Shown: piece by piece, positions 1 to 64,000 of the stretch
Layout of the letters: each line of letters begins with the position of its first letter
How positions within the stretch are numbered: the stretch's first letter is position 1
Assembly (NCBI GenBank): GCA_003605085.1
Contig: QZKD01000038.1
Span: 1-64,000 of the forward strand
DNA: 64,000 nt
Source: Acholeplasma sp.
GTDB taxonomy: Bacteria > Bacillota_I > Bacilli_A > Acholeplasmatales > Acholeplasmataceae
Reading direction: 5' to 3'
Position numbers and translations under genes: made by a program
Notes under the pieces: model-generated
The model's database searches: none
Told to the model about the DNA's origin: nothing
The model's input: only the letters and a program-made list of their open reading frames with translations

Positions 1-1269
1 AATGCATTTGAGGTTTACTTAACCAATGATGCGTTAAACCAAAGGGCATATATTGAATTTCAATCGAGTACCGGATGGATCGATATGCATCATGTGCCTG
101 TGTCTGATCAGATCAATTATGAGATTATGCTTTATCAAGGAATTTATCAAGATTTTAGCGGATTTGTCCCCTATCTCATGCCATCTGAAGTGATGAGTTA
201 TGGAGGTGTTTTACCCGTGGATTACGATGCATTACCATCATTAGCGATGATTGAATCCTTTGTGATTGCAAAAGATCCTTATGGAAATACAATTTCAAAG
301 ACCTTAGTATCGGATGCGTTTAGCATCTCAGATAAATTGCCGGGGACGTATCGAATGGTATATGAAACCGTCTATAACCATGTACGGAAAAAGTTTTACC
401 TTGACGTCAAAGTATTTGATCTTACAAAGCCAATACTTTCGGTGGAATCACCTCTTAATATCCCCCTACATGAGAAATGGAGTTTATCCACGATTAAGAG
501 TTATGTCACTGTCACTGATAATGTCGATACGATTTCAAGTTCTGAACTCATCGTTGTGTCAGATACGTATTCATCAGCCAATCTTCCAGGTACCTATTCA
601 GTCATGGTCAAAGCGGTCGATCAAGCTGGAAATGAAGAATCAATTAATGTTACTATCAATCTCATCGACACCGTTCCGCCTATCATTTATGGACCCACCT
701 CAATCTATCTTTATAACACAGATACACCACTCACATCTCAAGATATTATCAATCATTTTGAAGTTACTGATGCGATTGATCATTCCAATGTTACCTTGAC
801 ATTAACTTTAGATGAATACATGCAAACGACAACACCAGGACGTTACTTGGTCACCTATCAAGCCAAAGATACTCAAATGAATACGACGACATTGAGTGTA
901 TACATTCATGTGATTGATCATCAAGGACCCACATTTGAAACTGAAGATGACATCATTGAACGCACGACAGCTGAACTCATGACAGATGAAGACATTATCG
1001 CCTGGTTTATTGAGCACACATCCTCACAGGGTTTATCTGTCTCTAGTGTTGCCATCCTCTATAACGAATATGATGGACATGAAGATCAAGAAGGAGAGTA
1101 TTACGTCTATGTATCCTACCTGCTTGATGAGGAAGAAATCACCTCGAGAATTCTTATTTCAGTTGATGAGAAACCTATCCAACCATGGATCTGGGTCGTT
1201 ACCTCACTTGTGACTTTTACCCTTGCAGGAACCGGTCTGTGGTTCATAGTTAAACATAAGAAACCCTAA
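1..1269 (+). CDS. Membrane-anchored protein with bacterial Ig-like repeats (5' end cut by window)
   Basis: The frame is open from base 1, so the gene begins before the window; the first in-frame ATG at 85 is probably internal. The visible part holds about three beta-rich repeats with the pattern of bacterial Ig-like (DUF5011-type) domains, each opening with a D-x-x-x-P motif (DLTKPIL, DTVPPII, DHQGPTF) and carrying 'PGTY/PGRY' strands. The C-terminus has one hydrophobic segment (about 22 residues starting WIWVVTSLV) followed by the basic tail KHKKP, so the repeats should face outside and the tail the cytoplasm. Role unknown; a surface adhesion or structural protein is likely from architecture alone. 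No enzyme motif is seen. Confidence is high for a real gene and moderate for the fold. Confidence 0.8.
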   Translation, partial: NAFEVYLTNDALNQRAYIEFQSSTGWIDMHHVPVSDQINYEIMLYQGIYQDFSGFVPYLMPSEVMSYGGVLPVDYDALPSLAMIESFVIAKDPYGNTISKTLVSDAFSISDKLPGTYRMVYETVYNHVRKKFYLDVKVFDLTKPILSVESPLNIPLHEKWSLSTIKSYVTVTDNVDTISSSELIVVSDTYSSANLPGTYSVMVKAVDQAGNEESINVTINLIDTVPPIIYGPTSIYLYNTDTPLTSQDIINHFEVTDAIDHSNVTLTLTLDEYMQTTTPGRYLVTYQAKDTQMNTTTLSVYIHVIDHQGPTFETEDDIIERTTAELMTDEDIIAWFIEHTSSQGLSVSSVAILYNEYDGHEDQEGEYYVYVSYLLDEEEITSRILISVDEKPIQPWIWVVTSLVTFTLAGTGLWFIVKHKKP

Positions 1270-1282
1270 TTTCAAAAAAAAA

Positions 1283-1311
1283 TTGACACCCCTCTAAAAA
1301 AAAGGTATAAT
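1283..1311 (+). promoter_or_regulatory. Sigma-A type promoter of the tRNA-Leu gene
   Basis: TTGACA (1283-1288) and TATAAT (1306-1311) are both perfect consensus hexamers with a 17-nt spacer, ending ten bases before the mature tRNA. Confidence 0.85.
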
Positions 1312-1320
1312 TCGATTTGC

Positions 1321-1404
1321 GCGGGTGTGGCGAAATTGGCAGACGCACTAGACTTAGGATCTAGCGCCTATGGCGTGCAGGTTCAAATCCTGTCACCCGC
1401 ACCA
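1321..1404 (+). tRNA. tRNA-Leu (anticodon UAG)
   Basis: Seven-base acceptor strands GCGGGTG/CACCCGC, anticodon stem CTAGA/TCTAG with loop CTTAGGA (anticodon TAG at 1355-1357), a long variable arm with a CGCC/GGCG stem as expected for class II tRNA-Leu, and a T-loop GTTCAAATC. The CCA end (1402-1404) is encoded. It reads CUN codons. Confidence 0.95.
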
Positions 1405-1442
1405 TTGAATTAAACCTTTCAATCATTGAACCTTTTTAATTA

Positions 1443-1483
1443 GAAAAAGAATAACGGAAGACCCGTTGATTCTTTTTCTTTTT
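1443..1483 (+). terminator. Rho-independent terminator after tRNA-Leu
   Basis: A long stem GAAAAAGAATAACGG / CCGTTGATTCTTTTTC with a short loop runs into a T-rich tail (1478-1483). Confidence 0.7.
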
Positions 1484-1641
1484 GGAAGATATCTAAAGAT
1501 AACCTCAAATTATGGGTTTTTGTGGGCTTATAATTTACAAAGTTTACAATGTACCCGTTTTCATGATTTTTGGGTGTATTTTTCTTGACGAATAGAGTAT
1601 AATAAAAATGCTGGATTAAAGAATAATATATGGAGGCTTCT

Positions 1642-2097
1642 ATGTTATCTGTGGGAACGAAGATTCGTGATTTCAGTTTACCAGATGCCGATCATAAGAT
1701 TCATCGGCTCAGTGATTATGTAGGACAAAAGATTGTCATCTATTTTTATCCAAAAGATGATACACCAGGATGTACCACCCAGGCATGTGCCTTTAGGGAT
1801 GCTTATGATGGTTTTAAACAAGCAAATATAACCGTTATCGGTATAAGTAAAGACAGTCCTGAAAGCCATAAAAAATTCATCGATAAATACCAACTACCTT
1901 TCCTTCTCTTAAGTGATGAGGATGTTAAGGTGGCTGAATATTTTGGAGTGTGGGTAGAAAAAAGCATGTATGGTAAGAAATACATGGGAATGAGCCGCTC
2001 CACTTTCATCATCAATGAACAAGGGATCATCACACATGTGTTCGAAAAGGCATCTCCAAGTGAGAATGCATCAGAAATATTAAATGCATTGAAATAA
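1642..2097 (+). CDS. bcp: Thioredoxin-dependent peroxiredoxin (Bcp/PrxQ type)
   Basis: A 151-residue AhpC/TSA-fold peroxidase that reduces H2O2 and organic peroxides in the cytoplasm with electrons from thioredoxin. The active-site motif DDTPGCTTQAC is complete: peroxidatic Cys44 and a Cys49 five residues on, the E. coli Bcp spacing for an intramolecular disulfide. The ATG at 1630 is less likely because GGAGG (1632-1636) lies inside it and is correctly placed (5 nt) for the ATG at 1642. A TATAAT box at 1598-1603 is a possible -10, without a good -35. It sits 19 bases upstream of nifJ, so the two may be co-transcribed; a peroxidase next to an oxygen-sensitive iron-sulfur oxidoreductase makes sense physiologically. 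Confidence 0.92.
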   Translation: MLSVGTKIRDFSLPDADHKIHRLSDYVGQKIVIYFYPKDDTPGCTTQACAFRDAYDGFKQANITVIGISKDSPESHKKFIDKYQLPFLLLSDEDVKVAEYFGVWVEKSMYGKKYMGMSRSTFIINEQGIITHVFEKASPSENASEILNALK

Positions 2098-2116
2098 TGT
2101 TTTGAGGAGGATTTTC

Positions 2117-5100
2117 ATGGTTAAAAAAGTTATTAAGTCCATGGATGGGAACGAAGCTGCCGCGTATTGTGCGTATGCGTTCAGTGAAGTCGCTGGTATT
2201 TATCCAATTACACCATCATCACCCATGGCACAGTATGTTGATCTTTGGGCATCTGAAGGCAAAAAGAACCTTTTTGGTATGCCTGTCAAGGTCATCGAAA
2301 TGCAGAGTGAAGCAGGAGCAGCAGGGACTGTTCATGGTTCGCTACAAATGGGAGTGTTGACATCAACATTTACCGCATCCCAAGGGCTTTTATTAAAGAT
2401 TCCTAACATGTATAAAATTGCAGGTCAATTATTACCAGGAGTCATGCACGTAGCCGCACGTTCGATTGCAGCACAAGCTCTTTCCATCTTTGGTGATCAC
2501 CAAGATGTCATGGCTGCTCGTCAGACAGGATGGGCAATGATTGCCTCCACATCCGTACAATCGGCAATGGATTTAGCAGGCGTTGCACATTTATCAGCGA
2601 TTAAGTCAAGCATTCCATTTGTTCATTTCTTTGATGGTTTTAGAACCTCTCATGAAGTGCAATCGATCGAAGTGATTGATTATAAAGAATTTGATCGCTT
2701 ATTAGACAAAGAAGCACTCGCGAAGTTCAGAGAAAAGGGATTAAACCCAATGCACCCTGTGACACGCGGAACTGCACAATCCGATGATGTCTACTTTCAA
2801 ACACGTGTCCTACAAGCGTCTCATTATGCAGGTATTCCTGATATCGTGAATGCTTATATGGAAGAAATTACGAAGATTTCTGGTCGTCCATATGCGCCTT
2901 TTGTTTACTATGGTGATCCAAACGCGACCGATGTCGTCATCGCGATGGGGTCTGTCGTAGAAGCAGCACAACAAACCATTGATTTCTTACGTGAACAAGG
3001 TAAGAAGGTTGGTCTCCTTTCAGTCCACCTCTATCGTCCATTCTCCGCTGAATACTTCTTCAAGGCTATGCCAGATTCAGTTAAACGCATTACTGTTCTC
3101 GATCGTACGATTGAACCAGGTGCGACAGGAGATCCACTCTATCTAGATGTAAGATCGATTTATTATGGCAAAGAACATCAACCCTTGATTCTTGGTGGTC
3201 GTTATGGTCTTTCTTCGAAAGATACGACATCCTCAATGCTTATCGCTATCTTTGATAACATGTCAGGTGAACAGAAAGATCAATTCACCTTAGGTATCAA
3301 TGATGATGTCACATTTACGTCATTAAAAATTGATGCGTCCATTGATGTGACGGATAAAGATGCGACAGAACTCCTATTCTTTGGTTTAGGATCGGATGGT
3401 ACTGTCGGTGCTTCGAAGAACATCACGAAAATTATCGGTGATAAAACGACACTCTACTCACAAGCATATGCATCCTATGACTCTAAAAAAGCGGGTGGTA
3501 TCACACGCATGCATCTTCGTTTCTCACCCAAACCCATCAAGTCGACCTATCTTGTGAATTACCCCCACTTCGTCTCATGTTCAACCGATACATATTTAAG
3601 AAAATACGATATGCTTAAAGGATTAAGAGAAGGTGGAACATTCCTGCTCAACACACAAACACCAGCTGAACATATCGATGAATTATTACCCAATAAAGTC
3701 AAGCGTCAACTCGCCATTAAGAAAGCGAAGTTCTATATCATCAATGCGGTTGATTTAGCCTATCAAATTGGTTTAGGCCGCCGCATTAACACCATTATGC
3801 AATCTGCCTTCTTCAAATTAAACGAACACCTCCTTCCTTATGAAGAGGCTAATACGTATATGAAGAAGTATGCAGAAAAAACCTATGGTCGTAAAGGTGA
3901 AGCGATCGTTGAACTCAATAACAACGCGATCGATGCAGGATATAAACACTTAGTTGAAGTCAAAGTCAATCCTGAATGGGCAATACTAGAAGATGAAGTC
4001 AAAGTCGAAACTGATCGTCCTGATTTCGTTAGAAAGATTGCTGATATTGTTAATGCCATCGAAGGTGATTCTCTTCCTGTCTCTGCGTTCTTAGGTTATG
4101 AAGACGCGCACATGGAAAACGGATCAACCGCTTATGAAAAGCGCGGGATTGCAAACTATGTACCCGAATGGCGTTCTGAAAACTGTATTCAATGTAATCA
4201 ATGTGTCTTTGCATGTCCTCATGGCGTCATCCGTGGATTCTTAGCAGATGAAACAGAAGTGGCTGGTGCACCAGAAGGAGCTAAGTTACTTCAAGCAAAA
4301 GGTAAAGGCATGGAAGGCTACAAGTTCACCATTCAAGTATCGACACTTGACTGTACCGAATGTGGCGTCTGTGTCCAAGTATGTCCTACACCTAACAAGT
4401 CACTTGTCATGGTTCCCATCGGGGATGAACTCGTTAAGGGTTCTCAAGAAACCGCAAACTATTTCTTCAATGAAGTGACATATAAAGATTTAGGTACGGA
4501 TAATGCGAAAAACTTAAGTTTCAAACAACCACTCTTTGAATTTTCAGGAGCATGCGCAGGTTGCGGTGAAACTCCTTATATCAAGGCACTCACACAACTC
4601 TATGGTGATCACATGATATTCGCCAATGCGACGGGTTGTACCTCCATTTATGGTGGTTCATTCCCTGCAACTCCTTATACCACAAACCCAGAAGGATATG
4701 GTCCAGCTTGGGCAAACTCACTTTTCGAAGATAACGCAGAATTTGGTTTCGGTATGAAGATTGCGTATGAAACGATGAGAGATCGCGTTCAAACTATTCT
4801 TGCAGATCACTTAGGAGATATGCCTGAAGATGTCAAAGTTCTTGCAGAAGAATGGATTGCCAACCGCAAGAGTCTTGAAGTCACACGTCGTATCCAAAAA
4901 GCAATCCTTCCTTTACTCGAAAAGATCAACCAACCTTATGCTAAAGAACTGATTACTCTAAAGGATTACTTTGTTAAAGTATCCCAATGGATTATGGGTG
5001 GTGATGGTTGGGCATATGATATCGGATATGGCGGTATTGATCACGTGATCGCTAACAACGAAGATGTGAACATCATCGTACTCGATACAGAAGTCTATTC

Positions 5101-5647
5101 CAATACTGGTGGACAATCTTCCAAATCTGCTCCTAAAGGCTCTATTGCAAAATTCACCGCTGCAGGTAAAGGAACGAAGAAGAAAGATTTAGCTGCGATT
5201 GCGATGAGTTATGGGCATGTCTATGTCGCACAGATCTCACACGGTGCATCTCCTGCTCAGGTCATTCGTGCGATGAAAGAAGCGGAAAGTTATGAAGGAC
5301 CATCCATTATCATTTGTTATGCACCATGTATTGAACATGGCATTAAAGGTGGCCTACAAAATACTTTCGCTCAAGCAAAACTAGCCACAGAATGTGGATA
5401 CTGGCCAACATTCAGATTTGATCCAAGAAGAGAAGCTGAAGGTAAAAATCCATTCATCATCGATTCCAAACAACCTGTATGGGATAAATACCAAGATTAT
5501 CTTCTCTCTGAATCTCGCTATTCACAATTAACACAAATTAACCCCGATCACGCAGCAGAACTTTTAGCTGCTAATCTAAACGATGCAAAACGTCGTTGGA
5601 AGATGTATCAGCGCTATGCTGCTATGGATTATACTATCGCTGAATAA
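2117..5647 (+). CDS. nifJ: Pyruvate:ferredoxin (flavodoxin) oxidoreductase
   Basis: A 1176-residue single-chain PFOR, the full length of the NifJ family. It decarboxylates pyruvate to acetyl-CoA plus CO2 and passes electrons to ferredoxin or flavodoxin. The N-terminal domain begins GNEAAAYCAYAFSEVAGIYPITPSS as in NifJ; a ferredoxin-like insert carries two CxxCxxCxxxCP clusters (C690/693/696/700 and C746/749/752/756); CAGCGETPY supplies cysteines for the third cluster; a TPP motif GDGWAYDIG about residue 961 is followed by the Mg-binding NTGGQSS region. The ATG at 2117 is chosen over an in-frame TTG at 2102 because GAGGAGG (2104-2110) is 6 nt before it. Its presence implies anaerobic pyruvate use rather than reliance on pyruvate dehydrogenase. 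Confidence 0.96.
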   Translation: MVKKVIKSMDGNEAAAYCAYAFSEVAGIYPITPSSPMAQYVDLWASEGKKNLFGMPVKVIEMQSEAGAAGTVHGSLQMGVLTSTFTASQGLLLKIPNMYKIAGQLLPGVMHVAARSIAAQALSIFGDHQDVMAARQTGWAMIASTSVQSAMDLAGVAHLSAIKSSIPFVHFFDGFRTSHEVQSIEVIDYKEFDRLLDKEALAKFREKGLNPMHPVTRGTAQSDDVYFQTRVLQASHYAGIPDIVNAYMEEITKISGRPYAPFVYYGDPNATDVVIAMGSVVEAAQQTIDFLREQGKKVGLLSVHLYRPFSAEYFFKAMPDSVKRITVLDRTIEPGATGDPLYLDVRSIYYGKEHQPLILGGRYGLSSKDTTSSMLIAIFDNMSGEQKDQFTLGINDDVTFTSLKIDASIDVTDKDATELLFFGLGSDGTVGASKNITKIIGDKTTLYSQAYASYDSKKAGGITRMHLRFSPKPIKSTYLVNYPHFVSCSTDTYLRKYDMLKGLREGGTFLLNTQTPAEHIDELLPNKVKRQLAIKKAKFYIINAVDLAYQIGLGRRINTIMQSAFFKLNEHLLPYEEANTYMKKYAEKTYGRKGEAIVELNNNAIDAGYKHLVEVKVNPEWAILEDEVKVETDRPDFVRKIADIVNAIEGDSLPVSAFLGYEDAHMENGSTAYEKRGIANYVPEWRSENCIQCNQCVFACPHGVIRGFLADETEVAGAPEGAKLLQAKGKGMEGYKFTIQVSTLDCTECGVCVQVCPTPNKSLVMVPIGDELVKGSQETANYFFNEVTYKDLGTDNAKNLSFKQPLFEFSGACAGCGETPYIKALTQLYGDHMIFANATGCTSIYGGSFPATPYTTNPEGYGPAWANSLFEDNAEFGFGMKIAYETMRDRVQTILADHLGDMPEDVKVLAEEWIANRKSLEVTRRIQKAILPLLEKINQPYAKELITLKDYFVKVSQWIMGGDGWAYDIGYGGIDHVIANNEDVNIIVLDTEVYSNTGGQSSKSAPKGSIAKFTAAGKGTKKKDLAAIAMSYGHVYVAQISHGASPAQVIRAMKEAESYEGPSIIICYAPCIEHGIKGGLQNTFAQAKLATECGYWPTFRFDPRREAEGKNPFIIDSKQPVWDKYQDYLLSESRYSQLTQINPDHAAELLAANLNDAKRRWKMYQRYAAMDYTIAE

Positions 5648-5653
5648 TGACTT

Positions 5654-5690
5654 AAAAGGTTTAACTTCTCATGGAGTTAGACCTTTTTTT
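5654..5690 (+). terminator. Terminator after nifJ
   Basis: AAAAGGTTTAACT / GAGTTAGACCTTTT stem with loop TCTCATG, followed by a run of T (5684-5690). Confidence 0.85.
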
Positions 5691-5736
5691 ATTTTCTTGA
5701 AATTTGTAAGATTTCAGACTGTTTTGTTGAAATTTC

Positions 5737-5765
5737 TTGACAACACAGGTTAAGCGTATTATGAT
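5737..5765 (+). promoter_or_regulatory. Promoter of the S41-like lipoprotein gene
   Basis: TTGACA (5737-5742), 17-nt spacer, TATGAT (5760-5765); 33 bases before the start codon. Confidence 0.8.
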
Positions 5766-5798
5766 ATTCATAACTATAGTTATATAAGGAGGATTTTT

Positions 5799-8432
5799 GT
5801 GAGAAAATTATTAGTTATTTTAAGTGTACTCTCACTCGTACTCATGTCTTGTACAGAACCTACTGAACCCACACCTGAAGTCACCACATATACCGTGACT
5901 TTTGATAGTGATGGTGGAAGTAGTGTGACAAGTCAAACCGTGGATGAAAACGGTGTTGTTACTGAACCCACAGATCCAACCAAGGAAGGATTTTTATTCC
6001 AATACTGGTATCTATCCGATCAGGAAACATCCTATGTCTTTTCAACTCCAGTCACCTCAGATCTTACACTGACAGCTTTATGGGTTGAAGAAAACACAGA
6101 ATTAACCGACCAAGAAAAAATTGCAGAAGATATCACTGCCATGGAAGCTGCGATCTTGACTGATGATCCCTATCAACTCAATGTTCCTATTCGAGGTCTC
6201 GTGCATCGCAGTACAGTTCGTTGGACTAGCCAATCGGATTATATCTCCAATGCAGGTATCGTGTTAGGACTTCCCAAAGGTTCTGCTCCATCAGAAGGAA
6301 ATATCGTGGGTGAATTTACATTAAATGGCATCAAGGTATCTCATACCTTTACCATTCCATTAAACCCATTTGATGAAACTGTGCTTTCGGTAACTCGCAA
6401 CGTGTTATTTGAAAATCTGACCGAAGAATATGAGGTTGCTGACGGCTCTGTTGATCTCTATTTTGAAGAAAATGGGTATGTCCCCTATATCAAGTTACTT
6501 GATTTCTTTGGTCTTCTTGAAGGATTTATTGACCCAGAAGTTGAATTCACCATTGTCGAAGGTGAGGGGACATTAGAAATTTCTTATCAGTATTATGATG
6601 AAGATTTTGATGAACTCTATGATCTCATTTTAACCATCGACGCCAATGAAAATACCATTACGACCAATGATCCTGGATTCTATTGGGCGTATGTGTATTC
6701 CACGGAAACCAACTATGGCAGACATATCAATTATGTTGCAGATCATCCAGAAAATTATTATGAGGAAGGCGAGAATATCGTCTATGATTTAGATGACTAT
6801 CAGATGGACATTGTGGTCTACGATGGTGGCATTGTTCTTCCTTATTATATAGTCAACCAATTATTTGCTGGATCAAGCTATTATAATGTTTATTATAACA
6901 GTGATAAACTCTATGGTATTTATTCACTTCCAGAAGAAGGATCTATTGAATATAACACTATTCGTCGCAGTACCATGAACAATACCGACATGCCTGCAGA
7001 TTTAGTGGTTCACAACTTCAATATGCTAGCCTTCAACATGAATAATTTCTACGGTCTCAAAGACATCATGGAAGTTGAAGATTATTATGATATTTTGTTA
7101 CCACTCAAAAACAAGCTTCTTACCGATGAAGCAGAAGATTTCGAATTTGGCTTACGTGATTTCTTGTTGAAAACAATTGATGAACCCCATACAAGTTATG
7201 GATATCCATCATACTTCAATAAAACAACATTTAAATCTTCGGATTTAGGTTTGAACAGTTTAGCAACATATGGATCACGATTCCAATCATGGTATTATCA
7301 AGGCTTTGTCGATGTGGATGATGCTATTGAAGCGAAATGGGGAACTAATCCTGAAGGTGGTTGGGCAGCTGGTGCTCCTGCACGTCCAGATTACTGGTTC
7401 TTAGATTCTGTGACCGCAGTCCTCATTCTTGATGACTTCTATACGGCAGACATTGAAGAAAGTGCATCCTACGATCCCTTGTTAGCCAATAATGCCCTCA
7501 AGGCAGAGGATATCAATCTTGTTCTACCCGCCATTGCTTTAGGAACAAAGTATTTCTACTATAATTCAAGCACCCAAGACAATGATATGCTCGAATTACT
7601 GGTTAAGGGTCTAAGCTCAGATGACCTTACACCTATTCATAATGCGCTCATCGCTTTAGGTTATACCTTTGTAAGCGAAGAGACAACCAATCAAGATAAG
7701 AAGAATGGATATTACACACTAACCATTCCTGAATCAGGAGAAGTACCGGCGAAAACCTACATGGTACAGATCGCTTTTGATGAAGAATTTAATCTTTTCT
7801 ATCTTGGCATTATGGATAAAGCACCTGCAAACTTTGCAGATGCATGGCCATTCACTGTGGACGTGAACAATACCGTTCAATCCGATAGTGCAGTATTCAT
7901 GGAAATGGTCTTTGATCAAATCTTAGCAGAAGCACCCGGTTTACAAAACGTTATTTTAGACTTATCCTGGAACACAGGTGGTAACGTTGGAGCACTCTAT
8001 CGTATTGTTGGATTCATTACTGATCAACCTTTTGCAGTCAGTGATATCAATCGTGGCACAGGAAGCAAATCGACGTATCATGTTCAAATTGATGGTGTCC
8101 CCGATTACTCATACTTGAATTGGGGATTACTCATTACACCGCTCACCTTCAGCGCTGCTAACGAAATGGCCACCATTTTCTTGCAAAATGATTTAGGAAC
8201 CATCATTGGTGTGCAATCAGGTGGTGGGGCATGTTCCATCACACCGATTCTTCTACCTAATGGTACAGCATTCACCATGAGCTCTAACAACATTAATGCG
8301 TATCGTACAGGCGCGGGATCACCAGAAGATCCTTATGTTTACCAACATAATGAATTTGGTATTCCACCTGATGTCATCATCTCTGTAGACGATATCTATG
8401 ATGTCGATACATTACTGCAAATATTTAACTAA
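5799..8432 (+). CDS. Lipoprotein with InlB-type repeat and S41-like (tail-specific protease family) C-terminal domain
   Basis: 877 residues starting at a GTG fixed by AAGGAGG (5787-5792) 6 nt upstream. Residues 1-18 are a lipoprotein signal peptide ending VLMSC. Next comes one Listeria-Bacteroides (InlB B-type) repeat, about residues 30-95, with the signature TFDSDGGSSV and GFLFQYWY. A long middle section is unassigned. From about residue 700 the protein resembles the S41 peptidase domain: NVILDLSWNTGGNVGA (cf. the DLRxNxGG strand) and LTFSAANEMA, whose Ser (about 785) sits where the S41 nucleophile is expected, then IPPDVIISVDD near the end. I see no PDZ domain. It should be anchored to the outer face of the membrane. 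Substrate unknown; the catalytic Lys was not located with certainty. Confidence 0.75.
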   Translation: MRKLLVILSVLSLVLMSCTEPTEPTPEVTTYTVTFDSDGGSSVTSQTVDENGVVTEPTDPTKEGFLFQYWYLSDQETSYVFSTPVTSDLTLTALWVEENTELTDQEKIAEDITAMEAAILTDDPYQLNVPIRGLVHRSTVRWTSQSDYISNAGIVLGLPKGSAPSEGNIVGEFTLNGIKVSHTFTIPLNPFDETVLSVTRNVLFENLTEEYEVADGSVDLYFEENGYVPYIKLLDFFGLLEGFIDPEVEFTIVEGEGTLEISYQYYDEDFDELYDLILTIDANENTITTNDPGFYWAYVYSTETNYGRHINYVADHPENYYEEGENIVYDLDDYQMDIVVYDGGIVLPYYIVNQLFAGSSYYNVYYNSDKLYGIYSLPEEGSIEYNTIRRSTMNNTDMPADLVVHNFNMLAFNMNNFYGLKDIMEVEDYYDILLPLKNKLLTDEAEDFEFGLRDFLLKTIDEPHTSYGYPSYFNKTTFKSSDLGLNSLATYGSRFQSWYYQGFVDVDDAIEAKWGTNPEGGWAAGAPARPDYWFLDSVTAVLILDDFYTADIEESASYDPLLANNALKAEDINLVLPAIALGTKYFYYNSSTQDNDMLELLVKGLSSDDLTPIHNALIALGYTFVSEETTNQDKKNGYYTLTIPESGEVPAKTYMVQIAFDEEFNLFYLGIMDKAPANFADAWPFTVDVNNTVQSDSAVFMEMVFDQILAEAPGLQNVILDLSWNTGGNVGALYRIVGFITDQPFAVSDINRGTGSKSTYHVQIDGVPDYSYLNWGLLITPLTFSAANEMATIFLQNDLGTIIGVQSGGGACSITPILLPNGTAFTMSSNNINAYRTGAGSPEDPYVYQHNEFGIPPDVIISVDDIYDVDTLLQIFN

Positions 8433-8434
8433 TA

Positions 8435-8448
8435 ATGAAAATTTTCAT
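8435..8448. repeat. 14-bp perfect palindrome
   Basis: ATGAAAATTTTCAT three bases after the S41-like gene. It has no T-tract, so it is not a typical terminator. It is close to the 16-bp palindrome at 44987. Confidence 0.6.
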
Positions 8449-8501
8449 GGAAAGTATCAGAAAATCAAATCATTCATAGAAATTTAGTAAATAAGAGACC
8501 G

Positions 8502-8515
8502 CGAAAACGCTTTTA
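8502..8515. promoter_or_regulatory. cre-like CcpA site upstream of opp
   Basis: CGAAAACGCTTTTA matches 9 of the 11 fixed positions of the Bacillus cre consensus TGWAANCGNTNWCA. It lies 47 nt upstream of the -10 TATAAT at 8563. CcpA itself is encoded at 45066. Binding is inferred. Confidence 0.45.
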
Positions 8516-8562
8516 TTTCGACAATTTTATCATCTCATGTATATTTTTTAGTTTTTCTTTGG

Positions 8563-8568
8563 TATAAT
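8563..8568 (+). promoter_or_regulatory. -10 element of the oppA promoter
   Basis: Perfect TATAAT 38 bases before the oppA start. The -35 at the right distance (8540-8545, TATATT) is poor, which would fit a promoter that needs an activator. Confidence 0.6.
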
Positions 8569-8606
8569 TATACAAAATCAATTATGGAGAAAAGGAGAGA
8601 GAAAAA

Positions 8607-11453
8607 ATGAAATTTCCAAAAAGATTTCTAGTTGTTGTTACACTTCTCCTCGCAAGCGTATTGCTCTTCGCTTGTGAAGGTGAACCTACACCAGTAGATG
8701 CTAATCCAACATTTGGTGGCGTTGGTGCTGTAAGTATTGACCTCTATGATGAGTTCGATCCAGAAGCCGGCGTTACAGCTACAGATGCTGAAGATGGTAA
8801 CTTAACTGGTAGCGTTGTCGTTAAGACTAATGATGTTGATAACACAGTCGTTGGTACTTACACAGTCGTTTATGAAGTTACCGACAGCGCAGGTAACGTT
8901 GTTACTGCTACACGCGTTGTTACTGTTAATGCACTTGACGAACAAGATTATCCGCTTGCTCAATATTTAAGTGGTGTTGACTTATCCAAGTTACCAGCTG
9001 AAGACAAAGCGATTCTATTTGCTGCAGCTGAAAGCTACTTACTTGAAAATGTTTATGGTGGTGTTCCACTATACACAAGAGCATCCCGTGTAATGTATTC
9101 TCCACGTGTTCAGTTATTTAGCCCAGAGTATAATGGTGTTCTTGGCTTTGGTACTGCATTCTCACAATTCAGTGCTGATGACTCCACCGTATTGATGTAT
9201 GGCGATACATATGGTCAAGCCAATGAATATACATGGCGTGCATCATTCAACACAGACCCAACATCACTCAACCCATGGAATGCTGATGACTCGAATACTG
9301 CAACATTCACAGACCATTTCAATGGTGCTCTCTATGATTTCTTCTTCGATGACACAAAGACAGGTTATGAAATTCTTCCATCACTAGCGAAGTCTGAACC
9401 TATCCCTGTTGACCCAGAAGTAATTAATGGTAAGACCTATGCGAAGGTTTGGCGAATTGAATTAAAAGATGACCTCCAATGGAAGTTCCATCCAGATACT
9501 GATGTTTCCGGCTTACCTGCTGGTTACGAAGATCTCGATGCATCTGACTACTTATGGACATGGCAATATGCCCTCGAAAACGATTGGTTCAGAGCAAGAA
9601 CCGGTGGTGGTGACTTTGTCAGCCAAGGTATTAAGAATGCTGCTGAATTCCTGAATGGTACAGCTACTTGGGATCAAGTTGGTCTACGTTTAGCTGAAGG
9701 TACAACCAATACCATCGAACTCGAATATGTCATCCAAAAGAGCACATTCGATATCAAGTATGGTTTTGCTGGAGCTGTCTTAACCCCAATCAACCAAGAA
9801 TTATTTGAAGCTCTTGGTGAAGATTATGGCTTAACTCCAACTGATGTCGCTTCAAGTGGTGTATACTACTTTGATTCTTGGACACCAGGACAATTATTAA
9901 CTTTCAAGAAGAACGAATTGCACCCTGATGCAGATACTTACAAGTACACAGGTTATCAATATCGTTATGTCAATGGTTCAGACAACATTTTCGCTGAATT
10001 CTTAGCAGGTAGATTAGAAAGTGCTGCAGTTCCTGCATCACAAGTTACTACTTATGCCAATGACCCACGCGTGAAGACTGCACCAGACGCAACGACTTGG
10101 AGACTTATGATCAACATGTTTGGATCTGAAGAAAACCGTGATGCTTACATTGCTGAACATCCTGAAGTTGGTTTGGATGAAACTTGGGTTCCAGAACCTA
10201 TTCTTGAATACTTACCATTCAGACAAGCATTGTATTATGGTTTCGACAGATACTATGCCGCTGTTGAACTCGTACAACTTTACTTACCAGCGCATACATT
10301 ATTTGCGCCCACATACTTCCTTGATGGTGAATCCGGTCTATCCGTTCGTGGTACTGACGTAGGACAAGCTGTAGTTGATGACTTTGGTGGAGATTCCAAT
10401 GGTTACTTCCCAGATGCTGCTGTTGATCTATTCAAACAAGCAGTTGCAGAAGCGATCGCTGATGGACACTACGATGCAGGTACTGCTGAAAACTACACTG
10501 TTATTACCTTAGAACTTTACTGGGCATCTTCAGGTAACACCTCTGCGCAAGCAATGGTAGCAAACCTTAAGGAACAATATGAAACATTATTAGTTGATGA
10601 TGTAAACTTCGTAAGAATCGTGATCAATGTCAATGACGTCGCATTCCCAGGTAACTATTATGACTACATGATGGTTGCTAAGATGGACCTTGGTATTGGT
10701 GGTATTTCCGGTTCATTACTCGATGCTCCAAGCTTCCTCGATGTCTTCTCTGATGACAACCGTGGTGGGTTCACATTGAACTGGGGTATTGATACTTCAA
10801 CAGCGAACATTCCAGTTGCATATAACAACTTAGAAGGTAAGACTGTTTACGAAAAGTGGAGCTTTAATGCTCTTATTGAAGCCCTCACTGGTAAAGTTTA
10901 TGTCAAGAATGGTGGCGAACAGGTCGCTTGGGATAACCAACTCGATTTGATCAATGCATACCTTGATATGACCGGTGAAGTTCTTGAATCTACTTCTGAT
11001 GGTTCAGTTATTGCTGAATACATCTTAGGTGATACTTTAGCCAATATCGCTGCTGACGAAGGATTTGATTCACTCGTTGCAAGCATCGTGGTTACTGAAA
11101 GTGGTAAGAACGTACTTTATGTAATTTCTTCTGAAAATAACCAATTCAGTCTATTTGATCAATTTGGTTTAGCAACAACTGCAGATGAAGCAATTCAAAA
11201 TTACATTTTTGCAAACTATGGTAACTACAACTTAACCGAAGCTCTAGGACCACTCACGGATGCTGAAATTGCAGCCAATGCGTACATCTCAGGTTCATAT
11301 CCAGCGCTCACCACTGTAGCACTCGTTGCTGAAGAAGTTGGTGCTCCAGCTGAATTTGTGGAAGTTTATGCTACCACATGGGCAGAAGGTTGGTCAGATG
11401 CTGTCGTAGTTCTCCATATTGGTGAATACTACGTTGGTTGGTACTGGTTATAA
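8607..11453 (+). CDS. oppA: Oligopeptide ABC transporter substrate-binding lipoprotein with N-terminal Ig-like domain
   Basis: 948 residues, well above the 500-600 of a usual SBP_bac_5 protein. A lipoprotein signal peptide ends LLFAC (Cys23). Residues about 35-110 form a DUF5011-type Ig-like domain (VSIDLYDEFDP, ATDAEDGNLTGSV, VGTYTVVYEVTDSAGN). The solute-binding region follows, from about residue 200 (SFNTDPTSLNPW, TATFTDHFNGALYDF), typical of peptide-binding proteins. The last 150 residues after the binding fold are unassigned. AAGGAG precedes the ATG by a normal distance. It captures peptides outside the cell for the permease encoded next. A hairpin between this gene and oppB probably keeps it expressed above the membrane components. 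Confidence 0.9.
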   Translation: MKFPKRFLVVVTLLLASVLLFACEGEPTPVDANPTFGGVGAVSIDLYDEFDPEAGVTATDAEDGNLTGSVVVKTNDVDNTVVGTYTVVYEVTDSAGNVVTATRVVTVNALDEQDYPLAQYLSGVDLSKLPAEDKAILFAAAESYLLENVYGGVPLYTRASRVMYSPRVQLFSPEYNGVLGFGTAFSQFSADDSTVLMYGDTYGQANEYTWRASFNTDPTSLNPWNADDSNTATFTDHFNGALYDFFFDDTKTGYEILPSLAKSEPIPVDPEVINGKTYAKVWRIELKDDLQWKFHPDTDVSGLPAGYEDLDASDYLWTWQYALENDWFRARTGGGDFVSQGIKNAAEFLNGTATWDQVGLRLAEGTTNTIELEYVIQKSTFDIKYGFAGAVLTPINQELFEALGEDYGLTPTDVASSGVYYFDSWTPGQLLTFKKNELHPDADTYKYTGYQYRYVNGSDNIFAEFLAGRLESAAVPASQVTTYANDPRVKTAPDATTWRLMINMFGSEENRDAYIAEHPEVGLDETWVPEPILEYLPFRQALYYGFDRYYAAVELVQLYLPAHTLFAPTYFLDGESGLSVRGTDVGQAVVDDFGGDSNGYFPDAAVDLFKQAVAEAIADGHYDAGTAENYTVITLELYWASSGNTSAQAMVANLKEQYETLLVDDVNFVRIVINVNDVAFPGNYYDYMMVAKMDLGIGGISGSLLDAPSFLDVFSDDNRGGFTLNWGIDTSTANIPVAYNNLEGKTVYEKWSFNALIEALTGKVYVKNGGEQVAWDNQLDLINAYLDMTGEVLESTSDGSVIAEYILGDTLANIAADEGFDSLVASIVVTESGKNVLYVISSENNQFSLFDQFGLATTADEAIQNYIFANYGNYNLTEALGPLTDAEIAANAYISGSYPALTTVALVAEEVGAPAEFVEVYATTWAEGWSDAVVVLHIGEYYVGWYWL

Positions 11454-11506
11454 TCAAGATTTGCTTCATAAATCTTAAACCAAAGATAACCTAACTTAAT
11501 AGTGAT

Positions 11507-11563
11507 AAGAGGGGTGCCATACGATATCCAATTTGAGTATGGCCCCCCTTATTACGCTTTTTT
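11507..11563 (+). terminator. Hairpin between oppA and oppB (partial terminator)
   Basis: AAGAGGGGTGCCATAC / GTATGGCCCCCCTT is a strong stem (11507-11522 with 11537-11550), but the T-run (11557-11563) is separated from it by six bases. Leaky termination would leave oppA mRNA in excess over oppBCDF. Confidence 0.6.
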
Positions 11564-11654
11564 TATCATACTTATGTGCTAGTGTATCCATATTCTATGG
11601 ATAATTTTACACAGATCCACGATGTAATTATGGTGTAATAACATATAAGTATGA

Positions 11655-11660
11655 TATAAT
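11655..11660 (+). promoter_or_regulatory. -10 element upstream of oppB
   Basis: Perfect TATAAT 34 bases before the oppB start, no convincing -35. It could give the permease genes a basal promoter. Confidence 0.4.
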
Positions 11661-11694
11661 TGAAAAAAACACTAAAAGCTAAGGAAGTGATGAA

Positions 11695-12795
11695 ATGACA
11701 AAGTACATTATTCAAAGAGTCATCTGGATATTCATCATCCTCTTCACAACGCTGACGATTACGTTTACGTTGTTGAAGTTGGCTCCAGAATATCCACCCA
11801 CGAAAAACGAAGAAAAGGATACTTGGTTGGAAAAACAAGTGACAGATGGTTTTTATACATCGGTTTACTATGACATCAATGATCCTGAAGATCGTGCGGA
11901 AGTGGATTTGATCAGAACTACAAATCCAAACATCAACCGTACTGTTTTCATCGTGGCACCTGTTCGCGACAGTAACGTGATCAAGGTCTTTTACCGTGTG
12001 CCCATTATAACTCAATATTTCCGTTGGGTAGAAAATGTCCTTACGGATTGGAACTGGGGTACATCAACCAAAATCAGAGTGAATGTTCCAGCGTTTACCA
12101 TTATTGCTGAAAGAATGCCGATTACACTTTATTTGAACCTTGCATCGCTATTCTTTTATATGCCATTTGGATTTTTCTTTGGAATACTTGCCGCACTTAA
12201 AAAAGATACCATCGTTGATAATATCATGCAAATTTTGATTATGGTGTTCCTCTCAGTCCCTGCACTTGTCTTTATTCTAGTGCTGGTTATCGTCTTTAGC
12301 TATCAGATGGATAATTTCTTGCCCTCCCTTTTTCCCTTGGTGGGTATTGAATCGTTCTGGAAGATTGCAGAAGGTTTCGTCATTCCAGTCCTTGCCGTTG
12401 GCTTACCATCGATTGCAGGTTTAACAAGAATTTTACGTGCAGAATTATCTGAAGTATTGACCTCTGAATTCGTATTACTCGCGAAGACTAAAGGTTTATC
12501 TCATACTCAAGCAGTGCTCAGACATGCGATTCGTAACTCACTTGTTCCAATGGTACCTATTATCATTGGATCATTTGCAGGACTTCTCGGTGGTTCCTTC
12601 ATCCTAGAATCCGTCTATGCTATTCCTGGTGTAGGTAGAATCACACTCCAAGCACTCGCTGCAGGTAACTATGATTATAACGTCATCATGGCATCAAGTG
12701 CGTTTTATGGTGTTATTGGTTTGACGACTGTCCTTATCGTGGACCTTTCTTATGGTATTATCGATCCACAGATCAGAATGGGGGCTAGAAAATAA
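11695..12795 (+). CDS. oppB: Oligopeptide ABC transporter permease OppB
   Basis: 366 residues. The N-terminal helix with the conserved opening MTKYIIQRVIWIFIILFTTLTITFTLLKLAP is typical of OppB/DppB. An external loop of about 100 residues follows, larger than the usual one, then five membrane helices. The EAA loop is clear: EVLTSEFVLLAKTKGLSHTQAVLRHAIRNSLVP, the coupling site for the ATPases. The C-terminal GVIGLTTVLIVDLSYGIIDPQIRMG block is also family-typical. It forms the membrane channel with OppC. The stop codon overlaps the oppC ATG by one base, so the two are translationally coupled. Confidence 0.93.
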   Translation: MTKYIIQRVIWIFIILFTTLTITFTLLKLAPEYPPTKNEEKDTWLEKQVTDGFYTSVYYDINDPEDRAEVDLIRTTNPNINRTVFIVAPVRDSNVIKVFYRVPIITQYFRWVENVLTDWNWGTSTKIRVNVPAFTIIAERMPITLYLNLASLFFYMPFGFFFGILAALKKDTIVDNIMQILIMVFLSVPALVFILVLVIVFSYQMDNFLPSLFPLVGIESFWKIAEGFVIPVLAVGLPSIAGLTRILRAELSEVLTSEFVLLAKTKGLSHTQAVLRHAIRNSLVPMVPIIIGSFAGLLGGSFILESVYAIPGVGRITLQALAAGNYDYNVIMASSAFYGVIGLTTVLIVDLSYGIIDPQIRMGARK

Positions 12796-14699
12796 TGAGC
12801 CAAAAAGACTACTCAAAAGATATGTTTAAGCTCGTTCAAGAAAACGAGCGACTCCTTGATAAACCCCTCAAGACAAAACAACTGACCTATTTTCAAGATG
12901 CGATGATTCGCTTCACGAAGAATAAGTATAATGTGATTGCGACTGTTATCTTAGTCATCTTTATTTTGATGTCTATTTTTACACCCATCATTACTCCAAA
13001 AGAACTTTATACGCAAACCAATTCGACATTAACCACACTTCCACCACGCGTACCACTTCTTGAAAAAATAGGTATCTTGGATGGTTCCAAAGAATTCAAA
13101 GATCAACCGATCGACTATGATACGATTGATCCAGAAACGGGTTTAGGCTATCCAACCACCGGATTCCAAGTGGATTTCATTCAAATGAATACGTTGACCA
13201 ATAGTATCATTATTGGTAGTGAACGCGATGCGAAGTATGTCGGCGGAACCAATGATTTATATGTGAACGTGGATAAGAATGCTTACTCCATCGTTTCTCC
13301 TGCTCAAATCAGTTTTTTCACTGGCTATTATATCGAAGTAGACATCAATGCTCTTGAAACGAACGGTGTATTAAATGTGTATTTAGCAACAAGTAATCTC
13401 TCAAACACGTATACTGATTGGAGTGAACTTACCTTTTTAGGAACCATCGATCAAGAAGGTGTCTCAACCATTAATCCAATGGATACCGTAGCCAATGGTA
13501 CCACAGCCTTTCTCGTCTTTAAACATGAACTTCCTGCGATTTCCAGTGATGGAGATGAACTTATATCATTCAATAGCATAGCTGTCAAAGATAGCACCGG
13601 TACTGACATCGAATTTTTTGATGGATATGTATTGTCGACATTTGAATTATTTGCCATTCCCAATGGTCTAGAAAATGGACGTTATCTTCGTAAGAATGCT
13701 GAGATGACAGTCGCAACTTTCCGTTACGATATGTATAGTGCACTCTTCGCAGATAAGCCAAGAACCATTGGTGAAGTGGAATACTTGCGTATTTTATCTG
13801 AAAATCCTGGTATGGAAGATACCATTGTCCTTGATGATGAAACCCCTGATACTGCATGGACATTTGGCGAAGGATTCCCTCTAACTGCCGTCACTGATAT
13901 CGATAGAATCAAAATTGGACCCACATGGTATACCAACTATAAAGTTATGATGAATGGTGCCTATGAGCTCGGTTTTGAAACCACACCGTACTTCCTCTTT
14001 GGAACCAACGTATTTGGTCAAGATCTATTCACACTTATATGGTTAGGTCTTAGAACTTCATTACTCCTTGGTTTCATGGCAGCCCTCGTGAATATCATCG
14101 TCGGAGTCATCTGGGGTGCGACCAGTGCGTACTATGGTGGTCAAGTCGATATACTCATGGAAAGATTTACTGACATTTGGGGTAGTTTCCCTCAGATTAC
14201 GATGATCGGGATTATTACCGTTCTCATCGGTCCAGGTTTCACTGCCTTGTTTATCTTCATGGTTTATGATGGCTGGATTGGTGCTGCTAAGATTACACGT
14301 TCGCAGTTTTACCGATATAAAGGTCGTGAATATGTACTCGCAGCACGTACTCTAGGAGCATCAGATCGTCGTATTATTTTCAAGCACATTCTACCCAATG
14401 CGCTTGGAACGATTATTACCCGTGTTATTTTAAGTATTCCATCTGTTATTTTCCTTGAAGTTAACTTATCATTCTTAGGTTTTGGTATCGGTAATGGTCA
14501 AGCTTTAAAAATTGGGCCTATCACGCTTACCGGAACTTCGATTGGGGTTATTTTGAATGATGGTCAACAACAGATTTTTGCGGGTAACCTGTGGTTAGTC
14601 ATCTTCCCAACCATTATCACTTCCATTCTAATGATTACATTTAATATGTTTGGTAACGCGTTGCGCGACGCGCTTAACCCACAGTTAAGAGGTAGCTAA
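12795..14699 (+). CDS. oppC: Oligopeptide ABC transporter permease OppC with large extracytoplasmic insertion
   Basis: 634 residues against about 300 for OppC. A cytoplasmic N-terminus (KPLKTKQLTYFQDAMIRFTKNKYN) leads to TM1 (about 48-68). Some 340 residues then follow that are not permease; they look beta-rich (repeated T/V/Y strands, LYVNVDKNAYSI, GYYIEVDINAL) and must lie outside the membrane. The OppC core resumes near residue 410 (FGQDLFTLIWLGLRTSLLLGF) with the EAA loop EYVLAARTLGASDRRIIFKHILPNALG. The split site, between TM1 and TM2, is where family members often have a small external loop. The inserted region may touch OppA or the cell surface; that is inference. Two bases separate it from oppD. 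Confidence 0.92.
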   Translation: MSQKDYSKDMFKLVQENERLLDKPLKTKQLTYFQDAMIRFTKNKYNVIATVILVIFILMSIFTPIITPKELYTQTNSTLTTLPPRVPLLEKIGILDGSKEFKDQPIDYDTIDPETGLGYPTTGFQVDFIQMNTLTNSIIIGSERDAKYVGGTNDLYVNVDKNAYSIVSPAQISFFTGYYIEVDINALETNGVLNVYLATSNLSNTYTDWSELTFLGTIDQEGVSTINPMDTVANGTTAFLVFKHELPAISSDGDELISFNSIAVKDSTGTDIEFFDGYVLSTFELFAIPNGLENGRYLRKNAEMTVATFRYDMYSALFADKPRTIGEVEYLRILSENPGMEDTIVLDDETPDTAWTFGEGFPLTAVTDIDRIKIGPTWYTNYKVMMNGAYELGFETTPYFLFGTNVFGQDLFTLIWLGLRTSLLLGFMAALVNIIVGVIWGATSAYYGGQVDILMERFTDIWGSFPQITMIGIITVLIGPGFTALFIFMVYDGWIGAAKITRSQFYRYKGREYVLAARTLGASDRRIIFKHILPNALGTIITRVILSIPSVIFLEVNLSFLGFGIGNGQALKIGPITLTGTSIGVILNDGQQQIFAGNLWLVIFPTIITSILMITFNMFGNALRDALNPQLRGS

Positions 14700-14701
14700 C
14701 C

Positions 14702-16273
14702 ATGAATAAAGAAAAAATACTAGAAGTTAAAAATTTAACCGTATCTTTTAAGACCCCTAACGGTTTAGTTCGTGCCGTTAGAGATGTCGAATTTGATCTT
14801 TATAAAGGTGAAACCCTGGCGATTGTAGGTGAATCAGGATCAGGTAAATCTGTCACTAACCGTGCCATCATGGGTATTCTCGCGCGCAATGCCATCGTGG
14901 ATGACGGTGAGATTTTATATCGAAATCAAGACTTAACAAAGTTATCTGAAGAAAATTTCCATCTTATTCGCGGGAATAAAATTGGAATGATATTCCAAGA
15001 TCCACTTTCAAGTTTGAATCCAATCATGAAGATCGGTAAACAGATTACCGAAGCAATGCTCGTCAACGGTGACCGTATGAAGGGCCGCTTCAAAGATCTT
15101 TTCCACAATGAATATCATGATTATCTCAATATGGTGACCCGTATTGAACTTACCAAAAAGGATTTAAAGAACAAAATCTATGAAACCAACATGGATAGTG
15201 AATTAAGTCGTGAGGAAAAGAAAGATAAAATTGCGAAGCTAAAGAAGCATCATGCTGCTTTAGTTCAAGACTATAAGAGTAAACTTCCCGATCTTAAGAA
15301 GCGATATCTAGCGAAAAAAGATGAAGCAAAAGCTCAAATCAAAAAAGAAAAGGCAGAGATTACAGTCGAAAAGGATCAAGCATTTGCTGCATTACAACAG
15401 GAATATAACTTAAAGAAGCAACAAGTATCGCAACTTCAAAAAGATGATCCTGCGTATCTACGTGGCGTTAATGAACTTGAAGCGATTAAAGAAAAGATTA
15501 GCGATAATCATGAAGAATACACACGTCGCTTTAGAGTCACGAAACGTGAAGCCTATGAAAAAGCGATTAGCATCATGCAAGAAGTAGGTATTCCTGAACC
15601 AGAAAAACGATTCAATATGTATCCATTCCAGTTTTCTGGTGGGATGAGACAACGTATCGTTATCGCGATTGCACTCACTGCAAATCCTGAATTACTTATT
15701 TGTGATGAACCAACAACAGCACTTGATGTGACCATTCAAGGTCAAATATTGAACTTGATTAAGGATATCAAAAAAGAACGTGATCTTTCCGTTATTTTCA
15801 TCACGCATGACTTAGGCGTGGTTGCGAATATGGCGGATCGTGTGGCTGTTATGTATGCCGGTAAGATCGTCGAATATGGCACACTTCATGACATTTTCTA
15901 TGAACCCAAGCATCCATACACATGGGCATTGTTATCTTCAGTCCCTGACCTTGACACCAAAGATAAGTTACTTTCCATACCTGGAACACCTCCAGATATG
16001 TTATTCCCTCCCAAGGGAGATGCATTTGCTGATCGTAATCAATTTGCACTCAAGATCGATTTTGAAGAACAACCACCGTTCTTTAAAGTCAGCGATACCC
16101 ATTATGCAGCAACCTGGTTACTTCATCCAGATGCACCAGCTATCGAAATGCCAAAGATTCTCCAGGAACGTGTTGCACGTTATAAACAAGAACTCAAAGA
16201 CAACATTGTGGTTGAGAACCGTTTGAAGAGTGCTCACAGAATCAAACCAGAAAGTGAAGGTGAGAAAAAGTGA
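14702..16273 (+). CDS. oppD: Oligopeptide ABC transporter ATPase OppD with coiled-coil insertion
   Basis: 523 residues against about 330-360 for OppD. Walker A GESGSGKS (about 42-49), Q-loop FQDPLSSLNP (98-107), signature FSGGMRQR (311-318), Walker B LLICDEPTTALD, H-loop ITHDLG, and the C-terminal HPYTWALL-x-SVPDL region of oligopeptide ATPases. Between Q-loop and signature, normally about 60 residues, there are about 210: the extra 150 are charged and heptad-like (KKDEAKAQIKKEKAEITVEK), predicted as a long coiled coil inside the helical subdomain. All catalytic motifs are intact, so it should hydrolyse ATP as half of the OppDF pair. Confidence 0.93.
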   Translation: MNKEKILEVKNLTVSFKTPNGLVRAVRDVEFDLYKGETLAIVGESGSGKSVTNRAIMGILARNAIVDDGEILYRNQDLTKLSEENFHLIRGNKIGMIFQDPLSSLNPIMKIGKQITEAMLVNGDRMKGRFKDLFHNEYHDYLNMVTRIELTKKDLKNKIYETNMDSELSREEKKDKIAKLKKHHAALVQDYKSKLPDLKKRYLAKKDEAKAQIKKEKAEITVEKDQAFAALQQEYNLKKQQVSQLQKDDPAYLRGVNELEAIKEKISDNHEEYTRRFRVTKREAYEKAISIMQEVGIPEPEKRFNMYPFQFSGGMRQRIVIAIALTANPELLICDEPTTALDVTIQGQILNLIKDIKKERDLSVIFITHDLGVVANMADRVAVMYAGKIVEYGTLHDIFYEPKHPYTWALLSSVPDLDTKDKLLSIPGTPPDMLFPPKGDAFADRNQFALKIDFEEQPPFFKVSDTHYAATWLLHPDAPAIEMPKILQERVARYKQELKDNIVVENRLKSAHRIKPESEGEKK

Positions 16274-17742
16274 ACACAGAACGTGAACAAATATTAAAGG
16301 TTGTTGGCTTAAAACAATACTTTAAGTCTGGCTCTGGACGTAACAAGCTCGTCAATAAAGCTGTTGATGACATCTCATTTTCCATCTACAAAGGTGAAGT
16401 ATTCTCCTTAGTAGGTGAATCAGGTTGTGGCAAAACCACCACAGGACGTACCATCATCAAACTTTATCAATCATCTGGTGGAGAAGTCTTTTTCCATGGC
16501 ACACGCATCGTGAGCGATGTTAAGGCTGCTAAAGAAGCATTTCAACTCAAAATGGACCAGATCAATGAAGGTAAACTTCGTGAGACTGCTGAAATTAAAG
16601 AATTACTCGACAACGGACGAATCTCAGAAGACGAATTCAAGTCGCGTCAAGAAGCGATGCTTCAACGATATAACGATGAAGCAAAAAATGCGAATGAAAT
16701 CTATCGCCTTGCAAAGCGCGATCGTCGTTTCGAATCCATTAAAGATGTTGAGGGCATGAAAGCAAAAAATCAACTTGAAATATTCCCACAATATCAACAA
16801 ATTCTCGATAAATATGTTCGCTATGATCAAGAAACAAAAGCAGCCATTCAGACATTTACAGATAAAGTTAGTAAGCAAAAAGAAAATGTGAATCGTGCGG
16901 CACAATCAGGTGATAAAGAACAAGTTCGCTTAGAAAAGATCAAGTTACAAGAACTTACTCAAGAGCTTAAAAAACACGAAAAAGAACTTAAACTTAGTCA
17001 ACTTCGTAAAAAACAAGACATCGATAACCTACGATACGGTTTAACGCATAAGAATCGTCTTTTAATGCGCCGTATGCAGATGATTTTCCAAGATCCTATC
17101 GCATCACTTAACCCCAGAATGACCGTAAAAGAAATCATTGCTGAAGGCTTAAGAATCAATGGCGTAAAAAATGAAAAAGAAATCGAAGAACGTGTTAACT
17201 TAGCTCTTAAAACCGTGAATCTTGTTCCAGAACATGCCAGCCGTTATCCCCATGAGTTTTCTGGTGGACAACGTCAACGTATCGGGATTGCACGCGCTCT
17301 TGTTGTAGAACCATCATTTATTATTGCTGATGAACCTATTTCATCTTTGGACGTATCGATTCGTGCCCAGATTATCAATCTCTTAAACGAACTTCGTGAA
17401 ACCAAAGGCATTACCATCATGTTTATCGCGCATGACCTATCTGTCGTTAAATATTTTAGTGATCGCTTAGCCGTCATGTATTATGGCCATATCGTTGAAA
17501 TGGGTGATAAAGAATTAGTCTTTAATAATCCACTTCATCCCTACACATTGTCACTCATGGATTCCATTCCACTACCTGACCCAGAATATGAAAAGCGTCG
17601 TGGTCGGACCGTACGTTACAACCCTGCTGAACATCATGATTACTCAAAGGAAAGCCCAACACTCCGTGAAGTTGAGCCCGGACATTTCGTGCTCGCTAAC
17701 ACCGAAGAATTTGAACGTTATCAAGCACAAATCAAAAAGTAA
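16270..17742 (+). CDS. oppF: Oligopeptide ABC transporter ATPase OppF with coiled-coil insertion
   Basis: 490 residues against about 310-330 for OppF. It starts at a GTG (16270) that overlaps the oppD stop by four bases, with AAGGTGAG upstream. Walker A GESGCGKTT begins at about residue 49; the Q-loop FQDPIASLNP is at about 273, so the usual 45-residue spacing is stretched to about 225 by an insertion rich in K, E, Q and R (residues about 85-260), predicted coiled coil. Signature FSGGQRQR, Walker B FIIADEPISSLDVS, H-loop IAHDLS and the HPYTLSLMDSIPLPDP tail are intact. The insertion is on the opposite side of the Q-loop from that of OppD. Confidence 0.93.
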   Translation: MNTEREQILKVVGLKQYFKSGSGRNKLVNKAVDDISFSIYKGEVFSLVGESGCGKTTTGRTIIKLYQSSGGEVFFHGTRIVSDVKAAKEAFQLKMDQINEGKLRETAEIKELLDNGRISEDEFKSRQEAMLQRYNDEAKNANEIYRLAKRDRRFESIKDVEGMKAKNQLEIFPQYQQILDKYVRYDQETKAAIQTFTDKVSKQKENVNRAAQSGDKEQVRLEKIKLQELTQELKKHEKELKLSQLRKKQDIDNLRYGLTHKNRLLMRRMQMIFQDPIASLNPRMTVKEIIAEGLRINGVKNEKEIEERVNLALKTVNLVPEHASRYPHEFSGGQRQRIGIARALVVEPSFIIADEPISSLDVSIRAQIINLLNELRETKGITIMFIAHDLSVVKYFSDRLAVMYYGHIVEMGDKELVFNNPLHPYTLSLMDSIPLPDPEYEKRRGRTVRYNPAEHHDYSKESPTLREVEPGHFVLANTEEFERYQAQIKK

Positions 17743-18107
17743 TGAAAATTACTCGCTTGATCTTGCTCTATTTGAGCATGCTGGTACTCGCTTTCCTTGT
17801 CCATATGGCAGTGTATCGTTTTGATTTTAATGCTCTCAATGTTTCCAACGCACTTTTTGTAGTAGGGATCATTCTCTTCTTGCCTTCGGTGGTTGCGATC
17901 ACTGCAGCTTATGAAGTGTTTCATGGCATTCGCTATGTTGCAAAAGTGATTCTCAACCCTAGTTTTCGCAAGGAATATCCGCAGTTTAAAGATTATAAAG
18001 ATGATAAAACAGGAAAAGTGAAAACGACCGTGTTTTTCGAGATTCTAATGGCATCCTTTATCCTTCTTGTCATGTCTTATATCTTTTCATTGGTTGCTCT
18101 CTCATGA
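17742..18107 (+). CDS. Small membrane protein of the opp operon (DUF3899-like)
   Basis: 121 residues with three hydrophobic segments: about 5-24 (LILLYLSMLVLAFLVHMAVY), 37-58 and 100-120. Between the second and third lies a basic loop (RKEYPQFKDYKDDKTGKVK). The ATG overlaps the oppF stop by one base and the gene overlaps the next by four, so it belongs to the opp operon. The size and layout recall the DUF3899 family, which I recall beside peptide transporters in low-GC bacteria; that assignment is from memory. No function can be given. Confidence 0.75.
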   Translation: MKITRLILLYLSMLVLAFLVHMAVYRFDFNALNVSNALFVVGIILFLPSVVAITAAYEVFHGIRYVAKVILNPSFRKEYPQFKDYKDDKTGKVKTTVFFEILMASFILLVMSYIFSLVALS

Positions 18108-18838
18108 ATGATGTTCAAAGAATTAATCGTCGTTTTCTGATTTTATTTATAAGTTTCCTCATCCTTGTAGCAAGTGCAGTTATAGGTATGATTATGGCAA
18201 GTTTAAGGATCGTGGATGGAAATATCCAGTATGTCGTATACTTTGGTATTCTACTATTGATGATTATCCTCGTATCCTTATATAAAACAGCTTTTGATAG
18301 AACATCACATCTTGCATACCTGATTAAGATCCGTCACTTTCAAGGAACCCCTTTACCCATCAATCATAGTCAAAATGATGTTCTACTCGAACAAAAATTA
18401 CGTCAGATGGAATTTTCGAGACTCATGATGGATAAGAAACATCAAACGTTTTATAAAGTGACTAGAGATCAGATCAGAAATCGCTTATTAAAGCGCTTTG
18501 TCCTTGAAGTAGTCGTACTCATTTCAGATGATGTTAACGAATTTTACTTAGATGAAGTCGACCATGATATCGAACGCATTCAACAGCAGGAACTTTCAGA
18601 ACAACGCAAGATTGATCGCATGATGATTACTCAAATCAGACACTTTAAAGACATCACTGATGAGATGAAAGAACAGATTAAAGAAATCGTCTTTGTCAAT
18701 CATAATGGTGGGATCATCTCAACCATTAACATTGGTCTACATCATCCATCAAGTCAAGCTGTACTACTCTATGGCGATCCATATTTTCCTTCTCTTTACT
18801 ACAAATATCATGTGGATCAAATCAAAACATTTATCTAA
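18104..18838 (+). CDS. Membrane protein with C-terminal cytoplasmic domain, last gene of opp operon
   Basis: 244 residues. Two N-terminal membrane helices (about 10-32 and 40-60) are followed by about 180 soluble residues with alternating strands and charged helices (EVDHDIERIQQQELSEQRKIDRMM) ending LLYGDPYFPSLYYKYHVDQIKTFI. I do not recognise the soluble domain. The start overlaps the preceding stop as ATGA, giving tight coupling. A strong terminator follows at once. A transporter-associated role is inferred only from position. Confidence 0.75.
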   Translation: MNDVQRINRRFLILFISFLILVASAVIGMIMASLRIVDGNIQYVVYFGILLLMIILVSLYKTAFDRTSHLAYLIKIRHFQGTPLPINHSQNDVLLEQKLRQMEFSRLMMDKKHQTFYKVTRDQIRNRLLKRFVLEVVVLISDDVNEFYLDEVDHDIERIQQQELSEQRKIDRMMITQIRHFKDITDEMKEQIKEIVFVNHNGGIISTINIGLHHPSSQAVLLYGDPYFPSLYYKYHVDQIKTFI

Positions 18839-18842
18839 ACAA

Positions 18843-18875
18843 AAAGCCTGAAGGTCAACTTCAGGCTTTATTTTT
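18843..18875. terminator. Bidirectional terminator between convergent genes
   Basis: Perfect 11-bp stem AAAGCCTGAAG / CTTCAGGCTTT with loop GTCAA, T-rich on the plus strand (18867-18876) and preceded by AAAAA for the minus strand. Confidence 0.85.
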
Positions 18876-18882
18876 TGATGTG

Positions 18883-19824
18883 TTACTTATTTTCAAGAGA
18901 TAAAATGCGTCTTATGCGATAGGTGATAATTCCTGCTAAGAAAATAGCCACGACCGATGAGATCAATCGGTAAGACCCAATACTTAAAGAAGAGAGATAC
19001 AGGTTGACGACAAATAGTCCAATAAAGATGAAGAATCCAGCGATGGATGAGATGAGTAAGATGCGATATGTACTTATAAAGAATGATCTTGTACATTCAT
19101 TATTTCTCATGTTATATATTCTAAATGCTGGAATCAACCCTGGAAGAACAACAGCAAAACCAGCGATAGCAACGAGCATTTCAGCGGATCGAATGAGGTC
19201 ATATCGCCATTCAAAAATGTTAATGGATAAGAAGGATGCGAGAACTAATCCGCTATAAAGTGGAAATACCCAACTATCAAATAAGAAGGGATCGTAGACA
19301 TGAACTGGTTCATCATCAATGATCATCTTATCAATAGCAAACACACTAGCTTGAAAGAATAGCGCTTGGAAAAAGAGAATAATTTCTGAGTTAAAACCGC
19401 CAAAAATGGTTGTAACATAAGTTAAAGTGCGATAGTTTTGACCAGAAAAGTCCAAAATAAGCGCAGGATTACCGGTCAGGACTTTATTCTTGATAATCGA
19501 TGCGACATCGATGATGAGAATGTATTTGTATAAATATAAACTTAAGAAATAAGAAGCAATCATTGCGATACCCACATACATGAGTAATTTGAGTGTGCTT
19601 TTTGTCAACTTAATGTGGTCATATTTCAACCAAACCACCGCAATAACGAAAATGATTAAGAAAACTGCCGTTTTAATATAGATAAGGATATCGGGTAACC
19701 CATAACCATCTAAAATAGGAGAAACAAACAGATTAGAGATAATGGTAAAGACATCTAAGAGTAACACAGCACCGGCAAGCATAGCGATTTTACTTACCAT
19801 AGGGCGATTGGATCTACTGAGCAT
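18883..19824 (-). CDS. Polytopic membrane protein of unknown function under a structured leader
   Basis: 313 residues from the ATG at 19824-19822, chosen because AAAGGAAGG lies 8 nt before it; a longer frame starting upstream at 19878 has no such site. About eight hydrophobic segments span the whole protein, with a central hydrophilic stretch (IIDDEPVHVYDPFLF) and a basic end (YRIRRILSLENK). No family motif is recognised. It is a single-gene unit bounded by a bidirectional terminator downstream and, upstream, by a terminator and a folded RNA (19953-20117) that should control it. A transporter or sensor role would fit riboswitch control, but nothing in the protein proves it. Confidence 0.7.
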   Translation of the reverse strand: MLSRSNRPMVSKIAMLAGAVLLLDVFTIISNLFVSPILDGYGLPDILIYIKTAVFLIIFVIAVVWLKYDHIKLTKSTLKLLMYVGIAMIASYFLSLYLYKYILIIDVASIIKNKVLTGNPALILDFSGQNYRTLTYVTTIFGGFNSEIILFFQALFFQASVFAIDKMIIDDEPVHVYDPFLFDSWVFPLYSGLVLASFLSINIFEWRYDLIRSAEMLVAIAGFAVVLPGLIPAFRIYNMRNNECTRSFFISTYRILLISSIAGFFIFIGLFVVNLYLSSLSIGSYRLISSVVAIFLAGIITYRIRRILSLENK

Positions 19825-19952
19825 AAAAAAAGCCTTCCTTTCTTGAAAAAATAAGTCGTGTTGATTAATTATTAGCATATCACATCTTGGGTTTTAAGTA
19901 AACCAGATGACCTAAAATATGGAGATAATGTGAGTATTTTTCTTTAGGTAAC

Positions 19953-20117
19953 AAAAAAGCTTCGATCTGAAGCTTGTTCGACGTACCTTTATACGTTGCA
20001 TCAAAGTGGATGGCAGTCCGGTGATGCAACAAAGCGAGGTATGCGCTTCTTTGGGAGAAAAATACGTGAGTATTAAGTTTGCAAGAAAAAGGTCAAGCTT
20101 AATACACCCCTATTTTA
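19953..20117 (-). ncRNA. Unclassified structured leader RNA with terminator (riboswitch candidate)
   Basis: On the minus strand a promoter (TTGTCT 20139-20134, 16-nt spacer, TAAAAT 20117-20112) starts an RNA of about 150 nt that ends in a 7-bp terminator AAGCTTC-AGATC-GAAGCTT plus T-run (19975-19953). Within it I see perfect local stems GTATTAAG/CTTAATAC (20105-20098 with 20077-20070), AAGCG/CGCTT, and GTTGCATC/GATGCAAC (20030-20023 with 20002-19995). A long-range helix is also possible: AAGCTTGACCTTT near the 5' end pairs with AAAGGT and CAAGCTT near the 3' end, and the latter is also the 5' arm of the terminator, so the two folds exclude each other. It matches none of the common riboswitch signatures I know. 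The region 19825-20273 contains no convincing gene. Confidence 0.6.
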
Positions 20118-20162
20118 GCATACAAAAAATGAAAGACAATGAAAATTTACATAGATTTACAT

Positions 20163-20176
20163 TGAAAACGTTTCCC
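20163..20176. promoter_or_regulatory. cre-like CcpA site between leader RNA and suf promoters
   Basis: TGAAAACGTTTCCC matches 9 of 11 fixed cre positions. It is 45 nt upstream of the minus-strand -10 at 20117, and about 64 nt upstream of the suf -10. Confidence 0.4.
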
Positions 20177-20240
20177 TATAAAGCCCCCTTTATTTTCCCT
20201 CTAAATAATCATATAAATAGCAATATAAAGTAAGATGTTA

Positions 20241-20246
20241 TATAAT
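20241..20246 (+). promoter_or_regulatory. -10 element of the suf operon promoter
   Basis: Perfect TATAAT 27 bases before the sufC start; the -35 position (20218-20223, TAGCAA) is weak. Confidence 0.55.
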
Positions 20247-20273
20247 AGGTATGGTAAATTCAAGGAGGTCAAT

Positions 20274-21038
20274 ATGGCAAAATTAACAATTAAAAATCTT
20301 CATGTAGGCATTGAAGGTAAAGAGATTTTAAAAGGAGTTAACCTCGAAGTTAAATCCGGTGAAGTCCATGCAATTATGGGTCCAAATGGTACAGGTAAGT
20401 CTACACTTGCCAGTGCACTCATGGGCCATCCAAAATATGAAGTCACTGAAGGCGAAGCATATCTCGATGATAAAAACTTACTTGAGATGGAAGTTGATGA
20501 ACGCGCAAGAGCGGGTTTATTTCTCGCGATGCAATATCCCGCAGAAGTACCAGGCGTCACCAATGCGGATTTTATGCGTCAAGCCCTCAAGGCGACATCT
20601 GGTAAAGATGTAGGATTATTCGAGTTTGCGATTCGGTATGAAAAAAGAGTTGAAGAATTAAAAATGCGTCCCGATTTAGCACATCGTTATTTAAACGAAG
20701 GATTTTCAGGTGGGGAAAGAAAGCGTAATGAAATTTTACAGCTTAAAGTTCTAAGACCAAAATTCGCTATTTTAGATGAAATTGACTCTGGTCTTGATGT
20801 GGATGCACTCAAGATTGTTGGAGAAAACGTCAGTGATTTAGTCAATGATCAATTTGGATGCATCTTGATTACTCACTATCAACGTATTTTAGATTATATC
20901 AAACCAACCAATGTCCATATTATGATCGATGGAAAGATCGTCTTAAGTGGTGGGCAAGAATTGATTCAAAAAATTGATAAACAAGGATATGAATGGATTA
21001 AGGATGAACTCGGAATAGACTTTGTTGAAGGCGAATAG
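20274..21038 (+). CDS. sufC: Fe-S cluster assembly ATPase SufC
   Basis: 254 residues from the ATG at 20274, fixed by AAGGAGGT (20262-20269); an upstream in-frame ATG at 20235 overlaps the -10 box and is rejected. Walker A MGPNGTGKST, the family-specific AMQYPAEVPGVT block, signature FSGGERKRNE, Walker B FAILDEIDSGLD and THYQRIL are all SufC-specific. It powers the cytoplasmic SufBCD scaffold. First gene of the sufCDSUB operon in the usual Firmicutes order. Confidence 0.96.
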   Translation: MAKLTIKNLHVGIEGKEILKGVNLEVKSGEVHAIMGPNGTGKSTLASALMGHPKYEVTEGEAYLDDKNLLEMEVDERARAGLFLAMQYPAEVPGVTNADFMRQALKATSGKDVGLFEFAIRYEKRVEELKMRPDLAHRYLNEGFSGGERKRNEILQLKVLRPKFAILDEIDSGLDVDALKIVGENVSDLVNDQFGCILITHYQRILDYIKPTNVHIMIDGKIVLSGGQELIQKIDKQGYEWIKDELGIDFVEGE

Positions 21039-21040
21039 TC

Positions 21041-21916
21041 ATGAGAGAAATTGTCATTAAGCATCATGAGGTTCAAACCAAACTCCCCAAGGACTTTGTG
21101 TTTGAAAATCAAACACTCATCATTCCAAAAAATATCCAATTCCAAGATCCTATCAAAATAACGATTCAGGATGACAATCATGAATCTTTTGAAATCATCG
21201 TTTCAGAAAACACGAGTATCAAGATCATATTAGAGTTATCCTCTAAAGAAACGACCCCTAATCAATATAAATTTACATTAACTGCGAAGCAAAACTCACA
21301 GGTTAAATATCTTTTAGTAAGTGAATTAGCGAGTAAAAAAGCCCTCGTTGAACACTATTTTACAGCAGAAAGAGATGCGAAACTCAATTTGCTCGGTGGC
21401 TTTGTATCAGATATCATCGAAGCAAAAATGCATGTCGACTTAGTTGGTGAAGGCGCGGAAGTCAAAATGAGAGCTGTCGCAGTCTCTTCTGATGAAAATA
21501 TTCAAAACATCGATGTATTAATCGTTCATAAAGCACCTAATACATTTGGGGATATGACCAATATTGGCATTGCTAATAAAAAGGGTCGTATTATCTTAAA
21601 TGGTGTTGAAAAAATTGAAAAAGGGATGAAACATGCCAATGCATTTCAAACCCTTAAGGGCATTATCACTTCGGATCAAGCAAGTGTTGAAGTTAATCCC
21701 ATTTTACTGATTGATGAATATGATGTTAAAGCGGGTCATGGAGCAACGATCGGTAAGATAGAAGAAAATCAACTTTATTATTTAATGAGTCGTGGTCTCA
21801 CGAAGCGTGAATCGGAAAAATTAATCATCAATGGTTTCTTAAAACCTTTGATCGATGAAATTGATGATGAACCACTAAGAGAAAGATTTGTGCATTTAGT
21901 AAATTCGAGAATATGA
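21041..21916 (+). CDS. sufD: Fe-S cluster assembly scaffold protein SufD
   Basis: 291 residues, short for SufD (about 430 in Bacillus), mainly through a reduced N-terminal region. The C-terminal beta-helix is clear: ADQ-type strands (HVDLVGEGAEVKMRAVAVSS), [93 protein letters not shown]. The Cys/His pair for cluster binding with SufB is represented by the His of KAGHGA. Two bases after sufC; its stop overlaps sufS by four bases. Confidence 0.92.
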   Translation: MREIVIKHHEVQTKLPKDFVFENQTLIIPKNIQFQDPIKITIQDDNHESFEIIVSENTSIKIILELSSKETTPNQYKFTLTAKQNSQVKYLLVSELASKKALVEHYFTAERDAKLNLLGGFVSDIIEAKMHVDLVGEGAEVKMRAVAVSSDENIQNIDVLIVHKAPNTFGDMTNIGIANKKGRIILNGVEKIEKGMKHANAFQTLKGIITSDQASVEVNPILLIDEYDVKAGHGATIGKIEENQLYYLMSRGLTKRESEKLIINGFLKPLIDEIDDEPLRERFVHLVNSRI

Positions 21917-23118
21917 TCGATGTAAAAGCCATTAGAGAGGATTTTCCTGTCTACCAAAACCAACCGAATATGATTTATCTTGATTCTGCTGCATCTGCAC
22001 TGAAAGTTAAATCAGCCATCCACCAAGTGGACAATTATTATCAAACTCTTGGAGTTAATGTCCATCGAGGTGCGTATGATCTCGCGTATGAAACCACGAT
22101 GCTTTTTGAAGGCGCACGTGAGAAAGTTGCCCAGTTCATCCATGCGATTCCCGAAGAAATTGTCTTCACACGTGGAGCCACGAGTGCACTTAATATGGTC
22201 GCTCATGCATATATGAACATTCTTTCTGAAGGTGACGAAATCATTACTAGCGAGCTTGAACATCATTCCTCGGTCTTACCTTGGATGATGGTGGCTAAAC
22301 ACACCAAAGCGAAACTTATCTATGTTCCTTTAACCAAAGAAGGACGCATTACAGAAGAGGGATTTCTCTCAGTGTTAACCAAGAAAACGAAAGTGGTTGC
22401 TCTGACGCATGTCTCCAATGTCATGGGGTACTTAACGCCGATTAAAGCCATTGCTAAACATGCTCACAAGGTCAATGCAGTCGTCGTTTTAGATGGAGCA
22501 CAATCAGTCCCCCACATGAGGGTGGATGTGAAAGATTTAGATATTGATTACTTGGCTTTTTCAGGTCATAAAATGTTTGGTCCTTCGGGTGTAGGTGTTC
22601 TCTACGGAAAAAAACATCTTTTAGATCAGCTTGAACCATTTGAATATGGTGGTGAAATGGTTGATCAAGTCACGAAAGATTCCGCTACATGGAAAGAAGC
22701 TCCCATGCGTCTTGAAGCGGGAACGCCTGTGATCAGTGGTGCTATCGGACTTGCAGCTGCGATGGATTATATCACGCAACTAGGTTTTGAAAATATCCAC
22801 GCCCATACCCATCAAATGCATCAATATACCCTAAAAAAACTTAAGCAATTAGAGGGTATAACCATCTACAATCCCACCGCAGAAAACCCCGTGATTTGTT
22901 TTAATGTCGATGGTGTTCATCCCCACGATATTGCCACCATGTTAGATCAACATAAGGTGAGTGTACGTGCAGGTCATCATTGTGCACAACTCGTCTCTCA
23001 GTTTTTAGGCGTGACATCCACATTAAGAGCATCCTTTCACATCTATAACGATATGCATGATGCAGATACGTTTATCGAATCCGTTAAGGAAGCAAGAGAT
23101 TTCTTTTTAGGTTTTTAG
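21913..23118 (+). CDS. sufS: Cysteine desulfurase SufS
   Basis: 401 residues, full-length class II (group II) desulfurase. PLP-binding Lys220 in SGHKMFGPSGVGVLYG; catalytic Cys357 in RAGHHCAQ; N-terminal IYLDSAASALK. It takes sulfur from cysteine and hands it to SufU. It may also feed ThiI (34357), since no other desulfurase gene is in the window. ATGA overlap with sufD; a GGAG-like site lies at the end of sufD. Confidence 0.96.
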   Translation: MIDVKAIREDFPVYQNQPNMIYLDSAASALKVKSAIHQVDNYYQTLGVNVHRGAYDLAYETTMLFEGAREKVAQFIHAIPEEIVFTRGATSALNMVAHAYMNILSEGDEIITSELEHHSSVLPWMMVAKHTKAKLIYVPLTKEGRITEEGFLSVLTKKTKVVALTHVSNVMGYLTPIKAIAKHAHKVNAVVVLDGAQSVPHMRVDVKDLDIDYLAFSGHKMFGPSGVGVLYGKKHLLDQLEPFEYGGEMVDQVTKDSATWKEAPMRLEAGTPVISGAIGLAAAMDYITQLGFENIHAHTHQMHQYTLKKLKQLEGITIYNPTAENPVICFNVDGVHPHDIATMLDQHKVSVRAGHHCAQLVSQFLGVTSTLRASFHIYNDMHDADTFIESVKEARDFFLGF

Positions 23119-23127
23119 GAGATTAAT

Positions 23128-23574
23128 ATGAATATTGAACAACTCTACCGTCAATTGATTATGGAACACTATAAAAGCCCCAAAAACAAGGGTTTTGTCG
23201 CGGATAACCACTATATGACGGTTCATTTGAATAATCCCTCATGTGGTGACGAAATGACCGTACAGGTCAAAATTGAAGATAACATGATTGTGGATATCAA
23301 ACATCAAGGTACGGGATGTTCAATTTGTTGCTCATCAGCAAGTGTCATGTCGATCACGTTGATGGATCACACCATTGCTGAATCAGAAGCGATTATTAAA
23401 GAGTTTTACGAAATGATCAAGGGATATCCCTACAATCCTGAGATACTCAAAGGTGATGCGCTTGCCTATCAAAATGTTTCACAATTTCCTGCAAGGGTCA
23501 AGTGTGCGACATTGGCATGGAAAGCGGCTGAACAAGCGATTTTAAAAATTAAGGAGGGTATATACCATGGATGA
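23128..23574 (+). CDS. sufU: Sulfur-transfer protein SufU
   Basis: 148 residues, IscU-like fold. The zinc/sulfur ligands of SufU are present: [18 protein letters not shown] and VKCATLAW. The insertion relative to IscU that distinguishes SufU is retained. It is the zinc-dependent sulfur acceptor of SufS. RBS TAGGAG lies just upstream of the ATG; the stop overlaps the sufB start by eight bases. Confidence 0.95.
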
Positions 23575-24976
23575 CAATAAAAAGAAAATAGACCAGATTG
23601 TTGGTGAATATCAATTTGGTTGGCATACAGATTCAAAAACGATTTTTTCCACAGGGAAAGGCATCAATGAAGATGTGATTCGTACCATTAGTTCGCATAA
23701 AAATGAACCTGATTGGATGCTTGATTTCCGGTTAAAGAGCTATCAAAAATTCATCGAGCTCAAGAACCCAACATGGGGTCCAGATTTATCATTTATCAAT
23801 TTTGATGAGTTCACCTATTTCATTAGAGCCAGTGAAAGAGCAGAGACCAGCTGGGATGAAGTACCCACAGAAATTAAGGATACATTTGAAAAATTAGGTA
23901 TCCCCGAAGCTGAACGTAACTTTCTTGCTGGTGTGTCAACCCAATTTGAAAGTGAAGTAGTCTATCATAACACACAAAAAGAACTCGAAACACTCGGTGT
24001 TATCTATGTGGATACTGATACTGCACTTCGTGATTACCCAGATCTAGTGAAAAAGTATTTTGGAACGATCATTCCATATGGCGATAATAAATATGCTGCA
24101 TTAAATAGTGCGGTATGGAGCGGTGGTTCATTTATCTACGTGCCCAAAGGTGTGAAGGTGCCCAAACCTCTACAATCCTATTTCAGAATAAATTCAGATC
24201 AAATGGGACAGTTTGAACGTACCCTGATCATCGTGGATGAAGGCGCATATGTCAATTATGTAGAAGGATGTACAGCACCCGTTTATTCCAAAGATTCACT
24301 TCATGCGGCGATTGTTGAAATCGTTGTTCATAAAAATGCAACCTGCCGTTACACAACGATCCAGAACTGGTCGACAAATGTTATTAATCTCGTGACTAAA
24401 CGTGCCTTTGTCTATGAAAATGGACACATGGAATGGATTGATGGCAACATCGGATCCAATGTGAATATGAAATATCCATCGTGTATCTTACTCGGTGAAT
24501 ACGCCAAGGGTACTACCATCTCCATTGCATTTGCTGGAAAAGGACAAATTCAAGATGCAGGGGCTAAAATGATCCATGTCGCACCTAATACCACCTCAAC
24601 TATTATTTCAAAATCCATCTCGAGAGGTGGAGGATCCGTGAACTATCGTGGTAAAGTTGACTTTGGTAAAAATGCCAAAGGTGCTAAAGCGCATGTGGAA
24701 TGTGACACGATTATTCTTGATGACTATTCATTCTCTGATACGATTCCCACCAATACTGTGCGCAATTCAGACGTCTTTTTAGAACATGAAGCCACCGTTT
24801 CAAAGATTTCAGAAGAACAGCTTTTCTATTTGATGAGTCGTGGTTTAACAGAAGAACAAGCAACAGAAATGATTGTTATGGGTTTCATCGAACCTTTTGC
24901 AAAAGAACTTCCCATGGAATATGCAATTGAACTTAATCAGTTGATTAAACTTGAAATGGAAGGCTCTATCGGTTAA
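23567..24976 (+). CDS. sufB: Fe-S cluster assembly scaffold protein SufB
   Basis: 469 residues, full length. Family blocks are evident: [64 protein letters not shown], and the C-terminal [40 protein letters not shown] that is shared with SufD. It builds the cluster in the SufBC2D complex. Last gene of the operon; start preceded by GGAGGGT within sufU. Confidence 0.96.
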
Positions 24977-24995
24977 TAAAACACAAAAAATAGGG

Positions 24996-25029
24996 AAGAT
25001 ATTTGCAAAACATGGCAAATATCTTTTTT
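24996..25029 (+). terminator. Terminator of the suf operon
   Basis: Perfect 11-bp stem AAGATATTTGC / GCAAATATCTT with loop AAAACATG, then TTTT. Confidence 0.85.
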
Positions 25030-25071
25030 ATTTACCTTAAATAGCGTAAAATAAACTAAAGGTGATGTGTC

Positions 25072-25866
25072 ATGAAAAAGACGCTTTTGTTTTTATTCAT
25101 CATCATGCTCTTCTTACTCAGTTCTTGTACAATAGGACTCGATTATGATGAAATTTATCAAGATTATGAAGAGCATCTTCAAGAAAATCAGGAAGTGTAC
25201 TTAGAACGGATTAACTTTTTAAATCACATCTCGGAAAATATTGTTCGAGGTGTTGTCAAAGTGAAACGATTGTCTTCCAATCAATCTTCGGTAGCCTTAG
25301 GTTCGGGTATCGTGTTTTATGATGATGCACTTTATTATTACATCTTAACCAATAATCATGTGGTATATGATGAAGACGTCAGCGAATCGACCTACACGGT
25401 GTACGACTACCAAAATAATACATATCCAGCAACTTATATGGTAGGAGACCGCAACTATGATTTAGCAGTGATTCGTATTCGTAAACGCTTAAGCAGAGTC
25501 TTAGCCATCCCATTTGCTGCTGACAATCTTGAAATCAATAGTGATGTGACCACGATTGGGTACCCAGAAAGTCAATCAAATTCCATCAATACTGGAATGT
25601 TATTGGACTATGGGGATGTGACCATTGATTTACCATCCACGGTAATCGATATCGATTTTGAAGTCATGATTGCCGACCTACCACTAAAATCTGGCTCTTC
25701 CGGTAGTGGTGCAATTAATAATAACTTTGAACTTATCGGTATTGTCTTTGCTGGAAATTTCACAGGTGGTAGCAATATTGCTGACTATTCATTCATTATT
25801 CCGATATCCGAGGTTAAAGAATTTTTAGCGTTGCATGAGTTTTCATATCGGGAGGCGAAATCATGA
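25072..25866 (+). CDS. Trypsin-like (S1C/HtrA-type) serine protease lipoprotein
   Basis: 264 residues. Signal peptide with lipobox LLSSC (Cys19), then a short charged linker and a chymotrypsin-fold domain. The three catalytic residues are visible: His in LTNNHVVYD, Asp in NYDLAVIRI, Ser in SGSSGSGAINN (GSSG pattern). There is no PDZ domain after the protease domain, so it is shorter than HtrA/DegP. It should act at the outer face of the membrane. The next gene is a paralogue that overlaps it by four bases. Quality-control or processing roles are possible; substrate unknown. Confidence 0.85.
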   Translation: MKKTLLFLFIIMLFLLSSCTIGLDYDEIYQDYEEHLQENQEVYLERINFLNHISENIVRGVVKVKRLSSNQSSVALGSGIVFYDDALYYYILTNNHVVYDEDVSESTYTVYDYQNNTYPATYMVGDRNYDLAVIRIRKRLSRVLAIPFAADNLEINSDVTTIGYPESQSNSINTGMLLDYGDVTIDLPSTVIDIDFEVMIADLPLKSGSSGSGAINNNFELIGIVFAGNFTGGSNIADYSFIIPISEVKEFLALHEFSYREAKS

Positions 25867-26597
25867 AAAAAATAATGATTGTTTTCGTCTTGATCCTAAG
25901 TTCTCTTATGCTCATGTCGTGTAACCGTGAATTATCTCCTGAGGAGCTTCTTGCTAATCAGTATGATGCATATCTTAACGAAGATATCATGAGTGAAGAA
26001 TATTTTGATCAGTATATCAATGAGATTTCTAATTTTACGATTCCTGGTATGGTGATTGTAAAAACAACCATAAGAGATAATCTAGGTATTCTATTGCAAG
26101 AAAAAGAAGGTTCTGGATTCATTTACCAGATCTATGATGATTCCCTACGGGTTGTTACATCCTATGACGTCGTCACAACCGACATTCCTAATGCGACCTT
26201 AACTGTTCAAATCTATGATTTTGCAAGTCGTGCTTATACAGCACTTGTGCTCAATCGCTCTGAAGAACTTGGTTTGGCAAAAATTATCTTTGACACCAAA
26301 GTATCGATTGCTAAAGTGAGAAAACTTCTTTTCTCACCTTATATTCCCTTAGACAATGAACCGATCATGATGATTAGTAATTATCAACAGGTCCATAATT
26401 CAATGCTTATGGGTCTTTTAAGCAGTAAGGATTTAGACAATGACTTTTATTATGTCAATATTCCTGTGGATCAATACGTCAAGGGTGGTGCCGTGATCAA
26501 TATGCGCAATCAAGTGATTGGAGTCGTCGTGGATTTCACGGAAGATCAGGCAGTCATCTTAGGATTAAACACACTACGTGAGTATTTAGGTGTATAA
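25863..26597 (+). CDS. Catalytically dead trypsin-like lipoprotein, paralogue of upstream gene
   Basis: 244 residues with lipobox MLMSC (Cys20). It aligns with the preceding protease throughout: EGSGFIYQIYDDSL with LGSGIVFYDDAL, VVTSYDVV with ILTNNHVV, EELGLAKI with NYDLAVIR, and VINMRNQVIGVVV with AINNNFELIGIVF. In these alignments the catalytic His becomes Asp, Asp becomes Gly, and Ser becomes Lys, so proteolysis is very unlikely. Start overlaps the upstream stop as ATGA, so the pair is translated together. It may act as partner, regulator or substrate-holding subunit of the active copy. Confidence 0.8.
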   Translation: MKKIMIVFVLILSSLMLMSCNRELSPEELLANQYDAYLNEDIMSEEYFDQYINEISNFTIPGMVIVKTTIRDNLGILLQEKEGSGFIYQIYDDSLRVVTSYDVVTTDIPNATLTVQIYDFASRAYTALVLNRSEELGLAKIIFDTKVSIAKVRKLLFSPYIPLDNEPIMMISNYQQVHNSMLMGLLSSKDLDNDFYYVNIPVDQYVKGGAVINMRNQVIGVVVDFTEDQAVILGLNTLREYLGV

Positions 26598-26625
26598 AAA
26601 TCACAGATAAGAAATGGAGATAATG

Positions 26626-27201
26626 ATGCTAAAGTTTCTAATCATCGAAGCGAAATCACTCGAAAAGTTAGATGAGACCATCTTAGTGTCCCTATTTTCT
26701 GAATTTATTCATATCACAGACATCAAGCGTAGAGAAGATGGTCTATCTTTCTTCTTTTCTGGCGACCAAGATGAGTATTTTGAAGATGTCATCTTGAACG
26801 TGATGACGGATACTCTCACAGATCTAAGAATGTATGTTTCACATACGTATCCTCAAGAACATGATCGACTTGAAGCACACCAATACATGTTATCTATTCT
26901 AAAAAAAGTTCCATTTGGAACCTATTACTATCTTGATAATTCACGTGTATTAAGCTTTTTGGGTCATCATATCGATGAGTCAATCAAGCGCTTTATCTTG
27001 AGAAAGTTTTACGACGATCAAGCCATGCTAGAAACACTTCTAATCTATTTTGAATCCAATTTAAACATGATTCACGCAGCAAAAAAACTCTATATTCATC
27101 GAAATACATTGATCCAGCGTTTAGATAAATTTACACAAACCACAGGCTTTGATCCCAGAAAATTTATTGATGCGCATTTGATCTATAATCTCATCGGTTA
27201 A
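26626..27201 (+). CDS. PucR/CdaR-type helix-turn-helix protein
   Basis: About 191 residues from the ATG at 26626 (GGAG 6 nt upstream; ATGs at 26614 and 26623 are alternatives). The C-terminal 55 residues match the PucR C-terminal HTH: LETLLIYFESNLNMIHAAKKLYIHRNTLIQRLDKF, then a TGFDPR segment. The N-terminal part is not recognised and lacks the GGDEF-like domain of larger CdaR proteins. A DNA-binding regulator; targets unknown. It follows the lipoprotein pair by 28 bases and precedes the ATPase gene, after its own terminator. Confidence 0.75.
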   Translation: MLKFLIIEAKSLEKLDETILVSLFSEFIHITDIKRREDGLSFFFSGDQDEYFEDVILNVMTDTLTDLRMYVSHTYPQEHDRLEAHQYMLSILKKVPFGTYYYLDNSRVLSFLGHHIDESIKRFILRKFYDDQAMLETLLIYFESNLNMIHAAKKLYIHRNTLIQRLDKFTQTTGFDPRKFIDAHLIYNLIG

Positions 27202-27205
27202 AAAG

Positions 27206-27229
27206 TGTGCAATGTGCACATTTTTTTTT
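27206..27229 (+). terminator. Terminator after the PucR-type gene
   Basis: TGTGCA / TGCACA stem with loop ATG followed by nine T. Confidence 0.8.
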
Positions 27230-27281
27230 GTAGATAACCTTGTTATAATAGATACATAATACGTTAAAAAGGGAGATACAT

Positions 27282-28469
27282 ATGGCAACATTAAAACTTA
27301 AAGACATTAATAAAGTTTATCCTAATGGTGTTCAAGCGGTTTTCGATTTCAATCTTGACATTAGAGATAAAGAATTTATCGTTTTCGTCGGTCCATCAGG
27401 ATGTGGGAAATCAACCACACTTCGTATGATCGCAGGTCTTGAAGAAATCACTTCAGGCGAACTATATATTGATGAAGAACTCGTGAACGACAAAGCACCG
27501 AAAGATAGAAATATCGCGATGGTGTTCCAATCCTATGCGCTTTATCCTCACATGAGCGTCTATGATAACATGGCATTCGGTTTGAAATTAAGAAAAATGC
27601 CAAAAGACGTTATCAACGAAAAAGTTCAAGAAGCTGCTGATATTCTTGGCTTAACTCCATATTTAAAGCGTAAGCCAAAAGCTTTATCCGGTGGTCAAAG
27701 ACAACGTGTTGCCCTTGGTCGTGCGATCGTTCGTAATGCGAAGGTCTTCTTAATGGACGAACCTCTATCAAACCTTGATGCGAAACTTCGTGTTCAAATG
27801 AGAGGTGAGCTCATCAAGCTCCATAACAAGATTGAAACCACCACTATTTATGTCACCCATGACCAGATTGAAGCGATGACGATGGCAAGCCGTATCGTTG
27901 TTATGAAAGATGGATATATCATGCAAGTAGGTGCTCCAAAACAGATTTATGATAACCCCAACAACATGTTCGTTGCAGGCTTCATTGGAACTCCTCCTAT
28001 GAACTTTGTTCGTGGTACCGTAGGTAAAGATCAATTCTTTATTGCTGGCGATCATAAGATTAAAGTTCCTAATGACAAGTTTGAAATCATTCGTACCAAT
28101 GCTATGGTCGGTAAAGAAGTCGTTTTAGGTATTCGTCCTGAAGATATTCATGATGAACAAGTCGTTTTGGATACATATCCAGAAGCCGTTCTTGAAATCG
28201 TCGTCGATGTGGCTGAACTTTTAGGTTCTGAAACCAATCTTTATACCACCATCAATGGTCATAACGTCGTTGCAAGCATCAATGCACGTGCTGGTGTTCG
28301 TATTGGCGATAAGATGAAGTTAGCACTTGATATGAACAAATGTCATTTCTTCAATCCAGAAGATGAACAACGCCTCGTTTTAGTTGAAGAGGAATATCAA
28401 CCAAAGAAACCAGCAAAGAAAGCTGCTCCTGTTCAAGAAGAAGTACCAGCTAGCGAACCTCAAGCATAA
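27282..28469 (+). CDS. msmK: Sugar ABC transporter ATPase (MsmK/UgpC/MalK type), stand-alone
   Basis: 395 residues. Walker A GPSGCGKST, Q-loop FQSYALYPHMSVYDN, signature LSGGQRQRVALGRA, Walker B VFLMDEPLSNLD, H-loop THDQ, then the regulatory OB-type (TOBE) domain with GIRPEDI. This is the CUT1-family ATPase. No sugar permease or binding protein lies nearby, so it is probably a shared ATPase serving several sugar transporters, as MsmK does in streptococci. The last 25 residues (PKKPAKKAAPVQEEVP) are a low-complexity tail. A TATAAT at 27244-27249 is the likely -10. Confidence 0.9.
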   Translation: MATLKLKDINKVYPNGVQAVFDFNLDIRDKEFIVFVGPSGCGKSTTLRMIAGLEEITSGELYIDEELVNDKAPKDRNIAMVFQSYALYPHMSVYDNMAFGLKLRKMPKDVINEKVQEAADILGLTPYLKRKPKALSGGQRQRVALGRAIVRNAKVFLMDEPLSNLDAKLRVQMRGELIKLHNKIETTTIYVTHDQIEAMTMASRIVVMKDGYIMQVGAPKQIYDNPNNMFVAGFIGTPPMNFVRGTVGKDQFFIAGDHKIKVPNDKFEIIRTNAMVGKEVVLGIRPEDIHDEQVVLDTYPEAVLEIVVDVAELLGSETNLYTTINGHNVVASINARAGVRIGDKMKLALDMNKCHFFNPEDEQRLVLVEEEYQPKKPAKKAAPVQEEVPASEPQA

Positions 28470-28473
28470 CATT

Positions 28474-28498
28474 AAGGCCTTAAAGGCCTTTTTTTTTG
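28474..28498 (+). terminator. Terminator after msmK
   Basis: AAGGCCT-TAA-AGGCCTT stem followed by eight T. The T-run abuts the ribosome-binding site of the next gene. Confidence 0.85.
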
Positions 28499-28507
28499 GA
28501 GAAAACG

Positions 28508-28918
28508 ATGATGGAGTATATGAAGCATTGTCAAGAAGGAACACTCATTTATCATGATTATGGAAAAGAGATCATGAAGCACCGCATGCCGTGGATGATC
28601 AATCAATGGTGCTATCTACATTTGTTTAGTTATGAAGGATATCTAAAAGCAGTCAAGTTTCTATTAGGATATTCACATTCTGTGCCGCTTTATATGTGTG
28701 AAACAATGATGCTAATCCCTCTAGGAAGGATTCGAGACTATGATATGGTCTGGATTAACCATGCAGCAGTCAAATGCTTCTACACGAGGAATAATAACCT
28801 ATCTATCCACTTCATAAGTGGAAACATTTTTGAAATAAAACAGCCACAAAAAAGCTATGAATTACAAGTTATGAAACTAGAAAAAATTAGAAATACTAAA
28901 GTAAAACACTTTCATTGA
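28508..28918 (+). CDS. Short ComK-like protein (competence regulator family)
   Basis: 136 residues from the ATG at 28508 (GGAG 6 nt before it). The pattern follows ComK: a Cys, a Gly/Ser-Tyr-Glu-Gly region with basic residues (SYEGYLKAVKFLLGY, cf. SYAGRKAGT), a hydrophobic stretch ending in Pro (LIPLG, cf. LFPTLS), the invariant-looking VWINHAAVKCF (cf. GWISHVHVKEF), and IHFISGNIFEI (cf. VTFSNGKTMEL). It is about 55 residues shorter than B. subtilis ComK, lacking the C-terminal part and the N-terminal extension. If real, it is a minor-groove DNA-binding activator. Because the gene follows a terminator by nine bases its expression may depend on read-through. Confidence 0.55.
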   Translation: MMEYMKHCQEGTLIYHDYGKEIMKHRMPWMINQWCYLHLFSYEGYLKAVKFLLGYSHSVPLYMCETMMLIPLGRIRDYDMVWINHAAVKCFYTRNNNLSIHFISGNIFEIKQPQKSYELQVMKLEKIRNTKVKHFH

Positions 28919-28949
28919 CATTGATATAGTAAATGTTTAGAAATGGTGT

Positions 28950-28955
28950 TATAAT
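28950..28955 (+). promoter_or_regulatory. -10 element of the pgk operon
   Basis: Perfect TATAAT 50 bases before pgk. TTGACA at 28915-28920 is too far for a normal spacer (29 nt); no good -35 at 17 nt. Confidence 0.45.
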
Positions 28956-29004
28956 AAGAACGGCTAAAAACAAAGACAATGACATCATTTAAGGAGGAAT
29001 AATG

Positions 29005-30201
29005 ATGGCTAAAAAAACAGTAAAAGACATAAATGTCAAAGGCAAAAAAGTCTTGATTCGTGTCGATTTTAATGTGCCCATGAAAGATGGGATTATTACC
29101 GATGAAAATCGAATTGTTGAAGCATTACCAACGATTAAGTATGTATTAGAAAAGGGTGGTCGTGCCATCGTATTCTCACACTTAGGACGTGTGAAAGATG
29201 ACGCAGATCGCGCAAAGAACAGTCTAGAACCTGTTGCAAAACGCTTATCCGAACATTTAAATCAAAAAGTAAACTTCGTTCCATTTACACGTGGTATTGA
29301 ACTCGAAACTGCAGTCAACGCACTTAAAGATGGCGAAGTCTTAATGTTTGAAAACACCCGTTTTGAAGACATTAAGGGTAAAAAAGAATCGAACAATGAT
29401 CCTGAATTAGGCAAATACTGGGCATCTCTTGGTGATCTGTTCGTCAATGATGCTTTTGGAACCGCACATCGTGATGCTGCATCCAATGTCGGGATTGCTG
29501 CTCATATAAAATCCACAGTCGCTGGATTCTTACTAGAAAAAGAAATTAATTTTATCGGTGGAACATTAGAAAATCCAGCGCGTCCATTCGTCGCGATCTT
29601 AGGTGGTGCTAAAGTCTCTGATAAGATTGAAGTCATTCAAAATTTACTCAAAATTGCTGATAAAGTATTAATTGGTGGCGGGATGGCCTTTACCTTCTTT
29701 AAGGCGATGGGTTATGAAGTAGGCAAAAGCTTACTCGAAGTGGATAAGGTTGAACTTGCCAAAGAACTTCTCAAAGAAGCCAATGGTAAGATCGAACTCG
29801 GCAATGATGTATTCACAGGTAAAGCATTTGATCCTGAAACTGAACGTAATATTCGTCCAATTGATCAGATTCCAGCCGATGAACTTGGCCTAGATATCGG
29901 ACCCAACACCATCCAAATCTTTAAATCATATATTGAAAATGCGAAAACCGTCGTATGGAATGGACCGCTTGGTGTTTTTGAATTTGCGAAGTTTGCTGAA
30001 GGAACCAAGAGTGTTGCTTTAGCGATTGCATCCATCAAGGATCAGGCAACAACTATTATCGGTGGTGGCGACTCCGCTGCAGCAGTGATTCAATTTGGTT
30101 TAAGCGATGGCTTTACCCATATTTCCACGGGTGGTGGCGCATCCCTTGAATACCTCGAAGGAAAGGTTCTCCCAGGGATTGCATGCGTCGATGACAAATA
30201 A
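29005..30201 (+). CDS. pgk: Phosphoglycerate kinase
   Basis: 398 residues, standard length. [70 protein letters not shown] and GGGDSAAAV are all PGK motifs for substrate and nucleotide binding. It makes ATP in glycolysis. Start taken as the second ATG (29005), 7 nt after AAGGAGG. Heads the operon pgk-regulator-hpr-tpiA. Confidence 0.97.
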
Positions 30202-30740
30202 TGGACATCGGTAAAAAGATCAGAGCCCTTCGCCTAGGAAATAATCTCACCCAAGAAGAACTCGCCAATCGCTTAGAATTAACCAAAGGTTACATCTCAC
30301 AACTTGAAAATAATCTCACATCTCCCTCGATGCAAACTCTGTTTGCAATCTTGGAAGTATTAGGTACAGACATCCATGAATTTTTTAGCAAAGAAGAAGA
30401 GCAAACCGTAGTTTTCAAAAAAGAAGACTTTTATGTTAAAGAAAATGAAGAATTAAAGCATTTCATCAGTTGGATTGTCCCAAATGCGTTAAAATATGAA
30501 ATGGAACCCATCATTATTGATCTCGAACCAGGAGGTCAATCAGAGATTGATGATCCACACGCCGGGGAAGAATTCGGTTATGTACTCGAGGGACAAGTCA
30601 CCCTCGTGCTAAATAAAAAAAGACATATCATCAGAAAAGGCGAAACATTTTATTACTTAGCGAATAAAGAACACTACTTGATCAACCACAGCCATCAGAA
30701 CGCTAAAGTGCTATGGATTAGTACGCCACCAATGTTTTAA
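30201..30740 (+). CDS. XRE-family regulator with C-terminal cupin domain
   Basis: 179 residues. Residues 5-60 are a Cro/CI-type HTH (IRALRLGNNLTQEELANRLELTKGYISQLENN); residues about 105-175 form a cupin barrel (DPHAGEEFGYVLEGQVTLVLN, IRKGETFYYLANKEHYLINH) that would bind a small ligand. This architecture is found in PuuR/PotR-type regulators. The ATG overlaps the pgk stop by one base, so it is made with the glycolytic enzymes; its ligand and targets are not visible here. Confidence 0.85.
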   Translation: MDIGKKIRALRLGNNLTQEELANRLELTKGYISQLENNLTSPSMQTLFAILEVLGTDIHEFFSKEEEQTVVFKKEDFYVKENEELKHFISWIVPNALKYEMEPIIIDLEPGGQSEIDDPHAGEEFGYVLEGQVTLVLNKKRHIIRKGETFYYLANKEHYLINHSHQNAKVLWISTPPMF

Positions 30741-30752
30741 TGGAGGATATTT

Positions 30753-30998
30753 ATGGAAAAAGAAATTATGATTAGCAGTACCCAAGGTTTACACGCTGCC
30801 TTAGCAGCAAAAGTCGTTCAGACAGCATCCAAATATGCCGTAGAAATTGAACTACACTATCACAATAAGATTGTTGACCTCAAGTCAATTCTTGCGCTTA
30901 TGTCACTTGCAGTCCCTCATGGAGAAAACGTTAGAATTATTGCTCGTGGTACACGTGCTGAAGAAGCAATCAAAGACGTCGCATCCATTTTAGGATAA
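30753..30998 (+). CDS. HPr-like phosphocarrier with altered active site
   Basis: 81 residues, HPr fold. His14 (HPr His15) is present in TQGLHAALAAK, but the next residues are AALA instead of ARPA: the conserved Arg17 that stabilises the phosphohistidine, and Pro18, are lost. The regulatory serine (Ser45) lies in DLKSILALMSLAV, matching the HPr kinase site. This resembles the B. subtilis Crh protein in keeping only the regulatory serine side intact, though Crh loses the His instead. It may serve mainly as a CcpA co-repressor, or in weak PTS transfer. Encoded between two glycolytic genes, with GGAGG upstream. Confidence 0.85.
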   Translation: MEKEIMISSTQGLHAALAAKVVQTASKYAVEIELHYHNKIVDLKSILALMSLAVPHGENVRIIARGTRAEEAIKDVASILG

Positions 30999-31002
30999 GT
31001 CT

Positions 31003-31761
31003 ATGGCAAGAAAACCTTTAATTGCAGGGAACTGGAAAATGTATAAAACCAAAGATGATGCTCTAGCTTTCATCTATGCGGTCAATGTTGAAGTTCCCGA
31101 TCGTGATTTAGTTGAGTCAGTCATCTGTGCTCCAGCTATTTTCTTACGCGACTTAGTCAAACGTGAAGGCGAAAACTTACGCATTGGTGCACAAAATATG
31201 CATTATGCTGAAGAAGGTGCTTTCACGGGTGAAATTTCTGCAGCAATGCTCAAATCCTATGGTGTGGATTATGTTGTCATTGGACATAGTGAACGCCGTG
31301 CTTATTTTAATGAAACGGATGAAACTGTTAACCTAAAAGTTTTAACCGCTGTCAAAGAATCCATCACACCTATTATTTGTGTCGGTGAATCTTTGGAAAC
31401 AAGAGAAGAAGGAACAACGGACCGTTTTGTCAAAGCACAAGTCATTAAGGCCTATCGCAATTTATCGAGCGAAGATGCATTAAAAACAGTCATTGCTTAT
31501 GAACCTATTTGGGCGATTGGTACAGGTCGTACAGCAACTCCAGAACAAGCGAACGAAACCATTCAAGGTATTCGTTTAGTGATCCAAGAACTTTATGGTG
31601 ACGATGTGGCAAGTCAATTACGTATCCTCTATGGTGGTTCTGTGAATACCAAAAATGTGGAAAGTTTACTCTCTATGTCAGATATCGATGGCGCACTTGT
31701 AGGTGGAGCATCTTTAGATCCCAAATCGTATTTAACACTCGTACGTGCTGCATTAAAATAG
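31003..31761 (+). CDS. tpiA: Triosephosphate isomerase
   Basis: 252 residues, TIM barrel. Asn/Lys at AGNWKMY, catalytic His in VIGHSERR, catalytic Glu in AYEPIWAIGTG, phosphate-binding YGGSVN and ALVGGASL. Interconverts DHAP and glyceraldehyde 3-phosphate. Four bases after the HPr-like gene. The stop codon lies inside the operon terminator. Confidence 0.97.
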   Translation: MARKPLIAGNWKMYKTKDDALAFIYAVNVEVPDRDLVESVICAPAIFLRDLVKREGENLRIGAQNMHYAEEGAFTGEISAAMLKSYGVDYVVIGHSERRAYFNETDETVNLKVLTAVKESITPIICVGESLETREEGTTDRFVKAQVIKAYRNLSSEDALKTVIAYEPIWAIGTGRTATPEQANETIQGIRLVIQELYGDDVASQLRILYGGSVNTKNVESLLSMSDIDGALVGGASLDPKSYLTLVRAALK

Positions 31762-31781
31762 ACCCTAAGGGTCTTTTTTTT
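31760..31781 (+). terminator. Terminator of the pgk-tpiA operon
   Basis: AGACCC-TAA-GGGTCT stem plus T8, overlapping the tpiA stop codon. Confidence 0.85.
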
Positions 31782-31917
31782 CTTAAAGTCATTTACTGAT
31801 CAATGAGAATTTAAATGAAGATTTGATCATAAAATATCTTTTATGACACGCAATTGATGATAAAATATATTTACAGATGTAAGATATCGTAAAATAATGT
31901 AATTTAAGTGAAGTTGT

Positions 31918-31946
31918 TTGACCTCGCTTTTATTCACTGGTAAAAT
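31918..31946 (+). promoter_or_regulatory. Promoter of the two-gene membrane-protein unit
   Basis: TTGACC, 17-nt spacer, TAAAAT; 29 bases before the start codon at 31976. Confidence 0.75.
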
Positions 31947-31975
31947 GAGAACATACATGAAGTAGGGGGAATTTC

Positions 31976-32476
31976 ATGAAACGTATTATGTTTTTAAGTA
32001 TTTTTGTTGAATTACTGATGATTGTGATTCTAATAGGCTTCATCGTCCTTTATGGATTTTTGATTCGTCAATACGACGATTATTTTATCACCATCATCAT
32101 TGTCTTTATAATATTGACCTCAGGATTGTTTTATGCCAATGATGTTCTTCAAAGGCATTTAAACGATCAGGCTATTGGTAAACGCATTTTACTCAAAGAA
32201 GCCAAGATTCAAATACCATATCCTGCATCGTTTCCAATTAGTGAGATCAAGCGTAAAGCATTCCATCAGGTCTATATGTTTGAGGGTTTTGCAATCCCTG
32301 TTGAATTCGTTGAGAAGGTTGAAGGTAGACATGCATTTACGTATCCCATTCTCAATCATCCATTGACCGACGGGACATTTTATGAGGTGTTGGAGCATTA
32401 TCGCTATCACTATTTTTTAGTAAGAGATCTTCATCACAGACAGTACATTATTCATCGTAGACACATTGATAATTAA
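31976..32476 (+). CDS. Small membrane protein, two N-terminal helices
   Basis: 166 residues with hydrophobic segments at about 5-30 and 38-60, then a basic, His-rich cytoplasmic-type domain (HYRYHYFLVRDLHHRQYIIHRRHIDN). No family recognised. GGGGGA before the ATG is a usable ribosome site. Its layout and length match the next gene, suggesting an old duplication. Confidence 0.65.
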   Translation: MKRIMFLSIFVELLMIVILIGFIVLYGFLIRQYDDYFITIIIVFIILTSGLFYANDVLQRHLNDQAIGKRILLKEAKIQIPYPASFPISEIKRKAFHQVYMFEGFAIPVEFVEKVEGRHAFTYPILNHPLTDGTFYEVLEHYRYHYFLVRDLHHRQYIIHRRHIDN

Positions 32477-32491
32477 AGGAGATATGACATC

Positions 32492-32995
32492 ATGATTTAT
32501 CAATACATCCATCTCTTAAGACGACGTATGCTTATGTTTCATCTAATAGTCGCTATTGCATTGCTAATGTTTTATTATGGCATCCTGATATATTCAGATC
32601 CATCCTTTTGGTTTTATACCATTTTTCTCATGCTTTTTATCCTCTTGCTTACCTCACTTTTAGTTAGCATGAAAAAAATTAAACGCTCATTGAATGGAAA
32701 GATCATCAAAATGATTACTAATCAAGAAGTGATTCCATATCCACAAAAATTTAAAGACGATATGGTTGAAATCGGTGGCTTTTTCAAAGGCTATCGCTAT
32801 CGGAAACACATGATTCCTGATTATTTGGTTGAGTTTAGGGAAGGTAAAACACTTTACCTCTATCCTCATGTGACAGAAATCAGTGAATCGCCTTTAACGA
32901 TCATTCGAGTGCATCGCTTTGAACTCGCGCTCGTCAAGGATGAACAAGACAAAAAACGTATTGTTCATTTAAAAAATGTACAACTCGTCTCTTAA
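32492..32995 (+). CDS. Small membrane protein, probable distant paralogue of the preceding gene
   Basis: 167 residues, two hydrophobic segments (about 13-33 and 38-60) followed by a basic domain. Both proteins share a sequence order of helix pair, Lys/Arg-rich joint, an 'IPYP' motif (QIPYPASFP and VIPYPQKF), and a C-terminal 'LVRDLHHRQYIIH / LVKDEQDKKRIVH' strand. Function unknown. A strong terminator follows. Confidence 0.65.
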   Translation: MIYQYIHLLRRRMLMFHLIVAIALLMFYYGILIYSDPSFWFYTIFLMLFILLLTSLLVSMKKIKRSLNGKIIKMITNQEVIPYPQKFKDDMVEIGGFFKGYRYRKHMIPDYLVEFREGKTLYLYPHVTEISESPLTIIRVHRFELALVKDEQDKKRIVHLKNVQLVS

Positions 32996-32998
32996 TAT

Positions 32999-33025
32999 GC
33001 ACTCTGTTTGAGTGCTTTTTTTTTT
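32999..33025 (+). terminator. Terminator (plus strand)
   Basis: GCACTC / GAGTGC stem with loop TGTTT and ten T. Confidence 0.85.
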
Positions 33026-33058
33026 CGAAAAAAAAAGACCATTCATGAGAATGATCTT
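33026..33058 (-). terminator. rpsD terminator (minus strand)
   Basis: Stem AAGATCATTC / GAATGGTCTT (one G-T pair) with a short loop at 33035-33058, then a T-run on the minus strand (A at 33028-33036). Confidence 0.8.
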
Positions 33059-33065
33059 TTTCTGA

Positions 33066-33665
33066 TTAACGGTTGTAGAATTCAACGATCAGCTGTTCGT
33101 TAATTTCTTGTAGGATTTCATTGCGTTCTGGATAACGAACGAAAGTTCCTGTCATGGTGTCTTTGTCAAAGTTGACGAAATCAACGGATGCATATTGTCC
33201 TTCAAGTGCTTCTGTAACCACCTTAAGTCCACGAGAGGTTTCTTTGAGAGAAACTTTTTGTCCGGGAACTAAACGGTAGGATGGAATATCAACTTTGTTA
33301 CCATCGACCAAGAAATGACCGTGATTGACGAGTTGACGCGCTTGAGAACGAGTTTTAGCAAGACCTAAACGATAGACGACATTATCTAATCTTGATTCAA
33401 GCAACTTTAAGAAGTTTTCACCATGCTTACCTTCTCTAACATTCGCTTCTTCGAATGTCTTTCTGAATTGCTTTTCAGATATGCCATACGTAAATCTCAC
33501 CTTTTGTTTTTCATGAAGCTGCATACCATAGTCGGATTGTTTTGCACGACGTTGACCATGCTGACCGGGAGCGAAAGGACGCTTTTTAAGTTCCTTACCT
33601 GTTTCAGAAAGCGAATAACCAAGACGACGTGAAATTTTCCATGTGGATCCTGTGAAACGTGACAT
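33066..33665 (-). CDS. rpsD: Small ribosomal subunit protein uS4
   Basis: 199 residues from the ATG at 33665-33663, with AAAGGAGG 8 nt upstream; the longer frame is leader. S4 motifs: [15 protein letters not shown] near the start, KPFAPGQHG-type box, and the S4 RNA-binding domain with [31 protein letters not shown]. The zinc-finger cysteines seen in some S4 proteins are absent. Assembly-initiating 30S protein and, in Bacillus, its own translational repressor. Confidence 0.97.
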
Positions 33666-33810
33666 AATTTTTACCTCCTTTATAGTTTGGGTAGGCAAAA
33701 ACTGCAATGGATTTCATTCGCAAGTATCCCGATGTTCTGTTCGCCATTAAGCAGTAAATGGTTACTAAGGGCTCCAACTGGTAGGGATCGCATGACGATG
33801 AATCGCTTGC
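33666..33810 (-). promoter_or_regulatory. Structured rpsD leader (possible S4 autoregulation)
   Basis: Between the fRMsr gene and rpsD there are about 175 nt without a gene. On the minus strand GCAAG and ATCCC pair with a matching GGGAT-A-CTTGC (33810-33806 with 33724-33720; 33788-33784 with 33730-33726), enclosing a CCATT/AATGG hairpin. S4 is known to bind its own leader in Bacillus; identity here is inference. Confidence 0.4.
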
Positions 33811-33840
33811 CTGCTTTTTACCGACGCTTTTCATTTTACC

Positions 33841-34299
33841 CTATAGGGTAGCTTTTGTCAATTGTTTAATCAGTAATTTAACGAAATGCTCGAAAAAGAG
33901 AACGATATCGTCATCAAACCGGTTGATGATCGGACTATCGACGTCTAAAACGCCATATAATCGATCATTAAGATAAATGGGAACGACACATTCGGATTGA
34001 CTCATGGCATCGCATGCGATGTGGTTTTCGTGCTGATGCACGTCTTTAATGGTCATCGTCTTTTTCAAAAGTGCTGCTTCACCGCAGACGCCTTTTCCAA
34101 GCGGAATGAGGGAACACGCGACTTTTCCTTGAAAAGGACCTACGGTTAAATTGGTTCCATCATAAAGATAAAAACCAACCCAGTTAATATGATCGAAGGA
34201 TTGCTTGATCAATGCGGAAGCATTGGATAGAATGGCAATCTCATTGGGTTGTTCTTCAATTAAGGATTGCATTGTCTCTAAGATATCTTGATATTTCAT
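33841..34299 (-). CDS. Free methionine-(R)-sulfoxide reductase (GAF domain)
   Basis: 152 residues, one GAF domain. Cysteines at the fRMsr positions are visible: GKVACSLIPLGKGVCG and ACDAMSQSECVVPI; the GVLDVDSP strand is also typical. It reduces free Met-R-sulfoxide in the cytoplasm. Bacillus has the homologue ytsP next to rpsD, as here. It appears to be co-transcribed with rpsD, because no terminator separates them. Confidence 0.88.
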   Translation of the reverse strand: MKYQDILETMQSLIEEQPNEIAILSNASALIKQSFDHINWVGFYLYDGTNLTVGPFQGKVACSLIPLGKGVCGEAALLKKTMTIKDVHQHENHIACDAMSQSECVVPIYLNDRLYGVLDVDSPIINRFDDDIVLFFEHFVKLLIKQLTKATL

Positions 34300-34356
34300 G
34301 TTATCACCACCCTTATCATTATAGCATATGTGTGATAAAATAGACGTGGTGATGAC

Positions 34357-35634
34357 ATGACAAAACGCATTTTAGTTCGCTTTGGAGACATGATGCTCAA
34401 ACATCAAAATATCGGTTTTTTCATCAAAAAGGTTCGTGAGCATATGACCAAACGACTGAGCATTTTTAATGTTAGTTACACACTTAGACATGACCGAATT
34501 TTCATTGATTATGAAGATAAAGATGAAGCTGCTATCATCACCACCCTCAAGCGGATACCTGGAATTCTTGATTTTAGTATCGCCTATGTAACAACCCCCG
34601 ACTTAGAGGCTATCATTCAATTGGGTCGAGATATACTCAATCAGGAAATTAGCGCTGATGACGTTCGTTTTAAAATCGAAACTAAACGGCAAAATAAACG
34701 ATTTCCACTCACAAGTCAGGAGATTACACTTCATGTTTCCAAATTTATTATTGATAAAACGAAGTGGAAGATGAAAGTGGATCTTCATCATCCTGAGTTT
34801 ACACTTCACATCGAACTTCGACATGAAGCTGCATATCTTTACTTAAAACGGATTCAAGCTATGGGAGGTTTTCCCTTTGGTTCGCAAGGAAAAGGAACTC
34901 TGCTTTTAAGTGGAGGAATTGATAGCCCTGTGGCAGGATACCTTTCCATCAAACAGGGGATGGATCTTGAACTTCTGCATTTTGAATCGAGTCCCTTAAC
35001 ACCACTTGAATCGGTGGATAAAGTCATTCAACTAGCCAAAATTCTTGCTTGCTACACACCAAGTAAAACCATCACGCTTCATCTCGTCCCTTTTTATCCA
35101 ATTCATGATAAAATACTACATGATGTATTTCATCCTTACATCATTACTGTGATGAGGAGAATGATGTTTCGAATCGCTGAAACCATATCATTAAAAAGAA
35201 AAAATTTATGTTTGATTACTGGAGAATCTTTAGGACAAGTCGCTTCACAAACGATTCCTTCACTCAAGGTGATTGAAGAAGTCACGCATATTCCTATTTT
35301 GAGACCACTCATCACCTATGATAAACTTTCTGTAATCGATATAGCCAAAACAATTGGATCTTATGAGATATCGATTCAGCCTTATGAAGATTGTTGTAGT
35401 ATTTATGTGCCAAAGCAGCCAGTAACTAAACCTGTTTCACGCTTAGCTTTAACGTATGAAGCAAAAGTCAATCAAGAAGAATTTTTGAATGAAGCGATTG
35501 CACATATGCAAACACTCACGATTGGCGAAGATTTTCCATATCGACTTTCGTCTTTCGGTATTCAAATCAAAGATGCTTTGCATGCATTATCTATGGAGTT
35601 GAAGACAACTGATGATCACATCCAAACAAAATAA
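34357..35634 (+). CDS. thiI: tRNA 4-thiouridine synthase ThiI (without rhodanese domain)
   Basis: 425 residues: an N-terminal ferredoxin-like plus THUMP region (to about 165) and a PP-loop ATPase with LLSGGIDSPVAGY. ETRHEAA-type (HIELRHEAAYLY) and GESLGQVASQT blocks are ThiI-specific. The C-terminal PYEDCCSIYVPKQP carries Cys but no rhodanese domain, as in Bacillus. It adenylates and sulfurates U8 of tRNA. The sulfur donor may be SufS (21913), since no NifZ-type desulfurase is adjacent. Overlaps the next gene by 23 bases. Confidence 0.93.
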   Translation: MTKRILVRFGDMMLKHQNIGFFIKKVREHMTKRLSIFNVSYTLRHDRIFIDYEDKDEAAIITTLKRIPGILDFSIAYVTTPDLEAIIQLGRDILNQEISADDVRFKIETKRQNKRFPLTSQEITLHVSKFIIDKTKWKMKVDLHHPEFTLHIELRHEAAYLYLKRIQAMGGFPFGSQGKGTLLLSGGIDSPVAGYLSIKQGMDLELLHFESSPLTPLESVDKVIQLAKILACYTPSKTITLHLVPFYPIHDKILHDVFHPYIITVMRRMMFRIAETISLKRKNLCLITGESLGQVASQTIPSLKVIEEVTHIPILRPLITYDKLSVIDIAKTIGSYEISIQPYEDCCSIYVPKQPVTKPVSRLALTYEAKVNQEEFLNEAIAHMQTLTIGEDFPYRLSSFGIQIKDALHALSMELKTTDDHIQTK

Positions 35635-36310
35635 AACGTATAAACTCTATCTTTCTTTGAAATTAAAGAAATACCGTGATCTACACGGACTGTTTTTAGT
35701 TTATGGAACCCATCAGATCGAAGCTGCAAAAAAGCATGGGTGTCTCCAAGAAATCCTTACATCAAATCCCGAAAAAGAAGGAACACTTTATGATCAATCA
35801 TTACTCGATGAATTTCAACAAGCAGAGACATTTTTTGATCAAATAGGTGTATGTAAAAAGATTATCCATCCCATCATTTCTCATCGGATATTAGTGTTAG
35901 ATGATGTCCAAGACCCCGATAATGTGGGTGCTCTCATTCGCAGTGCAGCTGCTTTTGGGTTTTTGCATATCGTTTTAAGCCCTCAAAGTGCGGATTTGTA
36001 CAATGAAAAAACAATTAGAGCTTCCAAAGGTTCTATCTTCGATTGCTATGTGGAAAGAAAACCACTGAAAGAAGAGCTCTTAGAGTTTAAAAAACAAGGG
36101 TTTCAGGTGTATTATGCAGATGCACACGATGAAGGTACCATCACTATATCAGATAAAATGGTACTCATCTTAGGAAATGAAGGTCATGGCATAAGTCAAG
36201 AACTTAAATTGTTATCAGATCAAGCGGTTCATATTGAAACAAGACGTGTCGAGAGTTTAAACGTCAGCGTTGCTGGAGCAATCATCATGCATGCATGGAG
36301 GATACTATGA
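35612..36310 (+). CDS. SpoU/TrmH-family RNA 2'-O-methyltransferase
   Basis: 232 residues. The SpoU core motifs are clear: LDDVQDPDNVGALIRSAAAFG (motif 1), LILGNEGHGIS (motif 2) and VHIETRRVESLNVSVAGAIIMHAW (motif 3). The N-terminal 80 residues resemble the substrate-binding domain of RlmB-type enzymes. A knotted methylase of rRNA or tRNA; exact target not determinable. Start within the thiI end, stop overlapping the next start as ATGA. Confidence 0.88.
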   Translation: MITSKQNKTYKLYLSLKLKKYRDLHGLFLVYGTHQIEAAKKHGCLQEILTSNPEKEGTLYDQSLLDEFQQAETFFDQIGVCKKIIHPIISHRILVLDDVQDPDNVGALIRSAAAFGFLHIVLSPQSADLYNEKTIRASKGSIFDCYVERKPLKEELLEFKKQGFQVYYADAHDEGTITISDKMVLILGNEGHGISQELKLLSDQAVHIETRRVESLNVSVAGAIIMHAWRIL

Positions 36311-37209
36311 AAGTTATACTCACTGGTTTTTTTGATTATACATCCTTAAAGACATTTGAAGAGCGACAAAAGAAGGCTCTTGAGTTTGGTATGGATGCCA
36401 TAGCGATCAAGGACTATCAAAATCAACCCCTCATCGAACTTTCTGATGGAGAGATCAAAAAGTTAATCACAGAGATCAAATTAATGAAAATGAGAATCTC
36501 TTTGATAGATACTGGATCTTCATCCTACGATCTTTATGATGAGCGTAAGCATGCCAATCATTTGGATGAGTTTAGGTACATGATTAAACTTGCTGATCGT
36601 CTCAAAGTCACTATGCTCACCTTGAGATTACCTGAATTTAATGATGTGATGGAAGAATTTGAAGAGATCAAGAAGCGAATAGAACCGTATGTGGATGCTG
36701 CGATGCGTAGCAGTAAAAAAATCGTTTTGATGATGGATCATTACAAAGCGAACACCTACGCATACATCTTAAAAAAGTTGAAATCAAAAGTTTTATCCAT
36801 CGCGTTTGATCCGGTTGCCATCATGAAAAATAATGAGTCAACAACCACCGCATATCGTGTTTTAAGAAGTCATATTTCTGTCTTTTTTGCCCATGATGCC
36901 AATCATCAAGGTGAACCTGAACTCATTGGTTATGGTAAAACAGATATCTTAAAGATTATGAAAAAACTTCTTCGTGATCGTTATGATGGACTGATCATCA
37001 CGGATCATCACTATCATTCATCTCTTTTCACAGGTGATGTTGAAAAAAAAGGTTTTTTCAAAAAGATTTTCAGCAGTGAAAAGAAGAAAAAAGATACCCA
37101 GCTCTCTTTATTATCTCGTCGTATTTTCCCTGATGAAGAAACAAAAAATGTCACCGAAGATGACATTTTACGTAATCAAATAAAATTGATACAATTTATT
37201 TTTAAGTAG
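36307..37209 (+). CDS. TIM-barrel protein, sugar phosphate isomerase/epimerase-like
   Basis: 300 residues from the ATG at 36307, with GGAGG (36297-36301) 5 nt before it. Alternation of strands and helices (MDAIAIKDY, MRISLIDTG, KVTMLTLRLPEF, KKIVLMMDHY, LSIAFDPVAIM, SVFFAHDA, GLIITDHHYHS) is that of the AP-endonuclease-2/xylose isomerase-like barrel. Metal ligands are only partly conserved, and the tail (about 50 residues from KKKGFF) is basic and unlike the family. Specific activity unknown. It ends inside the convergent def gene (8 bp overlap). Confidence 0.65.
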   Translation: MKVILTGFFDYTSLKTFEERQKKALEFGMDAIAIKDYQNQPLIELSDGEIKKLITEIKLMKMRISLIDTGSSSYDLYDERKHANHLDEFRYMIKLADRLKVTMLTLRLPEFNDVMEEFEEIKKRIEPYVDAAMRSSKKIVLMMDHYKANTYAYILKKLKSKVLSIAFDPVAIMKNNESTTTAYRVLRSHISVFFAHDANHQGEPELIGYGKTDILKIMKKLLRDRYDGLIITDHHYHSSLFTGDVEKKGFFKKIFSSEKKKKDTQLSLLSRRIFPDEETKNVTEDDILRNQIKLIQFIFK

Positions 37210-37783
37210 TTTCAACTTCATCACTGACAAACTCAAACGCAGGTTTCGCATTGGGAAGCGCTGGAAAAAGTTTACTGGTAAACATAATACCATTGATATG
37301 ATCATATTCATGTTGGAAAACAATACCGACGTACCCAGATAATTTGAGTTCTATTGGAATGACAGCACCGGAAGGAAGATCATAGGATAGAGCTTCAAAG
37401 GTCACGGATCCATAGCGTGGGGTCAATCCTTCGGTTTCTCGGTCAACAGATAAACATCCTTCACCACCGGGTACATAGATCAAATCAGATGACTTTTCCT
37501 TGAGTACAGGATTAATGAGTGCATAAGAATAAAGTGTCCCATCAAAATCAGTGACATGAACGGCAAACATCCGCTTAGAGACATTGAGTTGTGGTGCAGC
37601 AACCCCAACAGCAGGTCTGAAATCATATTTTTCAATCATGTTTTCATCCTGTGAATTGATGACAAATTCAAGCATATCTTTTAGAAGCTTCTTATCTGCT
37701 GAAGATAACGGTAATTTCACTTCTTTTGCGATTTTAGTTAAGGTTGGATGACCTTCTCGAATGACATTTTTCATGGTAAGCAT
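37202..37783 (-). CDS. def: Peptide deformylase
   Basis: 193 residues from the ATG at 37783 (GAGGTG 7 nt before it; the frame extends further but lacks a site). The three PDF motifs are complete: GVAAPQ, EGCLS (metal Cys) and QHEYDH (metal His pair and catalytic Glu). Length and insertions fit type 2 enzymes of Gram-positive bacteria. Removes formyl from nascent N-terminal Met. Confidence 0.95.
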   Translation of the reverse strand: MLTMKNVIREGHPTLTKIAKEVKLPLSSADKKLLKDMLEFVINSQDENMIEKYDFRPAVGVAAPQLNVSKRMFAVHVTDFDGTLYSYALINPVLKEKSSDLIYVPGGEGCLSVDRETEGLTPRYGSVTFEALSYDLPSGAVIPIELKLSGYVGIVFQHEYDHINGIMFTSKLFPALPNAKPAFEFVSDEVETT

Positions 37784-37825
37784 AGAATAACACCTCAAGT
37801 TTAGTATAGCATAAGGAGACAAAAA

Positions 37826-38512
37826 ATGCGTATTGATAAGTTTCTTAGTCAGTTAAAATATGTCTCTAGACACGATGTTGTCAATTTTCTTAAAGAACAT
37901 GAAGTCATCTACTGCGAAGAAAGAATACACTCACAGAGAACTCAAGTGGATCCTAACGCCAATCCTATTTATCTCGATGGCATCCCAATTTACTTTAAAG
38001 AGAATATTTATCTTAAACTCTATAAACCTAAAGGATATCTTTCTGCAAATACCGACCCCATACATCCCTGTGCTATCGACCTCATTAAAGAACCTTATCG
38101 TCGCTTTGAATTATCCATTGCCGGTCGTTTGGATATTGACAGTGAAGGGCTCTTGATTCTATCCAATCATGGATCGATCATTCATCAAATCATTTCTCCG
38201 AGATCACATCTTCCTAAGGTCTACGAAGTGGAATTGGACCGACCATTCAAATCAAATCAAGCACTCATCGATGGTGTGACCGTTTTGGATGGCAAAGATG
38301 AACCCTATCTTGCTAAAGCGCTTCATGTAGAAACCAAGGATAATTTCACATACATTACCATTGATGAAGGGAAATTTCATCAAGTGAAGCGCATGTTTAA
38401 AGCCGTTGGTTATACGGTAACCAATTTGAAACGTATTCAAGTTGGCAAATTAACTCTTGGCACATTGAAACCAGGAGAATATGAAGAATTTATATTGGAG
38501 GACTTATTTTGA
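37826..38512 (+). CDS. rsuA: 16S rRNA pseudouridine synthase, RsuA type
   Basis: 228 residues. An N-terminal S4 domain (MRIDKFLSQLKYVSRHDVVNFLKEHEV) and the RsuA/RluB catalytic core with Asp in AGRLDIDSEGLLIL, then HLPKVYEVEL and EGKFHQVKRMFKAVG. By length and KPKGYLSA, RsuA (U516) is likelier than RluB. It is divergent from def by 42 bases and overlaps ylbF. Confidence 0.88.
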   Translation: MRIDKFLSQLKYVSRHDVVNFLKEHEVIYCEERIHSQRTQVDPNANPIYLDGIPIYFKENIYLKLYKPKGYLSANTDPIHPCAIDLIKEPYRRFELSIAGRLDIDSEGLLILSNHGSIIHQIISPRSHLPKVYEVELDRPFKSNQALIDGVTVLDGKDEPYLAKALHVETKDNFTYITIDEGKFHQVKRMFKAVGYTVTNLKRIQVGKLTLGTLKPGEYEEFILEDLF

Positions 38513-38901
38513 CAGACATTATCATGCAAGCCTATAACGTTCTTGATGAATTGCGCAAGGACAATAAATATCAGACACTTTTAACTTTGGATCAGCACAT
38601 CGGGACACTATATCCACGTGAAATTGCCGCATTTCAAAAAGCAAAAGTGACCTATGAAGAGATTTTAAACACAGGGGGTTCTTATCACCCTGACTATAAA
38701 GATGCCATCAAGGTACTATCTCAGACCAAAACATTACTCTATGAAAAACCTGAAGTCAAGCGATATTTTGAACTTGAACGAGAAGTTCAAGATGAACTCA
38801 ATGACTTTTTAAATGAGTTAGCACATTCGGTCTCAACCCATGTGAAAGCTCCCAATAAACTCGGTATCGTTCAAAAAGGAGGAAGCTGTCATGTACGCTA
38901 A
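38509..38901 (+). CDS. ylbF: YlbF-family protein
   Basis: 130 residues, all-helical, with the YlbF/YmcA pattern: an N-terminal helix, FQKAKVTYEEI, YHPDYKDAIKVLSQTKTLLYEKPEVKRYFELEREVQDELNDFLNELAHSVS. It starts at TTG 38509, supported by GGAGG (38497-38501) 7 nt upstream. The YlbF-YmcA-YaaT complex in Bacillus targets RNase Y. The C-terminus ends in Cys-x-Val-Arg. Start overlaps the rsuA stop. Confidence 0.82.
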   Translation: MTDIIMQAYNVLDELRKDNKYQTLLTLDQHIGTLYPREIAAFQKAKVTYEEILNTGGSYHPDYKDAIKVLSQTKTLLYEKPEVKRYFELEREVQDELNDFLNELAHSVSTHVKAPNKLGIVQKGGSCHVR

Positions 38902-39118
38902 TCGCACACAATACATCATCTTTTACCAAGGGAAACAAGTCATTGAAAAATTAAAAAATCTACCTGTAGATGTCGCATTTACATCTCAGAAATTGGGTTA
39001 TGTTGTCTGTTATGGTGACAAAGAAAGCGAACAAACACTTAAAAAGCAACTTAAGGATGTGAAAGGATTTAAACATCTGACCACTTCACAAACTTTCGAT
39101 CCCAATTTAAATTTTTAA
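38891..39118 (+). CDS. ylbG: YlbG-family protein
   Basis: 75 residues: ANRTQYIIFYQGKQVIEKLKNLPVDVAFTSQKLGYVVCYGD matches the DUF2129/YlbG family. Function unknown, almost always encoded beside ylbF, as here (11 bp overlap). Confidence 0.85.
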   Translation: MYANRTQYIIFYQGKQVIEKLKNLPVDVAFTSQKLGYVVCYGDKESEQTLKKQLKDVKGFKHLTTSQTFDPNLNF

Positions 39119-39136
39119 ACTGTTAAGTAAAAAGAC

Positions 39137-39164
39137 TTGACAGATGAAAAGAAATCGTTATAAT
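39137..39164 (+). promoter_or_regulatory. Promoter of the rpsP operon
   Basis: TTGACA (39137-39142), 16-nt spacer, TATAAT (39159-39164). Confidence 0.85.
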
Positions 39165-39206
39165 AGATGTGGATATATTAAAAAGTGAAAGAGAGTGTAA
39201 TCAATT

Positions 39207-39446
39207 ATGGCAGTTAAAATTCGTTTGCAACGTTTTGGTTCAAACAAAAAGCCTTTCTACAGAGTGGTCGCGAGTGAATCCAATCGTTCTAGAGATGGAA
39301 AATTCTTAGAAATCGTAGGAACCTATGATCCCCTTCAGGGACTTGTCAATATCGATAAAGACAAAGTCCAAAAATGGATGGGTAATGGGGCACAACCCAC
39401 CGATACTGTGAAGAGCTTACTCAAGAAATACAGCGTCTTAAAATAA
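39207..39446 (+). CDS. rpsP: Small ribosomal subunit protein bS16
   Basis: 79 residues, typical length. [41 protein letters not shown] is the family signature. Head of rpsP-khpA-rimM-trmD. A good GAGAG ribosome site precedes the ATG. Confidence 0.97.
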
Positions 39447-39465
39447 GTAAAGGGGGAAACCAATC

Positions 39466-39714
39466 ATGGCGGTTGATTTTGAAAAACTGATCAAAAATAT
39501 GATAATGCCATTAGTCGTTAACCCTGATGATGTCCTCGTAAAAATCCTTTCAAATGAAGATGATTTGATCACTATCCAACTCTTGGTGAATGAAGCTGAT
39601 TTAGGTCGTGTGATCGGTAAGGGTGGAAAGATTGCGAGTGCAATGCGCACCATCGTCTATGCCGGAGCTTCAAAAGAAGGTAAGCGCGTTCAAATCGATA
39701 TCGACTCATTTTAA
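39466..39714 (+). CDS. khpA: KH-domain RNA-binding protein KhpA (YlqC)
   Basis: 82 residues, one KH domain with the GxxG loop in VIGKGGKIASAMRTIV. It acts with KhpB/EloR in Gram-positive bacteria on cell-size and division transcripts. Gene order after rpsP is the common one. Confidence 0.9.
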   Translation: MAVDFEKLIKNMIMPLVVNPDDVLVKILSNEDDLITIQLLVNEADLGRVIGKGGKIASAMRTIVYAGASKEGKRVQIDIDSF

Positions 39715-39716
39715 CA

Positions 39717-40211
39717 ATGAGCAAGTATCATATTGGTCATATTACAAATACACATGGCATCAGAGGAGAGGTTAAAATCTACAATCTAAGTGATTTTAAC
39801 CGCTTTTTCGTTGGTGCAGAAGTCTACGTGGTCAAAGGAGGTATGAAGACCTCTTTTATCATTGAACGCACAAGACAGCAACAGCATATGCTCATTGTCA
39901 AATTTAAAGGCATTGACAATATTAATGATGTTCTTATCTATAAAGGGCTCGATCTTTTTTCCGATCAAGATGTTTCCGATCAACTCGAAGATGATGATTA
40001 TCATTATCAATCTTTGATTCATAAACCATGTTTTAACGAAGAAGGAATTCTTTTAGGTGAGGTGATCAGTGTCATTCCAGTACCCCAAGGGCATTTGCTA
40101 GAAGTATTGACAATAGATCAAAAGAAAGTGATGATTCCTTTCATTGGAATCTTTATCAAAGAAGTGAAAGATGATAAAATTATCATTACTCCAATCGAGG
40201 GATTGATATGA
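39717..40211 (+). CDS. rimM: 16S rRNA processing protein RimM
   Basis: 164 residues. N-terminal RimM domain (KYHIGHITNTHGIRGEVKI) and PRC-barrel C-terminal part (PQGHLLEVLTIDQKKVMIPFI). Binds S19 during 30S maturation. Starts two bases after khpA and overlaps trmD by four. Confidence 0.93.
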   Translation: MSKYHIGHITNTHGIRGEVKIYNLSDFNRFFVGAEVYVVKGGMKTSFIIERTRQQQHMLIVKFKGIDNINDVLIYKGLDLFSDQDVSDQLEDDDYHYQSLIHKPCFNEEGILLGEVISVIPVPQGHLLEVLTIDQKKVMIPFIGIFIKEVKDDKIIITPIEGLI

Positions 40212-40930
40212 AAATTGATATTATCACTATATTTCCAGAATTTTTTGATGCATTTTTAGCCACATCGATCATCAAACGAGGTATCGAGGATGGTTTTCTA
40301 GATATTCAAACTCATCAATTAAGAGAATACAGTAGTCTTAAGCATCAACGTATTGATGATACGCCATATGGTGGTGGTGCAGGCATGCTTATGATGTTTC
40401 CACCTTTTTATGAAGCGATTCACACATTAAAAAGAAATGGCACGAAAGTGATTATGCTTAGCCCTCAAGGACGTGTTTTTGATCAGAAAAAAGCCACTGA
40501 ACTTTCTAGTGAGAATCATCTCATTTTGCTCTGTGGTCATTATGAAGGAATTGATGCACGTGTGGAATCTTTGATTGATGAAGAACTATCCATTGGAAAC
40601 TATGTCTTAACTGGAGGAGAAATCCCAGCAATGATCGTCACCGATGCCGTATCAAGACTTGTTCCAGGGGTCATTCATGAAGAATCCTCTGAAACAGATA
40701 GTTTGCAACAGGGATGGTTAAAATACCCACAATACACGAAACCTGAAGAATATAAAGGGTATAAAGTGCCTGACATTTTATTATCAGGCCATCATGAGCA
40801 AATCGCTTCTTGGCGCAAAGAACAATCAATCCAAAGAACGTTCAATAAACGACCAGATCTTATGGAAGCGATAAAACTTTCGCAAGAAGAACTTAAAATA
40901 TTAAAAAAAGTAAATCAAACAACGAAGTAA
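40208..40930 (+). CDS. trmD: tRNA (guanine-37-N1)-methyltransferase
   Basis: 240 residues, SPOUT fold. MKIDIITIFPEFF, DDTPYGGGAGMLM, LLCGHYEGIDARV, SIGNYVLTGGEIPAM and the LLSGHHEQIASWRKEQS end are TrmD-specific. Methylates G37 to prevent frameshifting. In most relatives rplS follows directly; here an LtaS-like gene is between. Confidence 0.97.
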   Translation: MKIDIITIFPEFFDAFLATSIIKRGIEDGFLDIQTHQLREYSSLKHQRIDDTPYGGGAGMLMMFPPFYEAIHTLKRNGTKVIMLSPQGRVFDQKKATELSSENHLILLCGHYEGIDARVESLIDEELSIGNYVLTGGEIPAMIVTDAVSRLVPGVIHEESSETDSLQQGWLKYPQYTKPEEYKGYKVPDILLSGHHEQIASWRKEQSIQRTFNKRPDLMEAIKLSQEELKILKKVNQTTK

Positions 40931-40931
40931 A

Positions 40932-40964
40932 CGTTTCCTCTTACTTGCAATTTTAGAGGAAGCG
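40932..40964 (+). repeat. Inverted repeat after trmD
   Basis: CGTTTCCTCT / AGAGGAAGCG forms a 10-bp stem (one G-T pair) with a 13-nt loop. There is no T-tract, so termination is uncertain. Its 5' arm overlaps a weak cre-like sequence (AGTAAACGTTTCCT, 8 of 11). Confidence 0.55.
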
Positions 40965-40996
40965 ATATAAGATATTTACGTAAAGAATATGTAAAC

Positions 40997-41010
40997 ATGG
41001 CTATAGCCAT
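40997..41010. repeat. 14-bp palindrome just before the LtaS-like gene
   Basis: ATGGCTATAGCCAT is a perfect inverted repeat immediately before the ribosome site AAGGGGT. It could be a protein-binding site or an mRNA hairpin that limits translation. Confidence 0.6.
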
Positions 41011-41024
41011 AAGGGGTAAAGATT

Positions 41025-42914
41025 ATGAATGTCATCAAGAAGTTAGCAACAAAATCCCATCTCATTGAATGGTTGCTCATCACGTTTGTGGTGTTCACTT
41101 TTGATTTTATTTTTATTATGAAATACGGTTTTTCGATCACTTTAGAACATTATATCATTGCGTTTTTTAATGTCATGCTCGTTTTATCTATACTCGCATT
41201 TATCAAAAACAATAAATGGCGTTACTTCGCTTACATGTTCTTTATATTGATTATGTTCACATTTTTTGTTACTGACAGCACATTATATCGATTCAAAAGT
41301 GATGTCACTTCGATTGCCATGCTTCTTGAATCAGGTAAAAATACGATGAAGATTGGATTAAAATATAATCCACTCGAAGCTTACAATGTTTTTGTATGGT
41401 TGATTATTATTGCATTTGTCACAGCAGCGGCTATCATACTAAGAAAAGTTGTGAAGCTATTTCCTGAAAATAAACCTCGTCATGCGGTTTCAAGAACCAT
41501 TTATTTAATCATTTCAGTTCTAGGACTCATGTTTGCACCTAATATTATCGATCAAGCCGATCGAATCCTCTTTAATACACCTTCTGATAAGGCTTTATTT
41601 GTTCAAAAATTTGGCTCGATTACTTATCATGCTAAAGATATTGCAACCTATACAACCAATGCGTTAAAACCATTGATTTACGCCGATGATTATGCAGATG
41701 AAATCAACGAAGATGTAACCTCGAATTTTGCTTCACAAACTGATTTATTTGGCATGTTTTCAGGTAAAAATGTCATTATGATCATGTGTGAAACATGTGA
41801 AGAATATGCATTTACTCCTGAATATACGCCAAACTATTATCGATTAAAAGATATGGGAATATATTTCAATAATTTCTATTCTGCAGCTAAGTCGAATTAC
41901 ACCTATGATGCGGAATTCAAATCTTTAACCTCCATGATGTACATGCAAGGCGATAACTTTATGTATACTTATGGTGATAATGCATACCCTACATCACTGC
42001 CATCTATGTTGAAGAATAACGGATATAGCGTCAACTCATTTCATAATTACTATGCAGATTTTTTCAATCGTGATGAAATGCATGTGAGCTTAGGATTTGA
42101 GCGTTTTTATGCGGTTGAAGATTTAGTGGTTGAAGAAAATGACTTTTGGCCTTTAGATTCTGTCATGTTTGATCAATTTAGAGATGTAATCGCACCGATT
42201 CAAGACGTTCCATTCTTTAGTTTCATCATCACAGTCACACCCCATGGACCTCACGATAAATATCGTAGTGAACTTGATGCCTATTATCAAATCCTTGATC
42301 AAGATCCGAATTATATCGATGAAAGTATGGAGTATCGTACCATCACGGCAGCTCAGATGAATTTTGATGAAGGTTTAGGCATTCTCCTTGATGACCTTGA
42401 AACCAAAGATTTGTTAAATGACACGATTATCTTGCTTTTCAGTGATCATAAAAATTATTCATCTCAAGATGTTACATTAGAAAAAACACCTAACAGTGAG
42501 ATTCCTTATGAGATTGAAAAAGTACCCTTTGTATTTTATGTCCCGGGATTCACCCCTGGGGAGAATCCAACATTATCTTCACATTATGACTTAACACCAA
42601 CTCTTTTAGACCTTCTTGGTATTCCCTATTATCAGGATTTCTATTATGGTCAAAGTTTGTTTGTGGATGCTCGTGAAGACCGCCCCATCATCTTATCTTA
42701 CTCAAGCTGGATTTCAATTACCCATATGGTGATGTTTGATGAAGTCGTCTATGGTGATATAGATGTGGATACATACGATCAGCTCAAGACAGATGTCTAT
42801 GAAACCATACAGTTTTTTGAAATGATTTTCTTCTCTGACTACTTTAGACAAGAAAATCCCTATTATTACGTTGAACCCTTATCGATTGCAGATGAAACTG
42901 AGCTATTTGAATAG
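41025..42914 (+). CDS. LtaS-like lipoteichoic acid synthase family sulfatase
   Basis: 629 residues. Five N-terminal membrane helices (to about residue 170) and an extracellular sulfatase-fold domain. The nucleophile is Thr293 in SNYTYDAEF (cf. TSDAEF in LtaS). Metal ligands are placed as in LtaS: Glu in MCETCEEY, Asp-His in LFSDHKNYSS, and His in TPHGPH. The length matches LtaS. It polymerises glycerol phosphate or a related group on a lipid anchor. The gene interrupts the usual trmD-rplS pairing and has its own leader region with hairpin and palindrome. Confidence 0.88.
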   Translation: MNVIKKLATKSHLIEWLLITFVVFTFDFIFIMKYGFSITLEHYIIAFFNVMLVLSILAFIKNNKWRYFAYMFFILIMFTFFVTDSTLYRFKSDVTSIAMLLESGKNTMKIGLKYNPLEAYNVFVWLIIIAFVTAAAIILRKVVKLFPENKPRHAVSRTIYLIISVLGLMFAPNIIDQADRILFNTPSDKALFVQKFGSITYHAKDIATYTTNALKPLIYADDYADEINEDVTSNFASQTDLFGMFSGKNVIMIMCETCEEYAFTPEYTPNYYRLKDMGIYFNNFYSAAKSNYTYDAEFKSLTSMMYMQGDNFMYTYGDNAYPTSLPSMLKNNGYSVNSFHNYYADFFNRDEMHVSLGFERFYAVEDLVVEENDFWPLDSVMFDQFRDVIAPIQDVPFFSFIITVTPHGPHDKYRSELDAYYQILDQDPNYIDESMEYRTITAAQMNFDEGLGILLDDLETKDLLNDTIILLFSDHKNYSSQDVTLEKTPNSEIPYEIEKVPFVFYVPGFTPGENPTLSSHYDLTPTLLDLLGIPYYQDFYYGQSLFVDAREDRPIILSYSSWISITHMVMFDEVVYGDIDVDTYDQLKTDVYETIQFFEMIFFSDYFRQENPYYYVEPLSIADETELFE

Positions 42915-42922
42915 AAAAACAG

Positions 42923-42951
42923 TTGCATCTTACTTATAACTTTGTTATAAT
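42923..42951 (+). promoter_or_regulatory. rplS promoter
   Basis: TTGCAT, 17-nt spacer, TATAAT. It restores independent expression of rplS after the inserted gene; an 81-nt leader follows. Confidence 0.75.
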
Positions 42952-43032
42952 AAAAAAGCCGTATCAAGAATTATGCACAATGGTCCGCTGTCAATAGGAT
43001 ATGAACATTGGAAGAAAGAGAGTGAGTCGAAC

Positions 43033-43389
43033 ATGTCAAGATTAAAAGGACAAGACTTGATTGCTGCGATAACCAAGCCATATATCAAGGATGTACCCTC
43101 CTTCGCTCCTGGGGATACCGTTAAGGTATACGTCAAGATTAAAGAAGGAAATCGCGAACGTATTCAGTTATTTGAAGGCCTCGTCATCAAACGTCAAGGT
43201 GGCGGAATCTCAGAAACATTTACCGTTCGTAAAGTATCATACGGTATCGGTGTTGAGCGTACATTTCCTGTACACACACCATCCATTGACCGCATTGAAG
43301 TGGCACGGACCGGTAAAGTAAGAAGAGCGAAACTTCATTACATCCGTACGTTATCTGCCAAGGCATCAAGAATTAAAGAAAAGCGGTAA
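43033..43389 (+). CDS. rplS: Large ribosomal subunit protein bL19
   Basis: 118 residues from the ATG at 43033; upstream codons (from 42973) are leader. [41 protein letters not shown] is the L19 signature. It lies at the 30S-50S interface. Confidence 0.96.
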
Positions 43390-43395
43390 TAAGAT

Positions 43396-43425
43396 AAAGA
43401 GGCTAACCTTAGCCTCTTTATTTTT
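43396..43425. terminator. Bidirectional terminator between rplS and the convergent gene
   Basis: AAAGAGGCT / AGCCTCTTT stem with loop AACCTT, then TATTTTTG on the plus strand. Confidence 0.8.
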
Positions 43426-44824
43426 GTTGTTGTTTAAGTTGTTCGAGATAACCTTTGGGGTCTTTATGATGAAATAACTTTTTCATCAACTTAACCAGTG
43501 TATCAGGATGATCAGAGGGCAGTACAATATCTGCAACATCGAGTGCTTCTTGATCGGCAGAGGATAGTGTGATGGAGACGTCACTTAATTTCATAAATTC
43601 GACATCAAATGATTTGGATCCAAACGCGATCGTCATTTCTTTTTCATGACGCTTAATGAACTCGTTTAAAGCATTTTCTTTGGATGCTTTTGACGAATAG
43701 ATCTTTAAAAAGTAATAATCATCAAAGAAATCATACGGATAGACTTGGAAAGATAAATGTTCATATGTATCGAGTGTGGTTAAATCTTGAATATAGGTGT
43801 CGATGACATCTTTTCGATCGATCATGATGTAGAAAACAGCACTTTCATGGGGATCAAGATGACCTTTAATATGGTTACGAAAATAGTCGTTTTTTCGATC
43901 ATAATAGAATTTTTCTTCAGCTTCGTTGGCAAAACTCGTATGGTAAATCGATAATGCTTGATCAATAATCGTATAGGCAAAGACATTTCTTTCTTTCATC
44001 TTAAAGTATTTGTCGACGTGTTCTTGAGCTTTTTTAGGGATGGATTTGATATCTAGGTACATTTCTTTATTCATATCATAGATGACTGCACCATTCATGA
44101 TCATCAGCTCCTGATGAAGTGGGACATTGGCGAAAATCTTTGATAAGGATGCAGGTGTTCTGGTCGTTGACACGGTAAAGTTTAAACCTTCATTGAGTAA
44201 TCCATTCATGGTGTAGGTCGTATAGGATGTTAATTTTTTCTCTTTGGTTAATAAGCATTGATCCAGCCCACTGACAAATAAAATCTCTTTGTGATGAAAA
44301 CGATAGAGATGAAATTGATTGACCAATAGGGTGATGAGGACACCAATGGTGGTTGATGAAATGCGGTTAATCGCGAAAAAATAGACAGGGAGATTATTTC
44401 TCAGTGAAATGGTGACCGAGAGGTAGGTTAAGGCTGCAACCCATACGAGATCATGTTGCTTAAAAGCTACAAGTAAATAAATAAGCACAACGGTAAATAC
44501 AGAGGTGAGTGTATATAAAACGATCATATCACCGATAGGTCCATAGTTAGCAAGGAGCCAAGGTTGAAAGATAGCCTCATGGAATAGGACAAGAACCATC
44601 CCAAAAAGACCACCAAAAAGAGAGCCTAAACTACGGATTCGTGCGAGACGAAAGCTTTGAGCATGTTCTCTTTGCATCGAATAGACTGCTGCGATTCCGG
44701 CAAAGAATGGTGAATACCAGGTCTGAGCAAATGTGGGTGAAATGAGCGTTAATATAAGGTTTAATAGCATCGTGAACATGACAGCGATTGCTGTTTTAAT
44801 ACTACGTAATCCAATTTTTGGCAT
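43418..44824 (-). CDS. Membrane protein: ArAE/FUSC-like exporter domain fused to a degenerate HAD (Cof-type) domain
   Basis: 468 residues from the ATG at 44824, with GGAGG 4 nt upstream. Residues 1-165 have about five helices of the aromatic-acid-exporter type (MPKIGLRSIKTAIAVMFTMLL, GIAAVYSMQREHAQSF, R-x-RSLGSLFGGLFGMV). From about 180 the protein follows a Cof-type HAD hydrolase: LFVSGLDQCLLTKEKKLT (motif I), NFTVSTTRTPASL (motif II), IMNGAVIYD, and FGSKSFDVEFM...ADIVL near the end (motif IV). The motif I nucleophile Asp is Gly, and motif IV has lost the first Asp and the Asn, so phosphatase activity is doubtful. Possibly a ligand-binding regulator of the exporter. Confidence 0.7.
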   Translation of the reverse strand: MPKIGLRSIKTAIAVMFTMLLNLILTLISPTFAQTWYSPFFAGIAAVYSMQREHAQSFRLARIRSLGSLFGGLFGMVLVLFHEAIFQPWLLANYGPIGDMIVLYTLTSVFTVVLIYLLVAFKQHDLVWVAALTYLSVTISLRNNLPVYFFAINRISSTTIGVLITLLVNQFHLYRFHHKEILFVSGLDQCLLTKEKKLTSYTTYTMNGLLNEGLNFTVSTTRTPASLSKIFANVPLHQELMIMNGAVIYDMNKEMYLDIKSIPKKAQEHVDKYFKMKERNVFAYTIIDQALSIYHTSFANEAEEKFYYDRKNDYFRNHIKGHLDPHESAVFYIMIDRKDVIDTYIQDLTTLDTYEHLSFQVYPYDFFDDYYFLKIYSSKASKENALNEFIKRHEKEMTIAFGSKSFDVEFMKLSDVSITLSSADQEALDVADIVLPSDHPDTLVKLMKKLFHHKDPKGYLEQLKQQQK

Positions 44825-44925
44825 AGATCCTCCAAAGGAAAAGACAGACATCAAGCCTGCCTTAAAGTAGGTGAGTTTTTAGTTCGCCATCATTATAGCA
44901 CACTCCATAGGTAGGTGTATCATTT

Positions 44926-44939
44926 AGAGAACGTTTTCC
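44926..44939. promoter_or_regulatory. Weak cre-like site upstream of ccpA
   Basis: AGAGAACGTTTTCC matches 8 of 11 fixed positions; may allow autoregulation. Confidence 0.3.
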
Positions 44940-44986
44940 AACGTGATTTTGTTACATCAGTGTTCTGCAAAAAAGTATGTAAACGA

Positions 44987-45002
44987 ATGAAAATATTTTC
45001 AT
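44987..45002. repeat. 16-bp perfect palindrome upstream of ccpA promoter
   Basis: ATGAAAATATTTTCAT, ending six bases before the -35 box. Close to the palindrome at 8435. Confidence 0.6.
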
Positions 45003-45008
45003 AAATAC

Positions 45009-45037
45009 TTGAAAGCCTTTTCATTCTATGATATAAT
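45009..45037 (+). promoter_or_regulatory. ccpA promoter
   Basis: TTGAAA (45009-45014), 17-nt spacer, TATAAT (45032-45037). Confidence 0.8.
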
Positions 45038-45065
45038 AAACGATGTATAAAAATGAGGTGAACCC

Positions 45066-46061
45066 ATGAGTAACGCAACTATTTATGATGTCGCTGGTGC
45101 TGCAGGTGTCAGTTTAGCAACCGTTTCGCGCGTCTTAAACAACCCAGAAAAAGTCAAAGAAGAGACCAGACAACGTGTCTTAAAAGTCATCAAAGAATTG
45201 GGTTATCGTCCCAATGTCATTGCTAGAGGACTTGCAAGCCGTAAAACGACAACCGTAGGGGTTGTTATTTCAGATATCACCCGTGCTTCAGTGGCTGAAA
45301 TGCTTGGTGGCATTAGCGATATCGCTCAAAACTATAAATACTCGATTAAGCTCTTCGCCATTCGTGAAGACATGGATATCGTCGATACACTCCATGATAT
45401 CGTTGCTGAACAGGTTGATGGAGTGCTTTATTTGAATGATGAACTCAATGAAAAACGTGTTGAAGATATCAAACGGATGTTTAATTCGAATGGTATTCCT
45501 TTTGTGTTTGCCAATGTCGTCTCTGATGATCCAGATGTTCCAACAGTTTCAATTGATTATGAAAAAGCAGGTTATGAAATTACGAAACTTTTAATCAATG
45601 ATCATCGTCAAAACATCTACTTATTATCGACAGCTAGACGATACTCGGTCAACGATAAAAAAGAAGCAGGCTATAACCGTGCGATGATAGAAGCTGGACT
45701 TGAACCTAAGATTTTCAGAACGTCTGGTGATACTAATATTAATCGTCAGCATTTCTCTACGTTCTTTGCTGACAAGAAAATCGATGCAGCGATCGGTGTT
45801 CGTGACTCCATTGCAGTCTCATTTATGAATATTGCGAGAGACAATGGACGTCTTGTACCAAGAGATCTTGCAGTTGCAGGTTTCCAAAATACGAAATATG
45901 CCCTTTTATCACGTCCGACACTAACATCCATTGATGTTCCTGTCTATGATATTGGTGCAGTTGCGATGCGATTACTCACCAAACTCATGAATCAAAAAGA
46001 TGTGGATAACATCAGAATTACGCTTCCTCACTATATCGTGAAGCGTCAAACAACCAATTAA
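45066..46061 (+). CDS. ccpA: Catabolite control protein A (LacI family)
   Basis: 331 residues. The HTH MSNATIYDVAGAAGVSLATVSRVLNN and the hinge RPNVIARGLASRKTTTVGVVISD closely follow Bacillus CcpA, as does YDIGAVAMRLLTKLMN near the end, which forms part of the HPr-Ser-P contact face. Other LacI proteins do not share that stretch so well. It would bind cre sites with seryl-phosphorylated HPr and repress or activate carbon genes. It is followed by the tyrS T-box, as ccpA often lies near tyrS in Bacilli. Confidence 0.92.
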   Translation: MSNATIYDVAGAAGVSLATVSRVLNNPEKVKEETRQRVLKVIKELGYRPNVIARGLASRKTTTVGVVISDITRASVAEMLGGISDIAQNYKYSIKLFAIREDMDIVDTLHDIVAEQVDGVLYLNDELNEKRVEDIKRMFNSNGIPFVFANVVSDDPDVPTVSIDYEKAGYEITKLLINDHRQNIYLLSTARRYSVNDKKEAGYNRAMIEAGLEPKIFRTSGDTNINRQHFSTFFADKKIDAAIGVRDSIAVSFMNIARDNGRLVPRDLAVAGFQNTKYALLSRPTLTSIDVPVYDIGAVAMRLLTKLMNQKDVDNIRITLPHYIVKRQTTN

Positions 46062-46084
46062 ATCGATCGTTGATATAATGACTT

Positions 46085-46265
46085 AGTAGAGATATGCAAT
46101 CCTTACTTAGAGATCTCATGAGGGTGTAACATGAGAAGAAAGTATGTCTTGAATTACCGTTATGGAGATCTTAGATAACGAGTGCTAGGATTTATCCTAG
46201 AACTAAGGTGGTACCGCGGAAGTTTACTTTCGTCCTTAGATCTTCATCTAGGGACGTTTTTATTT
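46085..46265 (+). promoter_or_regulatory. T-box leader (Tyr) of tyrS
   Basis: T-box AAGGTGGTACCGCGG (46205-46219), a terminator stem CGTCCTTAGAT / ATCTAGGGACG plus T-run (46231-46261), and a likely specifier TAC (46155-46157) in GAATTACCG. A TATAAT at 46074-46079 is the likely -10. Uncharged tRNA-Tyr should prevent termination. Confidence 0.9.
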
Positions 46266-46283
46266 AAAAATCAGGAGGGAACT

Positions 46284-47528
46284 ATGAAATTATACGATGA
46301 ACTCATCTGGCGCGGCTTAATCAAAGATGTGTCCAATGAAGAAAAAGCTTTACGACTACTCAACAATGAGAAAATTAAATTCTACTGTGGTTTTGATCCT
46401 ACGGGAGAATCACTGACGGTTGGACATCTTGTTCAGGTCGTTCGCATGCGTTTACTTCAAGAACATGGGCATACTCCCATCGTCTTAATTGGGGGAGCTA
46501 CAGGACTGATCGGCGATCCACGTCAAACCTCAGAAAGAAAGCTCTTAACACTCGATGAATCCTTAAAAAATGCAGAAAAGATAAAAAAGCAACTCTCAGC
46601 ATACCTTGATCCTGAACGTGCGATTTTTGTGAATAACTATGATTGGATTGGCAAGATCGACATGATCTCTTTCTTAAGAGATTACGGTAAGCATTTTAGT
46701 ATTAACTACATGATTGCTAAAGATACCGTTCAAAAGCGTCTTGAAGTAGGGATTTCTTATACAGAATTTTCATATATGCTTATTCAAGCCATCGACTTTT
46801 TACATCTCTATCGTACCCATGATTGTAAACTCCAATTTGGCGGATCCGATCAATGGGGTAATATTACGACTGGATTAGAATTAATACGAAAACTTGAGGG
46901 AGATCAGGCGAGTGCTATTGGATTATCCTCACCCCTCTTACTTAAGGCGGATGGCTCAAAGTTTGGCAAGAGTGAATCTGGTGCTTTATGGCTCGATCAA
47001 GAACTCACCACACCCTATGAACTCTATCAATACTTCATTAATGCATCCGATGCTGATGTCGTCAATTATTTAAAGACATTGACTCTGCTTTCTAAAGAAA
47101 AGATTGATTCCTTGGAAAAATCGATGAAAGAAGAACCTGAATTAAGAGCAGCTCAAAAGCGTTTAGCAGAAGAAATCGTGACTTTTGTTCATGGAATAGA
47201 TGCTCTTAATCAAGCGATTCGTGTCACAGAAGCCCTATTCTCGGGTGATTTTCATGCCCTAACAGCCATTGAGTTTAAACAGTTAGCGAAAACACTTGAA
47301 TCACATAAAGTAAGTGAAGAAATAAATCTATTAGATGCTTTAGTCCAAACGGGTCTTGCATCATCGAAAAGAGAAGCTCGGACCTTTGTTCAAAGCGGAG
47401 CGATTACTTTAAATGAAAATCGCGTAGAAAGTCTTGACTTTATTATCACCCCTGAGGTATCATTATTCAACACCTACGTCATGTTGCGTCGCGGAAAGAA
47501 AAAATATGCATTGATAATCTTTGAATAG
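46284..47528 (+). CDS. tyrS: Tyrosyl-tRNA synthetase
   Basis: 414 residues from the ATG at 46284 (AGGAGGG before it). HIGH-type motif in DPTGESLTVGHL, KMSKS-type motif KFGKSESG, GGSDQWGNITTGLELI for tyrosine binding, and a C-terminal S4 domain (ASSKREARTFVQSGAITLNENRV). Charges tRNA-Tyr. Confidence 0.96.
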   Translation: MKLYDELIWRGLIKDVSNEEKALRLLNNEKIKFYCGFDPTGESLTVGHLVQVVRMRLLQEHGHTPIVLIGGATGLIGDPRQTSERKLLTLDESLKNAEKIKKQLSAYLDPERAIFVNNYDWIGKIDMISFLRDYGKHFSINYMIAKDTVQKRLEVGISYTEFSYMLIQAIDFLHLYRTHDCKLQFGGSDQWGNITTGLELIRKLEGDQASAIGLSSPLLLKADGSKFGKSESGALWLDQELTTPYELYQYFINASDADVVNYLKTLTLLSKEKIDSLEKSMKEEPELRAAQKRLAEEIVTFVHGIDALNQAIRVTEALFSGDFHALTAIEFKQLAKTLESHKVSEEINLLDALVQTGLASSKREARTFVQSGAITLNENRVESLDFIITPEVSLFNTYVMLRRGKKKYALIIFE

Positions 47529-47537
47529 GAGATCACT

Positions 47538-48389
47538 ATGGATATCGTGCTTTATAACCCATTATCACGGAATGGTAAAAATGAAAAGTTCATTCAAAAA
47601 GTGGTTCAATCCCTTGAGAAAAAAGGACAGACTGTCGTCAGTTACAGCATTTTAGCAATTGATGATGTGGATTCTTTTGTTTCAGGATGTAATGATGATG
47701 ACCGAATTATCATCGTAGGTGGGGATGGCACGATCAATCATTTAGCGAATCGTATCTACAAATTAAAGTTTCCTCAACAACTTTATATGTATCAAGCAGG
47801 TACAGGAAATGATTTTATTCGTTCACTGAAAACGAAAGAAAAAGTGGTTCTGATCAAACCTTATATCGAATCGCTACCCAATGTCCAGTTTCAACAAAAA
47901 GCGCGTTATTTTCTCAATGGAACTGGCGCTGGTCTCGATGGCTTTATCGGTCATTTAGTCAATCATTCCAAATATAAAAAGAACAAACTCAACTATTTCC
48001 GTCATGCGTTTGAAGGTTTTGCAAAATTCCAACCGATTGCAGCTGAAATTACCGTGGATGGTAAAACATGGAAAGAACATAAAGTTTGGTTTGTCAGTGT
48101 CATGAATAGTGCGTATTATGGTGGTGGAATGAAAATCGCACCTAATGCTTCAAGAGAAAATGATGATCTCCATGTAGTTGTCGTCAAAGACATACCCAAA
48201 TGGAAATTAATCCTCATCTTTCCTACCATCTATTTTGGTTGGCATATCAAGTTTAAAAAATATATCGATGTCATCGTGGGTAAGGATGTTAGAATTACCT
48301 TTGATCAACCCACCTATCTTCAAATTGATGGTGATGTTGAGTATCCCGTAGAATCTTTCTCAGTAAAAAATCAAAGTGAGCATGAATAA
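47538..48389 (+). CDS. Diacylglycerol/lipid kinase family protein
   Basis: 283 residues, DAGK catalytic domain: VLYNPLSRNGK, IIIVGGDGTINHL (nucleotide-binding GGDGT) and YQAGTGNDF. The C-terminal domain has LNGTGAGLDGFI and YYGGGMKIAPNA. Homologous to YegS/DgkB; in Gram-positive bacteria DgkB recycles diacylglycerol produced by LTA synthesis, which fits the LtaS-like gene in the same window. Nine bases after tyrS. Confidence 0.85.
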   Translation: MDIVLYNPLSRNGKNEKFIQKVVQSLEKKGQTVVSYSILAIDDVDSFVSGCNDDDRIIIVGGDGTINHLANRIYKLKFPQQLYMYQAGTGNDFIRSLKTKEKVVLIKPYIESLPNVQFQQKARYFLNGTGAGLDGFIGHLVNHSKYKKNKLNYFRHAFEGFAKFQPIAAEITVDGKTWKEHKVWFVSVMNSAYYGGGMKIAPNASRENDDLHVVVVKDIPKWKLILIFPTIYFGWHIKFKKYIDVIVGKDVRITFDQPTYLQIDGDVEYPVESFSVKNQSEHE

Positions 48390-48405
48390 TCATGCCCACT
48401 TTTTT
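48373..48405. terminator. Terminator between convergent genes
   Basis: AAGTG-A-GCATGA / TCATGC-C-CACTT stem with T-run on the plus strand; overlaps the kinase stop codon and is usable from both sides. Confidence 0.7.
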
Positions 48406-49091
48406 CATATTAGCATTTGAAGGACTGTCGATAAATCCATTAAACCATGAATGATGATGACTGATTTTAATGACTTATTTTTACGACGATAGATTCCTAT
48501 TAGAATCATTAATGGTATAAATGAAATTATACGAAATAAAATGAATTTGATATCCCACAACAAAGGCAGAAATGCATGTTGAATACCATAAACAAGAATG
48601 ATGTACAAAAGGGGGATGATAGAATGGCTTTTATTTACTTTCCAAGAGGTATCAATAAAGCCATAATAGAAAGGAATTTCGGAGAGTGCAGCTGTTGTGG
48701 GGAAAAAGATGATATAAAAAAGACCCCAGGACCAAGAAACACTATAAATCAAATCAGGAGGTGGTCCTTGAAAAAACAGTATGCTGATCAAAATCATCCC
48801 ACCAACCCCTGCACCAAACATCCACAAAAAAGTATAAAGAAACTCCTTTTTTGAAATTTTTGCTTGCATAATACTTAACAAAAAACGAAAAAATGACTGA
48901 TTTTTATGTCGTAAGATGATATCAAAAATGAGAAGCGTCAATAGATTACCAACAATAAAGATGATCGGCCAATAGGGAGCAATTTCATTCAATGTTAAAC
49001 GGAATAGACCGATCAATGAAGCATATAGTATACCAAAAATGGCAACGCGAAGCCAAATGAGAATCGATAAGGAAAATCGATGATATGACAT
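48405..49091 (-). CDS. CPBP-family membrane protein with altered first motif
   Basis: 228 residues, about seven membrane helices. CPBP (CAAX protease and bacteriocin-processing) motifs 2 and 3 are present as YGIQHAFLPLLWD and IIIHGLMD, but motif 1 is LSEIPFYYGFI instead of EExxFRG, with only one Glu. Reduced or different proteolytic activity is possible. Third gene of an operon behind a winged-helix regulator and a complete CPBP protein. Confidence 0.7.
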   Translation of the reverse strand: MSYHRFSLSILIWLRVAIFGILYASLIGLFRLTLNEIAPYWPIIFIVGNLLTLLIFDIILRHKNQSFFRFLLSIMQAKISKKEFLYTFLWMFGAGVGGMILISILFFQGPPPDLIYSVSWSWGLFYIIFFPTTAALSEIPFYYGFIDTSWKVNKSHSIIPLLYIILVYGIQHAFLPLLWDIKFILFRIISFIPLMILIGIYRRKNKSLKSVIIIHGLMDLSTVLQMLI

Positions 49092-49141
49092 AGGTAAATC
49101 CTTTCTCTAAGAAAAGTTGAGGTCTAATCCATGCTACTAGA

Positions 49142-49852
49142 TTAAAAATACAAGAGTACAATCAGAGATGTCGAAGAAAGCATGTTCACAGAAATATGAG
49201 CAACGATAGAAATCCATAGGTTATTTGTTTTAAGCGTAATCCAAGCATGTGGAATGACAGCAATCGTTCGAGCAACGACATCCCAAGGAGACCAAAAATG
49301 GTAGAGGGCAAAGAAAAAGGCATTGAGAATACTCTTTTTTGCTAAAGACCCTTGAATTCTGTGGATTAAAAAACCTCTAAAATAAAACTCTTCAATCAAC
49401 GGGCCGATAATATTACCAAAAACAATGAGCATTAAAACGGTCAATGTCTTTTGTGGCTCATTCGCACTTACCTCAAGATTTCTTGCCCATAGCGGTATAA
49501 AACTAAATACTTGATCTTTCATCCATTGTGTAAGCGTCGGTGACAACAGTGCAAAGGTAATCCCAGCGATGGCGATGAGAAGAATGACATATAAAACAAA
49601 TTTTAGGGGCTTGATTGCTTTTTGGCTAGTCAAAATTGTTTTTAAAAGGGATTTTTTGGATTCTTTATCTTTGATTACCAACATCAATCCCAGTTGTGAA
49701 GGAATCAAGATGAAGATAATTGCAAGTGATAAGGAAAACACCGAGGAAAATCCTATAGAGATGACCCAGGGTGTTACAAGAAAATAGAATAATGCAATGA
49801 GCAATCCTGGTACAAAATATAAACCAAGGGTTGAAAAGAGATGACGTTTCAT
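49142..49852 (-). CDS. CPBP-family intramembrane metalloprotease
   Basis: 236 residues, about seven helices. The full motif set is present: GPLIEEFYFRGFLI (EExxxR), ALYHFWSPWD (FxxxH) and VAHISVNML (HxxxN). Members act in bacteriocin immunity or processing and in SREBP-like signalling. Start overlaps the upstream regulator by four bases, so it should be made with it. Confidence 0.85.
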   Translation of the reverse strand: MKRHLFSTLGLYFVPGLLIALFYFLVTPWVISIGFSSVFSLSLAIIFILIPSQLGLMLVIKDKESKKSLLKTILTSQKAIKPLKFVLYVILLIAIAGITFALLSPTLTQWMKDQVFSFIPLWARNLEVSANEPQKTLTVLMLIVFGNIIGPLIEEFYFRGFLIHRIQGSLAKKSILNAFFFALYHFWSPWDVVARTIAVIPHAWITLKTNNLWISIVAHISVNMLSSTSLIVLLYF

Positions 49853-50403
49853 AAGCGAGCCTCTTTTTCCGTGTTAGGAATTAATGAAAAAGAAAACTTG
49901 ATTAAAGATGATTGATCTTTTGTATCAATGGTTTGATACGATGTAACTAATGTCTGGAGTTGATGAATAAACGTTTGAAAGTCACTTTGTGTAAGATGCA
50001 GTGTTTGTGTCATGAATCCTACATGATGCATCGTGGCACCTGTTTCATGGTATTGTGCAAAGTCAGAAAAATCTATCAATTGAGAAAAACAAAAGCTGAA
50101 GAAAAGTTGTATAATCTCATCTTGTTTCATGTCCTTGAAGGATTGGGAAATGTTCTCAAAAGGATTCACTTTAATGGCATAAACACGTTTTACAGTACCT
50201 CGAACTTTCGTTTCATTCACCACTTGTAAAAATCCATCTTTGACCATACCATTGATTTGACGATACAGTGTCGCTTGTGGAATGTCAGGTAACATAACAG
50301 ACAAAACTTGAGGTGTATATTCACCTCTAGCAGCAAAAATTCTCAATAGTTCCAAACGGACAGGGTGAAGCCATCTAACCATATTTTTTGTCGATTCCAT
50401 CAT
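49849..50403 (-). CDS. Winged-helix transcription regulator of the CPBP operon
   Basis: 184 residues. The N-terminal 75 residues form an ArsR/PadR-like winged helix (HPVRLELLRIFAARGEYTPQVLSVMLPDIPQATLYRQINGMVKDGFLQV); the rest is helical and may dimerise. The ATG is preceded by AAGGAGG at 7 nt. Its promoter carries a palindrome overlapping the -10, so negative autoregulation is likely. It is the first gene of the unit with the two CPBP proteins. Confidence 0.8.
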   Translation of the reverse strand: MMESTKNMVRWLHPVRLELLRIFAARGEYTPQVLSVMLPDIPQATLYRQINGMVKDGFLQVVNETKVRGTVKRVYAIKVNPFENISQSFKDMKQDEIIQLFFSFCFSQLIDFSDFAQYHETGATMHHVGFMTQTLHLTQSDFQTFIHQLQTLVTSYQTIDTKDQSSLIKFSFSLIPNTEKEARL

Positions 50404-50430
50404 GCATTTACCTCCTTAATTATCATCTAC

Positions 50431-50464
50431 GATAATATTATCACCAAAGATAATAATAAGTCAA
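50431..50464 (-). promoter_or_regulatory. Promoter and operator of the regulator-CPBP operon
   Basis: On the minus strand TTGACT (50464-50459), an 18-nt spacer and TAATAT (50440-50435). The 12-bp palindrome GATAATATTATC (50431-50442) covers the -10 and is flanked by further GATAAT copies (50449-50454 on the plus strand, and TATCATC at 50421). Confidence 0.65.
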
Positions 50465-50466
50465 TA

Positions 50467-50496
50467 GAAAAAGACATCTTTTTTTAGAAGATGCCT
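50467..50496 (-). terminator. trpS terminator
   Basis: Minus-strand stem AGGCATCT / AGATGTCT (50496-50489 with 50479-50472) followed by TTTTTC. Confidence 0.65.
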
Positions 50497-50502
50497 TTTG
50501 GG

Positions 50503-51579
50503 TTATTTTATACGTCCTAAACCGATCTTTTTATAGACTTTTTGCATTTTTCGTTGTGCAATAAAGCGAGCTCGATCGGCTCCTTGATTAAGAATCTCAT
50601 CTAATTTTGAATCATTGATGATTTGGAAATAACGCGCTTGAATCGGTCTAATCGCATCCACAACAACTTCAGCAAGCTCCGCCTTAAAGGTTGCATAATT
50701 CGCGTCTTGATATTTTTCTTCCAGTTCTTTAATCGAATAATCAGATAATGAGGCATAAATCGTTAAGAGGTTGGCGATGCCAGGTTTCTTTTTTGGATCG
50801 TATTTTATTTTTGTATCTGAATCCGTAACCGCTGATTTAATCTTGTTGCGTATTAAACTTAAATCATCCAAAAGGAGAATATATGATTTTGGATTCTCAT
50901 CGGATTTGCTCATCTTTTTAGTTGGATCGGTTAAACTTTTAATTCTGGCACCAGTTTCAGGGAAAAATCCTTCAGGAACAATAAATGTATCACCATAGGT
51001 GTTATTAAAACGAGTTGCTAAATTTCTGGTGAGTTCTAGGTGTTGTTTTTGGTCATCTCCGATGGGTACCACATGGGCATCATAGAGTAATATATCTGCA
51101 GCCATAAGGGCAGGATATGTCAAAAGCGAGGTGCGAATTCCTTCGGTCTGTTTACCCTTTTTGTCCTTATACTGAGTCATACGTTCCATTTCACCGACAT
51201 AAGCTGTTGATTCCATGATATATCCTAATGCAGCATGTTCTAAAATTTCAGATTGGATGAATAAATTCACTTTTTCTGGATCTAGACCACATGCGATATA
51301 AAGTGCAGCAACCGAACGTATATTTTTCTTAAGTTCTTGGCGATCTTGAGGTGTGGTAATTGCGTGTAAATCCGCGATAAAAATGAAGAATTCGGTTTCT
51401 TCTAATTCATCTTGTAATTTAACGAATTGGCGAAGTGCTCCAATATAGTTCCCGAGGGTAAGTTTTCCTGTCGGTTGAATACCCGAGACCAGTGTTTTAC
51501 GTTTGGCTGCTTTCACCTGTAAGTGAACTGGGAGTTGAACTTCATCCACCGTTTTTGTTTGAATGTTTGGCATAATCAT
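50503..51579 (-). CDS. trpS: Tryptophanyl-tRNA synthetase
   Basis: About 358 residues. HIGH-type motif TGKLTLGNYIGAL, KMSKS motif KKMSKSDENP, LTYPALMAADILLYDAHVVPIGDDQKQH. There is an extra 25-30 residues before LVSGIQPTG. Several ATGs lie close together (51582, 51579, 51573); 51579 has the best distance (4 nt) from AAGGAGG. Controlled by its own T-box. Confidence 0.95.
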   Translation of the reverse strand: MIMPNIQTKTVDEVQLPVHLQVKAAKRKTLVSGIQPTGKLTLGNYIGALRQFVKLQDELEETEFFIFIADLHAITTPQDRQELKKNIRSVAALYIACGLDPEKVNLFIQSEILEHAALGYIMESTAYVGEMERMTQYKDKKGKQTEGIRTSLLTYPALMAADILLYDAHVVPIGDDQKQHLELTRNLATRFNNTYGDTFIVPEGFFPETGARIKSLTDPTKKMSKSDENPKSYILLLDDLSLIRNKIKSAVTDSDTKIKYDPKKKPGIANLLTIYASLSDYSIKELEEKYQDANYATFKAELAEVVVDAIRPIQARYFQIINDSKLDEILNQGADRARFIAQRKMQKVYKKIGLGRIK

Positions 51580-51599
51580 CATTCCTCCTTATTAAAAAT

Positions 51600-51797
51600 A
51601 AACGTCCCTAGACAAAGTCTAAGGACGTATAAACGCGGTGCCACCTTAGTTCCAAGCAATGCTTGGCGCTCATATATCGTTAAAGCCGATTGACTTTGTA
51701 CTCCAAGGTCCCAACACGATGCTTGATTTCTCCGGCTTTCACCTTCCCGGATCGCTTTTTAAATCATAAGGACATCGCACTTCCTCTTCATTGTACA
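51600..51797 (-). promoter_or_regulatory. T-box leader (Trp) of trpS
   Basis: On the minus strand: T-box AAGGTGGCACCGCG (51647-51634), terminator ACGTCCTTAGAC / GTCTAGGGACGT (51628-51602) with T-rich tail, and a likely Trp specifier TGG (51713-51711). Confidence 0.88.
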
Positions 51798-51803
51798 TTC
51801 TAT

Positions 51804-51832
51804 ATTATACACGAAGGCTTACTATTCTTCAA
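51804..51832 (-). promoter_or_regulatory. trpS T-box promoter
   Basis: TTGAAG (51832-51827), 17-nt spacer, TATAAT (51809-51804) on the minus strand. The -35 lies inside the end of pepF. Confidence 0.75.
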
Positions 51833-53585
51833 GTACCTTCTCAAGTTCATCAATGAGGACATTAAAACGCTCTACAACGGCCATAAAAGTGTCTTTGGAT
51901 GTGAGATCTGCTCCGGCTTTAGCAGCTTGATTGACAGGATAATCGGAACCACCTGATTTGAGGAGACCTAAATACTTATCCATTGCATTAGCTTCACCCT
52001 TCTTAACATTCGCATAAATCTTTAAAGATGCACTGTAGGATGTTGCATATTGATAGACATAAAACGGTGTATAGAAGAGGTGAGGTATATAGGCCCAAAC
52101 ATATTCTTTTCCATTTTCTGTAGTGATATCAAGATCATAGTAATGCTTATATAAATCGATCATGATTTTTGATAAAGATTGATAAGTGATGGGGACACCT
52201 TGTTCGACAAGTTTATTGGCTTCATATTCATAGGTCGCAAATAATGTCTGGCGATAGAAGGTTGCCATAATACCATCGATAGCATTTTCTAAGAGGGCAA
52301 TCTTTTGTTCTTTAGAAGTAGCTTTCTTTAAAAGATAATCGAGTAGTACATGCTCATTAAATGTGGATGCAATTTCAGCAACAAAGATGGTGTAATCTGC
52401 AATGGGCATCGGTTGATTCGCATTAGAAAAAATCGTATGCGCACTATGACCAGCTTCATGGGCAAGTGTGAAGACTGAATCCAATGTTTCATCATGATTA
52501 AGTAAGATATAAGGATGGAATCCATACAGTCCTGAAGAATACGCACCTGTTCGTTTACCCTCTTGAGGATATGCATCGACAAAGCCATCTTTAACCGCTT
52601 CTTTTTGGTTTTTGACATATTCTGGATGCATCCCTTCAATGGCTTCAAAGAAGAGAGATCTTGCTTGGTCAAAGGGATATTTGTTGTCATCTTTAGCCAG
52701 TTTCATGAAACGATCATAGGTATGATACGTATCTAGTTTTAAATATTTCTTTCTTAATGCAATATAGCGCTTAATAGGTGCAGTATTTTCATAAGCGACA
52801 TCTTTAAGATTATGGTAGACAGAAGTGGGGATATTGTTACCAAAAAGTGCTGCTTCAAGTGAACTGCCATATTTTCTTGATTTATAATTCGCTGCAAGTT
52901 GTTGCAACACAAGATTATAAGCACTCGCAAAAGCTGCGCGATTTTCTTTGTAGCGTTTGAAAGCAGCTTCAAAGACTAAACGGCGATCGTCTGCTGATTC
53001 AAGTTCGCCTAGCATAGCACGGTAATTCGATTGTGTGACAAAAACTTCTTTTCCATCACTTAGGATTACTTTTTCATCCTGACGATCAATGATGGCAAGT
53101 GATTGATAAAGTGATGAAGGGACATTTCTTGTCGGACTAAAGAAAGAGAGAAGTTGTTCTTGATCGGTTGATAAGACATGTTTTTGTTGATGAAAGAGTT
53201 GTTCCATAGGGAATTTGTAATTCTTTAGGAATGCATCACTTTCGACAAATTCCATGACCTTTACTTCACCTAAACCGATGAGTTCTGGTGAAACGAAAGA
53301 TGTTTTTTGTGAAAGTTGTGAGAAGAGTAACATCAATTGTTGATTCTTTGCTGACTTATCCGTATCTTTAAGGTTTAGATCACTGTTTAAGTGAATATAA
53401 CCATATAAACGATAAAGCAACTTGGTAGCTTCTTCCTCAGCGACATAAAAAGCACGAAATGATTCAAGTTCATGAAGTTTACCCTTAAATGAACCTAAGG
53501 TATCAATATGTGCAGGTACTTTCTTTAAATCTTCTTCCCAAGCTTCGATACTTGGATAAAATGTTGATAAATCCCATTTTGACAT
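51822..53585 (-). CDS. pepF: Oligoendopeptidase F
   Basis: 587 residues, M3 metallopeptidase. Zinc site HEAGHSAHT (HExxH) in FTLAHEAGHSAH, GLYGFHPYILLNHDETLDSV before it, and the third ligand region (AEIASTFNEHVLLDYLL) after it. Cytoplasmic degradation of medium-length peptides; a natural partner for the peptides imported by Opp. AAGGAAG precedes the ATG. Confidence 0.94.
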   Translation of the reverse strand: MSKWDLSTFYPSIEAWEEDLKKVPAHIDTLGSFKGKLHELESFRAFYVAEEEATKLLYRLYGYIHLNSDLNLKDTDKSAKNQQLMLLFSQLSQKTSFVSPELIGLGEVKVMEFVESDAFLKNYKFPMEQLFHQQKHVLSTDQEQLLSFFSPTRNVPSSLYQSLAIIDRQDEKVILSDGKEVFVTQSNYRAMLGELESADDRRLVFEAAFKRYKENRAAFASAYNLVLQQLAANYKSRKYGSSLEAALFGNNIPTSVYHNLKDVAYENTAPIKRYIALRKKYLKLDTYHTYDRFMKLAKDDNKYPFDQARSLFFEAIEGMHPEYVKNQKEAVKDGFVDAYPQEGKRTGAYSSGLYGFHPYILLNHDETLDSVFTLAHEAGHSAHTIFSNANQPMPIADYTIFVAEIASTFNEHVLLDYLLKKATSKEQKIALLENAIDGIMATFYRQTLFATYEYEANKLVEQGVPITYQSLSKIMIDLYKHYYDLDITTENGKEYVWAYIPHLFYTPFYVYQYATSYSASLKIYANVKKGEANAMDKYLGLLKSGGSDYPVNQAAKAGADLTSKDTFMAVVERFNVLIDELEKVLEE

Positions 53586-53617
53586 AGACTTAGACTTCCT
53601 TTCTATACATTAATTTC

Positions 53618-53646
53618 ATTATAACCCATCTTAAAAAGTATGTCGA
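53618..53646 (-). promoter_or_regulatory. pepF promoter
   Basis: TCGACA (53646-53641), 17-nt spacer, TATAAT (53623-53618) on the minus strand. Confidence 0.65.
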
Positions 53647-53695
53647 ACTTCAAGGGATAAATTATGTAAAATCATCGAAAAATATGGATGTGATG

Positions 53696-53724
53696 TTGTA
53701 ATTTAGACTAAATAACGATATAAT
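53696..53724 (+). promoter_or_regulatory. spx promoter
   Basis: TTGTAA (53696-53701), 17-nt spacer, TATAAT (53719-53724). Confidence 0.65.
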
Positions 53725-53729
53725 TAAGC

Positions 53730-53790
53730 AACGGGACACCAGTTCCAGCAAGAACACAAAGTGCTATAGGCTAATACCTATGCTCCAGAA
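53730..53790 (+). promoter_or_regulatory. Hairpin-containing spx leader
   Basis: The leader holds GGGAC-ACCA-GTTCC and ATAGG-CTAATA-CCTAT hairpins before the ribosome site GAAGGAGG. No known riboswitch class is recognised. Confidence 0.4.
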
Positions 53791-53801
53791 GGAGGAAGAC
53801 A

Positions 53802-54275
53802 ATGATTACAATTTTTACCACACCAAGTTGTTCATCATGTCGGAAAGCGAAAAAGTGGCTTGATGATCATAAGATCTCTTATGAAGAAAAGAATCTGTTT
53901 AATCAACGCATTACTCAACAAGATATCGATCGGATGCTTGAAAATGCAGAAAACGGATTTGAAGACATCATCTCAACACGCTCTAAGATATTTAAAGAAC
54001 AATCACTCGATGTTGAGGATATGCGTATCAGTGAGCTCAAACAGTTCATCATCGACAATCCATCTGTCTTGAAGCGACCCATCATTATTGATGGTGATAA
54101 AATGCAAGTCGGATACAATGATGAAGAAATTCGAGTATTTATTCCAAAGCGGTTACGTGAACTCATCATGTGTGTCGATTGCCCTCAAGGTGAATATTGT
54201 GATTATCAAAGTGCCCTGAAGCGTTACTTTGATGAGATCAAACAAGAAATCCAAAGAAGTAAAAATAACGCATAA
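53802..54275 (+). CDS. spx: Spx-family transcription regulator
   Basis: 157 residues, thioredoxin-like ArsC/Spx fold. The redox switch CSSC (SCSSCRKAKKWL) and the RSKIFKEQ and KRPIIIDGDKMQVGYNDEEIRVFIPK blocks mark Spx rather than an arsenate reductase. It binds the alpha C-terminal domain of RNA polymerase and responds to disulfide stress. It has extra C-terminal cysteines (MCVDCPQGEYC) that are unusual and may bind metal. Confidence 0.88.
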   Translation: MITIFTTPSCSSCRKAKKWLDDHKISYEEKNLFNQRITQQDIDRMLENAENGFEDIISTRSKIFKEQSLDVEDMRISELKQFIIDNPSVLKRPIIIDGDKMQVGYNDEEIRVFIPKRLRELIMCVDCPQGEYCDYQSALKRYFDEIKQEIQRSKNNA

Positions 54276-54280
54276 AAAAA

Positions 54281-54307
54281 GGAACTCGTCTGAGTTCCTG
54301 CTTTTTT
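54281..54307. terminator. Bidirectional terminator after spx
   Basis: GGAACTC-GTCT-GAGTTCC stem with T6 on the plus strand and A7 (T on minus) on the other side. Confidence 0.85.
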
Positions 54308-54707
54308 ATTTGACAGGCTTATCTAGTAAGCTATTGAGTTTGAGATAGGTGAAGAAACCTATACCAAATGATCCAACGAGTAATGCAAAGGTTAGCACAT
54401 AAAATGTACGAACCATGGGAGCTCTCGATGATATAACTGGAATTGCACCATTGAGAACACCTGCAGATTCTAAATGGACACCGAAGAGAAATACCAGGAC
54501 AACGGATGCTGCTAATAAGAATCCCTTATCTTCAAAATACCATCCAACCCAAACTAAGATTGTCGGTACCAAAAAGTACATAAAGGATGGAATGGCGAAT
54601 TCTCCGTAATTAGGGAACCATACAAAAGCACGGACCACTAGCGATAGAATTAAGAGGATTGACACAATAAGTGCTGTGATAAAATACAATTGACTACGTT
54701 CTTTCAT
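54306..54707 (-). CDS. Small four-helix membrane protein, unknown
   Basis: 133 residues with four hydrophobic segments (about 8-28, 42-58, 65-85, 104-124) and short polar ends. No family recognised. GGAGGG is 3-4 nt before the ATG. It is a single-gene unit with a strong promoter overlaid by an 18-bp palindrome. Confidence 0.7.
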   Translation of the reverse strand: MKERSQLYFITALIVSILLILSLVVRAFVWFPNYGEFAIPSFMYFLVPTILVWVGWYFEDKGFLLAASVVLVFLFGVHLESAGVLNGAIPVISSRAPMVRTFYVLTFALLVGSFGIGFFTYLKLNSLLDKPVK

Positions 54708-54728
54708 AGGCCCTCCAAGCGTTGATTT

Positions 54729-54766
54729 ACATATAATATTATATGTTTTATCACTAATAAAGTCAA
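54729..54766 (-). promoter_or_regulatory. Promoter within an 18-bp palindrome
   Basis: TTGACT (54766-54761), 17-nt spacer, TATAAT (54743-54738) on the minus strand. ACATATAATATTATATGT (54729-54746) is a perfect 18-bp inverted repeat covering the -10. Confidence 0.7.
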
Positions 54767-54860
54767 TGTATACTTATGTATAATGGCTCTATTTCGTGAA
54801 AAAACAGACATTGAAATTAGATATTAATCTTTTTGAAACTATTAATGAAATTTTTTCATG

Positions 54861-54889
54861 AAAAAAAGCAACCTCAATGGAGAGGCTGC
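54861..54889 (-). terminator. Terminator of the CYTH gene
   Basis: Minus-strand stem GCAGCCTC / GAGGTTGC (one G-T pair) and seven T. Confidence 0.75.
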
Positions 54890-54895
54890 ATATCT

Positions 54896-55447
54896 TTATC
54901 TGCGGCACATGAACGCGCGTTCACTCTTGCGTTTGGTTTGAATATATTGAATCCCATATTCATCTAAAAACTTCTTGAAGACTTTTTCGCCCTCATCGTA
55001 ATTATCTACTTCATACTCTACTTCGTAATCGATGACATTGCAATAATCACAGCGATCAAGGAAGAGTGTTCCTCCTTGGTAAGGTGTGCTAACTCTATAA
55101 TTATCTAATGAAACTTTGAAAGTGACAAAGAAATCGATATCATCAAAGAAATCTTTCGTGTTAAAACCGTGTTCAATCATGTGTCTGGCTTGATCAGGTT
55201 GTAGCAACACATGACTTTCAAAAGCACCATGCTCACTTTGACTCTTCAAAGTAACCTTATAGTGATTTTCGCTCTTTTGTCTGATTCTTAAAACGACATT
55301 TTGTTGGTTTAAAGAATAATCATCTGTATCAAAATAATGATTGACCTGTTTGAACACATTATTTTCAAGATGAAACTTTTTGAGAAGTTCTTCGTATTTT
55401 TCGTGCGAGATGCATGTCTTAAATTCGATTTCGATATTCTTGGTCAT
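54896..55447 (-). CDS. CYTH-domain protein (YjbK-like triphosphatase)
   Basis: 183 residues from the ATG at 55447. CYTH fold: EIEFK near the start (the ExExK motif), VLRIRQK, HYKVTLKSQSE, and DRCDYCNVIDYEVEYEVDNYDEGEKVFKKFLDEYGI. It probably cleaves inorganic triphosphate or a related substrate in the cytoplasm; in Bacillus YjbK is the nearest relative. Divergent from gapA. Confidence 0.82.
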   Translation of the reverse strand: MTKNIEIEFKTCISHEKYEELLKKFHLENNVFKQVNHYFDTDDYSLNQQNVVLRIRQKSENHYKVTLKSQSEHGAFESHVLLQPDQARHMIEHGFNTKDFFDDIDFFVTFKVSLDNYRVSTPYQGGTLFLDRCDYCNVIDYEVEYEVDNYDEGEKVFKKFLDEYGIQYIQTKRKSERAFMCRR

Positions 55448-55525
55448 GGTCATCACCTTTTCTCTATTCTTGGCCCAACCTTACGCGCCGTATTTATTAT
55501 ATCAAATGAGGACTCTAAAAGGAAG

Positions 55526-55539
55526 AAAAAACGTTTACA
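55526..55539. promoter_or_regulatory. cre-like CcpA site upstream of gapA
   Basis: AAAAAACGTTTACA matches 9 of 11 fixed positions, 46 nt upstream of the gapA -10. Confidence 0.45.
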
Positions 55540-55563
55540 TTGATGAACACGGTTTCATTATAG

Positions 55564-55591
55564 TTGAAATTATCATCTGAAATGGTAAAAT
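55564..55591 (+). promoter_or_regulatory. gapA promoter
   Basis: TTGAAA, 16-nt spacer, TAAAAT. Confidence 0.65.
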
Positions 55592-55630
55592 AAGAGGGAT
55601 GAAGAAAACTATTCTTAGGAGGAATAAAAC

Positions 55631-56644
55631 ATGGCAATTCGCGTAGCTATTAACGGCTTCGGTCGTATTGGTCGCCTTGCATTTAGATTGATGGCAGACG
55701 ATCCAAGATTTAATGTTGTAGGTATTAATGATTTAACCGATGCAGAAACACTTGCATACTTAACCAAGTATGACACTGCACAAGGTACTTTCAAAGTAGA
55801 TTCCGTCACTTTTGAAGGATCTAATCTCGTCGTAGATGGTAAGGCAATCCCTATTTTTGCAGAAAAAGATCCCAAAGCACTCCCCTGGGGTAAACTCAAT
55901 GTCGATGTTGTCTTAGAATGTACTGGCCTTTTCACCGATGAAGTGAAAGCTGGATGGCATTTAGAAGCAGGTGCAAAGAAAGTTGTCATTTCTGCTCCAG
56001 CATCAGGAAACGTCAAGACCATCGTGTTTAACGTCAATGACAATACGCTTGATGGAACTGAAAACATTTTATCTGGCGCATCTTGCACCACAAACTGCTT
56101 AGCACCTATCGCGAAAGTCTTAGATGACAATTTCGGTATCGTAGGCGGTATGATGACTACCATACACGCATATACCAATGACCAATCCTTAATGGATCAA
56201 CCCCACAAGAAGGGTATCCTTTCCAGAAGAGGAAGAGCTGCAGCAGCAAGTATCATTCCATCTTCTACCGGTGCAGCAAAAGCAATCGGTTTAGTTTTAC
56301 CACAACTCAAAGGTAAACTCGACGGTACAGCACTCCGTGTACCAACGATTACTGGATCTGTTGTTGACTTAACAGTCGAAGTGAAAAAGCATACGACATT
56401 AGAAGAAATTGATGCAGCTTTTAGAGCAGCAGCCAATGAAACATTAGCTTATTGTGCAGATCCTATCGTTTCATCTGATGTGATCGGTACACATTATGGT
56501 TCTGTCTATGATGCACACACCACTCAAATCGTGAATTATGGTGATCGTCAACTCGTTAAAGTCATGGCATGGTATGACAATGAAATGAGTTACACAGCAC
56601 AGCTCATCAGAACAGTAGGTAAGCTTGCAAGCTTAATTAAGTAA
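55631..56644 (+). CDS. gapA: Glyceraldehyde-3-phosphate dehydrogenase
   Basis: 337 residues. NAD-binding [13 protein letters not shown], catalytic Cys152 in [28 protein letters not shown], and [12 protein letters not shown] near the end. RBS AGGAGGA. Glycolytic enzyme; it is away from the pgk-tpiA operon and has its own promoter with a cre-like site. Confidence 0.97.
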
Positions 56645-56662
56645 TCATAACTATAATCACAA

Positions 56663-56695
56663 AACGCTAAATTGATGATAATTTGGCGTTTTTTT
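56663..56695 (+). terminator. gapA terminator
   Basis: AACGCTAAATT / AATTTGGCGTT stem (one G-T pair) with loop GATGAT and T-run. Confidence 0.85.
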
Positions 56696-56756
56696 CTTAA
56701 ATATGGGATATTTACATAAAAATTACATATATATTAATTAAATTATATCGTTTTTG

Positions 56757-56785
56757 TTGACAATGCAAGAATTCAAAGGTATAAT
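56757..56785 (+). promoter_or_regulatory. Promoter of the c-di-GMP riboswitch/matrix cassette
   Basis: Consensus TTGACA and TATAAT with a 17-nt spacer, 50 bases before the aptamer core. Confidence 0.85.
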
Positions 56786-56827
56786 GATAGGGAAAATAAG
56801 GAAAATATCCTGTTTTCTAAATTATTT

Positions 56828-56904
56828 AGTATGTTAAAGGCAAAACTAGGGTAACCTAGTGACGCAAAGCTATAGGGCCCTACGGGGTAGCCAGTTGTCA
56901 TATG
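56828..56904 (+). promoter_or_regulatory. Class I cyclic-di-GMP riboswitch (GEMM-I)
   Basis: The aptamer core is AAAGGCAAAACTAGG, a GTAA tetraloop (P2, ACTAGG/CCTAGT), GTGACGCAAAGCTATAGG, a second hairpin closing as GGGTAGCCAGTTGTC, that is, the GEMM-I order with its conserved GGCAAA, GACGCAAAGC and GTAGCCAG strings. P1 is closed by AGTATG/CATAT. The 3' side CCAGTTGTCA can also pair with TGACAATTGG (56941-56950). Confidence 0.93.
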
Positions 56905-56940
56905 AAACCGTCTATTTTTAAGTAGACTGGGATTCTGCGT

Positions 56941-57004
56941 TGACAATTGGTATTTTTTGTAAAAAAACCAAGTCATCGTGAAATTCCGCGATGATTTATT
57001 TTTT
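56941..57004 (+). terminator. Expression platform: antiterminator partner and terminator
   Basis: TGACAATTGG (56941-56950) can pair with the aptamer 3' strand; TTGGT/ACCAA and then CATCG/CGATG (56974-56993) plus T-rich tail (56995-57004) form the terminator. The next ribosome site is at 57011. Whether c-di-GMP turns expression on or off cannot be read with certainty. Confidence 0.65.
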
Positions 57005-57024
57005 ACCGAAGGGAGAGGAGATCC

Positions 57025-57612
57025 TTGAACACTGGTAAAAAGATTGTTCCAATTGCGATTATCATCATGTTAGTGGTCGCATTAGGCTTTACTTCAACTG
57101 CAGCTTTTGCGTATTGGCAAGACGTCAGTAGAGTCGGGAACGTCGTTATCAGATTTGATGGTGAAGATGCCAACTTAATCGTACAAGAGGTTTCGAGTCC
57201 ATTTTCGGGAAGGTTAGTCCCTGAAGGTTACGTCTACTTTGAAAATGATGTAGATCAGGTCACGTTTGAATACGATGTCAGCATCGATCAAACACTCGTT
57301 CAGACGATGAATCTGAATGTCGAAACACTCAATATTAAAATTGGTGACTCAGATGAATATGCACATCTTGTGGATATTCAAGTGGGACCAGCAAAGGGCA
57401 GCTTTGAGTACGAAATCTTCAACAGCGTTGTCACTGTCACCATTGTAATTAGACTGATTGAACCGATTGATGCGGTTGAAGCAGCCGAAAAGGGATTTGA
57501 TCCCAGTTTAGTCAATGTTGATGACTCTGAAGCAGCATATGAGATCATCAAAGGCGAAACAATAACATTTGATATATTGTTTAGCGTGACACCTAGAGTA
57601 ACAACTGAGTAG
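57025..57612 (+). CDS. TasA/CalY-like secreted protein 1
   Basis: 195 residues from a TTG (57025) supported by AGGAG 4 nt upstream. The signal segment VPIAIIIMLVVALGFTSTAAFAYWQD is of the SipW type: hydrophobic, Ala-rich, ending AFAYW before the mature beta-rich protein. The mature domain (FDGEDANLIVQEVSS, GYVYFENDVDQVTFEYDVSIDQTL, TITFDILFSVT) has the alternating strands of TasA/camelysin-like jelly-roll proteins. The expected role is an extracellular fibre or matrix component released by a SipW-like peptidase encoded downstream. Directly downstream of the c-di-GMP riboswitch. Confidence 0.8.
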   Translation: MNTGKKIVPIAIIIMLVVALGFTSTAAFAYWQDVSRVGNVVIRFDGEDANLIVQEVSSPFSGRLVPEGYVYFENDVDQVTFEYDVSIDQTLVQTMNLNVETLNIKIGDSDEYAHLVDIQVGPAKGSFEYEIFNSVVTVTIVIRLIEPIDAVEAAEKGFDPSLVNVDDSEAAYEIIKGETITFDILFSVTPRVTTE

Positions 57613-57666
57613 TATTAAGAAAAAATAAAAATAAAAAATAGAAAAAGGAAATTTAAGGAGAAAATT

Positions 57667-58236
57667 ATGAAAAAGAGAAGTTTATTAATCGTTATGTTAG
57701 TTATGTTAGCATTGGTGACCTCAGGGTTTACATATGCATTCTGGGCAGCTTCTGTTACTGGAAATAATGATACAGCAGTTGGTTCAGTGGAAATCGGTCA
57801 AGGTTCTGCAGTTACAACGACTGTACTAGTAGGTGATGAAACAAGTGCTGGATTATTAGTTCCAACAGGATATCAAAATGGTACTACTACATTTAATCAA
57901 ATTACATTAACATTTGATGTTGATTGGACAGCGGATGCTAGTGGCGCTGCAGGTACAACAGGTACTTTAGTTGTTGATGTTGTTGAAACAAGTTTTGATA
58001 TTTTAGATGATTTGGATGTAACAACAGGATTAACTGATGTTCAAATTGACGCAATGTTCGATGTTGTTGTAACATCTGGGAATAATGCATCTATGACTAT
58101 TGGTGGATCACAAGCGGTTGTAATTACCATCACTTTTGCAAATGAACCAGCCTCTTCAGCTATTTATGATGCAGTTGCTAATGGAACATTCGTATTTGAT
58201 GTTACATTTACTTTAGGTTCTATCGTATTGCCATAG
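57667..58236 (+). CDS. TasA/CalY-like secreted protein 2
   Basis: 189 residues. N-terminal KKRSLLIVMLVMLALVTSGFTYAFWA is again a SipW-type signal (TYAFWAASVTG). The mature part is very rich in Thr, Val, Gly and Ala (VEIGQGSAVTTTVLVGDE, TGTLVVDVVE) with few charges; beta-sandwich expected. It has the highest A+T third positions of the cassette, unlike its neighbours. The gene follows the first by 54 bases with a good AAGGAG site. A short hairpin follows it. Confidence 0.8.
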   Translation: MKKRSLLIVMLVMLALVTSGFTYAFWAASVTGNNDTAVGSVEIGQGSAVTTTVLVGDETSAGLLVPTGYQNGTTTFNQITLTFDVDWTADASGAAGTTGTLVVDVVETSFDILDDLDVTTGLTDVQIDAMFDVVVTSGNNASMTIGGSQAVVITITFANEPASSAIYDAVANGTFVFDVTFTLGSIVLP

Positions 58237-58260
58237 TAGCATCTTTTTAATGACATATGA

Positions 58261-58286
58261 AAAGGCAGCCCGATAGAGCTGCCTTT
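58261..58286 (+). terminator. Probable terminator after fibre gene 2
   Basis: AAAGGCAGC / GCTGCCTTT stem with an eight-base loop; T-tail is weak (ATATTTG). Confidence 0.6.
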
Positions 58287-58427
58287 ATATTTGATTAAAT
58301 CAAGTGATATTATTAAAGCCATCAACGTAACTGTATCAATTCAGTTATCGTTAAACTTATAACGTTAGTTGAAATGCAATAAAAAACCAAAAACAAAAGA
58401 AACATACACAAATTATTGATTTTATGG

Positions 58428-58433
58428 TATAAT
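58428..58433 (+). promoter_or_regulatory. -10 element of the signal peptidase unit
   Basis: Perfect TATAAT 42 bases before the SipW gene start; -35 weak (TACACA at 17 nt). Confidence 0.5.
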
Positions 58434-58474
58434 TTCCTCGATATACACATCAATTCTCGAGGGGAATGATAATC

Positions 58475-59041
58475 ATGGAGTCCAAAACAAAACATATTGC
58501 CAAACAAATAGGATCAATTATCTTTTATTTAATTTCTGGATTATTGATTCTCTATATTTTGCTGGAATTATTTATTCCTGATATGACGATCAAAGTCTTT
58601 CAATTCAAACCCTTTGTCGTCATCACCGAAAGTATGGAACCCGTGATCAACGTAGATGACATGGTCATTGTCTATAATCCAAATGTTGATGAACTCGAAG
58701 TAGGAGATATCATCACTTTTCGAGCAGACATCAACTATGATGGCACAAAAGAAATCATCACACACTATATTTATTCCATAACTGAAAATACCGAAGGTGA
58801 ATTAGTCTTTAGAACCAATCGCTATGGCAGCGATGTAGCTGACACTTGGATTTTACAAGAAGGCGATGTCATTGGTGTTTATGGATTTAAGATTCCTCAA
58901 CTCGGTGTCTTTGTCAACTTTTTGAAGAGCCCATTTGGTATCGCAGCAATCGCGGTTAACGTCATTGTGATCGGTGCCATCGTGTATATCGTCAAATCAG
59001 GAAAGAAAGAAGCGGTCCAGCAAGAGAATAAGGAAGCTTAG
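58475..59041 (+). CDS. SipW-type signal peptidase I (copy 1)
   Basis: 188 residues from the ATG at 58475 (GAGGGG upstream). One N-terminal helix (IIFYLISGLLILYILLELF), then the ER-type peptidase motifs: catalytic Ser in ITESMEPVI, His in ITHYIYS (in place of the Lys of ordinary Lep enzymes), Asp/Gly in EGDVIGVY, and a C-terminal helix. SipW removes signal peptides of TasA-like proteins. Encoded after two such substrates. Confidence 0.88.
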   Translation: MESKTKHIAKQIGSIIFYLISGLLILYILLELFIPDMTIKVFQFKPFVVITESMEPVINVDDMVIVYNPNVDELEVGDIITFRADINYDGTKEIITHYIYSITENTEGELVFRTNRYGSDVADTWILQEGDVIGVYGFKIPQLGVFVNFLKSPFGIAAIAVNVIVIGAIVYIVKSGKKEAVQQENKEA

Positions 59042-59052
59042 GACGTGATCGC

Positions 59053-59670
59053 ATGCAAGATTTTTTGACAACTGAAGAACTGATTCATCGACTCAAACTT
59101 CAAGATACAGTTGTCACTGCTGTCGATGAAGTCAAAAAATCATTAAGTCGGAAAGAAAAGGTAAAGAAAACCTTTAAGACATTTTTCTGGGTAGCTGTTG
59201 TCCTCGCCATTCTTCACACCATTTATAGTATTATACCTATGGTGGTTGAACATCGCGCGATTGACCTATATGGTGGAAATCGGATTTTAGCGATCCCCAA
59301 TACTCAAGAACTTGATGAAGAATTACTAGGTGAAGTCATTTACGCAAAAAAATTCAAATTCGATGACATCGAAATTGGTGATCGCATCGTGATATATGGA
59401 AAATTTGGTTCTGATCGCTATTGGGTTGAACAAGTGGTTTCTATTGATGAATCAAGAAGAGAAATAGATACAACCTTTGGGTATTATATCCAAAACACAT
59501 ATAACGAAGCAGAAGTCATCGCCACATATGTTCGAAAAGCATCTCTACTAGGTACGGTGTATTATGTAGCATCAACACCCAGAGGATTTGTTTCATTACT
59601 TGCTATACAAGGTATCATACTGACCTTGATCTACTACTATTATATTCGTAAACAAGAAGACAAAAAGTGA
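59053..59670 (+). CDS. Signal-peptidase-like membrane protein without catalytic Ser
   Basis: 205 residues. A membrane helix (about 43-66) and a second at the end flank a domain that follows the SipW pattern: RILAIPNTQELDEELLGEVIYAKKFKFDDIEIGDRIVIYG, KASLLGTVYYVASTPRGFVSLLAI. Where SipW has ESMEPVI there is no Ser-Met-Glu-Pro, and the THY motif is also missing. So it is likely an inactive relative (pseudoenzyme). It lies between two intact copies and may act as partner, adaptor or regulator. The N-terminal 40 residues are charged and specific. Confidence 0.7.
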   Translation: MQDFLTTEELIHRLKLQDTVVTAVDEVKKSLSRKEKVKKTFKTFFWVAVVLAILHTIYSIIPMVVEHRAIDLYGGNRILAIPNTQELDEELLGEVIYAKKFKFDDIEIGDRIVIYGKFGSDRYWVEQVVSIDESRREIDTTFGYYIQNTYNEAEVIATYVRKASLLGTVYYVASTPRGFVSLLAIQGIILTLIYYYYIRKQEDKK

Positions 59671-59697
59671 ACCTTTTCTCAGTGAAAGGTTCTTTTA
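59669..59697 (+). terminator. Hairpin after the pseudo-signal-peptidase gene
   Basis: GAACCTTT / AAAGGTTC stem and TTTTATT; overlaps the stop codon. It may reduce expression of the third peptidase gene. Confidence 0.6.
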
Positions 59698-59713
59698 TTA
59701 GGAGTCTATGAAG

Positions 59714-60313
59714 ATGAAAAAAACTCTTAAAATCATCGGTAATGTTCTATTTTATTCCATTTCGGGTCTTCTTTTTATCTCGATTCTTTTAGAATTATTT
59801 GCTCCCGATAAAACGATTGATATCATAGGATTTAAGGGCTTTGTTGTTGTTTCAGGAAGCATGGAACCGGTGATTAATGTCAATGATTTAGTCATTGTCA
59901 CTAAAACAAAAGCATCTACGCTAGAGCCAGGAGATATAATAAGTTTTTATGCATATTTACCTACAATTCTTGAAGATGACCAAGGCAATACGATCTATGA
60001 AAAAAATGTGGTCACTCATTATCTAGGAGAACTTATTACCAGTGGTGAAGAAACAATCATTAGGACATATGGAACTGCAAATGCACCAGGAGAGTTTGAT
60101 CAATGGAATGACATCAATGGAGAACCTACTGATCTCACCACAAATGATATATTAGGGAAAGTTACATTAACGATTCCCAAAGTAGGTTTTATTGTCTTAT
60201 TCGCTATGATTCTCGTTCAAAATCCTGTTTTCTTAGCACTTGTAGTGACGAATATTATCATCATTGTCATTTTGATTAAAGTCATTAGAAAACCCAAGGG
60301 GAAAAACATATGA
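59714..60313 (+). CDS. SipW-type signal peptidase I (copy 2)
   Basis: 199 residues from the ATG at 59714, 9 nt after GGAG; an ATG at 59708 is the alternative. One N-terminal helix (NVLFYSISGLLFISILLELF) and the SipW motifs VVSGSMEPVINVND (Ser), VVTHYLGEL (His), NDILGKVTLTIPKVGF, with a C-terminal helix. Both catalytic sites are intact. Longer substrate-side loop than copy 1. Overlaps ung by four bases. Confidence 0.87.
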   Translation: MKKTLKIIGNVLFYSISGLLFISILLELFAPDKTIDIIGFKGFVVVSGSMEPVINVNDLVIVTKTKASTLEPGDIISFYAYLPTILEDDQGNTIYEKNVVTHYLGELITSGEETIIRTYGTANAPGEFDQWNDINGEPTDLTTNDILGKVTLTIPKVGFIVLFAMILVQNPVFLALVVTNIIIIVILIKVIRKPKGKNI

Positions 60314-60960
60314 CATGGCAAGAATTCATTGATCAAGAATTAAAGAAAACTTATTTCCAACAGCTTATTACTTTCTTAAAAGAAGAAGATAAAAAGCATT
60401 TGGTTTTACCACCTAAAGAATCAAGAATGGCATGTTTTAAGTTAACTCCTTTTCAAGAAGTTAAAGTTGTGATTATCGGGCAAGATCCCTATCATAATCT
60501 TGGACAAGCTCACGGTTTATCATTCAGTGTTGAAAAAGGAGATTATCCTCCTTCACTTAAAAACATCTATCAAGAATTAACTACAGATTTAGATCTTCCC
60601 TATCCCAAGACTGGCAATTTGATCGCCTGGGCAAAGCAAGGTGTATTGCTTCTTAATAGTGTCCTAACGGTTGTGGCTCACGAACCGATGAGTCATCAAA
60701 ATCAAGGATGGGAGATCTTTACACTTGAAGCCTTGAAGATGTTGAATGAAAAAGAACAACCACTCGTGTTCATTTTGTGGGGTGCACATGCCCAAAAGTT
60801 TATTCCCTATATCAATACCAATAGACACTATGTTATAAAATCTCCTCATCCCTCACCTTTATCAGCACACCGTGGTTTTTTTGGTTCCAGACCATTTTCA
60901 AAGACAAATCAATTTCTGATCTCAAAAGGAATTGAACCTATCAATTGGAATCTATCCTAA
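60310..60960 (+). CDS. ung: Uracil-DNA glycosylase
   Basis: 216 residues, family 1. GQDPYHNLGQAHGLSFSV holds the catalytic Asp, HPSPLSAHRGFFGSRPF the leucine-loop, and LWGAHAQ the strand before it. Removes uracil from DNA. The start overlaps the stop of the preceding peptidase gene as ATGA, so it may be coupled to that unit although unrelated in function. Confidence 0.96.
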   Translation: MTWQEFIDQELKKTYFQQLITFLKEEDKKHLVLPPKESRMACFKLTPFQEVKVVIIGQDPYHNLGQAHGLSFSVEKGDYPPSLKNIYQELTTDLDLPYPKTGNLIAWAKQGVLLLNSVLTVVAHEPMSHQNQGWEIFTLEALKMLNEKEQPLVFILWGAHAQKFIPYINTNRHYVIKSPHPSPLSAHRGFFGSRPFSKTNQFLISKGIEPINWNLS

Positions 60961-61003
60961 CTCATTTTTATGTATTTCTAAAGACAAATACAAAAAATAT
61001 GGG

Positions 61004-61009
61004 TATAAT
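61004..61009 (+). promoter_or_regulatory. -10 element of the THF riboswitch transcript
   Basis: TATAAT with an AAGACA -35 (60981-60986) at 17 nt. Confidence 0.6.
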
Positions 61010-61016
61010 ACACTTG

Positions 61017-61144
61017 CAGAGTAATTAGAAAGCGTAAAGTGTCTAACCATGGGATGACGGGTTAGAACGAACACGTACGTGGCGGTTTTCTAATGCGTCC
61101 GCTGTAAGCAATTATAGTGGACCTCATGACAGGAGGTCTTTTTT
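61017..61144 (+). promoter_or_regulatory. Tetrahydrofolate riboswitch of folT with terminator
   Basis: Strings match the THF aptamer in order: CAGAGTA, GCGTAAAGTGT, GGGATGACGG, AACGAA, GGCGGTT, AATGCGTCCGCTG. The 3' strand GTCCGCT can also pair with AGTGGAC (antiterminator). The terminator GACCTC-ATGACA-GGAGGTC plus TTTTTT includes the folT ribosome site, so the ligand can act on transcription or translation. Confidence 0.9.
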
Positions 61145-61145
61145 C

Positions 61146-61679
61146 ATGAAAACATATTCACCGCTTCAAAAAGTCGTTTTTGCAACATCTCTTGCTGCTG
61201 TGAGTGTCGCGATTGATGTCTTCTTCAAGTTTGTGTTGAACATTCAGTTTTTTGGTCTCCCCTTTTATGCGATCCCAGTGATCCTAGGAGGTATCATTTT
61301 AGGTCCTGGTTACGGTGCTGCCATTGGCTTTGTCGCGGATGCAATTGGACTTTTTATGAGCGGTGGAACGTATATGCCTCTTTACGCCTTAGGACCTGTG
61401 ATTTGGGGATTTCTTCCAGGTTTGATCCTTTACAAACGTTATTCAGCATTTAAACTTGCTTGGGTAGTCCCGCTTACATATCTCTTTGTGAATTTAAATA
61501 ATACACTTGCTTCCTTTGTTTACTTTGGCAGTGAAACAACCCTTAGTTTACTCGTGCTTCGAATGGCCTTAATTCCTTTTAATTCACTGATTATCTTCTA
61601 TGTTGTTAAAGATGTCCATGTGAAATTAGCACCTTTCTATGAAAGGTTTACTTGGTTGAAGGGTGAAGCAAAGGCGTAA
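61146..61679 (+). CDS. folT: Folate ECF transporter substrate-binding (S) component
   Basis: 177 residues with about five to six helices: VVFATSLAAVSVAIDVFFKF, FYAIPVILGGIILGPGYGAAIGFVADAIG (the ECF-S family motif), MPLYALGPVIWGFLPG, LTYLFVNLNNTLAS, MALIPFNSLIIFYVV. Together with a shared EcfAA'T module it imports folates; control by a THF riboswitch supports the substrate. Confidence 0.92.
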   Translation: MKTYSPLQKVVFATSLAAVSVAIDVFFKFVLNIQFFGLPFYAIPVILGGIILGPGYGAAIGFVADAIGLFMSGGTYMPLYALGPVIWGFLPGLILYKRYSAFKLAWVVPLTYLFVNLNNTLASFVYFGSETTLSLLVLRMALIPFNSLIIFYVVKDVHVKLAPFYERFTWLKGEAKA

Positions 61680-61694
61680 AATCACGCCTTTTTT
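61671..61694 (+). terminator. folT terminator
   Basis: AAGGCGT-AAAATC-ACGCCTT stem with T4, overlapping the stop codon. Confidence 0.8.
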
Positions 61695-61740
61695 CTTTAA
61701 GAGATACTAAAAATTATGATAAGATAGAAATGGTGATTTC

Positions 61741-63030
61741 ATGGTAACAATCATTGGTGCAGGGCTTGCTGGTTCAGAAGCTGCATACACTTTAGCTCGA
61801 CACGGAATACCCGTAAAACTTTATGAAATGCGTCCTAAAAAGATGACGCCAGCTCATCAAACTGGATCATTCGCCGAACTTGTATGTTCGAATTCTTTGC
61901 GTTCTAATGATCTTCATAACGCAGTGGGTTTACTCAAGGAAGAAATGCGCAGATTAGGATCACTCATCATGGAAGCTGCTCACTATGCAGAAGTTCCTGC
62001 AGGCTCATCACTTGCGGTTGATCGAGTGCTTTTCTCATCTTATATTGAAGATAAAATCCATACTCATCCCTTGATTGAAGTGATCCATGATGAGGTTTTA
62101 TCCATAGATCCTAGTCAATTCACGATGATATGCGCTGGACCTCTTGCATCAGAATCTTTATCTATTGCCATTCAAGAACTCTTTCATCTTGATCATCTTC
62201 ATTTTTTCGATGCGATTGCACCTATTATTGATGCAAAATCGATCAATATGGATGTTGCCTATCTTAAAAGCCGTTATGATAAAGGAGAAGCTGCTTATAT
62301 CAACTGTCCGATGACAGAAGATGAATACCATGCGTTTTATGATGCAGTCATTCATGCAAAAAAAGTAGAAATCAAAGACTTTGAAAATAATGTTTTTGAA
62401 GGATGTATGCCTTTTGAAGTGATAGCAGAACGAGGTAAAGAAACCCTTCTTTATGGACCGATGAAACCGGTTGGACTTGAACAGGAAGGTAAAAAGCGTC
62501 CCTACGCTGTGGTTCAACTCAGACAAGATGATGCAGCGAAGAGCATGTATAATATCGTAGGTTTTCAAACCCATTTGACTTGGGATGAACAAAAGAAAGT
62601 TATTCATATGATTCCAGGATTAGAAAATGCAGCCATTTTACGCTATGGAGTTATGCATCGCAACACCTATCTTGAATCACCCAAAATTCTCAATGCTTCC
62701 TATCAATCCATAGCGTATCCCAACCTCTTTTTTGCTGGACAAATCAGTGGTGTAGAAGGGTATGTGGAAAGTGCTGCATCAGGATTAAATGCTGCATTGC
62801 AGCTTGCTTTATGGATTAAAAAAGGCTTCTTGAAGCCCTTCCCGAAAGAAACAATGATCGGTGCGATGGCACATTATATCGCAACACCTAATCAATCATT
62901 TGTTCCCATGAATGCGAATCTAGGTTTATTACCTCAGCTAGATTTAAAACACAAAAAGAAAGATCGTAAATCGCTTTATGCTGAGCGTGCACTCAATGCC
63001 TTAAGCGAATACATGGAGGTTCTTGTTTGA
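61741..63030 (+). CDS. trmFO: Methylenetetrahydrofolate-tRNA (uracil-54) methyltransferase TrmFO
   Basis: 429 residues. FAD-binding [15 protein letters not shown]; folate/FAD region [19 protein letters not shown] with its conserved Cys; second Cys in [29 protein letters not shown]. It methylates U54 of tRNA using methylene-THF. Following folT it links to folate supply. Stop overlaps xerC. Confidence 0.95.
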
Positions 63031-63950
63031 ATCCTATTGACATGTTTTCAAACCATCTTTTGATCGAGCGAAATTATTCAGAGCACACGATTAAAAATTA
63101 TCTTCGCGATATTCGTGACTTTGAACGTTTTTTATTGCGTGAAGAATTAGCAGATGGGCTTATGGATGCAAAAAGAGAACGTTTAGCGCGCCATTATCTT
63201 TCTTTTTTGGAATCAGCGAATTATGAAAGAAAATCGATTGCAAGAAAAATCTCCTCTCTACGAACGTTTTATGACTATACCATTGAGAGAAAACTCATCG
63301 ACATCAATATATTTACCAATCTTAAAACACCTAAAATCCCTAGAAAATTGCCGAAAATTATTGAAGATGATGAAATCGATCATCTATTCAAGTCCATTGA
63401 TCGCTTAAAACCTTTAGGCTTTCGTAATTATGTCATTCTTGATCTTCTTTTCAGCTGTGGACTTAGAGCAAGTGAAGTCATTGATATGACAATAAGAGAT
63501 CTTCAACTCGAAAGAAAACAAATCTTAATTCACGGTAAAGGATCAAAAGATCGCTATGTTCCCATGCACGATCATCTGATGAATGATTTGAAACACTATT
63601 TAACCTATACGAGACCTATCTTGCTTTCTAAAGGTCATGATATTCATAATCTTCATGTCTTCATCAGTTATAAAGGCACACCTCTTTCAGTGAGAGGACT
63701 CGAAGTCATCATCAAATCCATCTTAGCCAAAGCAGGAGAAACCTATCATCTGCATCCTCACATGCTCAGACATGCGTTTGCCACCACGCTACTCAATCAT
63801 GGTGCAGATTTAAGAGTGGTTCAAGAACTCTTAGGTCATGCCCATTTAAAAAGCACCCAGATTTATACCCATGTCACCAGTGAAACCATCAAAGAAAAAT
63901 ACAAATCCACGCATCCTCGAATGAAGGATGAAAACGAAAAAAAGACATAA
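63027..63950 (+). CDS. xerC: Tyrosine recombinase XerC/CodV type
   Basis: 307 residues starting at TTG 63027 with GGAGGT (63015-63020) upstream. N-terminal SAM-like DNA-binding domain ([27 protein letters not shown]) and the catalytic domain with Arg in [10 protein letters not shown], Lys in HGKGSKDR, HxxR in [15 protein letters not shown], and Tyr in IYTHV. Resolves chromosome dimers at dif. In Bacillus the order trmFO-codV is the same. Confidence 0.93.
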
Positions 63951-63960
63951 GGAGATTTAT

Positions 63961-64000
63961 ATGCGTAAATTTGAAATTGTAACTACGTATGCCCATTTGA
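63961..64000 (+). CDS. Start of a gene cut by the window end (possible dUTPase-like)
   Basis: AAGGAGA (63950-63956) precedes an ATG at 63961, with 13 codons readable: MRKFEIVTTYAHL. Firmicutes dUTPases start in a similar way, but 13 residues are too few for an assignment. Confidence 0.5.
   Translation, partial: MRKFEIVTTYAHL

Follow-up and report, generated by a model that had tools for sequence, protein, structure and literature searches.

The cassette at positions 56757-60313 (+ strand) of the window, the stretch of 64,000 nucleotides of Acholeplasma DNA analysed here, contains a promoter, a c-di-GMP-I aptamer, two terminator hairpins, two secreted-protein genes and three S26-type genes. 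Its leader is probably a transcriptional ON riboswitch for c-di-GMP, and the two genes under its control would encode secreted fibre or adhesin subunits of the donor-strand type. The original prediction, which had placed a c-di-GMP riboswitch before a fibre cassette in a mollicute-like organism, gave the correct coordinates for the cassette, and the host is an Acholeplasmataceae MAG with a completeness of 85%. The predicted mollicute host is supported. No match to a PBP transpeptidase is found in this 85% complete genome, which fits a wall-less cell.

The promoter (56757-56785, + strand) is of the sigma-70 type and is as perfect as had been predicted, with TTGACA and TATAAT separated by 17 nucleotides and all 12 of the 12 consensus positions matched. 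It is kept in the orthologous loci, being present in 16 of the 17 orthologous leaders with a spacer of 17 nt (13 leaders) or 16 nt (3 leaders). With such a strong promoter, the leader would be made constantly. The GEMM-I aptamer claimed by the original prediction is located at 56829-56902 (+ strand), and the covariance-model search proposed for it gives a match to Rfam RF01051 with 60.9 bits (gathering score 35; E value 1.8e-9; model positions 1-87 of 87 covered). In the orthologous loci, the aptamer is detected by Rfam in 16 of the 17 scanned and by sequence in L064, and the leader of L058 starts one and then runs into Ns.

The RF01051 alignment places a G at model position 11 of the window aptamer, which we take to be the site of ligand contact in class I, where c-di-GMP and cGAMP aptamers differ. 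GEMM-I variants with A instead of the ligand-contacting G exist, and the aptamers of two relatives (L109 and L146) have A at this position and are possibly cGAMP-type variants. It is nevertheless very improbable that the window aptamer binds 3',3'-cGAMP rather than c-di-GMP, because the window aptamer has G at this position, as have those of nearly all relatives. In addition, the search of the genome for GGDEF and EAL proteins, which the original prediction had also proposed, gives 12 GGDEF and 4 EAL matches.

Two terminator hairpins follow, and both of them recur in 18 orthologous leaders. Terminator 1 (56890-56951, + strand) belongs to the minimum-energy fold of the leader, and its duplex is present in 18 of the 18 leaders. 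Its 5' arm, GCCAGUUGUCA (56890-56900), is also the P3/ligand/P1 strand of the aptamer, that is, its last, 3' strand; its 3' arm, UGACAAUUGGU (56941-56951), is followed by U6 at 56953-56958. The arms are fully paired, with one G-U among the pairs. Terminator 2 (56970-57005, + strand) consists of a stem at 56970-56997 and a U-rich tail, both of which are present in 18/18 leaders, although the tail is weak in leader L067. In the predicted antiterminator (56936-56977 with approximate limits, + strand), the 3' arm of terminator 1 and the U-tract are paired with AAAAAAACCAAGUCA, which is located before and inside the 5' arm of terminator 2. Thus, the antiterminator partner and the terminator that had been proposed are both present, but the terminators are two rather than one.

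The antiterminator was analysed at 18 loci by swapping the partners between loci and comparing the pairing energies in 10,000 permutations. The mean pairing energy is -16.2 kcal/mol for the own partners as compared with -12.3 kcal/mol for the swapped partners, and 0 of the 10,000 permutations is as extreme (p about 1e-4). The outcome is the same when only 11 divergent representatives are used (p = 5e-5). Judged from this co-variation of sequences, the antiterminator pairing is under selection. The aptamer and the expression platform are mutually exclusive by folds, leader duplexes and partner swapping, as in an RF01051-type riboswitch.

A two-terminator ON switch is predicted, because the pairing between the arms of terminators 1 and 2 co-varies across the 18 loci. 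Folding of the aptamer should rule out terminator 1, because the 3' strand of the aptamer itself serves as the 5' arm of this terminator. The elements are linked in series, from the aptamer through terminator 1 and the antiterminator to terminator 2, so that an aptamer held by its ligand should yield read-through. Without ligand, terminator 1 would arise by pairing of the aptamer's 3' arm with the arm downstream, terminator 2 would serve as a second barrier, and ORF1 and ORF2 would be off. With c-di-GMP, the aptamer would keep its 3' arm, and the freed arm of terminator 1 would pair with the 5' arm of terminator 2, so that both terminators would be lost and ORF1-ORF2 would be transcribed, along with the gene for a chitin-binding protein in many relatives. 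When the aptamer stretch is kept out of folding, terminator 2 remains the minimum-energy state in most leaders. Antitermination would therefore have to be kinetic, taking place before the 3' arm of terminator 2 exists. Class I switches act both ways in other bacteria (PMC6366702), and the two-terminator switch Bc1 is locked off in vivo (PMC11218506), so that the leader might instead be an OFF switch or an inactive relic, with c-di-GMP lowering expression or no longer affecting it. This alternative is quite unlikely, because the folded aptamer precludes terminator 1, the partner swapping points to selection on the antiterminator pairing, and the aptamer is kept even at loci whose proteins share only 47-51% identity.

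The proposed ON switch resembles two characterised riboswitches in part. The c-di-GMP-I riboswitch Bc2 of Bacillus thuringiensis, which is located before cap, a gene for a collagen adhesion protein, is turned ON by read-through (PMC6366702). It shares with the switch proposed here the class I aptamer, the ON direction by transcription read-through and, as target, a surface adhesin, but this target is a single gene without a SipW-type secreted subunit, in a walled host. In the c-di-GMP-I riboswitch Bc1 of the Bacillus cereus group, a class I aptamer is likewise joined to one platform that contains two intrinsic terminators, but Bc1 controls mcpE, and the dual-terminator Bc1 of B. thuringiensis is unresponsive to c-di-GMP in vivo (PMC11218506).

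The two genes behind the leader encode secreted beta-rich proteins of 195 aa (ORF1; 57025-57612, + strand; TTG start after GGAGAGGAG) and 189 aa (ORF2; 57667-58236, + strand), which are homologous to each other (hhalign 98.7%). Their N-termini consist of a short positively charged stretch and a hydrophobic segment, followed by FAYW in ORF1 and YAFW in ORF2, so that the SipW-type signal segments expected for both proteins are present. In the rest of the 64-kb window, only one ORF passes the same signal filter, and this ORF is unrelated; none passes it in four control regions from relatives. This result indicates that the SipW-type signals at the cassette represent more than chance.

A relationship of these proteins to TasA is weakly suggested at the level of the fold, which in TasA/CalY proteins is a jellyroll beta-sandwich. 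AlphaFold2 models of ORF1 and ORF2, built from 18-row alignments, are mostly beta with moderate pLDDT values of 68 and 72, and contain behind the signal a low-confidence N-terminal segment, as a donor strand would give. When 350,542 PDB chains are searched with these models, the TasA fibre 8aur ranks first for ORF1 (probability 0.57, TM 0.23) and TasA 5of1 ranks third for ORF2 (probability 0.96, TM 0.40), with E > 0.001 for every match, TM-scores of 0.2-0.4 and moderate model confidence. Sequence searches of solved structures with the secreted proteins find nothing, and PF12389 (TasA/CalY) has no match in ORF1 or ORF2 or anywhere in the window's genome. When the two proteins are aligned by hhalign with a TasA profile built from class-wide PF12389 matches, only the signal segment is aligned. 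Thus, the proposed membership in the TasA/CalY family receives a weak suggestion from the fold and none from PF12389 or from hhalign beyond the signal. The context of TasA/CalY-type proteins, a SipW-type signal and a neighbouring gene for a SipW-type peptidase, is present. The models make it plausible that ORF1 and ORF2 work like TasA, but that they are TasA is not supported at the sequence level.

The weak similarity to TasA would also suit proteins that form a surface coat or serve as monomeric adhesins or lipoprotein-like antigens, with real riboswitch control and no fibres, and these genomes also encode other SipW-type proteins of very large size (2244 aa and more). Such a role is nonetheless unlikely, in view of the small size, mutual homology and beta-rich composition of ORF1 and ORF2, their donor-strand-like N-terminal segment, and the rank of TasA, first or near first, in both fold searches. 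Under the fibre or adhesin reading, the mature proteins would assemble on the wall-less cell and mediate attachment to surfaces or chitin.

The cassette is comparable in layout to tapA-sipW-tasA of Bacillus subtilis, sipW-tasA/calY of B. cereus and sipW-bsaA of Clostridium perfringens, which also combine beta-sandwich-like subunits and SipW-type signals with adjoining genes for SipW-type peptidases, although no sequence homology of the window proteins to these systems is detected. The TasA/CalY systems are controlled by the SinR/SlrR proteins or by temperature rather than by an aptamer (PMC9674648, PMC13082335, PMC7395162), whereas the cassette has an aptamer, two peptidases and a pseudo-peptidase.

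The first S26 signal peptidase of the cassette (58475-59041, + strand) is of the SipW/archaeal type; it matches TIGR02228 with an E value of 2e-19 and 70 bits, over the cut-off of 51.85, and has Ser-Met (ESMEP), whereas the His/Lys region that is usual in such enzymes is replaced by THY. The second (59714-60313, + strand), of the same type, has Ser-Met in GSMEP and matches TIGR02228 slightly under this cut-off (E 4e-13, 49.4 bits). Both match the SipW model NF046067, an equivalog of B. subtilis SipW, far below its cut-off. The S26 homologue between these two active-looking peptidases (59053-59670, + strand) lacks the catalytic Ser-Met, because PNTQEL replaces the SMEP of the other two. This pseudo-peptidase is kept in the cassettes of relatives. 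The SipW-like peptidases that had been predicted are supported, and the pseudo-peptidase had been missed.

A terminator-like hairpin behind ORF2 (58261-58286, + strand) is detected by a sequence scan of the window, and the first peptidase gene has an extended -10 promoter of its own, TACACA-17-TATAAT with TG (58405-58433, + strand), which is kept across loci; TG-TATAAT precedes this gene in 12 of 14 loci, including that of Peloplasma. The peptidases are probably outside the control of the aptamer, because the hairpin follows ORF2 in the window and the promoter stands before the first peptidase gene in most orthologous loci. The peptidases had initially been considered as part of the switched operon, and this was dropped once their own conserved promoter was found; contrary to what the original prediction implied, the riboswitch does not appear to govern the whole cassette. 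The most economical reading of these sequence features is that the aptamer governs ORF1-ORF2(-ORF3) and that the peptidases are made independently and would cut off the signal segments.

A search with ORF1 finds 18 named genomes, uncultured or cultured, mostly with Acholeplasmataceae or Tenericutes titles and a few with broader or other titles (Bacillota; one Erysipelotrichaceae). The closest match, with 96% identity, is from an uncultured Acholeplasma. Cultured carriers are Peloplasma aerotolerans M4Ah, whose description mentions neither biofilm nor fibres, and Tenericutes bacterium MO-XQ, which is also in the ORF1 set. The aptamer precedes SipW-type secreted proteins at 18/18 orthologous loci, one of which is cut by Ns. 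The order GAPDH, fibre cassette, uracil-DNA glycosylase and THF riboswitch is kept among relatives; in the window, the THF riboswitch (61015-61106, 69.6 bits) is followed by a folate-transporter-like gene at 61146-61679.

Relatives have a third gene behind ORF2, and CBM5/12 modules are found in 11 of the 11 third genes scanned, so that the target may be chitin or a polymer like it. This gene is absent from the window, and no CBM5/12 is found in the window's genome (85% complete); a chitin role was therefore rejected as a claim for this organism. Among known switches, the c-di-GMP-I element Vc1 of Vibrio cholerae turns ON gbpA, which encodes a chitin-binding colonisation factor (PMC4744006). 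Its target recalls the CBM5/12 gene that many related cassettes contain, but Vc1 has no terminator, the protein families are different, and the window has no CBM gene.

The link between aptamer and SipW-type genes is an order-wide arrangement, which the original prediction had missed. All five aptamers of the window's genome (5/5) stand before SipW-type genes; the other four form two tandem pairs on contig C22, both followed by more SipW-type genes and by S26 peptidases. Directly upstream of the first pair are two GGDEF-EAL genes. The aptamer is present in 70 of 120 relatives. The aptamer sites fetched from relatives number 76, and 72 with at least 1.7 kb downstream were counted as clusters. 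A SipW-type ORF lies within 5 kb of the aptamer in 63 of these 72 clusters, and a SipW-type ORF or an S26 gene in 66/72; the four control regions contain no SipW-type ORF. Among the exceptions, two aptamers stand before GGDEF genes, another precedes an ORF1-like ORF of lipoprotein size, and a further one precedes a Wzz-like gene. Tandem aptamers are present in 13 of 75 clusters of the order. Outside the order, SipW-type genes are located behind the aptamer in 7 of 24 new class-wide loci (L177-L200, picked by aptamer score), among which L194 has three tandem aptamers and clear orthologues of ORF1-ORF2. The aptamer is found in 0 of 18 relatives without GGDEF and in 70 of 102 with GGDEF (Fisher p = 1.7e-8, uncorrected for kinship, the relatives not being phylogenetically independent).

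Published precedents exist for class I switches that turn ON adhesin genes, for a class I platform with two terminators and for ON control of a chitin-binding protein. A literature search, which covered few subscription journals so that an earlier report is possible, finds neither a TasA/SipW-like system nor a mollicute for which a c-di-GMP riboswitch is described. It is possible, although somewhat doubtful, that SipW-type TasA-like fibre systems are regulated throughout the order by dedicated c-di-GMP-I ON riboswitches, in many cases with chitin-binding parts and tandem aptamers, and that wall-less free-living cells switch to attachment to surfaces or chitin by RNA antitermination alone. If the proposed control is true, mollicutes, which are better known for reduced genomes and lost signalling, would have a working c-di-GMP output, the messenger would be tied straight to a TasA/SipW-like secretion system without a protein regulator, and it would be explained in a tractable way that a dozen or more GGDEF proteins are retained by free-living Acholeplasmataceae, whereas the reduced relatives lose GGDEF as well as the aptamer. 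Each step is open to testing, because the cultured P. aerotolerans has the same cassette.

Several other arrangements of the aptamer are observed. The two tandem pairs on contig C22 (L006, 1700-11300) have a terminator of their own for each aptamer, and the first cassette there also encodes a DUF2357 protein together with an AAA_5 ATPase, which is an unusual combination in a surface system. Triple tandem aptamers precede one cassette at L098, L099, L103, L106 and L194. At L117 and L126, the aptamer is located immediately before a GGDEF gene, where feedback on the messenger is possible. At L182, L186 and L200, which belong to other families of the class, a c-di-GMP-I aptamer precedes two consecutive MreB-like genes.
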